DNA from: Mycobacterium sp.
GTDB lineage: Bacteria; Actinomycetota; Actinomycetes; Mycobacteriales; Mycobacteriaceae
Assembly: GCA_020438845.1 (NCBI GenBank)
Contig: JAGQTV010000009.1
Location: forward strand, 62,001-126,000
DNA length: 64,000 nt
Reading direction: 5' to 3'
In this document: piece by piece, positions 1 through 64,000 of the stretch
Position numbering within the stretch: position 1 is the stretch's first letter
Layout: each line of letters begins with the position of its first letter
Position numbers and translations under genes: made by a program
Notes under the pieces: generated by a model
Told to the model about the DNA's origin: nothing
Database searches by the model: none
The model's input: the letters and a program-made list of their open reading frames with translations, nothing else

Positions 1-1440
1 GAGACGGACCATTTCACGATCGGCATTGGGCACCTCGATACCCACCGCAGACTTGCCTGGGATGGGAGCCAGCAGACGCACGCTCTCAGTGGCCACCGCG
101 TAGGCGATATTGCGCTGCAGCGCAGTGATTTTCTCGACCTTGACGCCGGGACCGAGTTCAACCTCGTAACGGGTGACGGTCGGGCCACGAGTGCAGCCGG
201 TTACCGCGGCGTCAACTTTGAACTGGTCGAGCACCGAGGTGATTGCCTCGATCATCTGGTCGTTGGACGAACTGCGTCGCTTCGGTGGATCGCCGGGGGT
301 TAGCAGGTCCAGCGAGGGCAGGGTGTAGGAACCCTCAACGACTCGATCCAACGATGCTGCACCGTGCTTGGCTTCGAGTTGCTCAGACTCGGCCTGCTTG
401 ACTTCGGGTTGCCTGGGAGCAGCGGCCCTCCGGCGTCGGGGCTTGATCGGTTCGGTCAGGTTCGTCGCGGCACCTGGTGGCGGCGAGTCATCGCCAGAGT
501 CGTCGAGCGGGTAGTTGTCGTACGGAGTCCCGATCGGGCCGCTATTCGTGGTCCAGGCCGGCGGTTCGTCGGAGTAGGCACGAGGATTGGGTGATTGTCC
601 GTACTCGGCCTGGGTATCACCGGGGTAATCGCCGCCGTCCTCCGACTCGTAAGTCCCCTCAGAGTCCCCGTCGTAATCAGCGGCAAAATCGTCCTCGTCG
701 GCGTAGCGACGGGCGTACCGGGTGGCAAACATCGCGTACAACGCCCCGGGCGCTTCCCGAATCGTCGTTCCGGTCATCAGCAACACCCCGAACACCACCC
801 CGAAGATCAGTAGCGGGCTGGCGATCCAAGCCGACAATCCATCAGCCAGCGGTCCGCCGATGACATACCCGATGAAGCCCCCAGCCCGCTGGCGTTCCGC
901 GGCGTCCGCCGGAGCGCCTGCCCACACGTGCCACAGGCCCAGGACCGGCAGCCCGATCATCAGCGAACCCAGCACCAGTCGCGGTCGCGCCTCGGGATCA
1001 GGCTCGGTGCGCATCAGCACCACCGCAACGCCGACGATCAGGATCGGCAGCAGCACGACCGCACCACCGACCGCGGTGCGCAGCACCGAGTCGAGCCACG
1101 CCCCGACGGGGCGGGCCGCGTCGAACCAACTGGCGGCGGCGATCACCAGGGCGAGGGCAAGCAGTCCCAAGGCGAGCCCATCCCGGCGATGCCCTGGATC
1201 GATGTGGCGGGCACTGCCGACCGAACGGGCCGTGGAGCCCGCTCCCCGGGCCACCACCAGCCACGTCGCACGTGCGGCCCGCCCGCCTGCACTCGCGGCC
1301 AGGGCGAACGGCGAAGGCGACTTCTTGGCAGGCGACCTACGCCGGGCCTGGGACGGTTGAGCCGGCCGGGATGCTGGCCGAGAAATACCCTTTGAACTGG
1401 TCTTTCGCGCGCCAGAACGAGCGGCCGTCTTGTTCGCCAT
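1..1440 (-). CDS. ftsK: DNA translocase FtsK (3' part cut by window edge)
   Basis: Septal DNA translocase that pumps the chromosome terminus during division. The visible 480 residues are the N-terminal half. A basic, Ser/Ala-rich cytoplasmic start (MANKTAARSGARK) is followed by four hydrophobic segments at roughly residues 70-240. Then comes an acidic, Pro-rich linker (about 250-370) and the start of the alpha domain, with the family-typical GPTVTRYEVELGPG. The Walker A and B motor and the DNA-reading gamma domain lie beyond the left edge. The ATG fits because the frame is open from there to base 1. The neighbour order ftsK, Rv2749, Rv2750, RNase J, dapA is the mycobacterial one. Confidence 0.95.
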   Translation of the reverse strand, partial: MANKTAARSGARKTSSKGISRPASRPAQPSQARRRSPAKKSPSPFALAASAGGRAARATWLVVARGAGSTARSVGSARHIDPGHRRDGLALGLLALALVIAAASWFDAARPVGAWLDSVLRTAVGGAVVLLPILIVGVAVVLMRTEPDPEARPRLVLGSLMIGLPVLGLWHVWAGAPADAAERQRAGGFIGYVIGGPLADGLSAWIASPLLIFGVVFGVLLMTGTTIREAPGALYAMFATRYARRYADEDDFAADYDGDSEGTYESEDGGDYPGDTQAEYGQSPNPRAYSDEPPAWTTNSGPIGTPYDNYPLDDSGDDSPPPGAATNLTEPIKPRRRRAAAPRQPEVKQAESEQLEAKHGAASLDRVVEGSYTLPSLDLLTPGDPPKRRSSSNDQMIEAITSVLDQFKVDAAVTGCTRGPTVTRYEVELGPGVKVEKITALQRNIAYAVATESVRLLAPIPGKSAVGIEVPNADREMVRL

Positions 1441-1519
1441 GTCGGAAACACTAGTCGCATAGGCCCCATCGGCACCATGCGCCACACAATTCTCAAGTCG
1501 GCCGTTGCCAGACCGAAAT

Positions 1520-1996
1520 CTAATCCGCGAAGGCGGCTTTCAGGGCAGCACGGCGAGCAGCGGCTGCGTCATAGCGATCACGCTCTTCATCGGTTTCCGG
1601 GACCAGCGAAGGAACCGGAACCGGCATACCGGACTCGTCGACCGCCACCATCGTGAAATACGAGCTATTGGTATGCCGGCGACTGCCATCCCTGATGTTC
1701 TCCGTATAGACGGCGATCCCCACTTCCAGAGAAGTACGGCCGGTGTAGTTGACCGTGGCCTCGAACGACACCAGTTCGCCCACGCAGATCGCGTCACGGA
1801 ACAACACCCGGTCCACCGAGAGCGTCACGACGTAAGTGCCCGCGTAGCGGCTGGCGCAGGCGTAGGCGACCTCGTCCAGCATTTTCAGCAGCGTCCCGCC
1901 GTGCACCTTGCCGGAGAAATTGGCCATGTTGGGCGTCATCAACACGGTCATGGCGAGCGACTTCTTGCACCTGGGCTGCTCCACAGGCACCATCAT
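1520..1996 (-). CDS. Hotdog-fold acyl-CoA thioesterase (YciA/BACH type)
   Basis: A 158-residue cytoplasmic protein with one hotdog domain that would hydrolyse acyl-CoA thioesters. The family signature is the segment NFSGKVHGGTLLKMLDEVAY near residues 26-45, where the Gly-Gly before the long helix and the Asp in the helix are typical. It is followed by the strand VTLSVDRVLFRDAICVGELV. Two adjacent ATG codons (1996 and 1993) could start it. It lies 79 bp upstream of ftsK on the same strand and diverges from the monooxygenase gene at 2074. The natural substrate is not visible from sequence. Confidence 0.9.
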   Translation of the reverse strand: MMVPVEQPRCKKSLAMTVLMTPNMANFSGKVHGGTLLKMLDEVAYACASRYAGTYVVTLSVDRVLFRDAICVGELVSFEATVNYTGRTSLEVGIAVYTENIRDGSRRHTNSSYFTMVAVDESGMPVPVPSLVPETDEERDRYDAAAARRAALKAAFAD

Positions 1997-2073
1997 GGCG
2001 TTCCAGGGCTGCGAAGCCCTACGGTTAATCGAACCCGGTCCCGTTCACGCCACGAACCGCAAGAGGAGTTCCC
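1997..2073. promoter_or_regulatory. Divergent promoter region
   Basis: These 77 bases separate the thioesterase (leftward) from the monooxygenase/SDR pair (rightward), so promoters for both must lie here. An AAGAGGAG-like Shine-Dalgarno sits directly before the start at 2074. I see no clear operator repeat. Confidence 0.5.
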
Positions 2074-2388
2074 GTGCCCGTCGTCGTCGTTGCCTCGTTC
2101 ACCGCCAAGCCGGAATCGGTGGAGGCACTTCGAGCCGCCTGTGTAAAAGCGATCGAGGCGGTCCACGACGAGCCCGGCTGTGAGCTGTACTCGTTGCACC
2201 AGACCGGTGACACGTTCGTGTTCATCGAGCAGTGGGCCGACGCCGAGGCGCTGACCGCCCACGGCGCCGCCCCCGCGCTTGGGGAGCTGCTCGCCGAGAT
2301 CGGCGGTCATCTCGCCGGCGCCCCGGACGTCAAGATGCTCAAGCCGGTTCCAGCGGGAGACCCGGCCAAGGGCCAACTGCGGGCCTGA
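2074..2388 (+). CDS. Antibiotic biosynthesis monooxygenase (ABM) family protein
   Basis: A 104-residue protein with the small ferredoxin-like ABM fold, homologous to M. tuberculosis Rv2749. Typical features are the start MPVVVVASFTAKPES, the central DEPGCELYSLHQ and the later FVFIEQWADAEALTAH. Family members are cofactor-free monooxygenases or small-molecule binding dimers. The true substrate is unknown. The stop lies 3 bases before the GTG of the next gene, so the two form one transcription unit, the same pairing as Rv2749-Rv2750. Confidence 0.9.
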   Translation: MPVVVVASFTAKPESVEALRAACVKAIEAVHDEPGCELYSLHQTGDTFVFIEQWADAEALTAHGAAPALGELLAEIGGHLAGAPDVKMLKPVPAGDPAKGQLRA

Positions 2389-2391
2389 GCA

Positions 2392-3201
2392 GTGGGAGCG
2401 CTTGGGGGCAAAGTTGCCTTCATCACCGGCGCCGCCCGCGGTCAGGGCCGGGCCCACGCGGTCAAGCTCGCCTCGGAGGGCGCCGACATCATCGCTGTCG
2501 ACCTCTGCGAGCAGATCGCCACCGTGCCATATCCGCTGGCCACACCCGAAGACCTCGCCGAGACAGTGCAGCGCGTCACCGACACCGGTGCCCGGATCGT
2601 CTCCAGACAGGCCGACGTCCGGGACCGTGCGGGCCTGAAAGCGGCGCTGAATGAGGGCATCGCCGAGTTGGGTGGGCTGGACATCGTCGTGGCCAACGCC
2701 GGCATCGCACCGATGACTGGGCGCGACGCCTGGCAGGACGTCATCGACGTCAACCTCACCGGGGTCTACCACACGGTGGACGTGGCAATGCGCCCGCTGA
2801 TCGAACGGGGTGACGGTGGGTCGGTCGTTCTGACCAGTTCGGTCGCCGGCCTCGTCGGCATCGGCGCCCCGATCGCCGGATCGCTGGGCTACACCGCGGC
2901 CAAGCACGGGCTTGTCGGACTGATGCGCGCCTACGCAAACTTCCTTGCCCCCTATGGCATTCGGGTCAACTCGGTGCATCCGACCGGAGTGAACACGCCG
3001 ATGATCGACAACGACTTCACCCGGACCTGGCTGGATGGGCTGGCTCAGCAGAATGGGCCGGACCTGTCCAACGCAATGCCGGTGAAGGCCATCGAAGCCC
3101 AGGACGTTGCCGAGGCCGTCTTCTGGCTGGTCTCCGATGCCGCCCGCTACGTCACCGGAGTAGCGCTTCCCGTGGATGCGGGTTTCGTCAACAAGCGCTG
3201 A
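2392..3201 (+). CDS. Mycofactocin-coupled SDR family oxidoreductase
   Basis: A 269-residue NAD(P)-dependent short-chain dehydrogenase like Rv2750. The N-terminal cofactor motif [20 protein letters not shown] (about residues 13-32) is the form seen in the mycofactocin-associated SDR subfamily, which holds its nicotinamide tightly and passes electrons to mycofactocin. NAG (ANAGIAP), the catalytic Ser (LTSSVAG) and the YTAAK Tyr/Lys pair are all present. It starts with GTG, 3 bases after the ABM gene. The substrate, probably an alcohol, cannot be told from sequence. Its 3' end converges on RNase J. Confidence 0.93.
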
Positions 3202-3230
3202 CCGGCCGACTGGAACTCCAGCACAGCCAG

Positions 3231-4909
3231 CTAGATCTCCAGCACGGTGGGAACGATCATCGGCTGGCGACGGTAGGTCTCCCCCACCCACTTGCCTACC
3301 GTCCGCCGCACCGCCTGAACAATCCGCAACGGGTCTGTTATCCGTTCGGCAGCAAGAGATTCCAGCTCCTGCTGCACTTTGCGGACGACAGGCTCCAACG
3401 CCTTCGGATCCTCGGAGAAGCCCCGGGAATGCAGGTGCGGTGGGGCGGCGGGACGGCCCGTTCCGCGGTGCACCACCACGGTCACCGCGATGAAGCCGGA
3501 ACTGAGGATGAGCCGCTCCCCCAGGGTTGCGTCGCCGACATCGCCCATGATCAGGCCGTCGACGAACATCTTGCCCACCGGAACGGCACCGGAGATGCGA
3601 GCCTGACCGCCAAGGAGGTCGACACTGACCCCGTTCTCAGCCAACAGAATCGATTCCTCGGGAACACCAGTCGATGCGGCAAGCTTGGCGTTGGCGCGCA
3701 GATGCCGCCAATGACCGTGCACCGGCATCACATTGCGCGGACGGATTCCGTTGTAGAGGAAAAGCAGCTCGCCCGCGTAGGCGTGGCCCGAAACATGAAC
3801 GCGTGCTTGCTGATTGGTGACCACTTTGGCGCCAACCTTCGACAACGCGTCGATTACCCCGTACACCGCCTCCTCATTGCCGGGGATGAGCGAAGAGGAC
3901 AGGATGATCAGGTCGTCGTCGGTGATGGTGATGCTGCGGTGTTCCCCCCTCGACATTCGCGACAACGCCGAGAGCGGCTCACCCTGGGTTCCCGTGGTGA
4001 TGAGCACAAGGCTGCCGGGGGCCATCCGCTCGGCTGCGGAGATGTCGACGACATTCCTGTCGTCGATGGAGAGGAAACCGAGTTCCCGGGCAATGGCCAT
4101 GTTGCGGACCATCGAGCGCCCGACGAACGACACCCGCCGGCCCAACGCGACCGCAGCATCGCAGATCTGCTGGACGCGGTCGACATTGGACGCGAAACAA
4201 GCGACGATGACCCGTTGGCCCTCGGCACCCCGAATCAACCGGTGCACGGTGGGGCCGACCTCGCTCTCCGACGGCCCCACACCGGGCAACTCGGAATTGG
4301 TGGAGTCGCACAGGAACAAATCCACTCCGGCGTCACCGAGTCTCGACATGCCAGGCAGATCGGTGGGCCTACCGTCGAGGGGAAGTTGGTCGAGTTTGAT
4401 GTCGCCGGTGTGCAGCAGCGTCCCGGCACCGGTGTGAATTGCTACCGCCAGACAGTCCGGTACCGAATGGTTCACCGCGAAGTACTGGCATTCGAAAACC
4501 CCGTGAGTGCTGCGCTGACCTTCGGCCACTTCGACGAACGTCGGGTTGATGCGGTGTTCCCGGCATTTGGCCGCCACCAACGCGAGGGTGAACCTCGAGC
4601 CCACCACCGGGATGTCGGCCCGCAATTTGAGCAAGAACGGGATAGCCCCGATGTGATCTTCGTGCGCGTGGGTGAGGACCAGTGCCTCGATGTCGTCAAG
4701 CCGGTTCTCGATGTGACGCAGGTCGGGCAGGATCAGGTCGACACCGGGCTCGTCATGGCTCGGGAACAGCACGCCGCAGTCGATGATCAACAACCGCCCG
4801 AGGTGCTCGAAAACCGTCATGTTTCGGCCGATTTCACCGATGCCGCCGAGTGCGGTGACGCGCAACGCACCCGGCGCAAGCGGCCCCGGAGGCGGAAGGT
4901 CGGGGTTCA

Positions 4910-4910
<1 letters not shown>
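3231..4910 (-). CDS. rnj: Ribonuclease J
   Basis: A 559-residue metallo-beta-lactamase/beta-CASP ribonuclease with 5'-exo- and endonuclease activity in mRNA decay and rRNA maturation (Rv2752c homologue). The zinc motif HAHEDH is at residues 81-86. Further motifs are HTGDIKLD, the aspartate in FLCDSTN, the beta-CASP segment GRSMVRNMAIARELG, SGHAYAGEL and MPVHGHWRHL. The length is that of the family. The ATG overlaps the dapA stop by one base (TAATG), so it is translationally coupled to dapA, as in other mycobacteria. Confidence 0.97.
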
Positions 4911-5845
<935 letters not shown>

Positions 5846-5864
5846 TTAGGTTACCCGCTGACGC

Positions 5865-6617
5865 TCAGACGTCTGTAGCGAGCGGGCTGGTCGCAACCTC
5901 GGTTCCGTCGGCCAACACGGTGATCTCGAAATCGGCGAACACCGCTGGTGCGACGGCGGCCAGTTCGCGCAGGCAGGCGATCGCCAGTCGGCGGATCTCG
6001 GTGTCGGCGTGCTCACTGCCGCGCATGGCGATGAAGTGCCGCCAGGCCCGGAAGTTGCCAGTCACCACGATCCGGGTCTCGGTGTCGTTGGGTAACACCG
6101 CGCGGGCGGCCTGCCGGGCCTGCTTGCGACGCAGGACGGCATTCGGCTGGTCGGCGAATCGGGCTTCCAACGCGGCCAGTAACTCCAGGTAGGCCTGCCG
6201 GTTGGCGTCCGCTGCGGCCAGGATGATCTTCTGCAGGTCGGGGTCGTCTTCCAGCCCAGGCGGAAGCACGACCCGAGCGTCGTCCTCGGGGACGTATCGC
6301 TGGGACAGCTGCGAGAAGGAGAAGTGCCGGTGCCGGATCAGCTCATGGGTGCAGGAGCGGGAGATTCCGGTGATGTAGAAGCTCACCGAGGCATGCTCGA
6401 GCACGGCGAAGTGCCCGACGTCGATGATGTGCTTGATGTAGTCAGTGTTGGAGGCGGTGCGCGGGTTGGGTTTCGACCAACTCTGGTAGCAGGCGCGCCC
6501 GGCGAACTCAAGAAGTGCCAGGCCGCCCTTGGCGTCGGTGTCCCACGGGACGTCCGGGGGCGCGGTGAATTCGGTCCTGGCGATCAAGTGAACACGCAGC
6601 GGGGCGATCTGGGCCAC
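5865..6617 (-). CDS. thyX: Flavin-dependent thymidylate synthase ThyX
   Basis: Makes dTMP from dUMP using methylenetetrahydrofolate, with FAD and NADPH as reductant. The ThyX signature [13 protein letters not shown] is intact, as is [11 protein letters not shown] near the N-terminus. I chose the GTG at 6617 because it gives 250 residues beginning VAQIAPLRV, which aligns with the start and length of M. tuberculosis ThyX. An in-frame GTG at 6626 (three residues longer) also has a plausible AAGGA ribosome site. The open frame continues far upstream to 7118 but that part overlaps another gene and is not ThyX-like. Confidence 0.95.
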
Positions 6618-6699
6618 GCGCTTCACCCTAGTGTCCTTACGGGGTCTAAGACTGAACTGACAGCGCGGGGCCGCCCTCATAGAATCGCTGCATCGCCCG

Positions 6700-8148
6700 T
6701 CAGCACGCTGCGCATCGCCAAGCGGCGTAGGAGTTGACCTCTTCCTCGGCAGCGGATTTCCCGGCGATGCGACCCTGAGTGAACGCTCCGCTGATATGTA
6801 GGCCAACCATGCCCGCAGCGGCGTTGAGACCAGCGGTGGTGTCGCCCGCGGCGTACAGCCCGGGTATCGCCGTACCCACGCCGTCGACAACCTGCATGCG
6901 TGGCGTGGTGCGGAATCCACCGCAGGAGAAGTTGACGCCCTCGACCATCGGAACGGCCACCAGCGCTGACCCCAATGTCCGCCGGTCCTGCGGGAGGGCG
7001 GTACGGCCGAACTGCGGATCAATCGTTGCCGAGGAGGCCAGGAAATCGTTCCACTGCCGGACGGTGGCGGTGAGACCGTCAGCGGGAACGCCGATGGCCC
7101 TTGCCAATTCGGCGACACTGCCGGCCCGCACCGGGGGCTGGGGCATCTGCTCGATCAGGTAGGCGTGAGAGCGCGCTGCATCCTCGGCCAAGACGAACCA
7201 CGCCCGGCGGTCGGTCTGGGCTCGAAGGGCGGCCACCCGACCGGCGAAGGAACCGGTTTCGTCGTGGAACCGTACTCCGTCGCAGTTGACCGCTATGGCA
7301 TTCTCGGCCACGGTCGACGCAGCCAGCACGGTCGGGGGCAGATAGTTCATGTTGACCAGATGCCCGCCGACCGACTCACCCATGAGATGGCCGTCACCAC
7401 GGCAGTCCGCCGTGCCGTAGTACGGCGACTGGGCCTCGACGGGGGACTGATAACGCTCCCGCAACTTGTGGCCGGCCTGGAAGCCGCCGGTTGCGATCAC
7501 AACTGAGCGGGATACGCCGACCTGCAACGGAATTCCACTGGCACGTCGGTGTGCATTCACCCCCACTACCCGACCGGCCTCGACGACGAGGCGTTCGGCG
7601 CGCACGCCCAATTCGGTGCGAATCCCGGGCCGTGCGAAATCCGCTTCATAAGCCCGGCCGAACATGGCCGGGTCCACCACCGCCCGGATGCGGTCGGCAC
7701 TGTGCTCCGGCCGGGCTACCCTGCGGCCGAACCGGACTCCTCGGTTCGTCAGGATTCGATAGGTCGTAGCGCTCTGGTTGGCGAACTGCCGGACGGCGGC
7801 CTCATCCCAGACCAGGCTGTACCGCTGGGACGCCGTGCGGAATGCGGCTCGGGCGTCGGCGACGAACGCTTCCCGCGCATCGGCGTCGTCGTCGACGAAG
7901 GCCAGATAGCCATTGGAGCGGACCGCGTTCCCCCCGGTCCGACTGCCGCACTCCAACACCAGAACCGAGGCGCCGGCACCCGAAGCCGTCGCCGCCGCTG
8001 CCATTCCGGCCGGCCCGGCGCCGATAACCACTACGTCCGCGTGAAGCACTTCAGCTTCACCACAGCGCGTGTGGCGCGGCCCGGATTCCGCCGCCGGATG
8101 GCCGGTCCCGGATATCGGTGTCTGGCGAATCGTTTCGGCGAGATTCAT
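6700..8148 (-). CDS. FAD-dependent oxidoreductase, fumarate-reductase flavoprotein/KstD-like family
   Basis: A 482-residue flavoprotein. The FAD-binding [20 protein letters not shown] is at about residues 42-61, the second dinucleotide element is ATGGFQAG, and the C-terminal FAD contact is [20 protein letters not shown]. This architecture (FAD_binding_2) covers fumarate reductase, 3-ketosteroid dehydrogenases and tricarballylate dehydrogenase-like enzymes. I cannot choose between these substrates. An AAAGGAG ribosome site precedes the ATG. It diverges from an MFS exporter, and inverted repeats lie in the shared promoter. No counterpart occurs here in the M. tuberculosis gene order. Confidence 0.87.
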
Positions 8149-8217
8149 GGCGTGACTCCTTTCGCTACCGTCACGACCAGACTCACCCGCGTAGATGAGA
8201 GCAACCGGAGTCAGTTC

Positions 8218-8233
8218 ATGAGAGAACTTTCAT
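8218..8233. promoter_or_regulatory. Candidate operator, site A
   Basis: The sequence ATGAGAGAACTTTCAT reads ATGAGAG, a 2-base centre, then CTTTCAT; 6 of 7 arm bases pair. It shares the consensus RTGAGAG-NN-CNYTCAT with sites B and C. Confidence 0.6.
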
Positions 8234-8293
8234 CGCTGCACAATTCGCCGAAGTCACCGATGACCAGGCTCGGGTAGATCGGCATCGGCGATA

Positions 8294-8309
8294 GTGAGAG
8301 TTCGCTCAT
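8294..8309. promoter_or_regulatory. Candidate operator, site B
   Basis: GTGAGAGTTCGCTCAT has the same layout as site A. A further CGCTCAT half-site follows 11 bases later. A GTG in this site is the longest possible start of the MFS frame. The operator reading makes that start unlikely. Confidence 0.6.
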
Positions 8310-8353
8310 CTTTCGCTCATCGTTGGTCCATCGCGGGTCCCCATGCTGCTGGT

Positions 8354-9649
8354 ATGGCTCTCCGCGATATGGCACAGACACCGACGGCGCGACCCAATAC
8401 GCCCGACCGCAAGCTATTCGGAAACCTCCCACTCTTTCTGAGTGGCCAGGCGTTCTCACATTCCGGTACCTGGTTGCAGTTCGTTGCGTTGGCTTGGCTG
8501 GCCGGCGAACTCACCGGCAGCGGAACCGGGCTCGGCTGGATCACTGCCGCAGCCTTCGGCCCGCTTCTGGCTCTGGGCCCGTGGACCGGAGCCCTCGCCG
8601 ACCGTGTTGACAAACACCGCCTCCTCATGGCCGCGCAGTTCCTGATCGTCGGACAGGCGGCGGCACTCGGGGTTGTGGTGCTCTCCGGAGGCGGCACGGT
8701 GGCGATGGTGTATGGGCTGACAATCGCCTTCGGCCTGATACACGCCGTCGAGACGCCTGCTCGACGTGCCTTCGTGGCCGAACTCGTCGACGAGGAGCGT
8801 ATCCAGCGCGCCGTGGGCCTCAGCGGCGCGGTCAACGCGATAGGCCGGGTACTCGGGTCGCTCTGCGCGGGGGCCTTGATCGTTTCGGCTGGCATCGGTT
8901 GGTGCTTCATCGCCACCGCTGTGATGTACCTGATTGCGCTGGGCGCATTGCTGGTCATTCGTCGCGACGCATTGCGCACCACCGAGGCTGCCCGGGAACC
9001 GGGGGCGGTCCGGGCTGGTCTCCGCTACGCCTGGGGCATCCCCGAGTTTCGGATCACGTTGCTGATGACCGGCGTCCTCGCAACATTCGGTTTCAACCAC
9101 CAAGTACTCGTTCCCGCCCTCGTCAACCACTCGTTCGACGGCAGCCCCGGCGCCTACACGCTGCTCTATGCCCTGATCGGGGTTGGCTCGGCCTTCGGGG
9201 CCCTGTCGGTGGCCCGCCGTCGCGAGATCGACCTGAGATTCCTCGCGGGCGCCGTCATCGCCTTCGCCCTGACGAACGCCCTCCTGGCGGTCTCGCCGAA
9301 CTTGACGCTCGCTGCGGTCGCTGTCGTCACAACGGGTGTCGCCGCCTCGCTCTTCGTCACCGCCTCGACCGCGCTGCTGCAGCGCCACTGCGCGCCGGCG
9401 ATGCGCGGCCGAGTAATGGCGCTCGCGGCCATGGTGCTGGTCGGCGGGCTGCCCATCGGAGGGCCGATCGTCGGCATGATCGTCGACCACGTCGGGCCCC
9501 GGGCCGGGGTCATGGTGGGGTCAGTGGCTGCTCTGCTCGTCGCCGCGGTCGCACTGCGGCATCAGCCACCAGGAGACCAGACCCCGAGGCAATTCCACGC
9601 CAATCTCACTGAGCGTGTGTGCCTGGCTACTGCGGCCCGGCCGACGTGA
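8354..9649 (+). CDS. MFS transporter, EntS/MFS_3-like exporter
   Basis: A 431-residue, 12-helix major facilitator of the enterobactin-exporter-like group. The N-terminal LFLSGQAFSHSGTWLQFVAL and the loop GALADRVDKHRLLM (cytoplasmic loop 2-3) are typical. The central RRxFVAELVDEE-like stretch near residue 135 also fits this group. I placed the start at ATG 8354. ATG 8369 is an alternative, and the frame is open back to GTG 8294, but that lies in a palindromic site. The substrate is unknown. Its location opposite an FAD oxidoreductase suggests export of that enzyme's substrate or product. Confidence 0.85.
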   Translation: MALRDMAQTPTARPNTPDRKLFGNLPLFLSGQAFSHSGTWLQFVALAWLAGELTGSGTGLGWITAAAFGPLLALGPWTGALADRVDKHRLLMAAQFLIVGQAAALGVVVLSGGGTVAMVYGLTIAFGLIHAVETPARRAFVAELVDEERIQRAVGLSGAVNAIGRVLGSLCAGALIVSAGIGWCFIATAVMYLIALGALLVIRRDALRTTEAAREPGAVRAGLRYAWGIPEFRITLLMTGVLATFGFNHQVLVPALVNHSFDGSPGAYTLLYALIGVGSAFGALSVARRREIDLRFLAGAVIAFALTNALLAVSPNLTLAAVAVVTTGVAASLFVTASTALLQRHCAPAMRGRVMALAAMVLVGGLPIGGPIVGMIVDHVGPRAGVMVGSVAALLVAAVALRHQPPGDQTPRQFHANLTERVCLATAARPT

Positions 9650-9940
9650 TCGGGCGTGCGGCCCGCGCCCGACCAAGGAGCCGATGTGGTGTAGTCACGC
9701 TATCTCGGTAATCGACCAACGGGACGGAGTGCCTTGTGCTGCGACCGTACGGCAACTACCCGAACAGGTGGGGTGCGACTTTCCACTCGTGCTGTCCGGT
9801 GCCGCCGCATGGTGTTCGGCACCGCGCTCGCTTTCCGCATACATCTGGCGCGGGTTGTCGCTCACAGGCAGGCATTAGAGCCACGTCTGCAGCCGAAGGA
9901 TGAGCACTCCGAGTGCCGGCGTATCGAACCGGGATCGAAG
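9650..9940. other. Non-coding stretch after the MFS gene
   Basis: About 290 bases with no convincing gene. A frame continuous with the transporter remnant reads RMVFGTALAF near 9809-9840, which faintly resembles a major facilitator segment. It may be older debris of the same lost transporter. Confidence 0.3.
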
Positions 9941-10156
9941 GTGAGCACGTTGCACCCGGCTGTCATCGGACTCGCGATGGGGACAGCGTGGACCATCCCG
10001 GCATCACTGATCGGTGGGACCGCCCCAATGCTGATGGCCTGGGCAAATAAGCAAGGCCACCCGATGTTCTTCATCTGCTACTTGGTTGTCCTCTGCGTGA
10101 TCGCCGGCGTCGTGGTGCTCGGGATAGGGCAATCGCGGCCCCCAACGGCTGAGTAA
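9941..10156 (+). pseudogene. C-terminal remnant of an MHS-family MFS transporter
   Basis: Only the last 71 residues of a transporter survive. The piece AVIGLAMGTAWTIPASLIGG followed by TAPMLMAW and a final hydrophobic helix looks like the last two helices of metabolite:H+ symporters (citrate, ketoglutarate, shikimate type), where a GGTAP motif is usual. A full protein would be more than 400 residues, and the upstream bases do not encode the rest. GTG 9941 could start a short peptide, but I judge this a decayed gene. MHS transporters often accompany carboxylate-oxidising flavoproteins, which might link it to the gene at 6700-8148. Confidence 0.6.
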
Positions 10157-10184
10157 TCAGCGGCCCGAAACTGGCTGAACCGAG

Positions 10185-10200
10185 ATGAGAGAGCACTCAT
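10185..10200. promoter_or_regulatory. Candidate operator, site C
   Basis: ATGAGAGAGCACTCAT matches sites A and B and pairs 6 of 7 arm bases. It lies 93 bases before the start of the small secreted protein. Flanking CCGA and TCGG add pairs, so it could also form an RNA hairpin after the transporter remnant. Confidence 0.6.
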
Positions 10201-10292
10201 CCTCGGCTCCCGGAACCCTCACGTAGGGGCGAAATTCTAGAGGGGAAGGACGGGACTGCCGTCCCGACCACCACAAAGAACAGGAGCGAACT

Positions 10293-10538
10293 ATGTTGCC
10301 CGACATCTGGAAGGCCTTTACCGCAGCGCTGGCCCTCGCCGGTCTTGGCCTGCTCGGCAGCGCCGGCACCGCCTCGGCCGAAAACGATGACATGCTGGCA
10401 TTCGGAGGCGCGAGAGGCGCTCTTGCGCAGAGCTATCCGCACATCGCTCGGATTGATCTTTCCGGGCCCGAAATGGTGCTTGACGGACCTCCCAGCCAAC
10501 CGCACTGGAATGATGCCGGCTGGGGTCTGATGCCCTGA
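10293..10538 (+). CDS. Small secreted protein, unknown function
   Basis: An 81-residue protein with a clear Sec signal peptide. A hydrophobic core (about residues 8-24) ends in GTASA, with probable cleavage before END near residue 29, leaving about 52 mature residues. The mature part has no cysteine and no motif I recognise, is rich in Pro and Gly, and ends WNDAGWGLMP. An AGGAG ribosome site sits 7 bases before the ATG, supporting a real gene. It is convergent with the two-component system and separated from it by a strong hairpin. Operator-like site C lies upstream. Confidence 0.75.
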   Translation: MLPDIWKAFTAALALAGLGLLGSAGTASAENDDMLAFGGARGALAQSYPHIARIDLSGPEMVLDGPPSQPHWNDAGWGLMP

Positions 10539-10546
10539 GACGCCCA

Positions 10547-10579
10547 GCGCCCGCCACCGCGTCACGCGGCGGCGGGCGC
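10547..10579. terminator. Bidirectional hairpin terminator
   Basis: Two 15-base arms (10547-10561 and 10565-10579) with one mismatch and a TCA loop form a very stable GC stem. It sits between two convergent genes (the secreted protein and the response regulator). No U-tract follows, as is common for mycobacterial hairpins. Confidence 0.75.
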
Positions 10580-10595
10580 ACCGGGCAGCCACAGG

Positions 10596-11261
10596 TCAGG
10601 GAATCTCGTCGAGGCGATAGCCCATTCGACGCAGCGTCACGAACCGCTCGGCGCCCAGTTTGCGGCGCAGGTAGCGGACGTAGACGTCGACGACGTTGGA
10701 ACCGGGATCGAAATCGTAGCCCCAGACATGACTGAGCAACTGCTCGCGCGACAGCACCTGACCCGGGTGGCGCAGGAATGTCTCGGCAAGTGCGAACTCA
10801 CGCGCCGACAGATCAACGCTGCGCCCGTCGACCTGAGCTCGCCGCGTCCGGAGATCCAACTGCAGCCCACCGCAAGTCAGCACCGTCGCCTCGGCAGCAC
10901 GTTCGGTGTTCAGCCGCCTTCGCACGCGCGCCAGCAATTCTTCGAACCGGAAGGGTTTGGCCATGTAGTCGTCGGCGCCACCCTCCAGTCCGGCGACGGT
11001 GTCGTGCACGCTGTCCCGAGCGGTCAGCACAATCACCGGGATGAGGTTGCGGTCGGCGCGCAGCCTCCGCAGGACATCGAAACCATCCATTTCGGGCAGC
11101 CCGATGTCCAGCACCAGCAGGTCGAACTCCCCGGTAGCGGCGTACTCATATGCTGATCGTCCGTCGGCAACCACTGTGACGGCGAATCCGTTGGCGGACA
11201 AGCCTTTATCGATGAAGCTCGAGATGCGGGGTTCGTCCTCGGCGATCAGGATTCGGGTCAT
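10596..11261 (-). CDS. OmpR-family response regulator
   Basis: A 221-residue two-domain regulator. The receiver domain carries acidic residues E8, D9 and E10, the phospho-acceptor D52 in VLDIGLPEMDG, a conserved Thr in VIVLTA and the Lys of MAKPF. The C-terminal winged helix includes LSAREFALAETFLRHPGQVL and a recognition helix in NVVDVYVRYLRRKL. The ATG overlaps the kinase stop (ATGA), so kinase and regulator are co-translated. Targets are not visible from sequence. The nearby promoters at 8.2 and 10.2 kb carry inverted repeats rather than the direct repeats usual for OmpR-type proteins. Confidence 0.93.
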   Translation of the reverse strand: MTRILIAEDEPRISSFIDKGLSANGFAVTVVADGRSAYEYAATGEFDLLVLDIGLPEMDGFDVLRRLRADRNLIPVIVLTARDSVHDTVAGLEGGADDYMAKPFRFEELLARVRRRLNTERAAEATVLTCGGLQLDLRTRRAQVDGRSVDLSAREFALAETFLRHPGQVLSREQLLSHVWGYDFDPGSNVVDVYVRYLRRKLGAERFVTLRRMGYRLDEIP

Positions 11262-12715
11262 GACACTCCTCTGGCGGGGATAAGGACGGTGAAGGTGGCG
11301 CCGCGTCCGGGGGCGCTGTCCAACAACACGGTGCCGCCATGTGCCACCGCGATCGCCCGCACGATCGACAGGCCCAACCCGGCACCCTCGGAACGTTTCC
11401 CGCCCGCACCGCCCCGCGAGAAGCGTTCGAAAATACGTGTGCGGTCGGACTCGTCGATTCCCGGTCCGGAGTCGGCGATCCAGAACCTCAGCCAGCCAGT
11501 TTCCACGGCCGATCCCACACCGATCCAGTCGCCGTCGCGGGTATAACGGCAGGCGTTGTCGGCCAACGCGACGAGCGCCTGGGTTATTCGCTGCGGATCC
11601 AGCACGGCGCTCACTTCTGCGACCGCCTGCAGGGTGAAGTCGCGGTTGCCAAGACGTTCGAGCTTGTCGAACGCTGTGCGGGTCAATTCGGCCACGTCGA
11701 CCAGCGTGGGGCGCAGGAAGGACGGCTGTTCCGCGCGGGCAAGCAGTAGCAGGTCGGACACCATCCGATTCATCCGGTCCAATTCGTCGTCGACGAGAGC
11801 GACTGTCGATACCACGTCATCGGGGTCGTTCGGGTCGAGTACCTCGAGGTGCCCGCGAACAATGGTGATCGGGGTGCGAAGTTCGTGGCCGGCATCGTCG
11901 GTGAAGCGACGTTGCGCCTGCACCGCTGCCTCCACTCGGTCTAGCATGCCGTTGACCGTCTGCACCAGATCACCTAATTCGTCGCCGTCGCGGCTGCTCG
12001 AAGGAATTCGCCTCGATAGGTCCGTTTCGGTGATGCTGCGCGCAGTCTCGGCAACGTCGCGCACGGGCCGCAGGATATGCCCGGCTATCAACCAGGCCGC
12101 TGCCGACGCGACCACGAGGGTGGCAGCTCCCGCTGCGAGCATGAGTCTCGCGGCACCGTCGGCGTTGCGCCGTTCGAGGTCGGCGAAAAAGGCGGAGACG
12201 ATGACACCGCGGTCAGGCCGGTCCCTGAGCGCAACCGGAATGGCCAGATAGCGGATCTCACCGATACCGGGATACCGGTAAAGGCCTTCCACGGGCCTGT
12301 CGACCCGGGCGACGCGTTCGGTGAACGCTGGATCGGCGGCCAGCACCTCAGGGGTGCCCGGTTGCTGTCGGCTCTCGGTCAGGAATGAGCCGTCGAGGTA
12401 ACCGAGGAAGACCTCGTTGGGCCGGGCGATGTTGTAGGCGATGGTCTCGCGAATGAGTTCTTCGACTCCGCTGAACGGCGCACCGGTGCCCGGGTTGATC
12501 CCGGGTCCGATGAGCTCGGTGAACTCCTCCACCTCGACCCGCAAGGCCCCGTCCATCCGGTCATTGACGGCCGCAACCAGAAGCCGCCAGGTGACAAAGG
12601 TGGCGACGGCGAGGGCGGCCATCATCAACAAGAGCATCCAGCCGACGATCCGGGTGCGCGCCGCCGACAGGATTCGCCGGGACGCCGACCGCCGAGCGGA
12701 CTGCCTGGATGGCAT
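11258..12715 (-). CDS. Sensor histidine kinase
   Basis: A 485-residue membrane kinase. It has one helix near residues 22-45, an extracytoplasmic sensor domain of about 140 residues, a second helix near 190-212 and a HAMP linker. The phospho-accepting His is in FTDDAGHELRTPI. ATPase boxes are N (DNACRYT), G1 (DSGPGIDE), F (FERFSRG) and G2 (GAGLGLSIV). I chose ATG 12715 because a GGGAGAGG ribosome site precedes it. The frame is open to 12838, but that extension overlaps the next gene. It forms a pair with the overlapping response regulator. The ligand is unknown. Confidence 0.92.
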   Translation of the reverse strand: MPSRQSARRSASRRILSAARTRIVGWMLLLMMAALAVATFVTWRLLVAAVNDRMDGALRVEVEEFTELIGPGINPGTGAPFSGVEELIRETIAYNIARPNEVFLGYLDGSFLTESRQQPGTPEVLAADPAFTERVARVDRPVEGLYRYPGIGEIRYLAIPVALRDRPDRGVIVSAFFADLERRNADGAARLMLAAGAATLVVASAAAWLIAGHILRPVRDVAETARSITETDLSRRIPSSSRDGDELGDLVQTVNGMLDRVEAAVQAQRRFTDDAGHELRTPITIVRGHLEVLDPNDPDDVVSTVALVDDELDRMNRMVSDLLLLARAEQPSFLRPTLVDVAELTRTAFDKLERLGNRDFTLQAVAEVSAVLDPQRITQALVALADNACRYTRDGDWIGVGSAVETGWLRFWIADSGPGIDESDRTRIFERFSRGGAGGKRSEGAGLGLSIVRAIAVAHGGTVLLDSAPGRGATFTVLIPARGVS

Positions 12716-12785
12716 CGGGCCTCTCCCAGATTTTCGACCGACCGGTTCAATCATCTCAGGTTCCCGGACCGCCCAGACAGACGGC

Positions 12786-14015
12786 TCAACCCGGCAGGCT
12801 TCGGCGCAGCGGCGCGCACAGATCGCCACGGTCGGCAACCACGACGTCGTTGAGCCCCAACCAGTCCGCCATCACCGCCAACTCCCCCACCAAGGCGCGG
12901 GCGATACTGCCGGCGTCGCGCCCCGGCTCGGAAAAGGCTCCCATCACGCGCAGCGCCCCCGCCGGCCGGTCGGCCTTCAGGTCCACCCTGCCGACCAGCT
13001 GTCCGTCGAGCAGGAACGGCCACACGTAGTAGCCGAACCTCCGTTGAGCAGCAGGGGTGTAGATCTCGATGCGGTATTCGAAATCGAACAGTCTTTGCAC
13101 CCGGGGCCGGAAGAAGATCAACGGGTCGAACGGGCACAGCAGCGCCGTCCCGCGATCGGTGCGCGGCACCCGTTGCCCAGCGCGCAGATAGGCCGGCCCG
13201 CTCCACCCCGCCACCTCGACGGGCTCCAACTCCCCGGCAGCGACCAATGCGGCAACAGCCGGCTTCACCTCGGCCGGGCGCAGGCGGAAGTAGTCCCGCA
13301 GGTCGGCCTCGGTGGCCACACCCAGAGCCGTGGCCGCTCGCAGCGTGAGCTCACGCAGCGCCCAAGCGTCGTCGACCTCTCGGACCAGCACATCGGCGGG
13401 CAGCACCCGCTCGACCAGGTCGTAGTGCCGGGCGAAACCGACCCGGTGCGCCGTGGTCAGCACTCCCGAGGCGAACAGGGCCTCGGCCACCCACTTGGTC
13501 TCGCTTCGGTTCCACCAGGCCCCTTTGCCGCGGCGGGTTGAGGTCTGCAGGTGGGCCTCGATCTGGCCGGCGGTGCTCGGTCCCAGTTCGGCCACGGCGG
13601 CCACCACAGCCTCGACCAACCGGGGGTTGTTCCGCACTATCTCGGTGCCCCAACGCCCATGGACGTATTCGCGCATCCGCCATCGCAGCAGCGGCCAATC
13701 CTGCACCGCGATCAGCGCGGCCTCGTGTGCCCAGTACTCCACCAGCAACCGCGGCGAGCGCGCCGCCTTTCCGGCGGCGTCGGGGCCCCATGCGGCCCGG
13801 TCGAGGACATCGCGATCGTAAGGGCCGAGTCGGCTGAACACCGGAGCGTAATGGGCCCGAACCGCTACCGAAACCGAGTCCAGCTGCAGCACATGGATTT
13901 TCGCGATCAAACGTCGCAAATTCGATCGCGTCACAGCTCCGGTAGCCGGGCGGGCGCCGAATCCCTGTGCAGCGACGGCAATCCGACGCGCCTGGGCGGC
14001 AGTGAGTCGAGTCAT
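12786..14015 (-). CDS. Winged-helix DNA-binding domain protein (YcaQ/HTH_42 family)
   Basis: A 409-residue protein of the family that includes E. coli YcaQ, a DNA glycosylase acting on interstrand crosslinks. Visible family segments are [20 protein letters not shown] near residue 45, [10 protein letters not shown] near 95 and [20 protein letters not shown]. The start ATG overlaps the dfrA stop (ATGA), which fixes the start although the frame extends upstream to 14090. The coupling to dfrA-thyA suggests it is co-expressed with thymidylate synthesis. Its activity in mycobacteria is an inference from the family. Confidence 0.88.
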
Positions 14016-14494
14016 CCCCGACGGAAGGTATGGAACCGGTAACGCAAGCCCGACGAACTGTCCCGCCATGGTCCCGGTTTTCCAACCCAAGACTCGTCAA
14101 GCATCGGCGCCAGGGCGTCCTCGTCCTCAACTCGCAGGTCGATGTCCACCTCGGTGACCTCGCAACGGGTGGCTGCCGGCAGCGCAAGGTGATAGATCTC
14201 GGCCCCGCCGATCACCCAGGTATCCGACTCGGACAGGGCCGTTTCCATGGACGTGACGACCTCTGCGCCGTCGGCCCGGTAGTCGGGATTGCGGGTGACG
14301 ACCACATTTCGCCGCCCCGGCAACGGGCGAAAGCGCGGCGGTAACGACTCCCAGGTCCGACGGCCCATCACCACGGCATGGCCCATGGTCAGCCTCTTGA
14401 ACTGCGCCAGGTCCTCCGGCAACCGCCAGGGGATGCCACCGTCTCGGCCGATGATCCCGGAGGTGGACTGGGCCCAGATCAGGCTGACGCTCAT
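14012..14494 (-). CDS. dfrA: Dihydrofolate reductase
   Basis: Reduces dihydrofolate to tetrahydrofolate with NADPH and is the target of antifolates. The 160 residues carry the active-site start [20 protein letters not shown], the acidic residue in LPEDLAQFK, the cofactor loop GRRTWESLP and [11 protein letters not shown] 14494 is 4 bases after the thyA stop and gives the usual length. The frame opens further upstream, but within thyA. Confidence 0.97.
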
Positions 14495-14498
14495 GTGG

Positions 14499-15311
14499 TC
14501 ATACCGCGACGGGGGCCTTGATCGCAGGATGCGGGTCGTAGTTGCGGATCTGAATGTCCTCGTAGGTGTAGTCGAAGATCGAATCTCGCTGCGCCAGAAC
14601 AAGTTCAGGATAGGGACGGGGCTCGCGACTCAGCTGTTCGGTGACCTGCCGTACGTGGTTGTCGTAGATGTGGCAGTCGCCGCCGGTCCAGATGAAATCG
14701 CCCACGCCCAGTCCGGCCTGCGCGGCCATCATGTGGGTCAACAGGGCGTAGCTGGCGATGTTGAACGGCACACCCAGGAAAAGGTCTGCACTGCGCTGAT
14801 AGAGCTGGCAGCTGAGCTTTCCATCTGCGACGTAGAACTGGAAGAAAGCATGGCAGGGCGGCAGCGCCATCCGGGGGATCTCACCGACATTCCAGGCCGA
14901 GACGATGATGCGCCGCGAGTCCGGGTCGGTGCGCAGCAGGTCCAGCGCTGCGGTGATCTGGTCGACATGTTCGCCGGTGGGTGTCGGCCAGGACCGCCAC
15001 TGGACACCGTACACTGGGCCGAGATCACCAGTGGGAGAAGCCCATTCGTCCCAGATGGTGACACCGTGTTCATGCAGCCACGCCACGTTGGAGTCTCCGC
15101 GCAGAAACCACAAAAGCTCGTAGACCACCGACTTCAGATGCACCTTCTTGGTGGTGATCAGCGGGAAACCGGCAGACAAGTCGTACCGCAGCTGGTGACC
15201 GAATAGGCTGCGGGTCCCGGTTCCGGTTCGATCCGACTTCGGCGTGCCCTTCTCCAGCACCAGACGCAGTAGATCCTCATAGGGGGTCGGGACGGAGGCT
15301 GCGATCGGCAC
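14499..15311 (-). CDS. thyA: Thymidylate synthase ThyA
   Basis: Folate-dependent methylation of dUMP. The catalytic cysteine is in [12 protein letters not shown], with [20 protein letters not shown] and GDCHIYDNH present. GTG 15311 gives 270 residues, beginning [15 protein letters not shown], a few residues longer than other mycobacterial ThyA proteins. No in-frame ATG fits the expected start closely, so the exact N-terminus is uncertain. It forms a unit with dfrA, which recycles its dihydrofolate product. Together with ThyX the window encodes both kinds of thymidylate synthase, as is normal in mycobacteria. Confidence 0.95.
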
Positions 15312-15345
15312 GCCAATCAGCTTACGTGCGGGTAGAACGGAAGCC

Positions 15346-16101
15346 ATGCCCACCATCACCGACTTCATCACCACGCCCGCCGGCAGCTGCCCGGTCACCC
15401 TGGCCGTGCCCGCGGGCGCCGGTAGGCACTGGCCCGGGGTTGTGCTCTACCCCGACGCCGGTGGAACGCGTCCGGTAATCCGGCAGATGGCCGAGCGCCT
15501 CTCGGCGATGGGATACGCAGTGCTTGTCCCCGACGTGTATTACCGGCACGGGAGTTGGGCGCCATTCGACATGAAAGCGGTGTTCGGCGAGCCGCCCGAG
15601 CGCCAACGACTGTTCGGCCTGATGAAGAGCGTCACCCCGGAGGTCATGGCCGCCGACGCACGGGCGTTCTTCGACTACCTGGCCGGCCGCCCCGAAGTAA
15701 CCGGGGAGCGGTTCGGCACGACGGGCTACTGCATGGGCGGCAGGACGTCGCTCGTGGTCGCCGGGCGGGTGCCCGAACGGGTTGCGGCGGCGATGTCGTT
15801 CCATGGCGGCGGGCTCGCCACCGACGATTCGGGAAGCCCACACCTGCTCGCCGACCGAATTCAGGCAGCGGTCTATGTCGGCGCCGCCGAGAACGACCCG
15901 TCCTACACCCCCGAGCAGTCGGCAGTCCTGGACGCAGCGCTCACCGCCGCCGGCGTCGAGCACACCATCGAGTGGTATTCGGCTGCACACGGATTCGCGG
16001 TGCCCGACAACGCCACCTATGACGCGGCGGCTGCGCAGCGGCACTGGGCGGCGACGCAGTCCTTTTTCGGCGCGCATCTGCGCCCCGAGCGTCCGGCCTG
16101 A
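15346..16101 (+). CDS. Dienelactone hydrolase family protein
   Basis: A 251-residue alpha/beta hydrolase homologous to Rv2765. The nucleophile is a cysteine in [10 protein letters not shown], as in dienelactone hydrolases. An aspartate lies in AENDPSY and the histidine in AAHGFAV. It would cleave cyclic or small esters in the cytoplasm. The physiological substrate is unknown. It diverges from thyA over only 34 bases. Confidence 0.92.
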
Positions 16102-16120
16102 ACTGCGGTCGAAGCCGCTA

Positions 16121-16564
16121 TCAGCTCCGGGGCCGACGCCGGAACACCCCAAGCAGACCACGTACGGCGTAGAGGCCGACGACGACCGAGAGCACGACCA
16201 GGAAGATGAAGGTCACCAGCCAGTTGGTCCTGCTGTGCGGGACGTTCCACCACACGACGGTGAACATGACCGAGCAGATGAGCACCACGAAATCCCGCCA
16301 GTCGCCTTTGTAGGAACCGGCGGCCTGGCGCAGCTCAGCGCTCTTTTCCACACCTGCAACCAGTTCGCGGATGCGGAAGTCGATGGTCCTACCGAGTTCG
16401 GCGCGCAGCTCGGTCTTCTCCGGCGGGATCTTGTCCAGCAGTTCCATGTCGGACTTGATCATCCCGCGGAAATCGGGTCCCTTGAGGGTTCCCGCCAGCA
16501 CACCGAACAATGCTCCACCGGCAATCGGGGCCGCCCCCAAGGCCACGTCTGCGATTCCCGTCAT
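16121..16564 (-). CDS. Small membrane protein, unknown function
   Basis: A 147-residue protein with a glycine-rich hydrophobic N-terminus (residues 3-26) and a charged, helical middle (about 40-85). Two more membrane segments lie around 92-108 and 113-137, followed by a basic end FRRRPRS. It has no motif I know. A GGAGTGAGG ribosome site precedes the ATG, and the gene sits 6 bases after the flavodoxin-like gene, so it belongs to the dapB operon. Confidence 0.75.
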   Translation of the reverse strand: MTGIADVALGAAPIAGGALFGVLAGTLKGPDFRGMIKSDMELLDKIPPEKTELRAELGRTIDFRIRELVAGVEKSAELRQAAGSYKGDWRDFVVLICSVMFTVVWWNVPHSRTNWLVTFIFLVVLSVVVGLYAVRGLLGVFRRRPRS

Positions 16565-16570
16565 CTCACC

Positions 16571-17023
16571 TCACTCCATCAGCACAGCGGCCAGGGTGCC
16601 GCCCAGTTCGTAGGCCCTCCGCCGTGCGACCGAGTCGACCGGGCCGGTCACTTGGAGCGCATCGGACGACTTCGCCAGCTTCAGTCCGGTTGCGATCCGC
16701 TCGACGGATGCGACCGCGGCCGCGGTGTCGTTGTTTCCGTGCACCCACAGACCGTAGGGTCGCCCAGCAACATAGTCCAGGCTCGGGTAGTAGATCCCGT
16801 CGAAGAAGTGTTTGAGCGCCCCCGACATGTAACCGAAGTTCGCCGGGGTGCCGAACAGGTATCCGTCGGCGTCGAGCGTTTCCGGCAAGGTCGCCGCGAG
16901 TGCCGGTCGGGCCACCACCTCCACCCCGCTGATCTCCGGATCCGCCGCGCCGGCCAGGACAGCCTCAAGCAGTTCCCGGGTCGCCGGTGACGGTGTGTGA
17001 TGGACGATCAACAAGCGTGGCAA
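16571..17023 (-). CDS. Flavodoxin-like NAD(P)H-dependent oxidoreductase/FMN-binding protein
   Basis: A 150-residue protein with a flavodoxin fold, like Rv2771c. The phosphate-binding loop follows the first strand (LIVHHTPSPATREL). The flavin-stacking segment is GTPANFGYMSGALKHFFDG, typical of the NADPH-dependent FMN reductase/WrbA group. I chose the TTG at 17023 because it has an AGGAAGG ribosome site and gives the same 150-residue length as the M. tuberculosis protein. The frame stays open to 17242 but overlaps the next gene. Its electron acceptor is unknown. Confidence 0.85.
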   Translation of the reverse strand: MPRLLIVHHTPSPATRELLEAVLAGAADPEISGVEVVARPALAATLPETLDADGYLFGTPANFGYMSGALKHFFDGIYYPSLDYVAGRPYGLWVHGNNDTAAAVASVERIATGLKLAKSSDALQVTGPVDSVARRRAYELGGTLAAVLME

Positions 17024-17027
17024 GAAG

Positions 17028-18433
<1,406 letters not shown>

Positions 18434-19549
18434 GTGCGCGTCGGCATCCCCACAGAGATCAAGAACAACGAATACCGCGTTGCCATTACTCCGGCCGGCG
18501 TCAGCGAACTGGTACGTCGCGGCCACGAGGTGCTCATTCAGACCGGCGCCGGGAACGGTTCCGCGATTCCCGATGCGGACTTCGCCGACGCAGGCGCGCA
18601 GATCGTCGGGACCGCCGACGAGGTGTGGGAGAAGGCCGATCTGCTGCTGAAGGTCAAGGAACCGATCGAGCCGGAATACTCCCGTATGCGCAAGGGGCAG
18701 GTGCTGTTCACCTACCTGCACCTGGCGGCGTCGCGACCGTGCACCGAAGCTCTGCTGGCATCCGGGACCACGTCGATCGCCTACGAGACTGTGCAGACCG
18801 CTGACGGCGCGCTACCACTGCTTGCTCCGATGAGCGAGGTTGCCGGCCGGTTGGCCGCCCAGGTCGGCGCATACCATCTGATGCGCACTCAGGGCGGTCG
18901 CGGCGTGCTCATGGGCGGTGTTCCGGGCGTCGCTCCGGCCAAAGTCGTGGTGATCGGCGGCGGAATGGCAGGTGACAACGCCGCCGCCGTCGCCTGGGGC
19001 ATGGGCGCCCACGTCACGGTGTTCGACCTCAACATCAACATCCTGCGCAAGATCGACGCCGAGTACGGCGGCGCCATCGAGACCCGCTACTCCGCGCGGC
19101 TGGATCTGGAGACCGCCGTCAAGGAGGCCGACCTGGTGATCGGTGCCGTGCTGGTCCCGGGTGCCAAGGCCCCCAAGCTGGTCACCAACGAGACTGTGTC
19201 GCAGATGAAGCCGGGTGCGGTTCTGGTGGATATCGCCATCGACCAGGGCGGCTGCTTCGAGGACTCCAAGCCCACGACGCACGACGATCCCACGTTCGGC
19301 GTCCATGAGGCCCTGTTCTACTGCGTCGCGAATATGCCCGGCGCGGTGCCGCGGACCTCAACGTTCGCGTTGACCAACGCGACCATGCCGTATGTGCTCA
19401 AGCTCGCCGACAAAGGTTGGCGCCCTGCCTGCATCGCCGACCCAGCGCTGGCCAAGGGCCTGTCCACCCACAACGGGAAACTCCTCAATGCAGAGGTCGC
19501 GCACGATCTCGAGCTGCCCTTCACCGACCCCGAGGGACTGCTGGCCTGA
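18434..19549 (+). CDS. ald: Alanine dehydrogenase
   Basis: NAD-dependent interconversion of alanine with pyruvate and ammonia. In mycobacteria it also reduces glyoxylate and is induced by alanine and by hypoxia. The 371 residues match the family length. The N-terminal substrate region holds LLKVKEPIEPEY, and the Rossmann motif is VIGGGMAGDNAA near residue 176. The GTG start has a CTAGGAG ribosome site. Confidence 0.97.
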   Translation: MRVGIPTEIKNNEYRVAITPAGVSELVRRGHEVLIQTGAGNGSAIPDADFADAGAQIVGTADEVWEKADLLLKVKEPIEPEYSRMRKGQVLFTYLHLAASRPCTEALLASGTTSIAYETVQTADGALPLLAPMSEVAGRLAAQVGAYHLMRTQGGRGVLMGGVPGVAPAKVVVIGGGMAGDNAAAVAWGMGAHVTVFDLNINILRKIDAEYGGAIETRYSARLDLETAVKEADLVIGAVLVPGAKAPKLVTNETVSQMKPGAVLVDIAIDQGGCFEDSKPTTHDDPTFGVHEALFYCVANMPGAVPRTSTFALTNATMPYVLKLADKGWRPACIADPALAKGLSTHNGKLLNAEVAHDLELPFTDPEGLLA

Positions 19550-19591
19550 GGCGCCGCCGTCGGCTGCTGCCGATTACAGCTGGCAGGAACT

Positions 19592-20929
19592 TCAACCGGG
19601 AAGCTGGTCACCGGTTGTGATCGGTTGCGAAGGGGCACGGGTGTGCGTTTCGCCCGGTTGAGGGCCCACCAGGAACCAACTGCGCATCAAACCCTTGCCC
19701 TTGACTTGGATTTCGCCGCGTTCGACGAATTCGAACTCATTCCTCAGCCTTTCGTAGACCGGCTGTGGCACCTGGATGCGGCCGGGCACACCCGTCGATT
19801 CCATTCTTGACGCCACATTGACCGCGTCGCCCCACACGTCATAGAAGTACTTACGCGTGCCGATTACACCGGCGACCACGGGACCGTTCGCGAGGCCGAT
19901 GCGAAGCGAAACCATCCGCCCGGCGTTATCGGTCATCCCGTCAACCACGTCGGCCAGATCGAGAGCGAACCGGGCCAGTGCCTCGAGGTGATCCGGCCGC
20001 GATTGTGGGACACCACTGACCACCATGTAGCAATCGCCCGTGGTCTTGATCTTCTCGAGCCCATGCTGCTCGACGAGCCCGTCGATCTGGGTATAGAGCC
20101 GGTTGAGGAACTCGACCAGGTCAGCTGCTGTCGTCTGGCTTGCCCGCTCGGTGTAGTTCGCGATGTCGGCGAAAAGCACCGAAGCGTCATCGAATTTGTC
20201 GGCGATGATCCGGGCGTCTGAGTTCTTCAGCCGGGCCGCCACTTGCGCCGGCAACATGTTGGTCAACAACGCCTCGGATCTGTCGTACTCGCGTTCCATC
20301 GCGTCTTCGGCCCGGTCGATCTCGTGCAGCGCAAAAGCAACCCCGGAGAGCACGATGATGCTGGCGGCGATTGCGGTCAGTACAAACCCGCTATCGATAG
20401 CCCAGGCGGGTTGCGACAGGGCGACCTCGGGGGCCGCGAAGTCAAGCACGATCACCAGCGCCGTTCCGATGGCTATCAACACCGTCGCGAGCACAAGGTG
20501 CTCAACGCCCATCACGATGATGATGAAAGTGGCAACCACCAGAACGAATTGGTGCAGACCCGCATTGGTGCCGATCCGGAAGGTGATGACCGACACCGCG
20601 ACGTAGGTGGTCACGGTCAGCACAAGTGGGGGCACCAGTTTGCCGAACCGATGTAAGAGCGGAATCGATGCACAGATGGCGGCGACGCCGAGTTCCAGGA
20701 TCGCGATGGAGTAATCCCAACCCGTCATGAACTGAATCGCGGCCATGACGGTGCTGACGACGGCAGCCAGCAGCGCGATGATGTTGATCAGACGTTGCTG
20801 ACGCCGGATTCGTTGCACGTAGTACCTACGCGGCGTGAGGGGTTTCGGCGTCCGGGAGGCACCGACGGCGTTTTGCGCTACGGGGTGATCTGGACCGACA
20901 GATCCATCGCTGCATCGTTCGGTTCCCAC
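19592..20929 (-). CDS. Membrane class III adenylate cyclase
   Basis: A 445-residue protein with six membrane helices (about residues 45-215), a short helical linker (EYDRSEALLTNMLPAQVAARL), and a class III cyclase domain to residue 420. The metal aspartates are in LFADIANYT and the later TTGDCYMV. The substrate-specifying Lys is in LEKIKTTGD and Asp in YFYDVWGDAVN. The transition-state Asn and Arg lie in AVNVASRME. All six catalytic residues are present, so it should make cAMP. The layout resembles M. tuberculosis Rv1625c-type enzymes. It follows the nitronate monooxygenase gene and converges on ald. Confidence 0.92.
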   Translation of the reverse strand: MGTERCSDGSVGPDHPVAQNAVGASRTPKPLTPRRYYVQRIRRQQRLINIIALLAAVVSTVMAAIQFMTGWDYSIAILELGVAAICASIPLLHRFGKLVPPLVLTVTTYVAVSVITFRIGTNAGLHQFVLVVATFIIIVMGVEHLVLATVLIAIGTALVIVLDFAAPEVALSQPAWAIDSGFVLTAIAASIIVLSGVAFALHEIDRAEDAMEREYDRSEALLTNMLPAQVAARLKNSDARIIADKFDDASVLFADIANYTERASQTTAADLVEFLNRLYTQIDGLVEQHGLEKIKTTGDCYMVVSGVPQSRPDHLEALARFALDLADVVDGMTDNAGRMVSLRIGLANGPVVAGVIGTRKYFYDVWGDAVNVASRMESTGVPGRIQVPQPVYERLRNEFEFVERGEIQVKGKGLMRSWFLVGPQPGETHTRAPSQPITTGDQLPG

Positions 20930-20967
20930 TGCGGAAGCGTATCGAACGGGCGTCTACCAGCCCACCT

Positions 20968-21984
20968 TTAGCCGGAAGCCAATCGCTCAACAATGTCGGC
21001 GGCGGGACCGGTGTCGATGTCACGCCAACCGGTACCGGCCCACAAACTGGTTGCCTGCGGATCACCAGCTCCCACCGAGGCGGCCCGGATCGGGGCGGTG
21101 ATCTGGTTGACCTGAGGATAGCCCGGGGGTGCGGACTCGCTGTAGGCGGCCGTGAACGCATTGGCCAGGCTACGGGCGTAGCGACCGGAAAAGGCGCGGG
21201 TCACCACGGTCTCGACGAACTGGTCGTCGCGCAGGGCGCGTCGGTGCACGGGGCTGGTCCCGGCTTCATCGCACAGCAACAGCGCGGTCCCGACCTGGGC
21301 GGCCACCGCTCCCCCCTTCATCACGACCCGAACTGCGGCTTCCTCGCGCAGCCCGCCGGCCGCGACCACCGGGACACCCAGGTCGGTGGTCTGGGCCAGC
21401 AGGGCCGGCAGCGGCAGTGTCGGGGGCTGCCGGTCGGGGTCGAACACGCTGCGGTGTCCGCCCGCCGAAGGCCCTTGCACCACAAGCGCGTCGGCCCCGG
21501 AAGCTACCGCGGACTCGGCTTCGGCGCGACTGCTGACGGTGACCATGGTCAGCACACCACAGGACCTCAGTCGAGCCAATACCGCACGGTCGGGGCAACC
21601 GAAGGTGAACGACACCGCCTCGGGTGCGGCGGCCGCTACCACATCCAGCTTCGCCCGCCAGCCGTCGTCGTCAGGTCGATAGCCTCCGGGCTCGACACCC
21701 AAGCGACGCGCCAACGGCCCGAGCAAATCACGATAGGCATCCAGTTGATCGGATGTCGCCCTGCACGGCTGCGGCACAAAGAGATTGACTCCCAACGGCC
21801 CGCTGGTGAGCGACCGGGCGGCAGCGATGTCCTCGGCGAAACGTTCCGCGGTGAGATATCCGGCAGGCAGTGTGCCCAGACCACCGGCGTTGGACACGGC
21901 CGCCGCCAACGCTGGAGTACTTGGACCGCCGGCCATCGGCGCTCCGATAATCGGAACCGCCAGATCACTGAGGGTGAACCGCAC
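20968..21984 (-). CDS. Nitronate monooxygenase (NPD family)
   Basis: A 338-residue FMN-dependent TIM barrel homologous to Rv2781c, oxidising alkyl nitronates such as propionate 3-nitronate. The start APMAGGPSTPALAAAVSNAG and the catalytic-His region VQGPSAGGHRS are characteristic. Phosphate-binding glycines are in VAAGGLREEAAV and GTALLLCDE. It follows pepR by 6 bases in the gpsI-pepR operon. Confidence 0.92.
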   Translation of the reverse strand: MRFTLSDLAVPIIGAPMAGGPSTPALAAAVSNAGGLGTLPAGYLTAERFAEDIAAARSLTSGPLGVNLFVPQPCRATSDQLDAYRDLLGPLARRLGVEPGGYRPDDDGWRAKLDVVAAAAPEAVSFTFGCPDRAVLARLRSCGVLTMVTVSSRAEAESAVASGADALVVQGPSAGGHRSVFDPDRQPPTLPLPALLAQTTDLGVPVVAAGGLREEAAVRVVMKGGAVAAQVGTALLLCDEAGTSPVHRRALRDDQFVETVVTRAFSGRYARSLANAFTAAYSESAPPGYPQVNQITAPIRAASVGAGDPQATSLWAGTGWRDIDTGPAADIVERLASG

Positions 21985-21990
21985 CGCGGC

Positions 21991-23310
21991 TCAGCCGATC
22001 GCTCTCAGGGGTTGCGGCAGCGAGCGTTTGGACCGGTGGGGCCCGAGCACCGCGGCACCGAACCTACCGGAGAGCACCATTCGCGCCACGGCGTTGACGT
22101 CCTCGACGGTCACCTCGTCGATATGCCGCAAAGTGTCGGCGATACTGCGGTATTCGCCGTAGTTCAATTCGCTGCGCCCCAGGCGGTTCATCCGCGAAGC
22201 CGAGTCCTCCAGGCTCAGGACCAGCCCGCCACGCAGAGACCCCTTGGCGATTCGGCACTCCGATTCGGTGATACCGTCGCGGGCCACGGTTTCGAGCACC
22301 TCCGCCGTGACTCGCACCACCTCACCGAATCGTTCCGGCAGGCATCCCGCATAGACGGAGAACGACCCACCGTCGCAATAGGTGTCGACCGCCGAATACA
22401 CCGAGTAGGCAAGTCCCCGGGTCTCCCGAATCTCCTGGAAAAGTCGAGAACTCAAACCCCCGCCCAGTGCGGTGTTGAGTACCGACAACGCCCACCGATT
22501 CGGCCAGTGCCGGCCCGGGACCCGCACGCCCAGCGTCAGGTGGGTCTGCTCGGAGTCACGGTTGACCAACGAAAGCCCCGGCCGTCCAGGCAGGCGGGCG
22601 ATTGCCTTGCGCGGCGGGTGAGGCTCACGGCCTTTCTGCAGCCGTGGTCCGAAATAGTTGCGGGCCAGCTTGACGACGTGATCGTGGTCGATGTTGCCGG
22701 CTACCGCCAGGACCATGCGCTCCGGGGTGTACCGGCGAACGTGGAAGGAGCGCAGCTGGTTTCGCGTCATTGCCGACACCGAGTCGACCGTGCCGATCAC
22801 CGGCCGCCCCACCGGGTGCTCACCGAACATCGCCGAGAGAAAAACGTCACCCAGAGTGTCCTCGGGATCGTCGTCGCGCATTGCGATCTCTTCGAGAACG
22901 ACGTCGCGCTCCAACTCGACGTCCCCGGACGCGCATACACCGTTGAGAACCACGTCGGCGACCAGGTCGACGGCCAGTTCCAGGTCATCGTCGAGAACGT
23001 GCGCGTAGTAGCAGGTGTGCTCCTTGGTGGTGAACGCGTTCAGTTCGCCACCGACTGCGTCCACCGCTTGGGCGATCTCGACCGAGGTGCGGGTCGGGGT
23101 GGCCTTGAACAGCAGGTGCTCCAGGAAGTGCGCGGCGCCCGCCACGGTCGGTCCCTCGTCGCGGGAACCAACGTTGACCCAAAGGCCGACCGAGGCGGAT
23201 CGCACCGAGGGCACCCGCTCGGTGACGACCCGCAGCCCGCCGGGCAGCACCGTGCGGCGTACCGCCGAAACCTCCTGCGCCGCCGGGCGGTTAGCCCGCT
23301 GTCGCGGCAT
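21991..23310 (-). CDS. pepR: M16-family zinc protease PepR
   Basis: A 439-residue insulinase-type peptidase. The inverted zinc motif HFLEH is followed by the third ligand, a glutamate, within [10 protein letters not shown] or nearby about 75 residues later, as in this family. The C-terminal inactive-like M16 half is also present. The frame overlaps the gpsI 3' end by 20 bases, as expected for coupled genes. The pairing with polynucleotide phosphorylase is conserved in actinobacteria. Confidence 0.94.
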
Positions 23311-25528
23311 CGGCGGGCACCGGTGCAGCGGCTTCGGCGGCGGCTTCCTCGTCGACGGGGATCAGCGAGATCTTGCCGCGGTTGTCGATGTCGGCGATCT
23401 CAACGCGCAACTTCTCACCGACCTTGACGACGTCCTCGACCTTCGCGATGCGCTTGCCGCGACCCAGCTTGGAGATGTGGACAAGTCCGTCCCGGCCGGG
23501 CAGCAACGACACGAAGGCGCCGAAATCCGTTGTCTTCACCACAGTTCCGAGGAATCGCTCGCCGATCTTGGGCAGCTGCGGATTGGCGATCGCGTTGATG
23601 CGGTCGATGGCCGCCTGTGCGGACGGGCCGTCGGTGGCACCGACGAACACCGTGCCATCATCCTCGATCGAGATCTGCGCGCCGGTCTCCTCGGTGATGG
23701 CGTTGATGATCTTGCCTTTGGGCCCGATGATCTCGCCGATCTTGTCCACCGGCACCTTGATGGTGGTGACACGAGGGGCGTACGGGCTCATCTCGTCGGG
23801 GGCGTCAATGGCTTCGGCCATCACGTCCAGGATGGCCAGCCGGGCTTCCTTGGCCTGGGCCAGCGCGTCGGCGAGCACCTTCGACGGGATGCCGTCGAGC
23901 TTGGTGTCCAACTGCAGCGCGGTGACGAACTGCTTGGTTCCGGCCACCTTGAAATCCATGTCACCGAACGCGTCCTCGGCGCCGAGGATGTCGGTGAGCG
24001 CGACGTACCGCGTCTCACCGTTTACCTCGTCGGAGACCAGACCCATCGCGATGCCGGCGACAGGGGCCTTCAGCGGCACGCCGGCATTCAGCAGAGCCAG
24101 GGTTGAGGCACATACCGATCCCATCGATGTGGACCCGTTGGAACTCAAGGCCTCCGACACCTGGCGGATGGAGTAGGGGAACTCCTCGACACTGGGCAGC
24201 ACCGGCATCAAAGCCCGTTCGGCCAGCGCACCGTGGCCGATCTCGCGGCGCTTGGGCGACCCCACCCGGCCGGTCTCACCGGTCGAATACGGCGGGAAGT
24301 TGTAGTGGTGCATGTAGCGCTTGGTCTTCTCCGGACCGAGGGAGTCGATCTGCTGGGCCATCTTGACCATGTCCAGCGTGGTGACCCCGAGGATCTGGGT
24401 CTCACCACGCTCGAACAGCGCACTGCCGTGCGCCCTCGGCACCACGGCGACCTCGGCGGACAGCGCCCGGATATCGGTGACGCCGCGGCCGTCGATGCGG
24501 AAGTGGTCGGTCAGGATGCGCTGCCGCACAAGCTTCTTGGTCAGCGATCGGTAAGCTGCGCCGATCTCCTTCTCCCGGCCTGCGAAGTTCTCCGCGAGCT
24601 GGCCCAGGAGCTCGGCTTTGATCTCATCGGTGCGGTCATTGCGCTCGTTCTTGCCGGCGATGGTCAGCGCCTGTGCCAGCGAGTCGCCGGCAGCGTGAGA
24701 AACCGCCGCGAAGACGTCGTCCGCGTAGTCCGGGAACACCGGGTAGTCGGCGGTCTCCTTCGCGGCTTTCTCGGCCAATGCGCTCTGCGCGGCGCACAGG
24801 GCGGCGATGAACGGCTTCGCCGCCTCGAGGCCCTCAGCCACGACGCTCTCGGTCGGTGCCTGAGCACCGCCGGCGACCAGTTCGATGACATTGTCGGTGG
24901 CCTCGGCCTCGACCATCATGATCGCGACGTCCCCACCGTGGACAACCCGGCCGGCGACAACCATGTCGAACACTGCCTTGTCCAACTGCTCGACGGTCGG
25001 GAAGGCGACCCACTGGCCGTCAATGAGGGCCACCCGCACGCCACCGACCGGGCCGGAGAACGGCAGGCCGGCCAGCTGCGTGGACGCCGACGCGGCATTG
25101 ATCGCCAGCACGTCGTAGAGATCCTTGGGGTCCAGGCTCATCACGGTGACGACGACCTGAATCTCGTTGCGCAGGCCGTCGACGAACGACGGGCGCAGCG
25201 GACGGTCGATCAGACGGCAGGTGAGGATGGCATCGGTGGACGGCCGTCCTTCGCGACGGAAGAACGAGCCGGGAATGCGGCCGGCGGCATACATCCGCTC
25301 TTCCACGTCGACCGTCAGCGGAAAGAAGTCGAAGTGCTCTTTGGGGCTCTTGCTGGCGGTGGTCGCCGACAACAGCATGGTCTCGTCGTCGAGGTAGGCG
25401 ACGACGGAGCCGGCCGCCTGGCGGGCAAGTCGCCCGGTCTCGAACCGGATGGTGCGGGTGCCGAAGCTCCCGTTGTCGATGGTGGCGGTTGACTCGAAGA
25501 CGCCTTCGTCGATTTCAGCGACAGACAT
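23291..25528 (-). CDS. gpsI: Polynucleotide phosphorylase/guanosine pentaphosphate synthetase
   Basis: A 745-residue 3'-to-5' phosphorolytic exoribonuclease of the RNA degradosome. It has two RNase PH domains (the second with [14 protein letters not shown] and [12 protein letters not shown]), separated by a helical linker. A KH domain ([23 protein letters not shown]) and an S1 domain ([21 protein letters not shown]) follow. It lies downstream of rpsO as in many bacteria. RNase J, its likely partner in RNA decay, is also in the window. Confidence 0.97.
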
Positions 25529-25850
25529 AGGGTGTCCGTACAGCCTTTCTAGGATTCACTGTTCAATTTGGCGTCGCCACAGCGAACTCGGGTAGATCCG
25601 AGACCAGATGCCGCCCGGATGCGAACACGGCCGTCGATCGAAGCGGCCGGGCCAGTCAAAGGGTGGGCCCGGCAGCCACTACCGAAGACCGCCCGATCAG
25701 GGAAGCCTCGTCGAGGGAGACGCAGGAACGGACCACGCGGACGTGCGGGACCGCACCTTATGCCCGAGCCACAGGCTCGAGTTGCCCCTAATGTTACACG
25801 GTGGCCGGTTGGCCTCCGTGTGTCAGCGGCGGTGTATCAGCGGCCCTGTA
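25529..25850. other. rpsO-gpsI intergenic region
   Basis: These 322 bases hold no gene I can support. In M. tuberculosis the lipoprotein gene lppU occupies this interval, and no signal peptide or lipobox frame is visible here. Structured elements are an 8-bp inverted repeat at 25646-25673, a 6-bp hairpin at 25765-25779 and three tandem copies of the rpsO stop region at 25818-25859. Confidence 0.6.
25646..25673. terminator. Inverted repeat in rpsO-gpsI spacer
   Basis: GCCGGGCC (25646-25653) and GGCCCGGC (25666-25673) pair perfectly around a 12-base loop. On the transcribed minus strand this could be a terminator, attenuator or RNase processing hairpin upstream of gpsI, as known for rpsO-pnp in other bacteria. 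No U-tract is evident. Confidence 0.4.
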
Positions 25851-25859
25851 TTAGCGGCG
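25818..25859 (-). repeat. Three tandem copies of the rpsO stop region
   Basis: On the minus strand a unit of about 14 bases, CGCCGCTAATACAG, recurs as GGCCGCTGATACAC and CGCCGCTGACACAC. The first copy spans the last rpsO codons and its TAA. Copies two and three each carry another stop-like TGA just downstream. Confidence 0.6.
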
Positions 25860-26120
25860 CAGGCCGAGACGCTCGATCAGCGAACGGTAGCGCTCGACGT
25901 CGACCTGGGCGACGTATTTCAGCAGCCGACGACGGCGGCCGACGAGCAGCAGCAGGCCACGACGAGAGTGGTGGTCGTGCTTGTGCTTCTTGAGATGCTC
26001 GGTGAGATCGGAGATGCGCTTCGTCAGAAGCGCCACTTGAGCCTCCGGGGAGCCGGTGTCGGTCTCATGGAGACCGTATTGACCGAGGATTTCCTTCTTC
26101 TGCTCAGCCGTCAGCGACAT
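25851..26120 (-). CDS. rpsO: 30S ribosomal protein S15
   Basis: The 89-residue S15 binds 16S rRNA and organises the central domain. The whole protein matches the mycobacterial form, with the RNA-contacting [16 protein letters not shown] and [23 protein letters not shown] 26120 gives the family length. The upstream in-frame ATG at 26135 overlaps the GGAG ribosome site and is not used. Confidence 0.98.
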
Positions 26121-26229
26121 GTCGATTAACTCCATCTTTTCAGTCCGCGAGGAATTCTCAACGCGGCCACCGCGAACTGCAGCGCACGCCGGGCGCCGAG
26201 TTTAACAGCGCCGAAGGCGCTTGAGCCAA

Positions 26230-27273
26230 TCAGCGCTGCGCGGCCAGGATCATCCGGGCCTTCTCGGTGTCATGGCCCATGGCCTCGATCAGATCGTCCA
26301 CCGAGTCGAACTTCTTCTGTCCCCGCAGGCGCACCACGAAGTCGACCGCGACGTGTTGTCCGTACAGATCGGCGTCGACGTCGAGCACGAAAGCCTCGAC
26401 GGTCCGGGTACGACCGGAGAAGGTGGGATTGGTACCGATCGACACCGCGGCGGAGTAGCGCTGCGCTGGCACGAGCATTGCGGGGCCCGGTCCGGGCGCC
26501 GATCGCCCGTCGAACCCCAACTGCCCATCTGGCCCCAACTGCCCATCTGGCCCCGACTGCCCACCGAGGACGGTGAACCAGGCGGCGTACACGCCGTCAG
26601 CAGGAATGGCCGAGAACATGGGCGGGGCGACGTTGGCAGTCGGGAAACCAAGCCGGCGGCCGCGCCCGTCGCCGCGGACCACAACGCCTTCGACACGATG
26701 CGGACGGCCCAGCGCCTCGGCGGCGGCCACCACGTCGCCGGCATCGACGCAGGCGCGGATATAGGTCGACGAGAAGGTGAGGGTCTCGCTCTGGTGCCGC
26801 TCGGCCACCAAGGACACCGATTCCACGGCGAAGCCGAACCGCTCTCCGGCCCGGCGCAGCGTGGTCACGTTTCCGGCGGCCTTCCTGCCGAAGGTGAAAT
26901 TCTCCCCGACCACCACGTCAAGCACGTGCAATCGCTCGACCAGCAGTTCGTGGATGTAGCGCTCCGGGGTCAGCTTCATGAAATCCGTGGTGAACGGCAT
27001 CACCAGGAACACGTCGATTCCCAACTCCTCGGCCAGCTCAGCCCGACGGGTCAGCGTGGTCAACTGGGCCGGGTGGCTGCCCGGGAACACCACCTCCATC
27101 GGGTGTGGGTCGAAGGTCATCAGAACCGTCGGCACGCCACGGGACCGGCCGGACTTGACAGCGCGCGCGATGAGTTCGGCATGGCCGCGGTGCACACCGT
27201 CGAACACCCCGATGGTCAGCACGCAACGGCCCCAATCCGAGGGAATCTCGTCCTGCCCGCGCCAGCGTTCCAC
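26230..27273 (-). CDS. ribF: Bifunctional riboflavin kinase/FAD synthetase
   Basis: Makes FMN and then FAD. The N-terminal adenylyltransferase domain has TIGVFDGVHRGH and the STYIR motif. The C-terminal kinase domain has GDGRGRRLGFPTAN and GTNPTF. The start is GTG. Inside the kinase domain, around residues 237-256, sits a low-complexity insertion with hexapeptide repeats (GQSGPD, GQLGPD, GQLGFD). I recall only a short loop there in M. tuberculosis RibF. It should remain functional since catalytic motifs are intact. It is the gene upstream of rpsO. Confidence 0.96.
   Translation of the reverse strand: MERWRGQDEIPSDWGRCVLTIGVFDGVHRGHAELIARAVKSGRSRGVPTVLMTFDPHPMEVVFPGSHPAQLTTLTRRAELAEELGIDVFLVMPFTTDFMKLTPERYIHELLVERLHVLDVVVGENFTFGRKAAGNVTTLRRAGERFGFAVESVSLVAERHQSETLTFSSTYIRACVDAGDVVAAAEALGRPHRVEGVVVRGDGRGRRLGFPTANVAPPMFSAIPADGVYAAWFTVLGGQSGPDGQLGPDGQLGFDGRSAPGPGPAMLVPAQRYSAAVSIGTNPTFSGRTRTVEAFVLDVDADLYGQHVAVDFVVRLRGQKKFDSVDDLIEAMGHDTEKARMILAAQR
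26515..26562. repeat. 18-bp tandem repeat inside ribF
   Basis: The unit CCCCAACTGCCCATCTGG occurs at 26515-26532 and 26533-26550, followed by a partial, one-base-changed copy. Being a multiple of three it keeps the ribF frame and encodes the hexapeptide repeats in the kinase domain. Confidence 0.85.
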
Positions 27274-27324
27274 GCCCGCAAGCCTACGGTCGCAGACCGG
27301 ACGGTCCCAAAGTGCTATTCGGGA

Positions 27325-29073
27325 TCAGAGTTCCTCACTGCCCACGCCGTGGTGCACCCGGAAGAAGTTACCCGGGTCGTATTGGCGTTTGACGCGCAGA
27401 AGCCGGGGGTAGTTCGCACCCCACTGGTTTTGCTGCCAATCCTCCAGAAAGTAGTCGGCCTCGGTGGAATACGTGCCCGCCCCTGGAGTTACCTCCTTGA
27501 TGAAGCCCATGGCCCGGTTCATCAGGTCGGCGGCGTCCCCGGCAACCTGGGCGCTGGGTTCGTGCGTCGGCACACCCGGGTACTTGTACTGCTGCGCAGA
27601 GGCCATGATCACCAGGGCCGCCGCCTCGAAACAGCCCGGATGCAGGGCGGTTTTCAGGTCTCGCTCGCGCGCCTCGGGGTGTTCGCCGCTCAAGCCCTTG
27701 TTCACCTGAAAGATGAACGGACGCAGCCGGGACGCCTGATAGAAGGACTCGGCGATCTTACTTGGATCGCGACGCATCAAATCTGTTGCGATCCAACGGG
27801 ATTGGTAGCCGTTCCAAAAAGCGCCCAGTTCGCCCTGGTTGCCTGTCCACCAGAACTGGTAACCGGGCGCGCCCGGCCTCGGATCCCGGGTGATGAAGTC
27901 AGGATCCGCACGCTCCCAGTAGTCCGGATTCCAGAGGTCCCCGAACTCCAGGAACTGCAACCTCGGTTCAACACTGTATTCATCGGGTCGGTTTCGGAAC
28001 TGATCGGCGAACCGCTCGATGACGGCGCGACCCTCGGACTCCGGCATGTCCAGAAACGCCAGTCGGAAACCGAACTCGTTGGCAGGTCCGAATGCGACCG
28101 ACTCTCCCCAATGCCAGTTGTCGAGATTCCTGGGGTAGAACTCGACGAACCGTCCGATCAACTCGCGATAGGCGGCATCGCTGGCTGCCCTGATCGAACC
28201 CGTGACGATGCCGACCGTCGAGGGAATCGGGTGGGTCAGCAACGTCACACGACTGACGATGCCGAAAGTCCCTCCCCCTCCGCCGCGAACCCCGAAGAAC
28301 AGATCCGGTTCGGAGAATTGGTTGACGGTGCGCACCTGACCATCTGCCGTGACGATCTCGGCCTGCACAATCCCACCCGAACCGGTGCCATACCGCTTGG
28401 AGAACGGACCGAAGCCGCTCCCGAAGGTGAAACCCCCGCAGGCGCCCACGCTCGTACAACCGCCGCCCGCGACGAACCGGCCTGCCAGGGTGGCGGCCCG
28501 ATAGGCCTCCAGCCAACGCGTCCCGGCCTCGACAGTCATCGCCTGCACCGGTGCTGTTCCGCCTGGGGCCCCCCGAGGCACGAAAGCGTCGTGCACCGTG
28601 ATGTCGCGCATGTCGTGCGTCCAGACCAGCAACGAATCCGGAGCGCAGTTTCGTCCGAGGTAGTCGTGTCCGGTTCCCTTCACGACCAGCTTGACGTTGT
28701 TGTCCCGCGCGAAGTTCACCGCAGCGACGATGTCACTGGTCTGCCGCGCTCTGACCGCGTAGGGCGAGGCCGCCGCAGTCCAGGCCTCGTACCACCCCGT
28801 GGATTGCTGAACCCCCGGTTGTTCCTCGTTCCAGAACGGATTTTTCAACAATTCGAAGGTCTCGGGCGTTGCATCCGCCCAGGGCAGCGACGTTGTGATC
28901 AAGCGATCGCCCAACTGATCCTTCAGGATCCGCCACTTTTCCTCAGACGGCCACGCGATGATCGGGGGAACCGAGCGGTCTTTCGCACATGCAGCAGCCG
29001 CGGCCGGGGATGCCGCTACGGCCGCCAGAACAGCGCTGGTTCGCAGGATTGCCCGCCGAGACAGATCAGCCAT
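27325..29073 (-). CDS. Tat-exported FAD-linked oxidase, berberine-bridge (PCMH/BBE) family
   Basis: A 582-residue secreted flavoenzyme. The N-terminus LSRRAILRTSAVLAAVAASP is a twin-arginine signal ending in an Ala-rich cleavage region. The PCMH FAD domain holds His in VKGTGHDYLGRN and Cys in TSVGACGGFTFGSG, the two positions that anchor FAD bicovalently in this family. The C-terminal BBE segment is WGANYPRLLRVKRQYDPGNFF. The substrate is unknown; family members oxidise sugars, alcohols or alkaloid-like compounds. It lies upstream of ribF in the same orientation, which could match a high flavin need. Confidence 0.9.
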   Translation of the reverse strand: MADLSRRAILRTSAVLAAVAASPAAAAACAKDRSVPPIIAWPSEEKWRILKDQLGDRLITTSLPWADATPETFELLKNPFWNEEQPGVQQSTGWYEAWTAAASPYAVRARQTSDIVAAVNFARDNNVKLVVKGTGHDYLGRNCAPDSLLVWTHDMRDITVHDAFVPRGAPGGTAPVQAMTVEAGTRWLEAYRAATLAGRFVAGGGCTSVGACGGFTFGSGFGPFSKRYGTGSGGIVQAEIVTADGQVRTVNQFSEPDLFFGVRGGGGGTFGIVSRVTLLTHPIPSTVGIVTGSIRAASDAAYRELIGRFVEFYPRNLDNWHWGESVAFGPANEFGFRLAFLDMPESEGRAVIERFADQFRNRPDEYSVEPRLQFLEFGDLWNPDYWERADPDFITRDPRPGAPGYQFWWTGNQGELGAFWNGYQSRWIATDLMRRDPSKIAESFYQASRLRPFIFQVNKGLSGEHPEARERDLKTALHPGCFEAAALVIMASAQQYKYPGVPTHEPSAQVAGDAADLMNRAMGFIKEVTPGAGTYSTEADYFLEDWQQNQWGANYPRLLRVKRQYDPGNFFRVHHGVGSEEL

Positions 29074-29082
29074 GTCTGGAAA

Positions 29083-29223
29083 CTTAATTCAGGGCTGGGA
29101 ACGAGATCGTCGTTGTCGACAACACCTGCCTGAACAAGGTGGCTTTCCAGGTGCTCTCCCAGCCGTACGACTCTCAGAATCCCGGCAAGCTGGCCTATTC
29201 CATCGAGTACAAGAAGACGCACT
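29083..29223 (+). pseudogene. Orphan C-terminal coding fragment
   Basis: Between two minus-strand genes the plus strand reads a protein-like tail of about 45 residues. It begins FRAGNEIVVVDNTCLNKVAF, continues QVLSQPYDSQNPGKLAY and ends in SIEYKKTH and a stop at 29223. An in-frame stop precedes it and no start is available. The composition looks like real protein, unlike the shadow frames around it. I do not recognise the family. It may be the end of a deleted gene. Confidence 0.45.
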
Positions 29224-29247
29224 GAAGAAGCGTCGAGCCGAGCGGGG

Positions 29248-30525
29248 TCAGCCCTGGGCGCGCGCCTTCGACCGCTGTTGTGAGCCGTGCGCGCCGAGTG
29301 CATCGTGGCGACGATAGGTCTGATCCCCGCGGTGCTGCTTCATTGCGCGCGCGGCGAACGCTTCGACATTACGTCGCCCCACCGCCTCCCATGCCCGGCT
29401 CAGCCCGGGCACCAACCGCATCGAGCAGCGCAGGGTGAAGTTCGTCGCGGCGAAACCGGCCACCGCCACTTGGGCCAGCTTGTTGTCGGGCAGTTCCAGC
29501 GCGTCGGCGTTACTGGACCCGAGAATCAATCTGCTGTAGGCACAGAGCAATTCGGTGGTGATATCCCGGGCGGCCTGCGCCGCCGGATGTCCGCTGCTAC
29601 CGACCACCAACGGTCCTAATGCGGCTTGCAGAGCCCGGCCCAGGCGGGTGGAGTCCTCGTCCGGGCGGAATTCGTAGTCGGCCTGCAGCCATAGCAGCCG
29701 CCACGTGTCGGCTTCGTCGGCGGGCAACAGTTCGGCATCGACACCCAACAGGAAGCCGACGTACCGCCAGAAGTGGTACAGCGCGTCCTTGTCCCGACGG
29801 CTGAACTGAACGCCCAGAGCCTGGGACGCCACGACGTTGCCGAGCGAGAACAGCATCAGTGTGCCGGCCATCGTGGACTGATTGACCGGGACGTCCCAGT
29901 CATCGAAGTCCCAGTCGGGGCGCCGGCTCATCCCGGCCCGCACCATGGCGTGCATGAGCCGCACCCGCATGGTGCCGACAAATCCAGGAGCGAAACGCTC
30001 CAGGGCACCCGGTGCGGTGACCTCGACAGTCCAGCTCAGGGTCTCGGCCAGGCGGCGCGGCGCCATAGCCTCCAGATCCCCGGTGGCGACGAGCGTCTTG
30101 TCGGCCCGCGAAGCCAGGTAGCCGCCCATCAGCGAGAACATCGACATCGAGGTGAAACCGGCAACCACGCCGATGCGCGCCGCGACCCGAGCGGCGTAGT
30201 CGAGTTTCTTCTGATCAACCCAGTACGGCCGGGCATCGACAGACTCGAAGAACGCGACCAACTCCGGCGACGGGTCCTCGACCGCGGCGATCCCGTGCTC
30301 GAGCGCGGTTTCGAACTGGACGCGGCCCACTCCAGCGGGCAGGCGCCGGAAGGCCGCAACCAGTTCGTCGGCCGGCGGATCTCCCATTCGGGTGAACCGT
30401 TGATAGCGCTCACGCTGCGCAACGGTGGGGCGGATGTCACCGGGAGCGAATGCCCGCAACCCGATGTTGAACGGGAATTCCCGTAGCAGCGGTGGATCCA
30501 CCACGGCGTCAGTGACAACGGCCAT
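29248..30525 (-). CDS. Oxygenase MpaB/DUF2236 family protein
   Basis: A 425-residue helical protein of the DUF2236 family, which includes latex-clearing protein (a b-type heme rubber oxygenase) and fungal MpaB. Family segments are the DYAARVAARIGV region near residue 110, GTMRVRLMHAMVR near 185, and DVPVNQSTMAGTLMLFS near 210. The C-terminus is basic and His-rich and may be disordered. A GGGAGGAGG ribosome site precedes the ATG. It is 25 bases downstream of the CBS-domain gene. The oxygenase substrate is unknown. Confidence 0.85.
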   Translation of the reverse strand: MAVVTDAVVDPPLLREFPFNIGLRAFAPGDIRPTVAQRERYQRFTRMGDPPADELVAAFRRLPAGVGRVQFETALEHGIAAVEDPSPELVAFFESVDARPYWVDQKKLDYAARVAARIGVVAGFTSMSMFSLMGGYLASRADKTLVATGDLEAMAPRRLAETLSWTVEVTAPGALERFAPGFVGTMRVRLMHAMVRAGMSRRPDWDFDDWDVPVNQSTMAGTLMLFSLGNVVASQALGVQFSRRDKDALYHFWRYVGFLLGVDAELLPADEADTWRLLWLQADYEFRPDEDSTRLGRALQAALGPLVVGSSGHPAAQAARDITTELLCAYSRLILGSSNADALELPDNKLAQVAVAGFAATNFTLRCSMRLVPGLSRAWEAVGRRNVEAFAARAMKQHRGDQTYRRHDALGAHGSQQRSKARAQG

Positions 30526-30550
30526 GCGGGCACCTCCTCCCGGTCTGCGA

Positions 30551-30967
30551 CTACAGCGCGGCGTCGGTGGCGTACACGCCCAACAGGTCGCGTGCCGACA
30601 CGATCCCCACCAGCGCTCCGTCGCGTTCCACCAAAAGGTGACGGATGGAGCGATCGGTCATCCGGATGGCAGCCTGGGCAACGGTTTCGTCGGCCTCGCA
30701 CCAGACCAGATTTCTGCTCGCGACATCGAGTGCCGACACAGCGGACGGATTCTCCCCGCCGGCGACAACGCGGACGACGTCACGCTCGGTAATCAACCCG
30801 GAGGGGCGATCTGCGTCGCCCACCACCACCGCACCGACGTTCAATTTCGAGATCAAAGTGGCGACGTCGGCAACGGTGGCATCGGTGGGCACCCGCAACA
30901 CCTCCCCACCTGTGAGGTCCTCGATAGCGATTGATCCGGCCGCTGGAATGGAATGCGTCTTGCTCAT
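30551..30967 (-). CDS. Tandem CBS-domain protein
   Basis: A 138-residue stand-alone CBS pair that likely binds an adenine nucleotide and signals energy state. The first module contains VGDADRPSGLITERDVVRVV and the second LVERDGALVGIVSARDLLG, both with the usual strand-helix pattern. I chose ATG 30967, which gives only the two modules. The open frame reaches 31144 within truB. It is probably co-transcribed with the MpaB-type oxygenase. Confidence 0.88.
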   Translation of the reverse strand: MSKTHSIPAAGSIAIEDLTGGEVLRVPTDATVADVATLISKLNVGAVVVGDADRPSGLITERDVVRVVAGGENPSAVSALDVASRNLVWCEADETVAQAAIRMTDRSIRHLLVERDGALVGIVSARDLLGVYATDAAL

Positions 30968-30989
30968 GATTCCATCGTCCCACGCCAGC

Positions 30990-31898
30990 TCAGGTTGCCA
31001 ACGTCGCCGGTCGGACCACGACGACGGACTTGGTCGCCTTACCCCTGTCCTGCAGCAGAGCAACGACCCGACCCTCAGGATCCGTCGCAGCCCAGACACC
31101 GTCGGCACCCGCCGCGGGCAGGGGCCGGCCGTGGCAGGCATCACGGGCCTGCTCGGCTGTGATGTCCCGGCGCGGAAAGACCTGCAGGCAGGCGGCGTCG
31201 AGGTCGTAACTCAGCGTCGGGTGTTCGGAGAGCTCATCGAGGGTGCGTGCCTGGTCCAGCCCGAAGCCGCCGACCCGGGTGCGTCGGAGTGCAGTCAGGT
31301 GCCCGCCAACCCCCAGACCGGCGCCGAGGTCACGGGCCAGGGCGCGGATGTAGGTGCCCGACGAGCAGTCGACGTCCGCGTCGACATCCGCAAAGGGGCC
31401 GACTCGCCGGATCGCCAGCACGTCGAACCGGTCAATCCGAACCGTGCGGGCCGGAATATCGATCTGCTCACCCTCTCGGACCAGTTGATAGGCGCGCTTG
31501 CCGCCGATCTTGACGGCGCTGACCGCCGAGGGCTGCTGCGCGATCTCGCCGCGCAGCGCGGTGACACCGGCGAGGATCGCGTCGTCGGTCACGTGATCTG
31601 CTGGAACATCCTCCAGCACTTCGCCTTCGGCATCGTCAGTGGTCGTCGACCGGCCCAGCCGGATGGTCGCCGAATAGGATTTCGACGTCGCGGTGAGCAG
31701 GCCGAGGATCTTGGTAGCCCGTTCGATACCGACCACCAGGACGCCGGTGGCCATCGGGTCCAGCGTTCCGGCATGGCCCACTTTGCGGGTGCCGAAGATC
31801 CGCCGGCATCGGGACACGACGTCGTGGCTGGTCATCCCCGCTGGTTTGTCGACGACGACGATGCCAGGGGGTGTTGCTCCCTTCACGCCCGTAGTCAC
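30990..31898 (-). CDS. truB: tRNA pseudouridine-55 synthase
   Basis: Forms pseudouridine 55 in the T-loop of tRNAs. The 302 residues carry [13 protein letters not shown] and the catalytic aspartate in [14 protein letters not shown]. They also carry [22 protein letters not shown] and a C-terminal PUA-like end. The GTG start overlaps the pptT stop (GTGA), so translation is coupled to pptT, as in M. tuberculosis. Confidence 0.97.
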
Positions 31899-32575
31899 AG
31901 CACGATCGCCGTCAAGGCCAGACCGCCGGCTACTGACCACCGACCCCGCAACTCGGTCAGGGGCGGGCCGGACCGGGCCGCCGGATCGATCAGAATCCGC
32001 GAGACGAAACCACCACTGGAACCGCCGCCGGCCTCGAAACCGTCGAGGTCGAAGGTGATGTGGGCATCCTCGAATCCGAGCCAACGCTGTGTGAGCGGGA
32101 ACCACGCCTTGTAAGTAGCCTCCTTGGCGCAGAACAGGATTCGATCCCAGTGCAGATCGTCAGTCAGCGCCGCGATCTCCCGCCGCTCCGCCGGCAGGCT
32201 GATGGCGTTCAGCACACCGTCAGGCAGCACATCGTGCGGCTCGGCATCGATGCCGACCGATCGCACTGCCGGTGCGCGGCCCACCACAGCGCCGCGATAG
32301 CCCTGACAGTGGGTGAGGCTGCCGACGATTCCGGTCGGCCATTGCGGTTCACCCTTATCCCCCTTAAGAATCGGCGCCGGGGGCAACCCGAGCTGTTCCA
32401 GCGCCACCCGGGCGCAGTGCCGTGCGGTGACGAATTCGTTGCGTCGCTTGTCGACCGCGCGCGCGATCAGCGCCTCCTCCTCCGGATGGGGCTCCAGATG
32501 CGCAGGGTCGTCATAAAGTTCGGCAAAGACCAGGTCAGCGGTATCGGGCAGCACCACGCGCAGGTAGTCGCTCAT
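31895..32575 (-). CDS. pptT: 4'-phosphopantetheinyl transferase PptT
   Basis: Attaches phosphopantetheine from CoA to carrier proteins of mycolate, polyketide and siderophore pathways. The 226-residue Sfp-type enzyme carries the metal-binding motifs VGIDAEPHD and [14 protein letters not shown] and the CoA-contacting VTARHCAR. The ATG overlaps the stop of pptH (ATGA). Confidence 0.96.
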
Positions 32576-33507
32576 CGGCGCCGACTCTGGAGCTTCTCCC
32601 GGAACGCCTCCGCTTTCGCGCGCATTTCCGGGGTGACCACGAAGTGCCCGCCGAATTCATTGAGGTAACCGGGTGCGTATTCGGGATCGGGCAGAATCTG
32701 TCGCAGCCACCGATAGGGCTTGCGCCGATGCCACTCTCGCGGGTAGCCCACCGACACCTCCTCGAACCTCACCCCGTCGTACCAGGTGGTGCGCGGTATG
32801 TGCAGGTGCCCGTAGACCGAGCAGACCGCGTTGTATCGGGTGTGCCAGTCGACGGTCTCCACGGTCCCGCACCACAGCGAGAACTCCGGAAAGAACAGCA
32901 CCTCGCACGGTTCGCGGCGCAGCGGAAAGTGGTTCACCAGAACGGTGGGAATCGTTGTGTCCAGATCCTCCAACCGGGCCCCGGTATGAGCCAGCCGGTC
33001 ACGGCACCAGGCCTCCCTGGTGGCGTACGGCTCACAGGACAACAGGAACTCGTCAGTGGCCACGACACTGCGGGACTTGGCGATCGCCAGGCCCTCGGCC
33101 TTCGTCGTCGCCCCCTCGGGCAGGAAGGTGTAGTCGTAGAGCAGGAACATCGGGACGATGGTCGCCGGGCCGCCCGAGCCGGTCCACACCGGGTAGGGGT
33201 GCTCAGGGGTGACGATCCCCATCTCGTCGCACATCTCGACCAGGAAGTCGTAGCGGGCCCGGCCGAACACCTGCGCCGGGTCCTTGCCGGTGGTCCAGAG
33301 TTCGTGGTTTCCGGGCACCCAGATGACGGTGGAAAAGCGCCGCCGCAACAGGTCGAGCGACCAGCGGATGTCGTCGGTGCGCTCGGCGACGTCGCCGGCG
33401 ACGATGAGCCAGTCGTCCGGCGTCGCGGGATACAGCGACTCGGTGACCGGCTTGTTGCCGGTGTGCCCCGTGTGCAGGTCGCTGATCGCCCAGAGCGTGG
33501 GTGCCAC
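32572..33507 (-). CDS. pptH: Phosphopantetheinyl hydrolase PptH (metallophosphoesterase)
   Basis: A 311-residue calcineurin-like phosphoesterase homologous to Rv2795c, which removes phosphopantetheine from carrier proteins and so opposes PptT. All metal motifs are present in order: SDLHTGH near residue 10, GDVAE near 40, GNHE near 67, NHFPL near 190 and VYGHLH near 230. The pptH-pptT-truB chain with 4-base overlaps puts the opposing enzymes under one promoter. Confidence 0.92.
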   Translation of the reverse strand: MAPTLWAISDLHTGHTGNKPVTESLYPATPDDWLIVAGDVAERTDDIRWSLDLLRRRFSTVIWVPGNHELWTTGKDPAQVFGRARYDFLVEMCDEMGIVTPEHPYPVWTGSGGPATIVPMFLLYDYTFLPEGATTKAEGLAIAKSRSVVATDEFLLSCEPYATREAWCRDRLAHTGARLEDLDTTIPTVLVNHFPLRREPCEVLFFPEFSLWCGTVETVDWHTRYNAVCSVYGHLHIPRTTWYDGVRFEEVSVGYPREWHRRKPYRWLRQILPDPEYAPGYLNEFGGHFVVTPEMRAKAEAFREKLQSRRR

Positions 33508-33555
33508 AACCGATCAGCCTACTGTGGCGCTACTGGGGCCAATATCCTCGTTCTT

Positions 33556-35226
33556 GTGACGACCATCCGCCCGAAGAGCCGGTTGACCGACCGCGCATTG
33601 GGCCGCGCGCTTCGCCTGCCCCCGGCGACGACCGGTTACCGGGTGCACCGAGGGGTGCCGGTTCCGATGCGCGACGGGGTTCAGCTGCGCGCCGACCACT
33701 ACTCCCCCCTCACCGACCGGCCACTGGGAACCATCCTGGTACGCGGACCGTATGGCCGTGGCTTTCCGTTCTCGTTGATCTATGCGCAGATCTACGCCGC
33801 CCGCGGGTACCACGTGCTGTTGCAGAGCGTGCGCGGCACATTCGGCTCCGGCGGACAGTTCGTGCCGATGGTGCACGAGGCCGACGACGCCGCCGACACC
33901 GTGGTGTGGCTGCGCGAACAGCATTGGTTCACCGGCGCGTTCGGCACCATCGGGTTGTCCTACCTGGGTTACACCCAATGGGCCCTGTTGTCGGATCCGC
34001 CGCCGGAGCTGGCCGCGGCGGTGATCAGCGTCGGTCCACACGACTTCCACGAATCCTCTTGGGGCAGCGGCTCGTTCGCGCTCAATGACTTCCTCGGTTG
34101 GTCGGACATGATGGGCCACCAGGAACTGCGGTCGGTGCGGCGGCTGGCCTACCAGTTCCGCTCCTCCCGCCGGCTGTCCGGGGCCGTCCACGGCGTTCCC
34201 CTGGGCAGCGCGGGGCGTCAACTGTTGGGTGAGCGATCGACCTGGTATGAATCCTGGATCGAACACCCCGACGTCGACGATCCGTTCTGGGAGCCGATGC
34301 GGATGACCCGGGCATTGGACCGCTGCACCGTTCCGGTTCTGCTGATCAGCGGCTGGCAGGACATCTTCGTCGATCAGACAATCGCCCAATACCGGCATCT
34401 GCATAGCCGAGGGGTGGACGTCGCCATGACCATCGGCCCGTGGACCCACGATGAAATGGTGACCAAAGCGACGGGCAGCGCCGCCACCGAGACTCTGACC
34501 TGGCTCGGATCCCACCTGGCCCGGCAGAGCATCCCCCCGCGGCGGTCACCGGTCCGGATCTACCTGACCGGCAAGCGCGGCGGCTGGGCGGATCTGTCCG
34601 ACTGGCCTCCACCGGTCACCGATCACACTTTCCATCTGCAGCCCTCGGGTCGCCTGGGAGCCGATGCTCCCGTCTCCGGGTCCCCGACTTTCCAGCATGA
34701 GACATTCCGCTACGAACCGGCTCACCCAACCCCCACGGTGGGCGGACGGCTACTGACCCGACAGTCCGGCTACCGCGACGACAGTTCACTGGCCCGGCGT
34801 GCCGACGTGCTGAGCTTCACCAGTGCACCGCTGGAATCCGACCTTTGCGTGTGCGGGCACCCGGTCGTCGAACTGGACCATCGCAGCGACAATCCGCACT
34901 TCGACGTGTTTGTGCGGATCAGCGAGGTGGATAGCCGCGGGCGGTCCCAGAATGTCAGCGACGCGTTCCGGCGGTTCGGCCTCCAGTCCGGAACTGAACC
35001 GGACGTTCCGATCCGGCTCGAACTCGACCCGATCGCCCACCGCTTCAGCGCCGGTTCACGCATCCGACTGTTGGTCGCAGGCGGCTGCCATCCCCGCTTC
35101 GCTCGGAATCTGGGCACCGGCGAACCGGCGATCAGCGGGCACCGGATGCTTCCGTCCACTCACACCGTTCGACTCGGTGAATCGTCCCGGCTCGTCCTGC
35201 CGGAAGCCGAAATCGAAGCTGGTTAG
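33556..35226 (+). CDS. CocE/NonD family hydrolase (X-prolyl dipeptidyl-peptidase type)
   Basis: A 556-residue serine hydrolase like Rv2800. The N-terminal alpha/beta domain (peptidase S15) has the nucleophile in GTIGLSYLGYTQ near residue 135, and the acid and His regions are LISGWQDIFVD and GPWTHDEM. The C-terminal jelly-roll domain starts near residue 340. I chose GTG 33556 because the upstream open frame lies entirely opposite pptH and has no hydrolase homology. It diverges from pptH over 48 bases. The ester or amide substrate is unknown. Confidence 0.9.
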   Translation: MTTIRPKSRLTDRALGRALRLPPATTGYRVHRGVPVPMRDGVQLRADHYSPLTDRPLGTILVRGPYGRGFPFSLIYAQIYAARGYHVLLQSVRGTFGSGGQFVPMVHEADDAADTVVWLREQHWFTGAFGTIGLSYLGYTQWALLSDPPPELAAAVISVGPHDFHESSWGSGSFALNDFLGWSDMMGHQELRSVRRLAYQFRSSRRLSGAVHGVPLGSAGRQLLGERSTWYESWIEHPDVDDPFWEPMRMTRALDRCTVPVLLISGWQDIFVDQTIAQYRHLHSRGVDVAMTIGPWTHDEMVTKATGSAATETLTWLGSHLARQSIPPRRSPVRIYLTGKRGGWADLSDWPPPVTDHTFHLQPSGRLGADAPVSGSPTFQHETFRYEPAHPTPTVGGRLLTRQSGYRDDSSLARRADVLSFTSAPLESDLCVCGHPVVELDHRSDNPHFDVFVRISEVDSRGRSQNVSDAFRRFGLQSGTEPDVPIRLELDPIAHRFSAGSRIRLLVAGGCHPRFARNLGTGEPAISGHRMLPSTHTVRLGESSRLVLPEAEIEAG

Positions 35227-35468
35227 GGCGAGCGGGGCGACACCGGCACAGCTATTGGCGTCGGCATCGTCGGGGTGGTCGTCGGGCTCGTCGTGGGTGT
35301 GATCGTCAGCGTTGTTGTCGCCGCCGGGGTCTCGGTGGCCGGCGAGTTCGGGGGACCAGGCTGGTAACTGATGGCAACGGCAATCGCAATCGCAGAGAAC
35401 AACACACCGGCCACACCGGCCACAGCAATCAACAACCTGGGGTTAATAATCGGCTTGCGACCTGTCAT
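35223..35468 (-). CDS. Small single-pass membrane protein with Thr/Pro tail
   Basis: An 81-residue protein with a basic start (MTGRKPIINPR), one membrane helix (about residues 12-34) and an outside tail made almost only of Thr, Pro and Ala (about 38-81). Such tails in mycobacteria are often O-mannosylated cell-wall spacers. The tail-end overlaps the hydrolase stop by 4 bases on the other strand. No homologue comes to mind, and it could be spurious, but the helix-plus-tail pattern argues for a gene. Confidence 0.6.
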   Translation of the reverse strand: MTGRKPIINPRLLIAVAGVAGVLFSAIAIAVAISYQPGPPNSPATETPAATTTLTITPTTSPTTTPTMPTPIAVPVSPRSP

Positions 35469-35541
35469 GGTGCAAGCCTGGCAGCCCTCGTGGCTCGACG
35501 CCAGAGTCCTTCGGCTCCGCGTCGCCGGTTACCGTGTGGTG

Positions 35542-36309
35542 ATGGCCACCCCGAACACCACTGACATCCTCCTCGTCGATACCACCGACCGTATCCGCAC
35601 GTTGACATTCAACCGTCCGGAGTCGCGCAACGCGCTGTCGTCTGCACTGCGTAGTCGGTTCTTCGCTGCCCTCCGCGACGCTGAGGCCGACGCCGACGTG
35701 GACGTCGTGATCGTCACCGGCGCAGACCCGGTGTTCTGCGCCGGGCTGGATCTCAAGGAACTCGGCACCACCACCGAACTGCCCGACATATCCCCCAAGT
35801 GGCCGCCGATGAGCAAGCCGGTGATCGGGGCGATAAACGGAGCCGCGGTGACCGGTGGGCTCGAGTTGGCACTGTATTGCGACATCCTGATCGCCTCGGA
35901 CCGGGCCAGGTTCGCCGACACCCACGCTCGGGTGGGTCTGCTGCCGACATGGGGTCTCAGCGTGCGCCTACCTCAGAAGGTCGGTGTCGGGATGGCCCGG
36001 CGAATGAGCCTCACCGGCGACTATCTGTCGGCCGACGATGCACTGCGGGCCGGCCTGGTCACCGAGGTGGTCGCGCACGACGAACTGCTGCCGACCGCGC
36101 GGGCCGTGGCGGCCTCGATCGTCGGCAACAACCAGAAGTCGGTGCGGGCACTGCTGGCCTCTTACCACCGCATCGACGAAGCCGGCACCAGCACGGGGCT
36201 GTGGTTGGAGGCCGAGGCCGCCCGAGCCTGGATGCGCTCAGCAACCGGTGACGACATCGCCGCCAGCCGCGCCTCGGTCATCGAGCGCGGCCGCGCCCAG
36301 GTGAAGTGA
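35542..36309 (+). CDS. echA16: Enoyl-CoA hydratase/isomerase EchA16
   Basis: A 255-residue crotonase-fold protein whose sequence closely follows M. tuberculosis EchA16 (Rv2831). The oxyanion-hole segments CAGLDLKEL and GAAVTGGLELALYCD are present. At the position of the second catalytic glutamate of classical hydratases it reads THARVGLLP, without Glu, so simple hydratase chemistry is doubtful. ATG 35542 matches the expected N-terminus; the longer open frame to 35371 lies opposite the small membrane protein. Confidence 0.92.
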   Translation: MATPNTTDILLVDTTDRIRTLTFNRPESRNALSSALRSRFFAALRDAEADADVDVVIVTGADPVFCAGLDLKELGTTTELPDISPKWPPMSKPVIGAINGAAVTGGLELALYCDILIASDRARFADTHARVGLLPTWGLSVRLPQKVGVGMARRMSLTGDYLSADDALRAGLVTEVVAHDELLPTARAVAASIVGNNQKSVRALLASYHRIDEAGTSTGLWLEAEAARAWMRSATGDDIAASRASVIERGRAQVK

Positions 36310-36321
36310 GCGCGGGCACAG

Positions 36322-37650
36322 TCACGTTCGACTTCCCGGCACGGCCCATCGGCCCGATCGAGCGCGCCAGGTAACGAACACCAACCTCAGCAGGATGAAC
36401 GCGGTCAAACCCGACCAGATGCCCGCCAACCCCCAGCCGAACGCCAGCGCCAGCCACACCAGGGGCAGGAAACCCAGGAGCGCGCTGACCAGCGTGGCGG
36501 TGCGCAGGAAGGCTGCATCCCCGGCACCGAGAAGCACCCCGTCCAGCGCGAAGACCACACCGGCAAAAGGTAATTGGGCTACCAAAAACCACCACGGCAC
36601 TGCGATCGCCGACAGCACCGCCCGGTCGTCGGTGAACAACGCGGGCAGGATCGACGCCCCCAGCGCCAACCCTGTCGCGAGCAGCGTGGCGGCCAGAGCC
36701 GAGAACCCGGTCACCCGCCATGCCACCCGATGGGCCTGCCGCACTTGACCGCCCCCGAGTGCAGCTCCAACCAGTGACTGTGCCGCGATCGCCAGCGAAT
36801 CCAGCACCAGCGCAAGGAAAGTCCAGAGTTGAAGCACCACCTGGTGGGCCGCCAATGCCGCTGCCCCGAACCGAGCCGCCACAGCGGCAGCCGACACGAA
36901 ACAGGCCTGGAAGGCCATGGTGCGCAACACCAGATCCCGGCCCGTGACCGCTTGGGCCCGCAGCACGCCGAAATCGAGTCGTAGCGGCACCCGTTCAGCA
37001 AGAAGTGCCCAGCCGAACAGAACCGCAGCCACCCACTGTCCCACCAGGTTGGCCACCGCCGAACCGGCCAGCCCCCATCGGGGCAGGCCCAGCCAACCGT
37101 AAACCAACAGTGGACAGAGGACGGCCGAGGCGGCGAATCCGACGAGCACGTACCGCAGGGGACGCACGGTGTCCTGCACTCCACGCATCCAGCCGTTGCC
37201 GGCCATCGAGACCAGGATCGCTGGAACCGCCAGGACTGCAATGCGAAGCCATGGCAACGCAGCGGCAGCGATACCGCCGCCCGTGCCCGCGATCGCCGAG
37301 ACCAACGGCAGCGCAACAAGTTCCACCGTGATGGTGATCAGTACGCCCAGGCCGAGTGCCAGCCAGGTCGCCTGCACCCCCTCTCGAACCGCCGCACTGC
37401 GATTGCCGGCCCCGTGGTGTCGGGCCGAGCGGGCGGTAGTGCCGTACGAGAGAAAGGTCAGTTGGGAGCTGACCATTGCCACAATCAATCCCCCGACCGC
37501 CAGCCCGGCCAGGCTCACCGCACCGAGTCGGCCGACGATGGCAGTGTCGAGCAACAGGTAGATCGGCTCGGCGGCGAGTACTCCCAATGCGGGAAATGCC
37601 AGGGCGACTATGCGTCGCCCCATCGACGACCCCGAGCCGAGCTCAGTCAA
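36322..37650 (-). CDS. dinF: MATE-family efflux protein DinF
   Basis: A 442-residue multidrug/toxic-compound extrusion transporter with 12 predicted helices, like Rv2836c. The first helices read LAFPALGVLAAEPIYLLLDT, and the second half repeats the pattern after residue 235 with AAHQVVLQLWTF. It starts 12 bases after the rbfA stop. In M. tuberculosis the gene nrnA (Rv2837c) sits between these two, and here it is absent. Substrates are unknown. Confidence 0.93.
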   Translation of the reverse strand: MTELGSGSSMGRRIVALAFPALGVLAAEPIYLLLDTAIVGRLGAVSLAGLAVGGLIVAMVSSQLTFLSYGTTARSARHHGAGNRSAAVREGVQATWLALGLGVLITITVELVALPLVSAIAGTGGGIAAAALPWLRIAVLAVPAILVSMAGNGWMRGVQDTVRPLRYVLVGFAASAVLCPLLVYGWLGLPRWGLAGSAVANLVGQWVAAVLFGWALLAERVPLRLDFGVLRAQAVTGRDLVLRTMAFQACFVSAAAVAARFGAAALAAHQVVLQLWTFLALVLDSLAIAAQSLVGAALGGGQVRQAHRVAWRVTGFSALAATLLATGLALGASILPALFTDDRAVLSAIAVPWWFLVAQLPFAGVVFALDGVLLGAGDAAFLRTATLVSALLGFLPLVWLALAFGWGLAGIWSGLTAFILLRLVFVTWRARSGRWAVPGSRT

Positions 37651-37662
37651 AGGGTCCCGAAC

Positions 37663-38124
37663 TCAGTCGTCGCCGTTCTGCCCGTCACCGGATTCGTCTG
37701 CCACGCGGTAGGGCTGTGCGTCACCTGCGGGGCGGGCACCAGCCCTGATTCGCTCCAGGTCCGCATCGGCGGCACGAGCCCGGGCGAGCAACTCCTCCAT
37801 GTGGTGGGCGGCGTCGGGCACGGTGTCGCGAACGAAGGTCAGCGTCGGAGTGAACCTGACGCCAGTGCCTTCACCAACCTTCGTGCGCAATAGGCCCTTG
37901 GCGCTCTCCAGCGCAGCCGCCGCCCCGGCGTAGTCCGGCTCGTCGTCGATCGACCGGCCCATCACCGTGTAATACAGCGTGGCATCGTGCAGGTCGCCGG
38001 TCACCTTCGCATCGGTGATGGTCACTCCGGAAAGGCGAGGATCCTTGATCTCGTACTCGATCACCGAGGCGACGATTGTGGAGATCCGCTTGGCCAGGCG
38101 CTTCGCCCGCGCTGGGTCAGCCAT
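37663..38124 (-). CDS. rbfA: 30S ribosome-binding factor RbfA
   Basis: A 153-residue late 30S assembly factor with a type II KH fold. The start [40 protein letters not shown] and LRFTPTLTF-like ([12 protein letters not shown]) segments are conserved. The acidic C-terminal tail after residue 125 is typical of mycobacteria. It follows infB by 37 bases. Confidence 0.96.
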
Positions 38125-38161
38125 GGCTAGCTCAGCCCTTCCGTCTGACTCACTTCGTTCA

Positions 38162-40951
<2,790 letters not shown>

Positions 40952-41055
40952 TACATCTCCATCTCTAGAGGCGACAGCGGTGGGTAGGCCGCGCCTCGGG
41001 TTTAGCTACGACGCATGGTCATCGTCGGGGCTTCACGGTGTGCTCATGTTCTTCG

Positions 41056-41412
41056 CTACCTGTTTCTCTGGCCGGGTGGCTCCGGGTTGCTCCGGGCGGC
41101 AGAGCCTTTTCGATGCCTATCGAAATGCTCAACCACCGCGGAGGTGTCCGGTGAACCGGTGATCCGTAACGCTCGTGCGAAAGCTCTCCGCCGGATCGCT
41201 GCCTGCAGGCACCGGTCCTCGGGATGCAACCACGCACCCCGGCCCGGAAGGCGTCGCGCAGTGTCAACGGCAACGGCGCACTGACCGTTCCCTGACGACA
41301 CTGCCACCAACCGGAGCAGTTCGGCGGCCAACTCTCGCTCCCGGCAGCCGATGCATGTCCGCACCGGGGAATCGGTGCGCGCATCAGCGTCCGGAATCTC
41401 GCGCTGGATCAT
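41056..41412 (-). CDS. YlxR-family RNA-binding protein
   Basis: A 118-residue member of the small YlxR/DUF448 family always found between nusA and infB. The signatures VRTCIGCRERE and LPGRGAWLHP are intact, followed by IRRRAFARALR. The family is thought to bind RNA or regulate transcription. The exact start is uncertain: ATG 41412 has no strong ribosome site, and GTG before RTCIGC would shorten it by about 16 residues. Confidence 0.92.
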   Translation of the reverse strand: MIQREIPDADARTDSPVRTCIGCRERELAAELLRLVAVSSGNGQCAVAVDTARRLPGRGAWLHPEDRCLQAAIRRRAFARALRITGSPDTSAVVEHFDRHRKGSAARSNPEPPGQRNR

Positions 41413-41459
41413 GGCTTAGTCTACCGTCACCGCGGCGCGGTTCAGAACACGCCTTGTGG

Positions 41460-42506
41460 CTAACCTCGGCGGGCTGCGCTCTCGGGTGCACCGGGTGCAG
41501 GATCGGCCCCGCCCTCGGGTGCGGCGGCGTCGCTGCGGATGTCGATCCGCCAGCCGGTCAAGCGCGCCGCGAGCCGGGCGTTCTGGCCCTCCTTGCCAAT
41601 CGCCAGCGACAGCTGGAAGTCCGGAACGATCACCCGAGCCGCCCGAGTTGTCGCGTCGATGACGTGCACCGACACCACCTTCGCCGGCGAGAGGGCGTTG
41701 GCGACGAACCGAGCCGGATCCTCGTCGAAGTCGATGATGTCGATCTTTTCCCCGGACAGTTCACTCATCACGTTGCGCACCCGCTGGCCCATCGGACCGA
41801 TGCACGCCCCCTTGGCGTTGAGGCCGGCCACCTTGGAACGCACCGCGATCTTGGACCGGTGCCCAGCCTCGCGCGCAACGGCGACGATCTCCACCGAGCC
41901 GTCGGCGATCTCCGGCACCTCGAGCGAGAAGAGCTTGCGCACCAGATTGGGATGCGTCCGCGACAGTTCGATCCGCGGCTCCCGGGTTCCCCGCGTCACG
42001 CCAACCACGTAGCAGCGCACCCGGTCACCGTGTTCGTAGACTTCGCCGGGAACCTGCTCGGCGGGCCGGATAGTGCCGTCGGAGCCCTTGGCTTCAGTGC
42101 CGAGACGCACAACGACGTTGCCGCGGGCGTTCTCCCGCGCGTCGCGCTGAACGACCCCGGCGACAACGTCGCCCTCGCGGGCCGAGAACTCTCCGTAGAC
42201 CCGTTCGTTTTCAGCGTCGCGGAAGCGCTGCAGCATCACCTGTCGCGCGGTGGTTGCCGCGACGCGACCGAATCCCTCCGGAGTGTCCTCCCACTCGCTG
42301 ATGACGTTGCCGTCGGCATCGGTCTCCCGGACGATGACCTGAACCGCACCGGTCTTGCGGTCAATCTCGATGCGCGCGTCGGACTGGTGTCCCTCGGTAT
42401 GGCGGTAGGCGGTGAGCAGCGCCGACTTGATGGTGTCGAGCAGTTCGTCGACCGAGATGCCCCGATCGATCTCGATGGCGTGTAGCGCGGCCATGTCGAT
42501 GTTCAT
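41460..42506 (-). CDS. nusA: Transcription termination/antitermination protein NusA
   Basis: A 348-residue protein binding RNA polymerase and rRNA leader RNA. The N-terminal polymerase-binding domain (residues 1-120) is followed by S1 ([13 protein letters not shown]), KH1 ([20 protein letters not shown]) and KH2 ([19 protein letters not shown]). No acidic C-terminal repeats occur, as usual for actinobacteria. The ATG overlaps the rimP stop. Confidence 0.97.
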
Positions 42507-43078
42507 TGCCCGACCTCCGTTCCGTGCGGCCCAGTGCCGTGAATCTCAGCCTCGTCCCCGATCAATGCCAACTCCTGGGCGGTCGCGGGGGAGAATTCGA
42601 CCTGGACGACTGCCTTGCGCAACTCTGGTAGTGGAATCCGGCGGACGGCCAAGCCGCCCCGGTCCCGGACCACCAACTCGACGGTCCCGTCGGCGACCGC
42701 GCCGATTCGGCCCACCACCGTGGTGACGTCGTTTCCATCCGGGCCGGCCACCTGCACCTCGACCTTGCGGCCGCGAGCGCGGCGGAAGTGCTTTTCCGCG
42801 GTCAGCGGACGGTCGACGCCGGGCGAGCTGACTTCCAGGACGTAGGCCTGTCCCCCGGTGTCGATGGTGTCCAGGACGGTTGAGGCCAACCTGGACAACT
42901 CGGCGACGGCGTCCATGTCGAGCGGGTTGTCGCCGTCGGCGACGATCCTGATTCGTGGTGGACGACTGCGGGTATCGACCGTCACCGCCTCGATCTCGTA
43001 GCCGGCCCGCGTGAACTCGCCATCGAGAATCTCGGTCACCCGCTCTGGCGACGGTAAACCCGTGGGCAGCTGCGTCAT
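42503..43078 (-). CDS. rimP: Ribosome maturation factor RimP
   Basis: A 191-residue 30S maturation factor. The N-terminal domain has [18 protein letters not shown] and [15 protein letters not shown], and the C-terminal SH3-like domain follows. ATG 43078 has a perfect GAGGAG ribosome site. The open frame reaches 43621, but that extension covers the divergent lipoprotein gene. It is the first gene of the operon rimP-nusA-ylxR-infB-rbfA-dinF. Confidence 0.95.
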
Positions 43079-43184
43079 GACGAGCTCCTCATCTTGAGTT
43101 GTTCCGTTCGGCTGAATCGGTGAATCGGTGAACCAGCCCCTAACGATACGCCTGAGCGAGGCCCGGCAATGGCAGGATGTTGGC

Positions 43185-43736
43185 GTGCTCCGCCCGCATC
43201 CCGCCTCGCCGACACCGCTGAGCCGGCGCCGCATCCTCACCGAGGGCAGCCGCGGGCTGCTCGCGCTGGCCCTGTTCGGAGCCTCGGTCTCCGCAACGGC
43301 CACCGGGTGCGGCAAGGGTGGACCACCTGAGCCTGACCCGCTGGAGGCCGAGTTGGGCGCTGCCCGCCGCGACAGCGAGCTCGCGGCTGCCGCAGCCAAG
43401 ACGGCCCCCCGCCCCCTGGTGCCGGCGCTACTGGTCGTCGCCGACGAACGCGCCCAACACGCCGCCGCACTGGCCGAAGAGCTGGCCCGGGCGGCTGGAG
43501 AACCCGCGCCGACCGAGCCTGCCGGAAGCGAGACCCCAACCCCGACTGCCAGCCCCGCCGCTTCGCCGTCGGTACCGGATGTCATGAAGGCGCTGCGCGG
43601 ATCGGCCGAAAGCGCGACCAAACTGGCTGCGACGCTGTCCGGCTACCGTGCCGGGCTGATGGGATCCATCGCGGCGGCCTGCACGGCTTCCTACAAGGTG
43701 GGCCTGACTCCGCTGCCGAAGAAGGGAACCCCGTGA
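43185..43736 (+). CDS. Probable Tat/lipoprotein, Rv2843-like
   Basis: A 183-residue exported protein. The N-terminus has SRRRIL, a hydrophobic stretch and the lipobox-like SATATGC (Cys near residue 42), suggesting a lipid-anchored protein. The rest is Ala-rich and helical, broken by a Pro/Thr-rich piece ([19 protein letters not shown]). The GTG at 43185 is my choice; the frame is open to 43128. Its stop overlaps the next start (GTGA). The pair is conserved opposite rimP in mycobacteria, with unknown function. Confidence 0.78.
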
Positions 43737-44230
43737 CATCCCCGACCGGGCCGACAGAGGAGTCGCCGACACCCGCTTCCGACCCGGACCGCCCGAAGGA
43801 CGCCGGCCCGGCGGCGCTGTTCGACGCGGTGGCGGCCGAGCATGCCGCGATCTACGGCTACGGCGTGGTTTCGGCGCACATCATGCCGGAGGAGAACGAG
43901 TTGGTGTCTAAGACCATGGCCGAACATCGGGATCGTCGGGAGGCAGCCGTGGCGATGCTGACCCAGCAGTCGGCGAAGGTGCCACTGCCCGCCGCCGGCT
44001 ACCAACTCCCGTTCGTGGTCAAGAACTACGTCGGCGCCGCCAAGCTGGCCATCCGCATGGAGAGCGACTGCGCGGTGGCCTGGCGAGCGGTGCTGGAGCA
44101 GTCCGACTCCGAGCAAGACCGCGCGTTTGCCTCGACGGCCCTGACCCAGTCAGCGGTGACGATGGCCCGCTGGCGGCAGGTGCTCGGCGCCTGGCCGGTG
44201 ACGGAGGCCTTCCCCGGCGGCGGCGAGTAA
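43733..44230 (+). CDS. Ferritin-like DUF4439 protein
   Basis: A 165-residue four-helix protein homologous to Rv2844. Helices are visible at AALFDAVAAEHAAIYGYGVV, then ENELVSKTMAEHRDRREAAV and later AIRMESDCAVAWRAVLEQ. Glu and His residues in the first two helices resemble ferritin-like metal sites. Its role is unknown. It is coupled to the upstream lipoprotein and converges on proS. Confidence 0.85.
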   Translation: MTSPTGPTEESPTPASDPDRPKDAGPAALFDAVAAEHAAIYGYGVVSAHIMPEENELVSKTMAEHRDRREAAVAMLTQQSAKVPLPAAGYQLPFVVKNYVGAAKLAIRMESDCAVAWRAVLEQSDSEQDRAFASTALTQSAVTMARWRQVLGAWPVTEAFPGGGE

Positions 44231-44262
44231 CCTGCGCCGCGCCAGCCCGAGAGGGAGTGCGA

Positions 44263-46020
44263 TCAGCAGGAAAGCACGCCGGCAATGTCGTCGGCCGCGG
44301 AGTCGACCGGAATCTCCCGGCTCTCCCGGCTGAACCGGTCACGCAGTTCGACGACTCCCTCACCCCAGCCCCGGCCGACCACCACGATCCAGGGCACGCC
44401 GAGCAACTCGGCGTCCTTGAACTTCACCCCCGGCGAAGCGGTCCGGTCGTCGAGCAGCACCTCGTGCCCGAGTCGGTCCAGGTCGGCGGCGAGTTTCTCC
44501 GCGCCCGCCCGGGCCGCGGCGTCCTTGTTGGCGATGACGACGTGCACGTCGAACGGCGACACTGACGCCGGCCAGCGCAGTCCGAGTTCGTCGTGCTGCT
44601 GTTCGGCGATCACAGCGACCAGCCGGGAAACCCCGACACCGTACGAACCCATGGTGAGCCGCACCGGCTTACCGTTCTCGCCAAGCACATCGACGGCGAA
44701 TGCGTCGGTGTACTTGCGGCCCAGCTGAAAGATGTGACCGATCTCGATACCCCGGGCGCTCACCAACGGACCCGCACCGTCCGGGGACGGATCGCCGTCG
44801 CGCACCTCAGCAGCCTCGATGGTGCCGTCCGGGGTGAAGTCACGGCCCGCCACCAGGCCCACCACGTGCCTGCCGGGCTCGTCGGCCCCAGTGATCCAGG
44901 CTGTGCCCGACACCACCCGAGGGTCGACCAGGTAGCGAACGCCGTTGGCCAGCAACCCTTTCGGCCCGATATAGCCCTTCTTCAAGAACGGGTATCTGGC
45001 GAAGTCGGCATCGTCGAGCATGGCGTACTCCGCCGGATCCAACTCGGCGCCAAGCCGCTTGTCGTCCACCTCCCGGTCGCCAGGAACCCCAATTGCCAGC
45101 AGTTCCCAGTCCCCGCCGGGACGGCGCACCTTCAGCAAAACGTTCTTCAACGTGTCGGCCGCCGTGACCGTGCGGCCCTCGAACTGCGGTAATGCTGCGC
45201 CATTGGCCCACTCCACCAGGGTGGCGATCGTGGGAGTGTCGCCGGTGTCGTGAACAACCGGTTCCGGCAATCCGTCGGTCGGCAATGGCTCCGGGGAGGC
45301 CGTGGTGACGGCCTCGACATTGGCGGCGTAGCCGGACTGCAGGCAACGCACGAAGGTGTCCTCTCCTACCTCGCTTTCGGCCAGGAACTCCTCCGAAGCG
45401 CTGCCACCCATCGCCCCGGACACCGCGGAGACGATCACGTAACGAATTCCCATGCGCCCGAACATCTTCTGGTAGGCCTCGCGGTGGGCGAAATACACCG
45501 TGCGCAGACCGTCGTCGGAGACGTCGAACGAGTAGGAGTCCTTCATGATGAATTCGCGGCCGCGCAGGATGCCCGCCCGGGGCCTGGCCTCGTCGCGGTA
45601 CTTGGCCTGGATTTGGAACAGCAGCAGCGGGAAGTCCTTATAGGAGCTGTACTCCCCCTTGACGGTCAGGGTGAACAGCTCCTCGTGGGTCGGACCCAGC
45701 AGGTAGTCGTGCGCCCGGCGGTCCTTGAGCCGGAAGACCCCGTCGCCGTATTCGGTCCAGCGGTTGGTGGTTTCGTAGGGCCCACGCGGCAGCAGCGCCG
45801 GAAACAGGATCTCCTGGCCGCCGATGGACACCATTTCCTCGCGGACGATGTTCTCGATCTTGCGCAGCACCCGCAGACCCAGCGGCAACCAGCTGTAGAG
45901 CCCCGGGCCGATCGGGCGCACGTATCCGGCCCGGATCAGCAACTTGTGGCTGGGAACTTCGGCGTCGGCCGGGTCGTCGCGCAGGGTGCGGAGGAACAGC
46001 TCGGACATGCGGGTGATCAC
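44263..46020 (-). CDS. proS: Prolyl-tRNA synthetase
   Basis: Charges tRNA-Pro. The 585-residue bacterial-type enzyme has class II motifs: motif 1 around [10 protein letters not shown], motif 2 [20 protein letters not shown] and motif 3 [12 protein letters not shown]. The family GPTHEELFT segment is also present. An editing insertion lies between motifs 2 and 3 (about residues 225-400), and the anticodon domain ends the protein. The start [14 protein letters not shown] matches other mycobacteria. Confidence 0.97.
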
Positions 46021-46036
46021 AGCGGGCTAGCTTAGT

Positions 46037-46128
46037 TCGACGCCGATGCCGAGCGAAGCGAGGAGGAGAAGTCGGACCATCAGGCCCCGCTCGACGCCGA
46101 TGCCGAGCGAAGCGAGGAGGAGAAGTCG
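46037..46128. repeat. Two 38-bp direct repeats upstream of proS
   Basis: Identical 38-base copies at 46037-46074 and 46091-46128, offset by 54 bases, lie in the proS promoter region. Each contains GAGCGAAGCGAGGAGGAG, part of which (GAGCGAAGCG) can fold on itself. They encode nothing I recognise. Confidence 0.85.
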
Positions 46129-46164
46129 CGCAATCGGGTCCAGCCACGGATCTAGTCTGAGCAG

Positions 46165-46413
46165 ATGCCAGCGCACGCCTCCCAGCCCGGTTCGCCTACC
46201 GGCGCCGTGTTGGGCGAGGGCGCCTACACCGGGCGGATGCCGTCGCGTTCTGGCGACATGGTGGAATCACACGGCACCGCCCCTGTGCCGGCGGCCAACC
46301 GCTACGGCACCGCCCGGCGGTTTTTCACGGTGTGGTTCGCACCGCAGGTGAACGTGAATTTCCTGGTGGCAGCCGCCATGTACGGCGGTTTCCGCATCCT
46401 GCACGGGCGCTGA
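46165..46413 (+). pseudogene. N-terminal remnant of an NCS1 (cytosine/purine) permease
   Basis: The 82-residue frame resembles only the beginning of nucleobase:cation symporters. It has a polar lead with VESHGTAPVPAANRYGTARR, then the first-helix motif FFTVWFAPQVNVNF, and stops after MYGGFRILHGR. A complete permease has over 450 residues. The end is 16 bases before the DUF1611 gene, so the permease was probably truncated when that operon arrived. It might still be translated as a leader. Confidence 0.55.
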
Positions 46414-46429
46414 GCGGGTTGGCCAGTCA

Positions 46430-47515
46430 ATGCACAACACGTACACCGACCCTCCCCTGCCGGACACGTTCATACCGAGCCTGCTCCTGACCGACGGCCT
46501 GTTCGGTTCGGTTGAGGCCAAGACCGCGCATGGACTGCTGCGCTGCGGTGAACGGTTTTCACCACTGGCGGTGGTCGACCAAAAGTGCGCAGGCCTGCGC
46601 ACCACCGATGTGATCGCAGACCTGACCCGGGCGGTGCCGATCTTCGCAACCACCGAGGAGGCCCTCGGCGAATTCCCGGCGATCCGCACCGCTGTGGTCG
46701 GCATATCAACCCCTGGCGGACGGCTGACCGATTCGCTTCGCCGGACCCTCCTCGACTGCGCGGAACGCTCGCTCGACCTGGTGTCCGGGCTGCACGACTT
46801 TCTCGCCGACGATCCGGCGATCGCGCCGGCGGCGGCGGCCAGCGGGGCCGTCATCACCGACGTCCGCCGCACCCCTGAACGCGCGCTGCTGCATTCCTGG
46901 GACGGCAGCATCTTCGACGTCCGCGCGACCCGCGTGGCCGTTCTCGGTATGGACTGCATCGTCGGCAAGCGCACGACGGCCCAACTGCTGACCGCGACGA
47001 TCAATCAGCGTGGCCGGCGCGCACAGATGATCTACACGGGACAGACGGGGTGGATGCAGGGCAGCCGCTACGGAATCGTGCTGGATTCGCTGGTCGATGA
47101 CTTCATCACGGGCGAACTCGAGCATGCGATCGTCCGATGCGACCGCGATCTGCAACCCGACGTCATGATCATCGAAGGCCAATCCGGAATGCAGAACCCG
47201 GTGAGTCCGACCGGCCCGGCCATTCTGCTGTCCGCCGACGTCCACGCCGCGATACTTCACGTCATGCCCGCGCGCCGAACCTATTACGGCACCGACGTGC
47301 CGGTGAAGTCGCTGGAATCGGAGCTGACTCTGGTGCGTGCCTACGGCATTCCCGTCATTGGGATCTCGGTCAATTCGGCCGGTGCGGCTGCCCGCGGAAT
47401 CGATGGCCTCGCCCGGTTCTGCCGGTCGGAGTCGTTACCGCTGGCCGACCCGGTTCGTGACGGGGCCGGGGCGCTGGCCGATGCGGTGCTAGCGATCGAC
47501 GCCGATCGCCGATGA
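46430..47515 (+). CDS. DUF1611 family P-loop protein (DgcN-like)
   Basis: A 361-residue protein with an N-terminal Rossmann-like domain (residues 10-150) and a P-loop domain. Its Walker A-like GMDCIVGKRTT at 173-183 is the family pattern GxDCxxGKxTT, and MIIEGQSGMQNP near 240 is also conserved. The best-studied DUF1611 protein, DgcN, acetylates D-glutamate; other members are uncharacterised. The stop overlaps the next start (ATGA). The start lacks a strong ribosome site. It opens a three-gene operon with a double GNAT and an ATP-grasp ligase, absent here from M. tuberculosis. Confidence 0.88.
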   Translation: MHNTYTDPPLPDTFIPSLLLTDGLFGSVEAKTAHGLLRCGERFSPLAVVDQKCAGLRTTDVIADLTRAVPIFATTEEALGEFPAIRTAVVGISTPGGRLTDSLRRTLLDCAERSLDLVSGLHDFLADDPAIAPAAAASGAVITDVRRTPERALLHSWDGSIFDVRATRVAVLGMDCIVGKRTTAQLLTATINQRGRRAQMIYTGQTGWMQGSRYGIVLDSLVDDFITGELEHAIVRCDRDLQPDVMIIEGQSGMQNPVSPTGPAILLSADVHAAILHVMPARRTYYGTDVPVKSLESELTLVRAYGIPVIGISVNSAGAAARGIDGLARFCRSESLPLADPVRDGAGALADAVLAIDADRR

Positions 47516-48447
47516 CCGGCGCGGAGTTCGCCGACATCCCGACCCTGGCCCGGCTCACTCGGGAGGCCGAGGCGGCAACCGGACTCGTCGACATGACGAC
47601 GGTCAGGCTGGCGAAGCTCTTCGAGCCACAGCCGACCCGCCGGGCACATGTCGTCCCCGGACCCGATAGCCGTCCGGCCGGTTGGGTGGCCGTACGAGTC
47701 GACGGGTGCACCGGTGTGCTGACCGCCGACCAGTGCGTGTTCGACGGTACGTCCACCGCGTCGCGCACGCAGGTGGCCGATGAGCTCGTCGAATTGGCCG
47801 GCCGGATGGCGGCGGAGATCGCGACGGCATCCGGATCAGGAGAACCGGTCAGGCTGCGCTTCGAGGTCCCCCGTTTAGATACCGTCGTACGCCGGGCATT
47901 GCACGCACGCGGCGCGCGGGTCGTCGACACCCTGGCCCGAGTGCGGGCCGACATCAATGAGGTCCTGCGCAACTCGCCGGCGCAACCTGCGAACGTGGAA
48001 GTCCGGCGGGTCGAGACCGAGGACGACTTCGCCGCACACCACCGCATCCGCAATGTCGGCTACGCCCAGCTGCCCGACGACCGCCCCCTGACCGTCGGGC
48101 AGTGGCGAGATCAACTGCTCGACGAGCCGGGCAGCGCCCCCGACTCATGGTTGCTCGCTTTGGTGAACGGCGTGCCCGCCGGGATGCTCGCCGCCTCGCT
48201 GTCGAGGGCCGAACTCGGCGCCGTCTACATAGCCCATGCCGCGACATTGCCCGAGGCCCGGGGTTCGCGCTGCAACTACGCCTTGAACCGAGTGGCCCTG
48301 ACCTGGGGACTGGCCAAGGGGCTCACCTGGAGCCGGTCCCGGTGCCGGGCGGACGAGACACTCGGTGTCGGAGTCGGCGAGGTCAACTCGCGGGGCTACC
48401 TTGTCGTTGACTATCTGGACATCTGGGAGGTGCCGACCGTGTCATGA
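47512..48447 (+). CDS. Tandem GNAT-family N-acetyltransferase
   Basis: A 311-residue protein that looks like two fused GNAT domains. The first (about 1-150) is divergent. The second (about 155-305) has VYIAHAATLPEARGSRCNYA, where the acetyl-CoA loop and helix are expected, and ends with RGYLVVDYLDIWEV, a typical last strand pair. It would acetylate an amine made by its partners. It overlaps both neighbours by 4 bases (ATGA), so the three proteins are made in fixed proportion. Confidence 0.82.
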   Translation: MTGAEFADIPTLARLTREAEAATGLVDMTTVRLAKLFEPQPTRRAHVVPGPDSRPAGWVAVRVDGCTGVLTADQCVFDGTSTASRTQVADELVELAGRMAAEIATASGSGEPVRLRFEVPRLDTVVRRALHARGARVVDTLARVRADINEVLRNSPAQPANVEVRRVETEDDFAAHHRIRNVGYAQLPDDRPLTVGQWRDQLLDEPGSAPDSWLLALVNGVPAGMLAASLSRAELGAVYIAHAATLPEARGSRCNYALNRVALTWGLAKGLTWSRSRCRADETLGVGVGEVNSRGYLVVDYLDIWEVPTVS

Positions 48448-49625
48448 GGGTCTTGCTGTTGTTCCCGACGAACCAGAACAACCTCGAACGGTGGTGCACC
48501 GGAGCGCGCAGCCTGGGGATCGACCTCGCGGTCATCGAGTACACGAACTACCCACTGTGCTACCCGGCGTGGGTCGGGCCGGTGTTGCAGCACCACCGCA
48601 ACACCGACGACCCGAGCGAAATCGCACCCCTCGTAGGCGATCTCGACCTTTCCGGCGTCATCCCCTACAGCGAACCGGCCGTCCTGCTCGCCCACCGACT
48701 GGCTACCCGAATGGGTCTGCCCCACAACGCCCGATTGCGGCCGGAGTCGGTTCGCAACAAGACGCTCATGCGCGAGTTGTTGCGCGGCGCCGGTCTGCCC
48801 CAGCCCCGGACGCTGCTCACCACGAACGCCCCGATCTCGGTGTCGGATCTGCGCGGAGTGCGCTTTCCCGTCGTAGTCAAACCCGAGGACGGGGTCGGAA
48901 GCTTCGGTGTGACGTTGTCACACAACGCCGAAGATGCCGTCGCGGCCGTTTCGGCGATCCTGGCCGCCGATCCCTTCGCCAGCGGGGGATGGTCGATCGG
49001 CGACACCGTCACCATCGAGGAGTTAGTCGCCGGCCCCGACTACAGCTGTGAGGCGATCGTCCTCGGCGGCGAGGTGGCATGGTCGGGTATCACTACCCAC
49101 GTCAAGAACGGCGGACCGGATTTCGACGATATCGGCCACTGCTTCCCCGGCAGGACCGCGGCGCCGGCTTCGGCCGTGCGCGAGATGGCCAAGCGCGCCG
49201 TGGCTGGCCTTGGTATAGACGACGGCGTGTGCCACATCGAGTTCCGGGAATCCGATTCCGGCCCCGTCATCATCGAGATCGCCAATCGTGTTCCGGCAGG
49301 GGGCATTCCACAGATCGTCGAGTGGGCCGCCGGGGTCCGAATCGAGGAGTCGGCACTGTCGATCGCCGCCGGAATCGGCCGCGTCGCCCGTCACGTCCGC
49401 GGTCAGTGTCGCTACGCCGGCTCCCGCCTGCACTTCGCGTCGCATCCGGCGATCCCGTTTCCCGACGGCGCCGCCCTCGTCGAGTCCATAGTGCACGCCG
49501 GCCCGCACGCAGCCTCCGATGCGCGGCCCACCCAGATCACGGAGTTGGTGGGCATGTCAGTCGTGTGCGGCGACGATGAGCGTCCGATCCTGGAATGGCT
49601 CAACCAGGGCACCAACCGGCAGTAA
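48444..49625 (+). CDS. ATP-grasp ligase, L-amino-acid ligase-like
   Basis: A 393-residue ATP-grasp enzyme, probably forming an amide bond through an acyl phosphate. The preATP-grasp domain (1-100) contains GVIPYSEPAVLLAHRLATRM. The ATP-binding parts are VRNKTLMRELLRGAGLP, PVVVKPEDGVGSFGV and EELVAGPDYSCEAIV, and the magnesium ligands lie in CHIEFR and VIIEIANR. The layout is that of dipeptide ligases such as BacD and of carboxylase-like ligases. Its substrates are unknown. It is the last gene of the DUF1611-GNAT operon and ends 3 bases from a convergent exporter. Confidence 0.88.
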   Translation: MRVLLLFPTNQNNLERWCTGARSLGIDLAVIEYTNYPLCYPAWVGPVLQHHRNTDDPSEIAPLVGDLDLSGVIPYSEPAVLLAHRLATRMGLPHNARLRPESVRNKTLMRELLRGAGLPQPRTLLTTNAPISVSDLRGVRFPVVVKPEDGVGSFGVTLSHNAEDAVAAVSAILAADPFASGGWSIGDTVTIEELVAGPDYSCEAIVLGGEVAWSGITTHVKNGGPDFDDIGHCFPGRTAAPASAVREMAKRAVAGLGIDDGVCHIEFRESDSGPVIIEIANRVPAGGIPQIVEWAAGVRIEESALSIAAGIGRVARHVRGQCRYAGSRLHFASHPAIPFPDGAALVESIVHAGPHAASDARPTQITELVGMSVVCGDDERPILEWLNQGTNRQ

Positions 49626-49628
49626 GCC

Positions 49629-50627
49629 TCATCGGGCGAAACGCTTCGCGTGCTCCTCACGGACTACCTCCAGGTTGCCGCCTACGCTGGACTCTTCGCA
49701 ATGAACCCCGATCAGGCCCTCTTCGAGGTGCGGATCCTCGGTCCCAGCGGCTGCCTTGCGCACCAATGGCAACAACAGTGCCAACCCGGTGAGCACCAGA
49801 GCCATGCCGATGATTTCGCCCGCATCCAGGGTCTCATCGAAGACCAGAACCCCGGTGATGACCGCGACCACCGGGACGCTCTGATAGGTGGTTCCGGCCA
49901 GGACCGGTCCGCCCCGGCGCAGCACCCGCCAGAACAACACGTTGCCGATGCCCGCGGACAGCACCCCCAACGCCAGCACCGCGGCCACCGCCGGCCAGGT
50001 TAGTGCAGCGTGGGGGCTCCTGGCGAAGGCGACTTCCGGGGCGAGCAGAACGGCGGTGGCAGCCAGCTGGGCCACGGTCAGCTGGGTGGGGCTGAAGGTC
50101 GAGTCCGGGAAGAAATCGGCCCCCAGAATCCCCGCCAGGGCGAAAACCGCGGCGGCGAGCAGCCCGAGGCAGAGCCCGAGATGGTCGAGGTGCGCCGTCG
50201 GCGAAAGCAATACCGCCACCCCGACCACTCCCAGGGATACGCTGACCCACTTGAGCGACGGGATCGGCGTGCGCCGTAGCCAGTAGTAGACAACCGAGAT
50301 CAGCGGGGTCATCGAGCACAGGACCGCCACCATGCCGGAGGGCATCCTCAGTTGAGCTGCGGCGGCGCTGACCTGCCCCGACGCCGTGAGGATGCTCAGC
50401 GCCACGATGCGAACGACGCCGCCGCGCCCCAGCCGGGGCAGCCCGGAGCCGCCGGCCACCAGCAGGACGGTCAGGAAGGACGCGCCGATCACCGCCCGCC
50501 ACAATGCCACCTCGGCGGGGGTGAATGCTCCCAGCGCCACCTCGGTGACCGCGTACGAGCCGCCCCACACCGCCACCAACGGCAGGTAGTCCAGCAGAAC
50601 CGAACCCCGCACCTCCGCGGCCTTCAT
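49629..50627 (-). CDS. EamA/DMT-superfamily transporter
   Basis: A 332-residue protein with ten membrane helices in two EamA repeats (about 15-140 and 155-290). A short cytoplasmic tail carries an HLEEGLIGVHCEES stretch. Family members export amino acids and metabolites. Its position tail-to-tail with the ATP-grasp operon makes it a candidate exporter for that product, but there is no shared promoter to prove it. Confidence 0.88.
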   Translation of the reverse strand: MKAAEVRGSVLLDYLPLVAVWGGSYAVTEVALGAFTPAEVALWRAVIGASFLTVLLVAGGSGLPRLGRGGVVRIVALSILTASGQVSAAAAQLRMPSGMVAVLCSMTPLISVVYYWLRRTPIPSLKWVSVSLGVVGVAVLLSPTAHLDHLGLCLGLLAAAVFALAGILGADFFPDSTFSPTQLTVAQLAATAVLLAPEVAFARSPHAALTWPAVAAVLALGVLSAGIGNVLFWRVLRRGGPVLAGTTYQSVPVVAVITGVLVFDETLDAGEIIGMALVLTGLALLLPLVRKAAAGTEDPHLEEGLIGVHCEESSVGGNLEVVREEHAKRFAR

Positions 50628-50703
50628 CGGTGGTCGCCTGCGAGTGACCCGGCGACCCTAGGACAGAGACCGTTTCCGGCCTTGTCGGGCCGCTGCCGCA
50701 ACA

Positions 50704-52431
50704 TCAACACTGATGCGGTTGGGATCCGCCGAGCAGGGCGGTGTCGTAGCGGCGGGCCACACCCTTGACCGACTCCATGAAGCTGTCGAGGTCGACGCGG
50801 CGTCCTGCGATCCACGTGCCCATGACCTGCATGGTGTCCTGCAACCGGGTGGGGTCAACGGTGTAGGGGTCGGTATTGAGCAGCACGAAGTCGGCGAGCT
50901 TGCCCACCTCGATCGAGCCGATTTCGTGGTCGCGTTTCTGCTGCCACGCGGCGTTGGTGGTGTGCGCCTGCAGCGCCTCGTCCAACGACAGAGCCTGCTC
51001 GGGTGCATGCACGGCGCCTGAGGCGCTCCGCCGGGTGACGGCGTTCTGAATGTTGAGCCACGGCAGCGGCGGCGACAGATAGCCGTCGTTGTGGAACGTG
51101 GGGCGCACACCGCCGTCGTAGGCGTCGCGGTAGGGCTGCCAGCGCGCGCCGTAGGACGGTTCGAAGATGACCCCGTCGTACAGATCCCCCCAGTACAGCG
51201 ATTGAAAAGGCGACATCGAGGCGGTGACGCCCAGACTCCCGGCCCGGGCACACTGTTCCCGGGAAGGGGTAGCGAAGTGCTCGACCCGCCAGCGGTGGTC
51301 GCTACCGGCCAAACCCAGGCGGCCCAAGACCTGTTCGTAGCCGTCCAACACGACGTCGATGCCGGCATCACCGTTGATGTGCGTGGCGATCTGGGTGCCG
51401 GAGTCCGCGAACTGGCCCACTAGAGAGAGGAATTGGTCCAGGGAATAATTCAGGACGGACAGTCCTGGGGCGGTGCCGACCGGGACGTCGGCGATGCGGG
51501 CGCGATCGGAGTCCAGGTAGGGAACGCTGATCGCGGCCGTGCCGATCGACGGGCTTCCGTCCATCCAGATCTTGTAGCCGACGCGGCGGATCATGGGCGA
51601 CAGCTCGCCGAAGTCCAGCGACGAGTGCGCGCCCGGGTCATAGGTGGTCTGATAGAGCGAGTACCGCACCGGGCAGCCGGGCAACTCCGCCAACGTCTGC
51701 ATCGGGGCCCGCAGCGAGCTGATGAACCCCAGATCCCCGACGGCGGTGAAACCGTTGCTCGCCAGCGTCGAATACCAGGCGCCGAGGTTGACCAGGGGCG
51801 ACGGCACGACACCGGGCAGGAAGGCAGCCATCGCGGTCAGCGTGGCCTGGGTTTCGAAGCCGACGCCGCCGGCAGTCCCGTCCGGCCTACGGGTCCACCT
51901 GGCGTCGGGGGTGTCCGCCGGCGGGGTGGCGTTCTTCCAGCCGAACAACCCGGTGGCCCGGGAATTGAAGTAGAGAGCGTGCCCGGTGATGTCGAAGATG
52001 AGCACCGGATGGTCGGGGAAGTACTTGTCCAGGCTGGCCCGGTCCGGCATCGGGATCGCCAGCAGCAGCCGGTCCAGGCCGTTGAACAGCAGGGGCTGAC
52101 CTGGCGGAGTCTCGCGGCGTAGCCGATCGAAGAGTACCTCGACGTCGTTCCAGGTGGGATAGCCGACGAACGGGGCGATCCAGTGCGCCGGTTGCTGGCA
52201 AAGCACCGCCGCCGGCACGGGGTGGTCGTGGGCCTGGATGAAGCCGGGCATCAGAACACTCGAACCAAGGTCACTCACCGGGGCGTCGGGCGCCTGCGCC
52301 CGACATTGCGCCAGGGAGCCCACCGCGACTATTTCACCGGAGTCGGCGTCCATCAGGACGGCTTCTGCCCGCGGCTGGGCGGGGTTCATCGTGATGATGG
52401 AGGCGGCCTTGAGCACTGAAAGGCCGCCCAT
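50704..52431 (-). CDS. YtcJ-type amidohydrolase
   Basis: A 575-residue metal-dependent hydrolase of the amidohydrolase-3 family. The HxH metal motif is in GFIQAHDHPVPA near residue 72. The bridging-lysine region is GYKIWMDGSP, the next histidines are in ATHINGDAG and RVEHFATP, and the aspartate is in TFHNDGYLSP. The C-terminus (HEIGSIEVGKLADFVLL) completes the beta sandwich. The start ATG overlaps the stop of the efflux gene (TGATG). The substrate is unknown; coupling to a drug pump suggests an exported or detoxified amide. Confidence 0.9.
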   Translation of the reverse strand: MGGLSVLKAASIITMNPAQPRAEAVLMDADSGEIVAVGSLAQCRAQAPDAPVSDLGSSVLMPGFIQAHDHPVPAAVLCQQPAHWIAPFVGYPTWNDVEVLFDRLRRETPPGQPLLFNGLDRLLLAIPMPDRASLDKYFPDHPVLIFDITGHALYFNSRATGLFGWKNATPPADTPDARWTRRPDGTAGGVGFETQATLTAMAAFLPGVVPSPLVNLGAWYSTLASNGFTAVGDLGFISSLRAPMQTLAELPGCPVRYSLYQTTYDPGAHSSLDFGELSPMIRRVGYKIWMDGSPSIGTAAISVPYLDSDRARIADVPVGTAPGLSVLNYSLDQFLSLVGQFADSGTQIATHINGDAGIDVVLDGYEQVLGRLGLAGSDHRWRVEHFATPSREQCARAGSLGVTASMSPFQSLYWGDLYDGVIFEPSYGARWQPYRDAYDGGVRPTFHNDGYLSPPLPWLNIQNAVTRRSASGAVHAPEQALSLDEALQAHTTNAAWQQKRDHEIGSIEVGKLADFVLLNTDPYTVDPTRLQDTMQVMGTWIAGRRVDLDSFMESVKGVARRYDTALLGGSQPHQC

Positions 52432-53924
52432 CACAATTCCCCTGCCTCGACCGCTTCTCGGGTGTGCTGAGCTGCGGCGATGTCGCGGGCCGAGAAGCGG
52501 ATGAACAGCGCGGCCACACCTACCAGCACCGCAACGGCGGCGATCCAAAGCAAAGAATAGGTGTACCCGGCGTCGAGGGCGTCGAGTTGCGCCGGGTTCA
52601 TGTTGGCCACCGGGCCGGTGGTGCCGCCCAGGTACAAGGTTCGGGAGGTCTGGACGGCCTGGATGACGACCAGAACCAGCGGCCCGCCGAGGTCTTGAAC
52701 CATCAGGGTGACGGCGCTGACCGGCCCGATCTCGCGGGGCCCAACGTCCGCGACCGCGCACAGCGGCAGGATCACCGAGATCACCCCGATTCCGAAACCC
52801 CCCACCAGGATCGGCAGCACCAGGTCCGGGAAATAAGGAATGGTGCGGGTCAGCGTGGAGCCGAACAGCATGGCGCCCAGGACCAGTGCACCGCCGCCGA
52901 TGATCAGCCAGCGCGGAGCTACGTAGGGCGCCAAGCGGGCCGTCACGAGGTTGCCAAGTCCCAGCGCCACCGCGAAGGGAATGAACCCGATGCCGGCGTG
53001 CAGGGCCGAATAACCGAGCACATCCTGGACATACAGTCCGATCATCACCGTCAGCGACAGCATGACACCGCCGGCCAAAAACAGCGAGGTGAACGTCGCC
53101 ACCCGGTTGCGATTGCGGAACAACCACAGCGGCACCAGCGGATGATCGGCGGACCGCTCCACGATGAAGAAGGTGATGCCCAGCAGGACCGCGGCGACGC
53201 CGGCCCCGATGACCCACGGGTCGTTCCAGCCGCGTGGTGGGCCCTGAGTGAACACCATGACGGCGGCACCGCAGCCGAGGGTGGCCAGCAGCGCGCCGGT
53301 GACGTCGAGCTTGAGCCGCTCGTGGCGGGTCTCCTCCAGCCGTGTCAGCGCGATCCAGATGATCAGGATTCCGATCGGGAAGTTGATCAGGAATGCCAGT
53401 CGCCAGGAGATGACGGTCAATGCGCCACCCAGGACCAGACCGAGCACCGAGCCCATGCCCTGCATGGCCGCCGACATCGCCATCGCCTGGTTGCGTGCGT
53501 GGCCGACCGCATAGGTGGTCGCGATCAGCGCCAGGCCGGTCGGGGCGGCGACGGCGGCACCGACGCCCTGAACCGCACGGGCGGCGATCAACAGCGGCCC
53601 GTCGGTGGCCAGACCGCAGGCCATCGAGGCGATCGTGAAGACCCCGACCCCGGAAATGAACGCCCGCTTGTGGCCGATCGCGTCACCAACGCGGCCACCG
53701 AGCAGCAGCAGGCCCCCGAACGTCAGCACGTAGGCGGTGATCACCCAACTCTTGGCCGCGTCCGAGAGATCCAGCTCGGCCTGCATGCGCGGCAGCGCCA
53801 CGATGACGATGGTGCCGTCGAGGGTCGCCATCAACTGCATGCCGGTGATCGCGATGATCGCGATGCCCAGCACGCTGGAGGCAAGCGTTTTGACCGGCGT
53901 TGGGGGAACGCTCTCGCCAGCCAT
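52431..53924 (-). CDS. EfpA-like MFS multidrug transporter (paralogue)
   Basis: A 497-residue, 14-helix DHA2 major facilitator strongly similar to the adjacent EfpA. Shared segments are GMQLMATLDGTIVIVALPRM with motif D1, the loop GGRVGDAIGHKRAF (motif A) and VQGVGAAVAAPTGLALIATT (motif C). It shares SRTLYLGGTTGPV near the end. It lacks EfpA's N-terminal extension. It looks like an old tandem duplication of efpA that acquired an amidohydrolase partner. Confidence 0.92.
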   Translation of the reverse strand: MAGESVPPTPVKTLASSVLGIAIIAITGMQLMATLDGTIVIVALPRMQAELDLSDAAKSWVITAYVLTFGGLLLLGGRVGDAIGHKRAFISGVGVFTIASMACGLATDGPLLIAARAVQGVGAAVAAPTGLALIATTYAVGHARNQAMAMSAAMQGMGSVLGLVLGGALTVISWRLAFLINFPIGILIIWIALTRLEETRHERLKLDVTGALLATLGCGAAVMVFTQGPPRGWNDPWVIGAGVAAVLLGITFFIVERSADHPLVPLWLFRNRNRVATFTSLFLAGGVMLSLTVMIGLYVQDVLGYSALHAGIGFIPFAVALGLGNLVTARLAPYVAPRWLIIGGGALVLGAMLFGSTLTRTIPYFPDLVLPILVGGFGIGVISVILPLCAVADVGPREIGPVSAVTLMVQDLGGPLVLVVIQAVQTSRTLYLGGTTGPVANMNPAQLDALDAGYTYSLLWIAAVAVLVGVAALFIRFSARDIAAAQHTREAVEAGEL

Positions 53925-54000
53925 GGGTAGTTACCCTACCCAGGACCGGGCCGTCAGCCGGTCACACCGTGGACAGTGGCGGTGAGATATCCCCGGGGCG

Positions 54001-55590
54001 TCAGATGTCCCCGGCCTCGAAGGCGTCTTTGACCTCTTGGGCGTGGGCAACCTGCTGGGCGGTGTAGCCGATGAACAGCGCCACGCCGCCGACGATGACG
54101 GCCACCGCGGCGACCCACAGCAGACCGTAGGTGTAGCCCTGGTCCAGCGCGTGCAGTTGCGCCGGGTCCATCCGCTTCACCGGGCCGGTGGTACCGCCCA
54201 AGTACAGGGTGCGTGAAGTGATGACGGCCTGGATGACCGCCAGCACGACCGGGCCGCCCAAATTCTGGAGCATCAGCGCGATCGCCGAGACCGGTCCGAT
54301 CTGGTCGAACCCGACGCCGGCGATGGCCGAGACGGTCAGCGGCACCACGATCATGCCGATGCCGAAGCCCCCGACGGTGATCGGTATCACCAGGTTCGGG
54401 AAGTACGGGATACCGGCGTCCAGCGTGGAGCCGTAGATCATCGCGCCCAGCACCAGAATCCCGCCGGCGATGACCAGCACCCGGGGCTGGAAGAAGGTCA
54501 CCAGCTGCGAGGAGGCGGCCAGACCGATACCCAGGGCGATGACGAACGGGATGAAGCCGATCCCGGCCCGCAGGGCGCTGTAGCCCATGATGTCCTGCAC
54601 GTACAGGCCGATCAGCACGGTCAGGGTGAACATCACCCCACCGGCCAGGAAGATGGCGGCGAAAGTGGCCAGGCGGTTGCGGTCGCGGAACAGGCTGAAC
54701 GGCACCACCGGATTGACCGCGCTGCGCTCGACGACGACGAACGCGGCGAAGGCCAGCACCGCGGCGACGCCGGCGGCCAGGCTTGTGGGAGCCAGCCAGC
54801 CGTTCTCGGGGGCCTGGGTGAAGCCGAACACCGCGGCGGTACAGCCGACCGTGGCCAGCAGTGCACCCGCGGCGTCCAGCTTCAGCCGCTCGCGATTGGT
54901 CTCGTGCAGCGTGGTGTACGCCAGGTAGATCATCACCAGGCCGATCGGCACGTTGACCAGGAACGCCAGCCGCCAGGACAATTCAGTCAGCGCACCGCCG
55001 ACGACCAGGCCCATGACCGATCCGATGCCGGTCATGGCGGCGAACACCGCAGTGGCGGCGTTCCTTGCCGGCCCCTTGGGGAAGGTGGTGGCGACCAGCG
55101 CCAGGCCGGTGGGGGATGCGATGGCCGAGCCGACGCCCTGCAACAGCCGTGCGATGACCAGCGTCGTTTCGTCCCAGGCGATGCCGCAAAGGACGGAGGC
55201 GATGGTGAATAGCGTGACACCCACCATGAAGGTCCGCTTGCGTCCGATGGTGTCGCCCAGGCGTCCGCCGAGCAGCATCAGCCCGCCGAAGGTCAGGACG
55301 TAGGCCGTGATGACCCAGCTACGCCCGGCGTCGGACAGACCCAGTTCGTCCTGAATCCTCGGAAGCGCCACGATGGCCACGGTGCTGTCCATGGTCGCCA
55401 GCAACTGCATGCCGCCGATCGCGATGATCGCCGCGATGAAGCGCCGGGAGGGCAACCAGGCCGGAACGAAGGACCTCGGGCGGTCCAGGCCGGCCGAGTC
55501 CGGGAGAACCGGGATTCCACGGTCATTGGCATTCCGATAGCCGGCGATACGGTGCGAACCCGTCCGCTCAGCGTCGTCGAGAGCCGTCAT
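54001..55590 (-). CDS. efpA: Multidrug efflux/lipid transporter EfpA
   Basis: A 529-residue, 14-helix DHA2-family transporter, homologue of Rv2846c. It is essential in M. tuberculosis and implicated in drug efflux and lipid transport. The start MTALDDAERT, SRRFIAAIIAIGGMQLLATM, motif A GGRLGDTIGRKRTF and LYLGGTTGPVKRMD match. It follows cysG by 33 bases but has its own promoter-like sequence with an AT-rich palindrome just upstream. Confidence 0.96.
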   Translation of the reverse strand: MTALDDAERTGSHRIAGYRNANDRGIPVLPDSAGLDRPRSFVPAWLPSRRFIAAIIAIGGMQLLATMDSTVAIVALPRIQDELGLSDAGRSWVITAYVLTFGGLMLLGGRLGDTIGRKRTFMVGVTLFTIASVLCGIAWDETTLVIARLLQGVGSAIASPTGLALVATTFPKGPARNAATAVFAAMTGIGSVMGLVVGGALTELSWRLAFLVNVPIGLVMIYLAYTTLHETNRERLKLDAAGALLATVGCTAAVFGFTQAPENGWLAPTSLAAGVAAVLAFAAFVVVERSAVNPVVPFSLFRDRNRLATFAAIFLAGGVMFTLTVLIGLYVQDIMGYSALRAGIGFIPFVIALGIGLAASSQLVTFFQPRVLVIAGGILVLGAMIYGSTLDAGIPYFPNLVIPITVGGFGIGMIVVPLTVSAIAGVGFDQIGPVSAIALMLQNLGGPVVLAVIQAVITSRTLYLGGTTGPVKRMDPAQLHALDQGYTYGLLWVAAVAVIVGGVALFIGYTAQQVAHAQEVKDAFEAGDI

Positions 55591-55609
55591 AAGGGGCTAC
55601 CCTACCTCA

Positions 55610-55632
55610 ATATTAAGAAGACTTTAAAGTCT
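55610..55632 (-). promoter_or_regulatory. efpA promoter with 14-bp perfect palindrome
   Basis: AGACTTTAAAGTCT (55619-55632) is a perfect palindrome overlapping the cysG stop codon. Directly downstream on the minus strand TAATAT (55615-55610) makes a good -10 box, 20 bases before the efpA ATG, so the palindrome would sit between -10 and -35. Such AT-rich symmetry is rare in this GC-rich window and suggests a repressor site. Confidence 0.6.
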
Positions 55633-56853
55633 CGATACCGTCTCGAATCCGGCCACCGGTCCTATGACGATGATGGCAGGGGGACGAATGCCCTGGTCAC
55701 GGATGCGTTCAGCTACGTCGGCCAAGGTGGCGCGAACCACCCGCTGGGCGGCCGTGGTGCCGTGCTGGACCACCAGCACCGGCGTTTGCGCAGGTCGCCC
55801 ACCTTTTAAGAGCACGTCGGCGAACTGTTCGATGCGCTCGACGGCCATCAGCAGGACCAGAGTCCCGGTCAGCTTCGCCAGGGCGCCCCAATTCACCAAC
55901 GATTCCGGATGCCCGGGAGCAACATGGCCGCTGACCACGCCGAACTCGTGGTTGACCGCCCGATGGGTGACCGGCACGCCCGCCATCGCGGGCACCGCGA
56001 TGGCGCTGGTCAGGCCCGGGGTAACTGTGACCGGGATCCCCGCATCGACCAGAGCGAGAACTTCCTCATATCCGCGGGCGAAGACGAAGGGATCCCCGCC
56101 CTTGAGGCGGACGACGAACTTGCCCGCCCTGGCCCGGTCTATGAGGACCTCGTTGATGGCGTCCTGGGCCATGGCCCGGCCGTAGGGGATCTTGGCCGCG
56201 TCGATGATCTCCACATGCGGCGGCAGTTCGGCCAGCAGTTCGGGCGGCGCCAGCCGATCGGCGACGACGACCTCGGCTGCCGCCAGCAGTCGTCGGCCCC
56301 GCACCGTGATCAGTTCCGGGTCGCCCGGTCCGCCGCCTACCAGTGCCACTCCACCCGGGACCACGTCGACAGCGGTGCTGGCGACCACGTCCGGGGCGAT
56401 CCTGCCCTGGTGCAGCGCCTCCCTGATAGCCGAGCGGACGGCTGCCGAGCGCCGGTGCTCACCGCCGGCCAGCACCCCGATCAGCAAACCGCGATAATCC
56501 AGCGAGGCTGGGGTGACCGCGGTGCCTTCGCGGCCGGCGTCGGCGCGTACACAGAAGATCCGGCGCCGTTCGGCCTCGGCGACGACGGCCGCATTGACCT
56601 TCGGATCATCGGTGGCGGCGATCGCGTACCAGGCGTCGTCCAGGTCGCCGTCCCGGTAGTCGCGCAAGATCAGGGTGATTCCGGGCTTCTGCTCGGCGAA
56701 CGCCTCCACCGCCGGGGTGGCCGCCCGGGTGATGACGTGCACATCGGCACCGTTGGAAACGAGCAATGGAACCCGGCGCTGGGCGACGCCACCGCCGCCG
56801 ACCACGACGACCTTCCTGCCGTTCAGGCGCAACCCAACGAGGTACTCGTTCAC
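55624..56853 (-). CDS. cysG: Siroheme synthase CysG
   Basis: A 409-residue fusion. The N-terminal NAD-dependent precorrin-2 dehydrogenase/ferrochelatase part has VVVVGGGGVAQRRV. The C-terminal uroporphyrinogen III methyltransferase has LVGGGPGDPELITVRG, VRLKGGDPFVFARG and AVPAMAGVPVTHRA. It supplies precorrin-2 and siroheme for cobalamin and for sulfite/nitrite reductases. It starts with GTG overlapping the cobB stop. It is the last gene of the mqo-to-cysG chain. Confidence 0.96.
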   Translation of the reverse strand: MNEYLVGLRLNGRKVVVVGGGGVAQRRVPLLVSNGADVHVITRAATPAVEAFAEQKPGITLILRDYRDGDLDDAWYAIAATDDPKVNAAVVAEAERRRIFCVRADAGREGTAVTPASLDYRGLLIGVLAGGEHRRSAAVRSAIREALHQGRIAPDVVASTAVDVVPGGVALVGGGPGDPELITVRGRRLLAAAEVVVADRLAPPELLAELPPHVEIIDAAKIPYGRAMAQDAINEVLIDRARAGKFVVRLKGGDPFVFARGYEEVLALVDAGIPVTVTPGLTSAIAVPAMAGVPVTHRAVNHEFGVVSGHVAPGHPESLVNWGALAKLTGTLVLLMAVERIEQFADVLLKGGRPAQTPVLVVQHGTTAAQRVVRATLADVAERIRDQGIRPPAIIVIGPVAGFETVSRL

Positions 56854-58223
56854 CGCACGAGCCTATTGACCGACGCTCGCTCGACAAACCGCCGTGTGGA
56901 CTGCGGCTGCGCCGCGGGGTGCACATGCAGATACGACGCGTGTATCCCCGCCCTGACCGCACCTTCGCCGACTGACCGCCCGTCTACCCCGCGCAGTAGC
57001 CAGGCCGGCTGGCCGGGATCGGCGAACTCGACCGTTGTGCGGTGGAATTCGTGGCCGGTAACCCGCGTGCCGGTGCCGTAGTTCGGGGAGTCCGCTGCAG
57101 CGACCGCGTCGCGATAGCCCAGCACGAGCCGCTCGGTGAAGCGGGCCCGGCCGGCCAGCACCCCGCACATCGGGTGCCCGTCGAGATCGCTCATCAGATA
57201 GGTCAGCCCGCCGCACTCGGCGTGCACCGGCGCATGGTCAGAAAGTTCACGGAGCTGTGCCCGCAGGGTGGAGTTGGCGGACAATTGCTCCGGGTACTGC
57301 TCGGGAAACCCGCCTGGGAGCACCACCGCGGCGCTGTCCGCGGGGAGGGTGTCGGTGAGTGGATCGAACGGAACCGGTTGCCCGCCGGCGGCGTACACCA
57401 GTTCGTCTCGCTCGGCGTAGCCGAAGGTGAACGCCGCCCCCGCTGCCACGGCCACCACCGGATTGCCCCCCACCGGCTCGCCGACCGCGTCAGCGGGTGA
57501 CCACGGCGCCACGGTCACCGTCGATCCCGCCAGGGCCACCACCGCGGTGAGATCGACGTGGCGAGTCACCAATTCGGCCATCGCCGCCACTGCGGCCCGG
57601 GCCGCCTCACCGTGTTCGGCGGCGGTCACCAGACCCAGATGCCGTGACGGCACCGCCAGATCGTCGTGGCGCGGCAACGCTCCGAGCACCCGGAGACCCA
57701 CGGCGTCGCAGGCCTGCCTCAGCACCTGCTCATGTCGAGGGGTGCCGACCCGGTTGAGGATCACCCCACCGATCCGAAGTCCTGGCTGGAAGGTCGAAAA
57801 TCCTTGCAACACAGCGGCCAGGCTCTGGCTTTGGCCTCGCGCGTCCACCACCATCAGCACCGGGGCACCGAGTGCTGCCGCCACCTGTGCGGTGGAGCCG
57901 CGGGCCGGGATCAGGAACTGCTCGTCGATCCTGCCGTCGAACAGGCCCATCACCCCCTCAACCACGGCGATGTCGGCGTCCCGGGAGCCGTGCCGGTACA
58001 GCGGACCGATCATGTCCTCCCCCACCAACACCGGATCGAGATTGCGGCCCGGCCGGCCGGTGGCCAGACAGTGGTAGCCGGGGTCGATGAAGTCCGGTCC
58101 GACCTTGAAGGGTGCCACCCGATGACCTGCCCTACCCAGCGCTCCCATCAAACCCGTTGCGACGGTGGTCTTTCCACTGCCCGATGAAGGTGCGCTGACG
58201 ACAATGGCCCCGGCGGCGGTCAC
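56850..58223 (-). CDS. cobB: Cobyrinic acid a,c-diamide synthase
   Basis: ATP- and glutamine-dependent amidation in cobalamin synthesis. The 457-residue protein has the synthetase P-loop SAPSSGSGKTTVATGL at the start and VEGVMGLFDG near residue 95. The glutaminase domain has Cys in HAECGGLTYL and His in GHEFHRTTV. GTG 58223 lies 4 bases after the cobO stop; the longer frame to 58265 would overlap cobO. Confidence 0.95.
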   Translation of the reverse strand: MTAAGAIVVSAPSSGSGKTTVATGLMGALGRAGHRVAPFKVGPDFIDPGYHCLATGRPGRNLDPVLVGEDMIGPLYRHGSRDADIAVVEGVMGLFDGRIDEQFLIPARGSTAQVAAALGAPVLMVVDARGQSQSLAAVLQGFSTFQPGLRIGGVILNRVGTPRHEQVLRQACDAVGLRVLGALPRHDDLAVPSRHLGLVTAAEHGEAARAAVAAMAELVTRHVDLTAVVALAGSTVTVAPWSPADAVGEPVGGNPVVAVAAGAAFTFGYAERDELVYAAGGQPVPFDPLTDTLPADSAAVVLPGGFPEQYPEQLSANSTLRAQLRELSDHAPVHAECGGLTYLMSDLDGHPMCGVLAGRARFTERLVLGYRDAVAAADSPNYGTGTRVTGHEFHRTTVEFADPGQPAWLLRGVDGRSVGEGAVRAGIHASYLHVHPAAQPQSTRRFVERASVNRLVR

Positions 58224-58227
58224 GTAC

Positions 58228-58845
58228 TCACCATTCGATGCCGCGCTGGCCCTTACGGCCCGCATCCATCGGATGCTTGACTTTGGCCATCTCGGTGACC
58301 AGGTCTGCGGCGTCGATCAGCCGTTGCGGGGCGTCCCGTCCGGTGATGACGACGTGCTGGCTTCCCGGCCTGGCGAGCAGGACGTCGACGACATCCTCGA
58401 CGGGGATCCACCCCCACTTCAGCGGGTAGGTGAACTCGTCGAGGACGTAGAAGTCGTGCCGTTGTTCGGCTAGCCGCCGCGTGATTTCGGCCCATCCGTC
58501 TGCGGCGGCCGCGGCGGGGTCTTCGCCGGAATCGGTTGCCGGGCGCGCCCAGGACCATCCCAAGCCCATCTTGTGCCATTCCACCGCGCCACCGACACCG
58601 GCGTCATCGTGCAGGCGGCCCAGTTCGGCGAACGCGGCCTCCTCCCCCACTTTCCACTTGGCGCTCTTGACGAATTGGAACACCGCAACGCTCATTCCGG
58701 AGTTCCACGCCCGCAGCGCCATCCCGAATGCGGCGGTCGACTTGCCTTTGCCGTCGCCGGTGTGCACTGCCAGCACCGGGGCCCGCCGTCGCTGCCGGGT
58801 CGTCAGCCCGTCCTCGGGAACGGCGAGGGGTTGGCCCCGTGGCAT
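58228..58845 (-). CDS. cobO: Corrinoid adenosyltransferase
   Basis: Transfers adenosyl from ATP to cob(I)alamin or its precursor. The 205 residues carry the P-loop HTGDGKGKSTAAFGMALR, FQFVKSAKWKVGE and VLDEFTYPLKWGW, the CobA/CobO signatures. The ATG shares one base with the stop of the chelatase gene (TGATG). Confidence 0.97.
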   Translation of the reverse strand: MPRGQPLAVPEDGLTTRQRRRAPVLAVHTGDGKGKSTAAFGMALRAWNSGMSVAVFQFVKSAKWKVGEEAAFAELGRLHDDAGVGGAVEWHKMGLGWSWARPATDSGEDPAAAAADGWAEITRRLAEQRHDFYVLDEFTYPLKWGWIPVEDVVDVLLARPGSQHVVITGRDAPQRLIDAADLVTEMAKVKHPMDAGRKGQRGIEW

Positions 58846-60707
58846 CAGGCGGCTCCGCGCACGGCCCCACGAACGGCCCCCGCCAGTCCGTCGGCGTGCA
58901 GTTGTTGCAGTCGCAACACCGGTGCCCGCAACTGCCGGGCCAGGTCCCCGGCGAGTCCCAGCCTGACGTAGGACGTCTCGCAGTCCACCACCACGGCAGC
59001 GGTTCCCTCGGCCACCAGCCGGGCTGCCGCGATCCGGCTGCGTCCCAGCGGATCGACGCCCCCGGTGGCCCGGCCGTCGGTCAGCACCACCACCATTGGT
59101 CGCCGAGTGCGGTCACGGGCCCGCTCCCGTCGAACCACGCCGCCCGCGGCGAGCAGGCCGCTGGCCAGTGGCGTGGTGCCGCCGGTGTCGAAGCGGGCCA
59201 ATCGCCGCGCGGCGATGTGCGCCGATGTGGTCGGCGGCAGCAGTAGCGTGGCCTGGTCGGCCCGGAATGTGATGACCGCAACCTTGTCCCGGCGCTGGTA
59301 GGCATCACGCAGCAGTGACAGCGCGGCACCGCCGACCGCCGCCATCCGGTCCCGGGCGGCCATCGACCCGGAAGCGTCGACCACGAAGATCACCAGGTTG
59401 CCCTCCCGGCCGATCCGCCGGGCGCTCCGAACGTCGTCGGCTCCCGGCCGCACCGGCCCCGGAGCCGGATTGCGCTCGGCGGCGGCGAGCACTGTGGCAA
59501 AAAGGTGCAGCCCATGGCCCTGGCCGTCGCGGCTGGCTCCGACCACCGCCCCGGTGGAGTTGCGAGCGGCCGACCGCCGGCCCGCGGCGCCCTCGCCGAC
59601 TCCCGGTACCGTCAGCGCCTGGGTGCGAAAGGTAGCTGCCGGGGGGGCTGACGGCCGACTGCGCGATCGCGAATTGCCCTGACGTGCAATCGTTTCAGCG
59701 CCACTGTCGACCGGCTCGCCGCCCCCCGGAGGGTCGGGATCGGGCTCAGGATCGGCCTCGTGATCGGCCTTGAGATCGGCACCGCCGGCCTCGGCCAGCA
59801 TCTGATCCAGCTCATCCGGGTCGATGCCGGGGTCGTCGAACGGATCGCGGCGACGGCGATGCGGCAGCGCCAGTTCAACCGCCACCCGAATGTCTTCGGC
59901 GGTGACGACAACCGACGCGCGCCAGGCGGCGTGCGCAACCGCGGTCCGGGCCACCACCAGATCGGCGCGCATCCCGTCGACGTCGAAAGCGGCGCACACC
60001 GCCGCGATCCGGTCCAATTCGCGGTCGGGGAGGTCTACGTCATCGACCCTCGCCCGGGCGGCGGCGATCCGGTCGGATAGCTCCGCATCCTCGTCAGCGA
60101 AGCGAGCCGCGAAGCCGGCGGGGTCGGCTTCGTAGGCCAAGCGGGAGCGGACCACCGCGCTGCGCACCGCAACTTCCCGGGATGCCTGCACGTCGACAGC
60201 CAGGCCGAACCGGTCCAACAATTGAGGGCGCAGCTCACCTTCTTCGGGGTTCATGGTGCCGATCAGTACGAATCGCGATTCGTGGGAGTGCGACACCCCA
60301 TCGCGTTCGATGTGTACCCGGCCCATGGCGGCGGCGTCGAGGAGGATGTCAACGAGGTGGTCGGGCAGCAGGTTGACTTCATCGACGTAGAGCACGCCGC
60401 CGTGCGCGCGGGCCAGGAGGCCGGGCGAGAACGCGTGCTCGCCGTCGCGCAGCACCTTCTGCAGGTCCAGCGAGCCGACCACCCGGTCCTCGGTGGCGCC
60501 GATCGGCAGTTCCACCAGCCGAGCGCCTGGTGCGGCCTGCGTCACGATCGCGGCCAGCCCCCGCACCGCCGTGGACTTGGCGGTGCCCTTCTCCCCGCGG
60601 ATGAGCACCCCGCCGATCTCGGGCCGCACGGCGCACAACAGCAGCGCCAGGCGCAGCCGGTCATGCCCGACGATCGCGCTGAATGGATATGGCGCGGGGC
60701 CGGTCAC
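58845..60707 (-). CDS. Magnesium/cobalt chelatase-like AAA-VWA protein
   Basis: A 620-residue fusion like Rv2850c. The N-terminal AAA+ ATPase (BchI-type) has Walker [11 protein letters not shown] and Walker [13 protein letters not shown]. An acidic Pro-rich linker (about residues 320-400) follows. The C-terminal VWA domain (BchD-type) has the MIDAS motif VDASGSM and later TDGRATGG. It likely works with a CobN-type subunit to insert cobalt into the corrin ring, which fits cobO and cobB downstream. GTG 60707 overlaps the mqo stop (GTGA). Confidence 0.93.
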
Positions 60708-62209
60708 ACCACCCCCGCGCCGCGCTCCAGGCCCAGAACTCTGGTTCCGTGGTCCCACACCTCGGCGAACAGTCGGGGTTCGTCGGAGAGCTTGGTCCCC
60801 AGCGAGGGCACCATCTCCTTCAGCTTGGGCTCCCACGAGGGGTAGCGATCGGGGAAACAGCGCTCCATCACTTCGAGCATGGCCGGCACCGCGGTGGAGG
60901 CGCCCGGTGACGCCCCGAGAAGCCCGGCGATGGAGCCGTCCGCCGCGGCCAGCACGGTGGTGCCGAACTCCAGAATCCCCAGTTTCTTCGGGTCGCGACG
61001 GATCACCTGCACCCGCTGGCCGGCGATGGCGAGCTCCCAGTCGTTGCTCACCGCGGTGGGCGCGAATTGCCGCAGGGTGTCCACGCGGTCCTCGAAGGAC
61101 TGCAGGAGTTCTCCGATCAGGTACTTCAACAGTGGCAGTTCGGTCAGTCCGACACCGATCATCGAGAACAGATTGTTGGGCTTGACCGACAGCGGCAGGT
61201 CGGTGGCCTTGCCGGTCTTGAGGAACTTCGGCGACCAACCGGCGAACGGCCCGAACAACAGCCAGTCCCGGCCCGTGATGACCCGGGTGTCCAGGTGAGG
61301 CATCGACATCGGCGGGGCACCCATCGGGGGCAGGCCGTACACCTTGGCGTGATGAGCTCCGGCCAGCTTCGGGTTGTTGGTGCGCAGCCACTCCCCACTC
61401 ACCGGGAAGCCGCCGAATCCCTTGGCCTCTTTGATACCCGACTTCTGTAGCAACGGCAGCGCGCCGCCACCGGCGCCGACGAACACGAACTTGCTTCGCA
61501 GCTTGAGTTTTTCGCCGGTGCGGCGGTTTACCACCTTGACCGTCCAGCTACCGTCGGATTCCTGGTCCAGATCACGTACGTCGTGACCGAACAGCGTGTT
61601 CATACCCTGGGTGGTTCCGAAGGCGAGCAACTGACGAGACAGCGCACCGAAGTCGACGTCGGTCCCGGCTTCGGTCCAGTTGAGCCCGACCGGGTCGGAG
61701 AAGTCGCGTCCGGCCGCCATCAGGGGCAGCCGACGGGCGAACTCGTCTTCATCGTCGATGAATTCCATGGTCGCGAACAGCGGGTTACGCACCAGGGTGT
61801 CGCGGCGGCGGCGCAGGTAGTCGACGTTCTGGGCACCGTGGACGAAGCTGACGTGCGGCACCGGGTTGAGGAAGCTGCGGACGTCGGTGAGGATCCCGTG
61901 TTCGTGGGCGTACGCCCAGAACTGGCGGGTGACCTGGAACTGCTCATTGACGTTGACCGCTTTCGCAATCTCGATAGTCCCGTCAGGACTCTCCGGGGTG
62001 TAGTTCAGCTCGCACAGCGCCGAGTGGCCGGTACCGGCGTTGTTCCACGGGTCGCTGCTCTCCGCCGCCGCAGCGTCCAACCGTTCGACCACGGTGATCG
62101 ACCAGTTCGGCTCCATCAGCTTCAGCAGGGCGCCCAAGGTGGCACTCATAATTCCCGCGCCGACCAGGACAACGTCAGTCGTGACGTCGTGCTTGGGGTT
62201 TTCAGACAC
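60704..62209 (-). CDS. mqo: Malate:quinone oxidoreductase
   Basis: A 501-residue peripheral membrane FAD enzyme that oxidises malate to oxaloacetate and passes electrons to menaquinone. The FAD motif is [16 protein letters not shown], and the family segments [35 protein letters not shown] and [17 protein letters not shown] are present. In M. tuberculosis an acetyltransferase gene (Rv2851c) separates mqo from the chelatase. Here they overlap, placing mqo at the head of the cobalamin chain. Confidence 0.97.
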
Positions 62210-62312
62210 TGGTCCCGCCCTTCACTCGAGTCGATCCTGTGGCGCATAGGTTATCGCGATCCACACTCCGCGAACGGGGTAAGTCATCAGCACATCGGCT
62301 TAGTCTTGATCC
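62210..62312. promoter_or_regulatory. Divergent promoter region mqo / hydrolase
   Basis: These 103 bases must drive both mqo (leftward, with the cobalamin genes behind it) and the hydrolase (rightward). On the minus strand GATAACCT near 62248-62255 is a possible -10 element. No cobalamin riboswitch features (B12 box, conserved stems) are recognisable. Confidence 0.4.
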
Positions 62313-63299
62313 ATGCGGGCCGAATGGGTGCCAGACGTCCTGTCCGGCTACCTGCGGACCACCGTGCCGCTGGGCACCGATCCCGACGGCGAGGGCGAAT
62401 TGGCCGCCACCGTGGTACGTCGGGCCGACTCGGTCCCGGCTGCAAGGGCGGTGCTGGCGGTGCACGGCTTCACCGACTACTTCTTCAATACCGAACTGGT
62501 CGACCACCTCACCGCTCGAGGTTTCCGGGTCTACGGACTTGATCTGCACAAATGCGGCCGATCCTGGCGAGAGGGGCAGACCCCGCACTTCACCACCAAC
62601 CTGTCCCGCTACGACCGCGACCTGGAGTCGGCGAGCGCGATCATCGCCGCCGAGAACCAGCGTGACGTGCGCACTGTGATCTACGGGCACTCCACCGGCG
62701 GCCTGGTGGTGTCGATGTGGCTCGACCGCGTGCGCCGCCGCGGCGACACCGCCGTCCTTGGTTTGGCCGGATTGGTGCTCAACAGCCCTTTTCTCGATCT
62801 GCGCGGCCCAGCAATTCTGCGAACCCGGGTCACCTCGACGGCCATCGGCGCGGTGTCAAGGGTCCGCAAGACCCGGGTGCTGCGCCCCGGCGGCCAGGGC
62901 GGTTACGGCCTGACCCTGCACCGCGACTACCACGGCGAGTTCGACTATGACCTGCAGTGGAAGCCGCTGGGCGGTTTCCCCATCACCTATGGCTGGATCC
63001 ACGCGATCCGGCAGGCCCAGGCGCGCCTGCATCGCGGGCTGGATGTCGGGGTGCCCAATCTGATTCTGCGGTCCGACCACACCGTCGCCGAGGCCACTGT
63101 CGACAATGCGGGCACCGACGCCATGCAGCGCGGCGACGCGGTCCTGGACGTGGCGCACATCGCCCGCTGGGCGGGCTGCATCGGCAACCGGCAGACGGTG
63201 GTTCCGATCACCGACGCCAAGCATGACGTCTTCCTGTCGCTGGCGGGCCCACGTGGGCAGGCTTACGCAGAGCTGGACCGCTGGCTGGCCGCGTTGTGA
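62313..63299 (+). CDS. Alpha/beta hydrolase (Rv2854-like)
   Basis: A 328-residue serine hydrolase similar to monoglyceride lipases. The N-terminal strand and loop VLAVHGFTDYFFN provide the oxyanion hole, and the nucleophile is in IYGHSTGGLVV near residue 130. The acid is in LRSDHTV and the histidine in ITDAKHDVF. It has no signal peptide, so it is cytoplasmic. The substrate is unknown, probably an acylglycerol or other ester. It has the same position next to mqo as in M. tuberculosis. Confidence 0.92.
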   Translation: MRAEWVPDVLSGYLRTTVPLGTDPDGEGELAATVVRRADSVPAARAVLAVHGFTDYFFNTELVDHLTARGFRVYGLDLHKCGRSWREGQTPHFTTNLSRYDRDLESASAIIAAENQRDVRTVIYGHSTGGLVVSMWLDRVRRRGDTAVLGLAGLVLNSPFLDLRGPAILRTRVTSTAIGAVSRVRKTRVLRPGGQGGYGLTLHRDYHGEFDYDLQWKPLGGFPITYGWIHAIRQAQARLHRGLDVGVPNLILRSDHTVAEATVDNAGTDAMQRGDAVLDVAHIARWAGCIGNRQTVVPITDAKHDVFLSLAGPRGQAYAELDRWLAAL

Positions 63300-63315
63300 T
63301 GCAGCGCGCTCGGGC

Positions 63316-64000
63316 TCAGGCGACGAAATTCCCGTGGAATCCCTGCGGCACGTGGTGGTTCAGCTGCGCGGTGGCCAACGGACCACGGTCTAGATCTGAT
63401 GCGTCAAGGATCACCAGCCGCGAGCGGTGCAGGTCGGCTTGGTACTCGACCGACAGCAGCCAGCCGTCGTCCTCATCGCAAGCCCCCGGCCTGGGGGTGA
63501 ACACCGGCTCGCACAAGCTGTTGCCCGTGCCCTGGGTCGGATAGTTGGTCTCGGTGCCATCCGCGAGGTCGATCTTGGTGATCGCGTCGTAGAGCGTGCC
63601 GAGGCGTTGCCGGGTGTTGACGTAGGCGTAGCGGTGCGGGCGCCCCTCGCGATCGGGGTGGTGCCGGGGGAATTCGCAGGTGCGGTCGCTGAGTTGCTCG
63701 CGGGTGACGCGACCGTCGCCGGTGATCCGGAACCGGGTGAATTCCGAGGACGCCGTGCGTAGCGAACTGGTGCGGAATCGCGCGATGCTCTCCAACAGTG
63801 CTCCGGTCTCGTAGGTGATGACGTCGGCGACGACGTCGCCGCGGTCGTCGAAGGCATTACTGAGGTGAAATTGCAACACGGGGTCACAGTCGATGCGGCG
63901 GATGCGACCACCGTCGCGCGGGATGAGGATGAACGAGCTGCCCCGTTCGGGACGGTATTGCATGCCGTCGCCGAACGACTTGAGTCCCAGCGCTATCGGG
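63316..64000 (-). CDS. Carotenoid oxygenase family protein (5' part cut by window edge)
   Basis: The C-terminal 227 residues of a carotenoid cleavage dioxygenase-like enzyme with a seven-bladed propeller and non-heme iron. The visible iron-ligand histidines are in FPRHHPDREG and the final PQGFHGNFVA, the normal family ending. The frame continues through the right edge as LGLKSFGDGMQYRPERGSSF, so the start lies outside. Substrates may be carotenoids or stilbenes. It converges on the hydrolase gene with a 16-base gap. Confidence 0.9.
   Translation of the reverse strand, partial: PIALGLKSFGDGMQYRPERGSSFILIPRDGGRIRRIDCDPVLQFHLSNAFDDRGDVVADVITYETGALLESIARFRTSSLRTASSEFTRFRITGDGRVTREQLSDRTCEFPRHHPDREGRPHRYAYVNTRQRLGTLYDAITKIDLADGTETNYPTQGTGNSLCEPVFTPRPGACDEDDGWLLSVEYQADLHRSRLVILDASDLDRGPLATAQLNHHVPQGFHGNFVA

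Follow-up and report, generated by a model that had tools for sequence, protein, structure and literature searches.

The locus between proS and efpA of this mycobacterium raises the question of what a DUF1611 protein, a GNAT-fold protein and an ATP-grasp ligase might make together. Our preferred answer, which we hold at a little under an even chance, is that the DNA at this site encodes a young, small pathway that would make and export an N-acylated amino-acid amide or dipeptide. In the window, by which we mean the whole stretch of 64,000 nucleotides analysed, 6413 bases separate the matched portions of efpA and proS, against 21-538 bases in 10 of 12 congeners. In M. tuberculosis the two genes are neighbours, so a genome with an insert here should belong to another species. 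The 6.4 kb stretch thus appears to be an insertion. The original prediction had named the site correctly but had left out the EamA and amidohydrolase genes that lie there as well. From the proS edge onwards the features are:

46038..46128, no strand: 37-base direct repeat in two copies at the proS edge of the insert, with a 22-base core
46165..46413, + strand: probable remnant of an NCS1 purine/cytosine permease gene, 82 aa, by similarity to a permease ORF
46430..47515, + strand: gene 1, DUF1611 protein, 361 aa, putative N-acyltransferase (PF07755 and PF17396)
47512..48447, + strand: gene 2, two-domain GNAT-fold protein, 311 aa (tandem GNAT alignment, ATGA overlap)
48444..49625, + strand: gene 3, ATP-grasp ligase of the L-amino-acid-ligase type, 393 aa (ATP-grasp_4, PF13535, 7.9e-18)
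49629..50627, - strand: EamA-type exporter, 332 aa (PF00892, 2.4e-23)
50704..52431, - strand: Amidohydro_3 metal hydrolase, 575 aa (PF07969, 2.2e-55)

The 22-base core of the direct repeat occurs twice (0 in 100 shuffles). Across 63 aa the permease remnant shares 62% identity with the permease ORF found ahead of proS at another locus, L174, and it touches PF02133 only at E 0.014, under the cut-off. At the other edge, the amidohydrolase start and the efpA stop share one base (TGATG); the amidohydrolase gene belongs to the insert, and the proS flanks examined in 12 congeners gave no match to it. A foreign composition was considered and rejected: GC3 of the trio is 0.80-0.83 and its codon usage stays within that spanned by three neighbouring genes. 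Phage defence, known or candidate, was set aside as well, with 0 PADLOC families at E<=0.01 for five insert proteins. The same holds for plasmid or phage cargo, as nothing in the plasmid collection matches gene 2 at E<=1e-5 and, of 5 pattern matches to the ligase in viral contigs, a close-relative scan confirmed none. Between 46000 and 52600 there is one promoter-like and one terminator-like match, neither above shuffles and neither upstream of the trio.

The three genes all start with ATG on the + strand and overlap by ATGA at both junctions, in agreement with the prediction. Upstream of its ATG, gene 1 has no alternative in-frame start codon back to the preceding stop, and gene 2 has none in the 17 codons before it. 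The EamA gene is convergent with them, 3 bases past the stop of the ligase gene, and its position on the opposite strand implies a separate transcript. The assignment of gene 3 as an ATP-grasp enzyme resembling L-amino-acid ligases is borne out. Besides the ATP-grasp_4 domain, it matches the L-amino acid ligase BL00235 (3vot) at 4e-16 over residues 68-304, and a five-protein profile containing it reaches 8e-63 against 3vot. Lys146, Glu192, His264, Glu266, Glu278 and Arg282, which we take to be ATP and metal residues, are invariant in the five aligned ligase proteins. With this fold and these residues, gene 3 very probably encodes a ligase of that type. It does not cluster with an enzyme of primary metabolism, its best solved matches being the L-amino-acid ligases. 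Three plasmid relatives adjoin cysteine-synthase-like, lyase or NRPS genes.

The two-domain GNAT assignment of gene 2 stands as to fold, on weaker ground than had been implied. Its sole Pfam match, Acetyltransf_1 at E 0.077, is below the cut-off. Residues 29-270 align with three tandem GNATs (loci L005-L007) at E 1e-14 to 1e-16 in a local phmmer search against 37 ORFs, so that homology runs along both domains. A joint profile of gene 2 and these three relatives matches the tandem GNAT structures 3tt2 and 2c27, a match which may rest on the relatives. The acetyl-CoA loop of GNATs has the motif [QR]xxGx[GA]. Gene 2 is without this canonical pyrophosphate loop, reading RGSRCN where the relatives have RRRGVG in the second domain, and its only motif match, at residue 180, is outside the loop. 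We therefore regard the fold as supported by homology and acyltransferase activity as uncertain.

Gene 1 was correctly called a DUF1611 P-loop protein. Both domains are over their cut-offs (DUF1611, 2e-43, 148.6 bits against 25; DUF1611_N, 1.8e-19, 70.3 bits against 22.6), the P-loop residues Gly173, Asp175 and Gly179-Thr183 are kept, and the solved-structure matches are 2g0t, 2obn and 7xrj. It retains 48 of 55 near-invariant DUF1611 positions with the P-loop complete and is altered at seven, among them Asp57, Gly59, Asp63 and His278. In a careful tree, which omits one duplicate (L089) and four long branches (L029, L030, L170 and L171) and keeps 20 of 60 rows linked to MR_MLE genes, it groups with three EamA-linked rows (100/94) and next with an MFS-linked row (100/97). 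Its branch is 1.26 long, against 0.19-0.30 for the EamA-linked sisters. A quick tree of 106 rows gives the EamA grouping an SH-aLRT of 93 only and places the MFS-linked row in another, open fork; the MFS gene itself (L133) scores 30.8 bits, under Pfam's 33.4. An EamA gene starts 2 bases after the DUF1611 stop in two loci (L033 and L132), and at the locus of the genome's own paralogue (L020) an EamA remnant starts directly after DUF1611. The EamA protein of the window shares 61% and 55% identity with the complete EamA proteins of L033 and L132. In a sample of 198 congeners the other 197 gave no EamA match at E<=1e-50; genomes G326 and G328 were evidently not in this sample, as their EamA genes would otherwise have come up. 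The window protein thus seems to be a strongly diverged member of an exporter-linked mycobacterial clade, and may be related, through fast divergence, to a resident mycobacterial protein encoded ahead of an exporter gene.

Elsewhere, DUF1611 genes mostly have a different partner. Among GTDB loci, of which the best 80 of 370 confirmed were read and which hence describe the nearest relatives only, an MR_MLE gene lies within 1.6 kb in 60 of 80, and within 6 kb, by a looser test, in 62 of 80; some of these contigs end near the DUF1611 gene. One such MR_MLE protein resembles L-Ala-D/L-Glu epimerase and DgcA, and NCBIfam connects such families to the DgcN/DgcA pathway. In mycobacteria an Orr-like gene stands beside DUF1611 in 10 of 10 loci read, out of 14 congeners that carry the 40% type. 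Counting both kinds, a racemase-type neighbour (MR_MLE or Orr-like) is present at 79 of the 107 DUF1611 loci examined, which include the window's own, one duplicate (L089 = L133) and the best 80 of 370 from GTDB; 22 of the 107 have none of the partners sought. Two gammaproteobacterial loci adjoin peptide-ABC-transporter-like genes, by eye. DUF1611 phage matches comprise 12 records, all from Erwinia; the five listed measure some 266 kb and show 29.5% identity across 64% of the query. These racemase-type neighbours suggest, by analogy, amino-acid N-acylation as the chemistry of the window protein, perhaps of the D-form.

The preferred pathway would then run in four steps. The DUF1611 enzyme would N-acylate an amino acid, probably with acetyl; judging by its family, the substrate may be a D-amino acid or an acidic one. 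The ATP-grasp enzyme, whose fold and residues are in place, would activate the carboxylate of the N-acylated product as an acyl phosphate and couple this product either to an amine or to another amino acid. The GNAT-fold protein may acylate the product or shield the cell from it. Finally, the EamA protein, linked by family to DUF1611, would export the product, the direction being, like substrates and products, our conjecture by analogy. The ATGA overlaps and shared strand, the insertion itself, the EamA linkage with the grouping in the careful tree, the racemase-type neighbours, the kept ligase residues and the surroundings of the plasmid ligases argue for this pathway; the lack of a second example, the diverged DUF1611 protein, the GNAT without its CoA loop, the want of a racemase gene among the insert proteins scanned, the opposite strand of the EamA gene and the lower standing of the EamA grouping in the quick tree argue against it. 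The predicted N-acetylated, amino-acid- or dipeptide-like product remains plausible in view of the neighbours of DUF1611 and of the plasmid ligases, and is weakened by the low DgcN score given below and by the missing CoA loop. The notion of a compact three-enzyme pathway passes over an exporter and an amidohydrolase that lie in the insert as well.

The EamA linkage can also be read as detoxification, which we consider rather unlikely. DUF1611 would N-acylate a toxic amino acid or analogue for export by EamA, the GNAT and ATP-grasp proteins would serve as capping enzymes, and the product would be waste. The sister loci L033 and L132, where DUF1611 stands with an exporter and neither a ligase nor a GNAT relative is present, fit this, and there is a precedent in the N-acetyltransferase CstC, which, according to the part of PMC11641026 available, inactivates cystocin in a producer organism. 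In our judgement ATP-costly ligation would be unusual for simple detoxification, and the three plasmid ligase relatives are in biosynthesis-like surroundings.

Occurrence bears on whether the insert functions at all. At E<=1e-15 the GNAT is found in one of 396 congeners, the window's own genome; it is found in 4 of 100 relatives at 1e-10 and in 2 of 208 phylum genomes at 1e-8, the others being L005-L007. A search of GTDB contigs by short exact peptides, which would miss distant relatives, confirmed 0 of 81 pattern matches for it. Ligase relatives occur in 7 of 386 phylum genomes at 1e-25, and neither a GNAT nor a ligase relative was found at any of the 80 GTDB DUF1611 loci (best 80 of 370). 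The three families are thus rarely neighbours in everything searched, which goes against the prediction, and no genome searched holds a second trio. There is therefore no conservation to argue from, and a conserved three-gene system was rejected. The insert is carried by one mycobacterium and was seen in no other genome examined. A decaying or non-functional inserted fragment, with DUF1611 and GNAT proteins that are no longer active, would account for this singleton, for the long DUF1611 branch with its seven changes, for the absent CoA loop and for the adjoining permease remnant. Decay of this kind is nevertheless distinctly unlikely in our view, as the three frames are full-length with exact ATGA coupling, the P-loop and ATP-grasp residues are complete and codon usage stays within that of the neighbours.

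The racemase-type neighbours invite comparison with DgcN/DgcA, whose NCBIfam models are NF041892 (N-acetyltransferase DgcN) and NF042940 (N-acetyl-D-Glu racemase DgcA). Gene 1 is likewise a DUF1611 homologue with an intact P-loop, and DUF1611 genes elsewhere are often paired with MR_MLE genes. It scores 114 bits against the DgcN equivalog cut-off of 480, below membership (the L020 paralogue scores 132.2), it sits in the exporter-linked clade with its 7 of 55 changed positions, and the insert has no DgcA. A DgcN/DgcA-like step that recycles a D-amino acid or cell-wall peptide for growth rather than export would suit the MR_MLE linkage of the GTDB loci, the epimerase- and DgcA-like neighbour and the two peptide-transporter-like neighbourhoods. 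We judge it improbable: there is no MR_MLE racemase among the six proteins scanned (trio, EamA, amidohydrolase and EfpA), the four MR_MLE matches of the genome are all on other contigs, and the partner transporter is of the exporter type. Least probable of all is an intracellular N-acetyl dipeptide osmolyte like N-acetylglutaminylglutamine amide, whose pathway uses the same two enzyme kinds, acetyltransferase and ATP-grasp, and whose synthetase model TIGR03103 touches the ATP-grasp region of gene 3 (E 0.049), for in that pathway the synthetase is a single fused chain, gene 3 scores 12.2 bits where the model asks for 569 and so falls short of membership, the six proteins include no Asn_synthase, and an exporter gene is present.

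Only two papers in the literature searched mention DUF1611, yet a racemase-type neighbour is present in that large share of the loci examined (79 of 107, with the best 80 of 370 from GTDB). A search on mycobacteria, N-acetyl-D-glutamate and exporter found nothing, a search on DgcN gave nothing on the enzyme among the matches listed, and the portion of PMC7824862 available does not name DUF1611. For the chemistry of DgcN and DgcA we relied on NCBIfam names, the available part of PMC12363236 and general knowledge. To the racemase-linked majority the present analysis adds a mycobacterial branch tied to exporters and a single locus where DUF1611 is coupled to an amide-type ligase. Should the preferred pathway exist, it would offer a compact, readily expressed source of a mycobacterial metabolite and would test the role of DUF1611 proteins outside the DgcN group.

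Among known systems, gene 3 shares the ATP-grasp fold and conserved ligase-type residues with the L-amino-acid ligases (BL00235/3vot, BacD), and differs in that no relative found in the phylum sample exceeds 35% identity. Its best NCBIfam match is the PRK02186 group (NF002563, named argininosuccinate lyase), where residues 50-326 score 142.9 bits and the cut-off is 625, and plasmid relatives carry the annotation lyase family protein; with 393 aa against a model of 890, it has no room for the lyase part. Gene 2 resembles mycothiol synthase MshD and other tandem GNATs (2c27, 3tt2) in having two GNAT domains per chain, by profile, whereas alone it has no NCBIfam match and its CoA loop is not conserved. 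The part of PMC11867202 available describes GNAT-family enzymes of argolaphos, dehydrophos and fosfazinomycin that use aminoacyl-tRNA. It is a long shot, drawn by analogy, that a novel and compact NRPS-free pathway arose in one mycobacterium in which an exporter-linked, pocket-diverged DUF1611 N-acyltransferase, the ligase and a loopless, aminoacyl-tRNA-using GNAT yield an exported N-acyl peptide. The phosphonoalamide ligases PnaB and PnaC offer the closing comparison: no phosphonate gene is among the proteins scanned here, but these ATP-grasp enzymes form peptides without an NRPS (same source, same part), as we propose for the insert.

The source genome, of 4.5 Mb, carries in the window (contig C75:62001-126000) an insert between proS and efpA with a three-gene operon on its plus strand. 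The ATGA overlap joins the first gene of the trio to the second, and the second to the third. The features of the insert are:

46038-46128, direct repeat, two copies of 37 bases, beside proS, at that edge of the insert
46430-47515, + strand, DUF1611 gene, both Pfam domains
47512-48447, + strand, GNAT-fold gene, tandem-GNAT alignment
48444-49625, + strand, ATP-grasp gene, nearest solved chain L-amino-acid ligase BL00235
49629-50627, - strand, EamA gene
50704-52431, - strand, Amidohydro_3 gene

Solved homologues of the DUF1611 protein are 2g0t, 2obn and 7xrj, and the L-amino-acid ligase BL00235 is the closest solved chain to the ATP-grasp protein. The GNAT assignment has weaker evidence, the protein by itself reaching E 0.077 in Pfam. 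Tandem GNATs from three genomes of the same order (L005-L007) align with the greater part of the chain, and a four-protein profile of it and these relatives matches 3tt2 and mycothiol synthase.

The efpA and proS matches end 6413 bases apart in the window, and 21-538 bases apart in 10 of the 12 congeners examined, where the 538-base value comes from a match ending 15 residues before the EfpA end. For L173, a short locus, and L174, the remaining congeners, efpA was not found in the flank examined; L174 has an NCS1 permease ORF upstream of proS. The congener with the most similar proS (L172, 89%) has an efpA-proS distance of 56 bases, and its stretch just before proS matches the window sequence. 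The insert probably contains an NCS1 permease gene remnant. Its genes show no foreign signature in their codon usage. The EamA and amidohydrolase genes are convergent with the trio. The amidohydrolase is best matched, among solved structures, by two metal-dependent hydrolases that are themselves uncharacterized, so it is only a possible member of the pathway.

The GNAT is found at E≤1e-15 in one of 396 congeners, the source genome itself, at E≤1e-10 in four of 100 relatives (the source genome and L005-L007) and at E≤1e-8 in two of 208 phylum genomes (the source genome and L005). The ligase is found at E≤1e-25 in seven of 386 phylum genomes, with at most 35% identity in all except the source genome; weaker matches (E≤1e-5) occur in all four congeners tried. 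No DUF1611 was seen around the ligase gene in the four of six non-own matches read, and a PALP (PLP enzyme) gene adjoins the ligase relative in one of the four by Pfam, neighbours elsewhere being judged by eye. DUF1611 itself is found at E≤1e-40 in 11 of 396 phylum genomes, and no GNAT or ligase relative is found at the DUF1611 loci examined besides the window's own. The trio is therefore a singleton within everything searched.

With the genome's own paralogue as query, DUF1611 is found at E≤1e-30 in 18 of 297 congeners: the source genome with two genes, three close ones (G328, G326 and G200) and a further 14 that are roughly 40% identical. Those same-genus loci that bear a name are Mycobacterium and Mycolicibacterium records. 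An EamA gene starts 2 bases past DUF1611 in L033 (on the same contig as that of G328, by coordinates) and in L132 (G326), and an MFS-like gene overlaps the DUF1611 end in L133 (G200). The paralogue (L020:8574-10037, G000:C37), 48% identical to the window protein, is directly followed by a truncated EamA remnant; in L033 a full EamA gene occupies this place. A careful tree built from 62 rows clusters the window DUF1611 protein with the EamA-linked rows (100/94), and the MFS-linked row joins at the next node (100/97); the branch of the window protein measures 1.26, those of the EamA rows 0.19-0.30. In a quick tree with 106 rows the EamA grouping remains (SH-aLRT 93), and the MFS row does not join it. 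The EamA protein of the window shares 61% identity with that of L033 and 55% with that of L132 (52% between these two), and the remaining 197 of the 198 congeners sampled gave no EamA at E≤1e-50. In the cases seen, this EamA type thus accompanies this DUF1611 clade, although in the window it lies on the opposite strand. From their family name, the EamA proteins would act in export.

The window DUF1611 protein retains 48 of 55 near-invariant positions, P-loop included; D57, A58, G59, D63, A93, L254 and H278 are the changed ones, and the paralogue has one change among the 55. We infer from this pattern that the nucleotide or CoA site would be conserved and the substrate site changed. In the ligase, K146, E192, H264, E266, E278 and R282 are invariant across five aligned proteins, with presumed roles in ATP and metal binding. 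Three plasmid relatives of the ligase adjoin cysteine-synthase-like, argininosuccinate-lyase-like or NRPS genes. The window GNAT has RGSRCN versus RRRGVG in its three relatives, and in the first domain the CoA motif is absent at a matching place from all four proteins. The window GNAT may still have another CoA-binding mode, be inactive or use a different donor. PMC11867202 describes tRNA dependence for the GNAT-family enzymes of argolaphos, dehydrophos and fosfazinomycin; this underlies only an unlikely, more novel reading in which the window GNAT would use aminoacyl-tRNA.

Elsewhere in the family, the neighbours are mostly racemase-type genes. An Orr-like gene lies within 1.6 kb of DUF1611 in all ten loci read (L134-L143) of the 14 mycobacterial ones at about 40% identity, and overlaps it in both read closely (L134 and L136). 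The L134 Orr-like protein scores 321.7 bits, below the NCBIfam Orr cut-off of 480, and the pair occurs likewise on a Phaeobacter plasmid. An MR_MLE gene lies within 1.6 kb in 60 of 80 GTDB loci (the best 80 of 370 matches); the one protein scanned resembles L-Ala-D/L-Glu epimerase and DgcA, below both cut-offs. By eye, DUF1611 genes of two gammaproteobacterial loci are followed by peptide-ABC-transporter-like genes (L059:8487-13654, L081:4317-11478), and in two Bacteroidota loci (L039:8781-11026, L040:865-3134) DUF1611 overlaps the end of an aminotransferase-like gene.

Phages carry the family too, with DUF1611 matches in 12 Erwinia phage records. In Erwinia phage pEa_SNUABM_32 (NC_061444.1, 266 kb; L189:4757-9635) the DUF1611 protein scores 306.9 bits to DgcN, below the cut-off of 480. 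Its gene overlaps a preceding 420-aa gene and a following alanine-racemase-like gene, after which comes an asparagine-synthase-like gene; a methyltransferase-like gene lies upstream. The genes that PMC6143709 gives for Dickeya phage AD1 include those for DUF1611, asparagine synthase and methyltransferase.

Gene families, operon layout, insertion, exporter linkage in relatives and racemase-type linkage elsewhere are the observations here. The gene set is real and unusual and its combination is new, a singleton built from known kinds of enzyme with putative activities.
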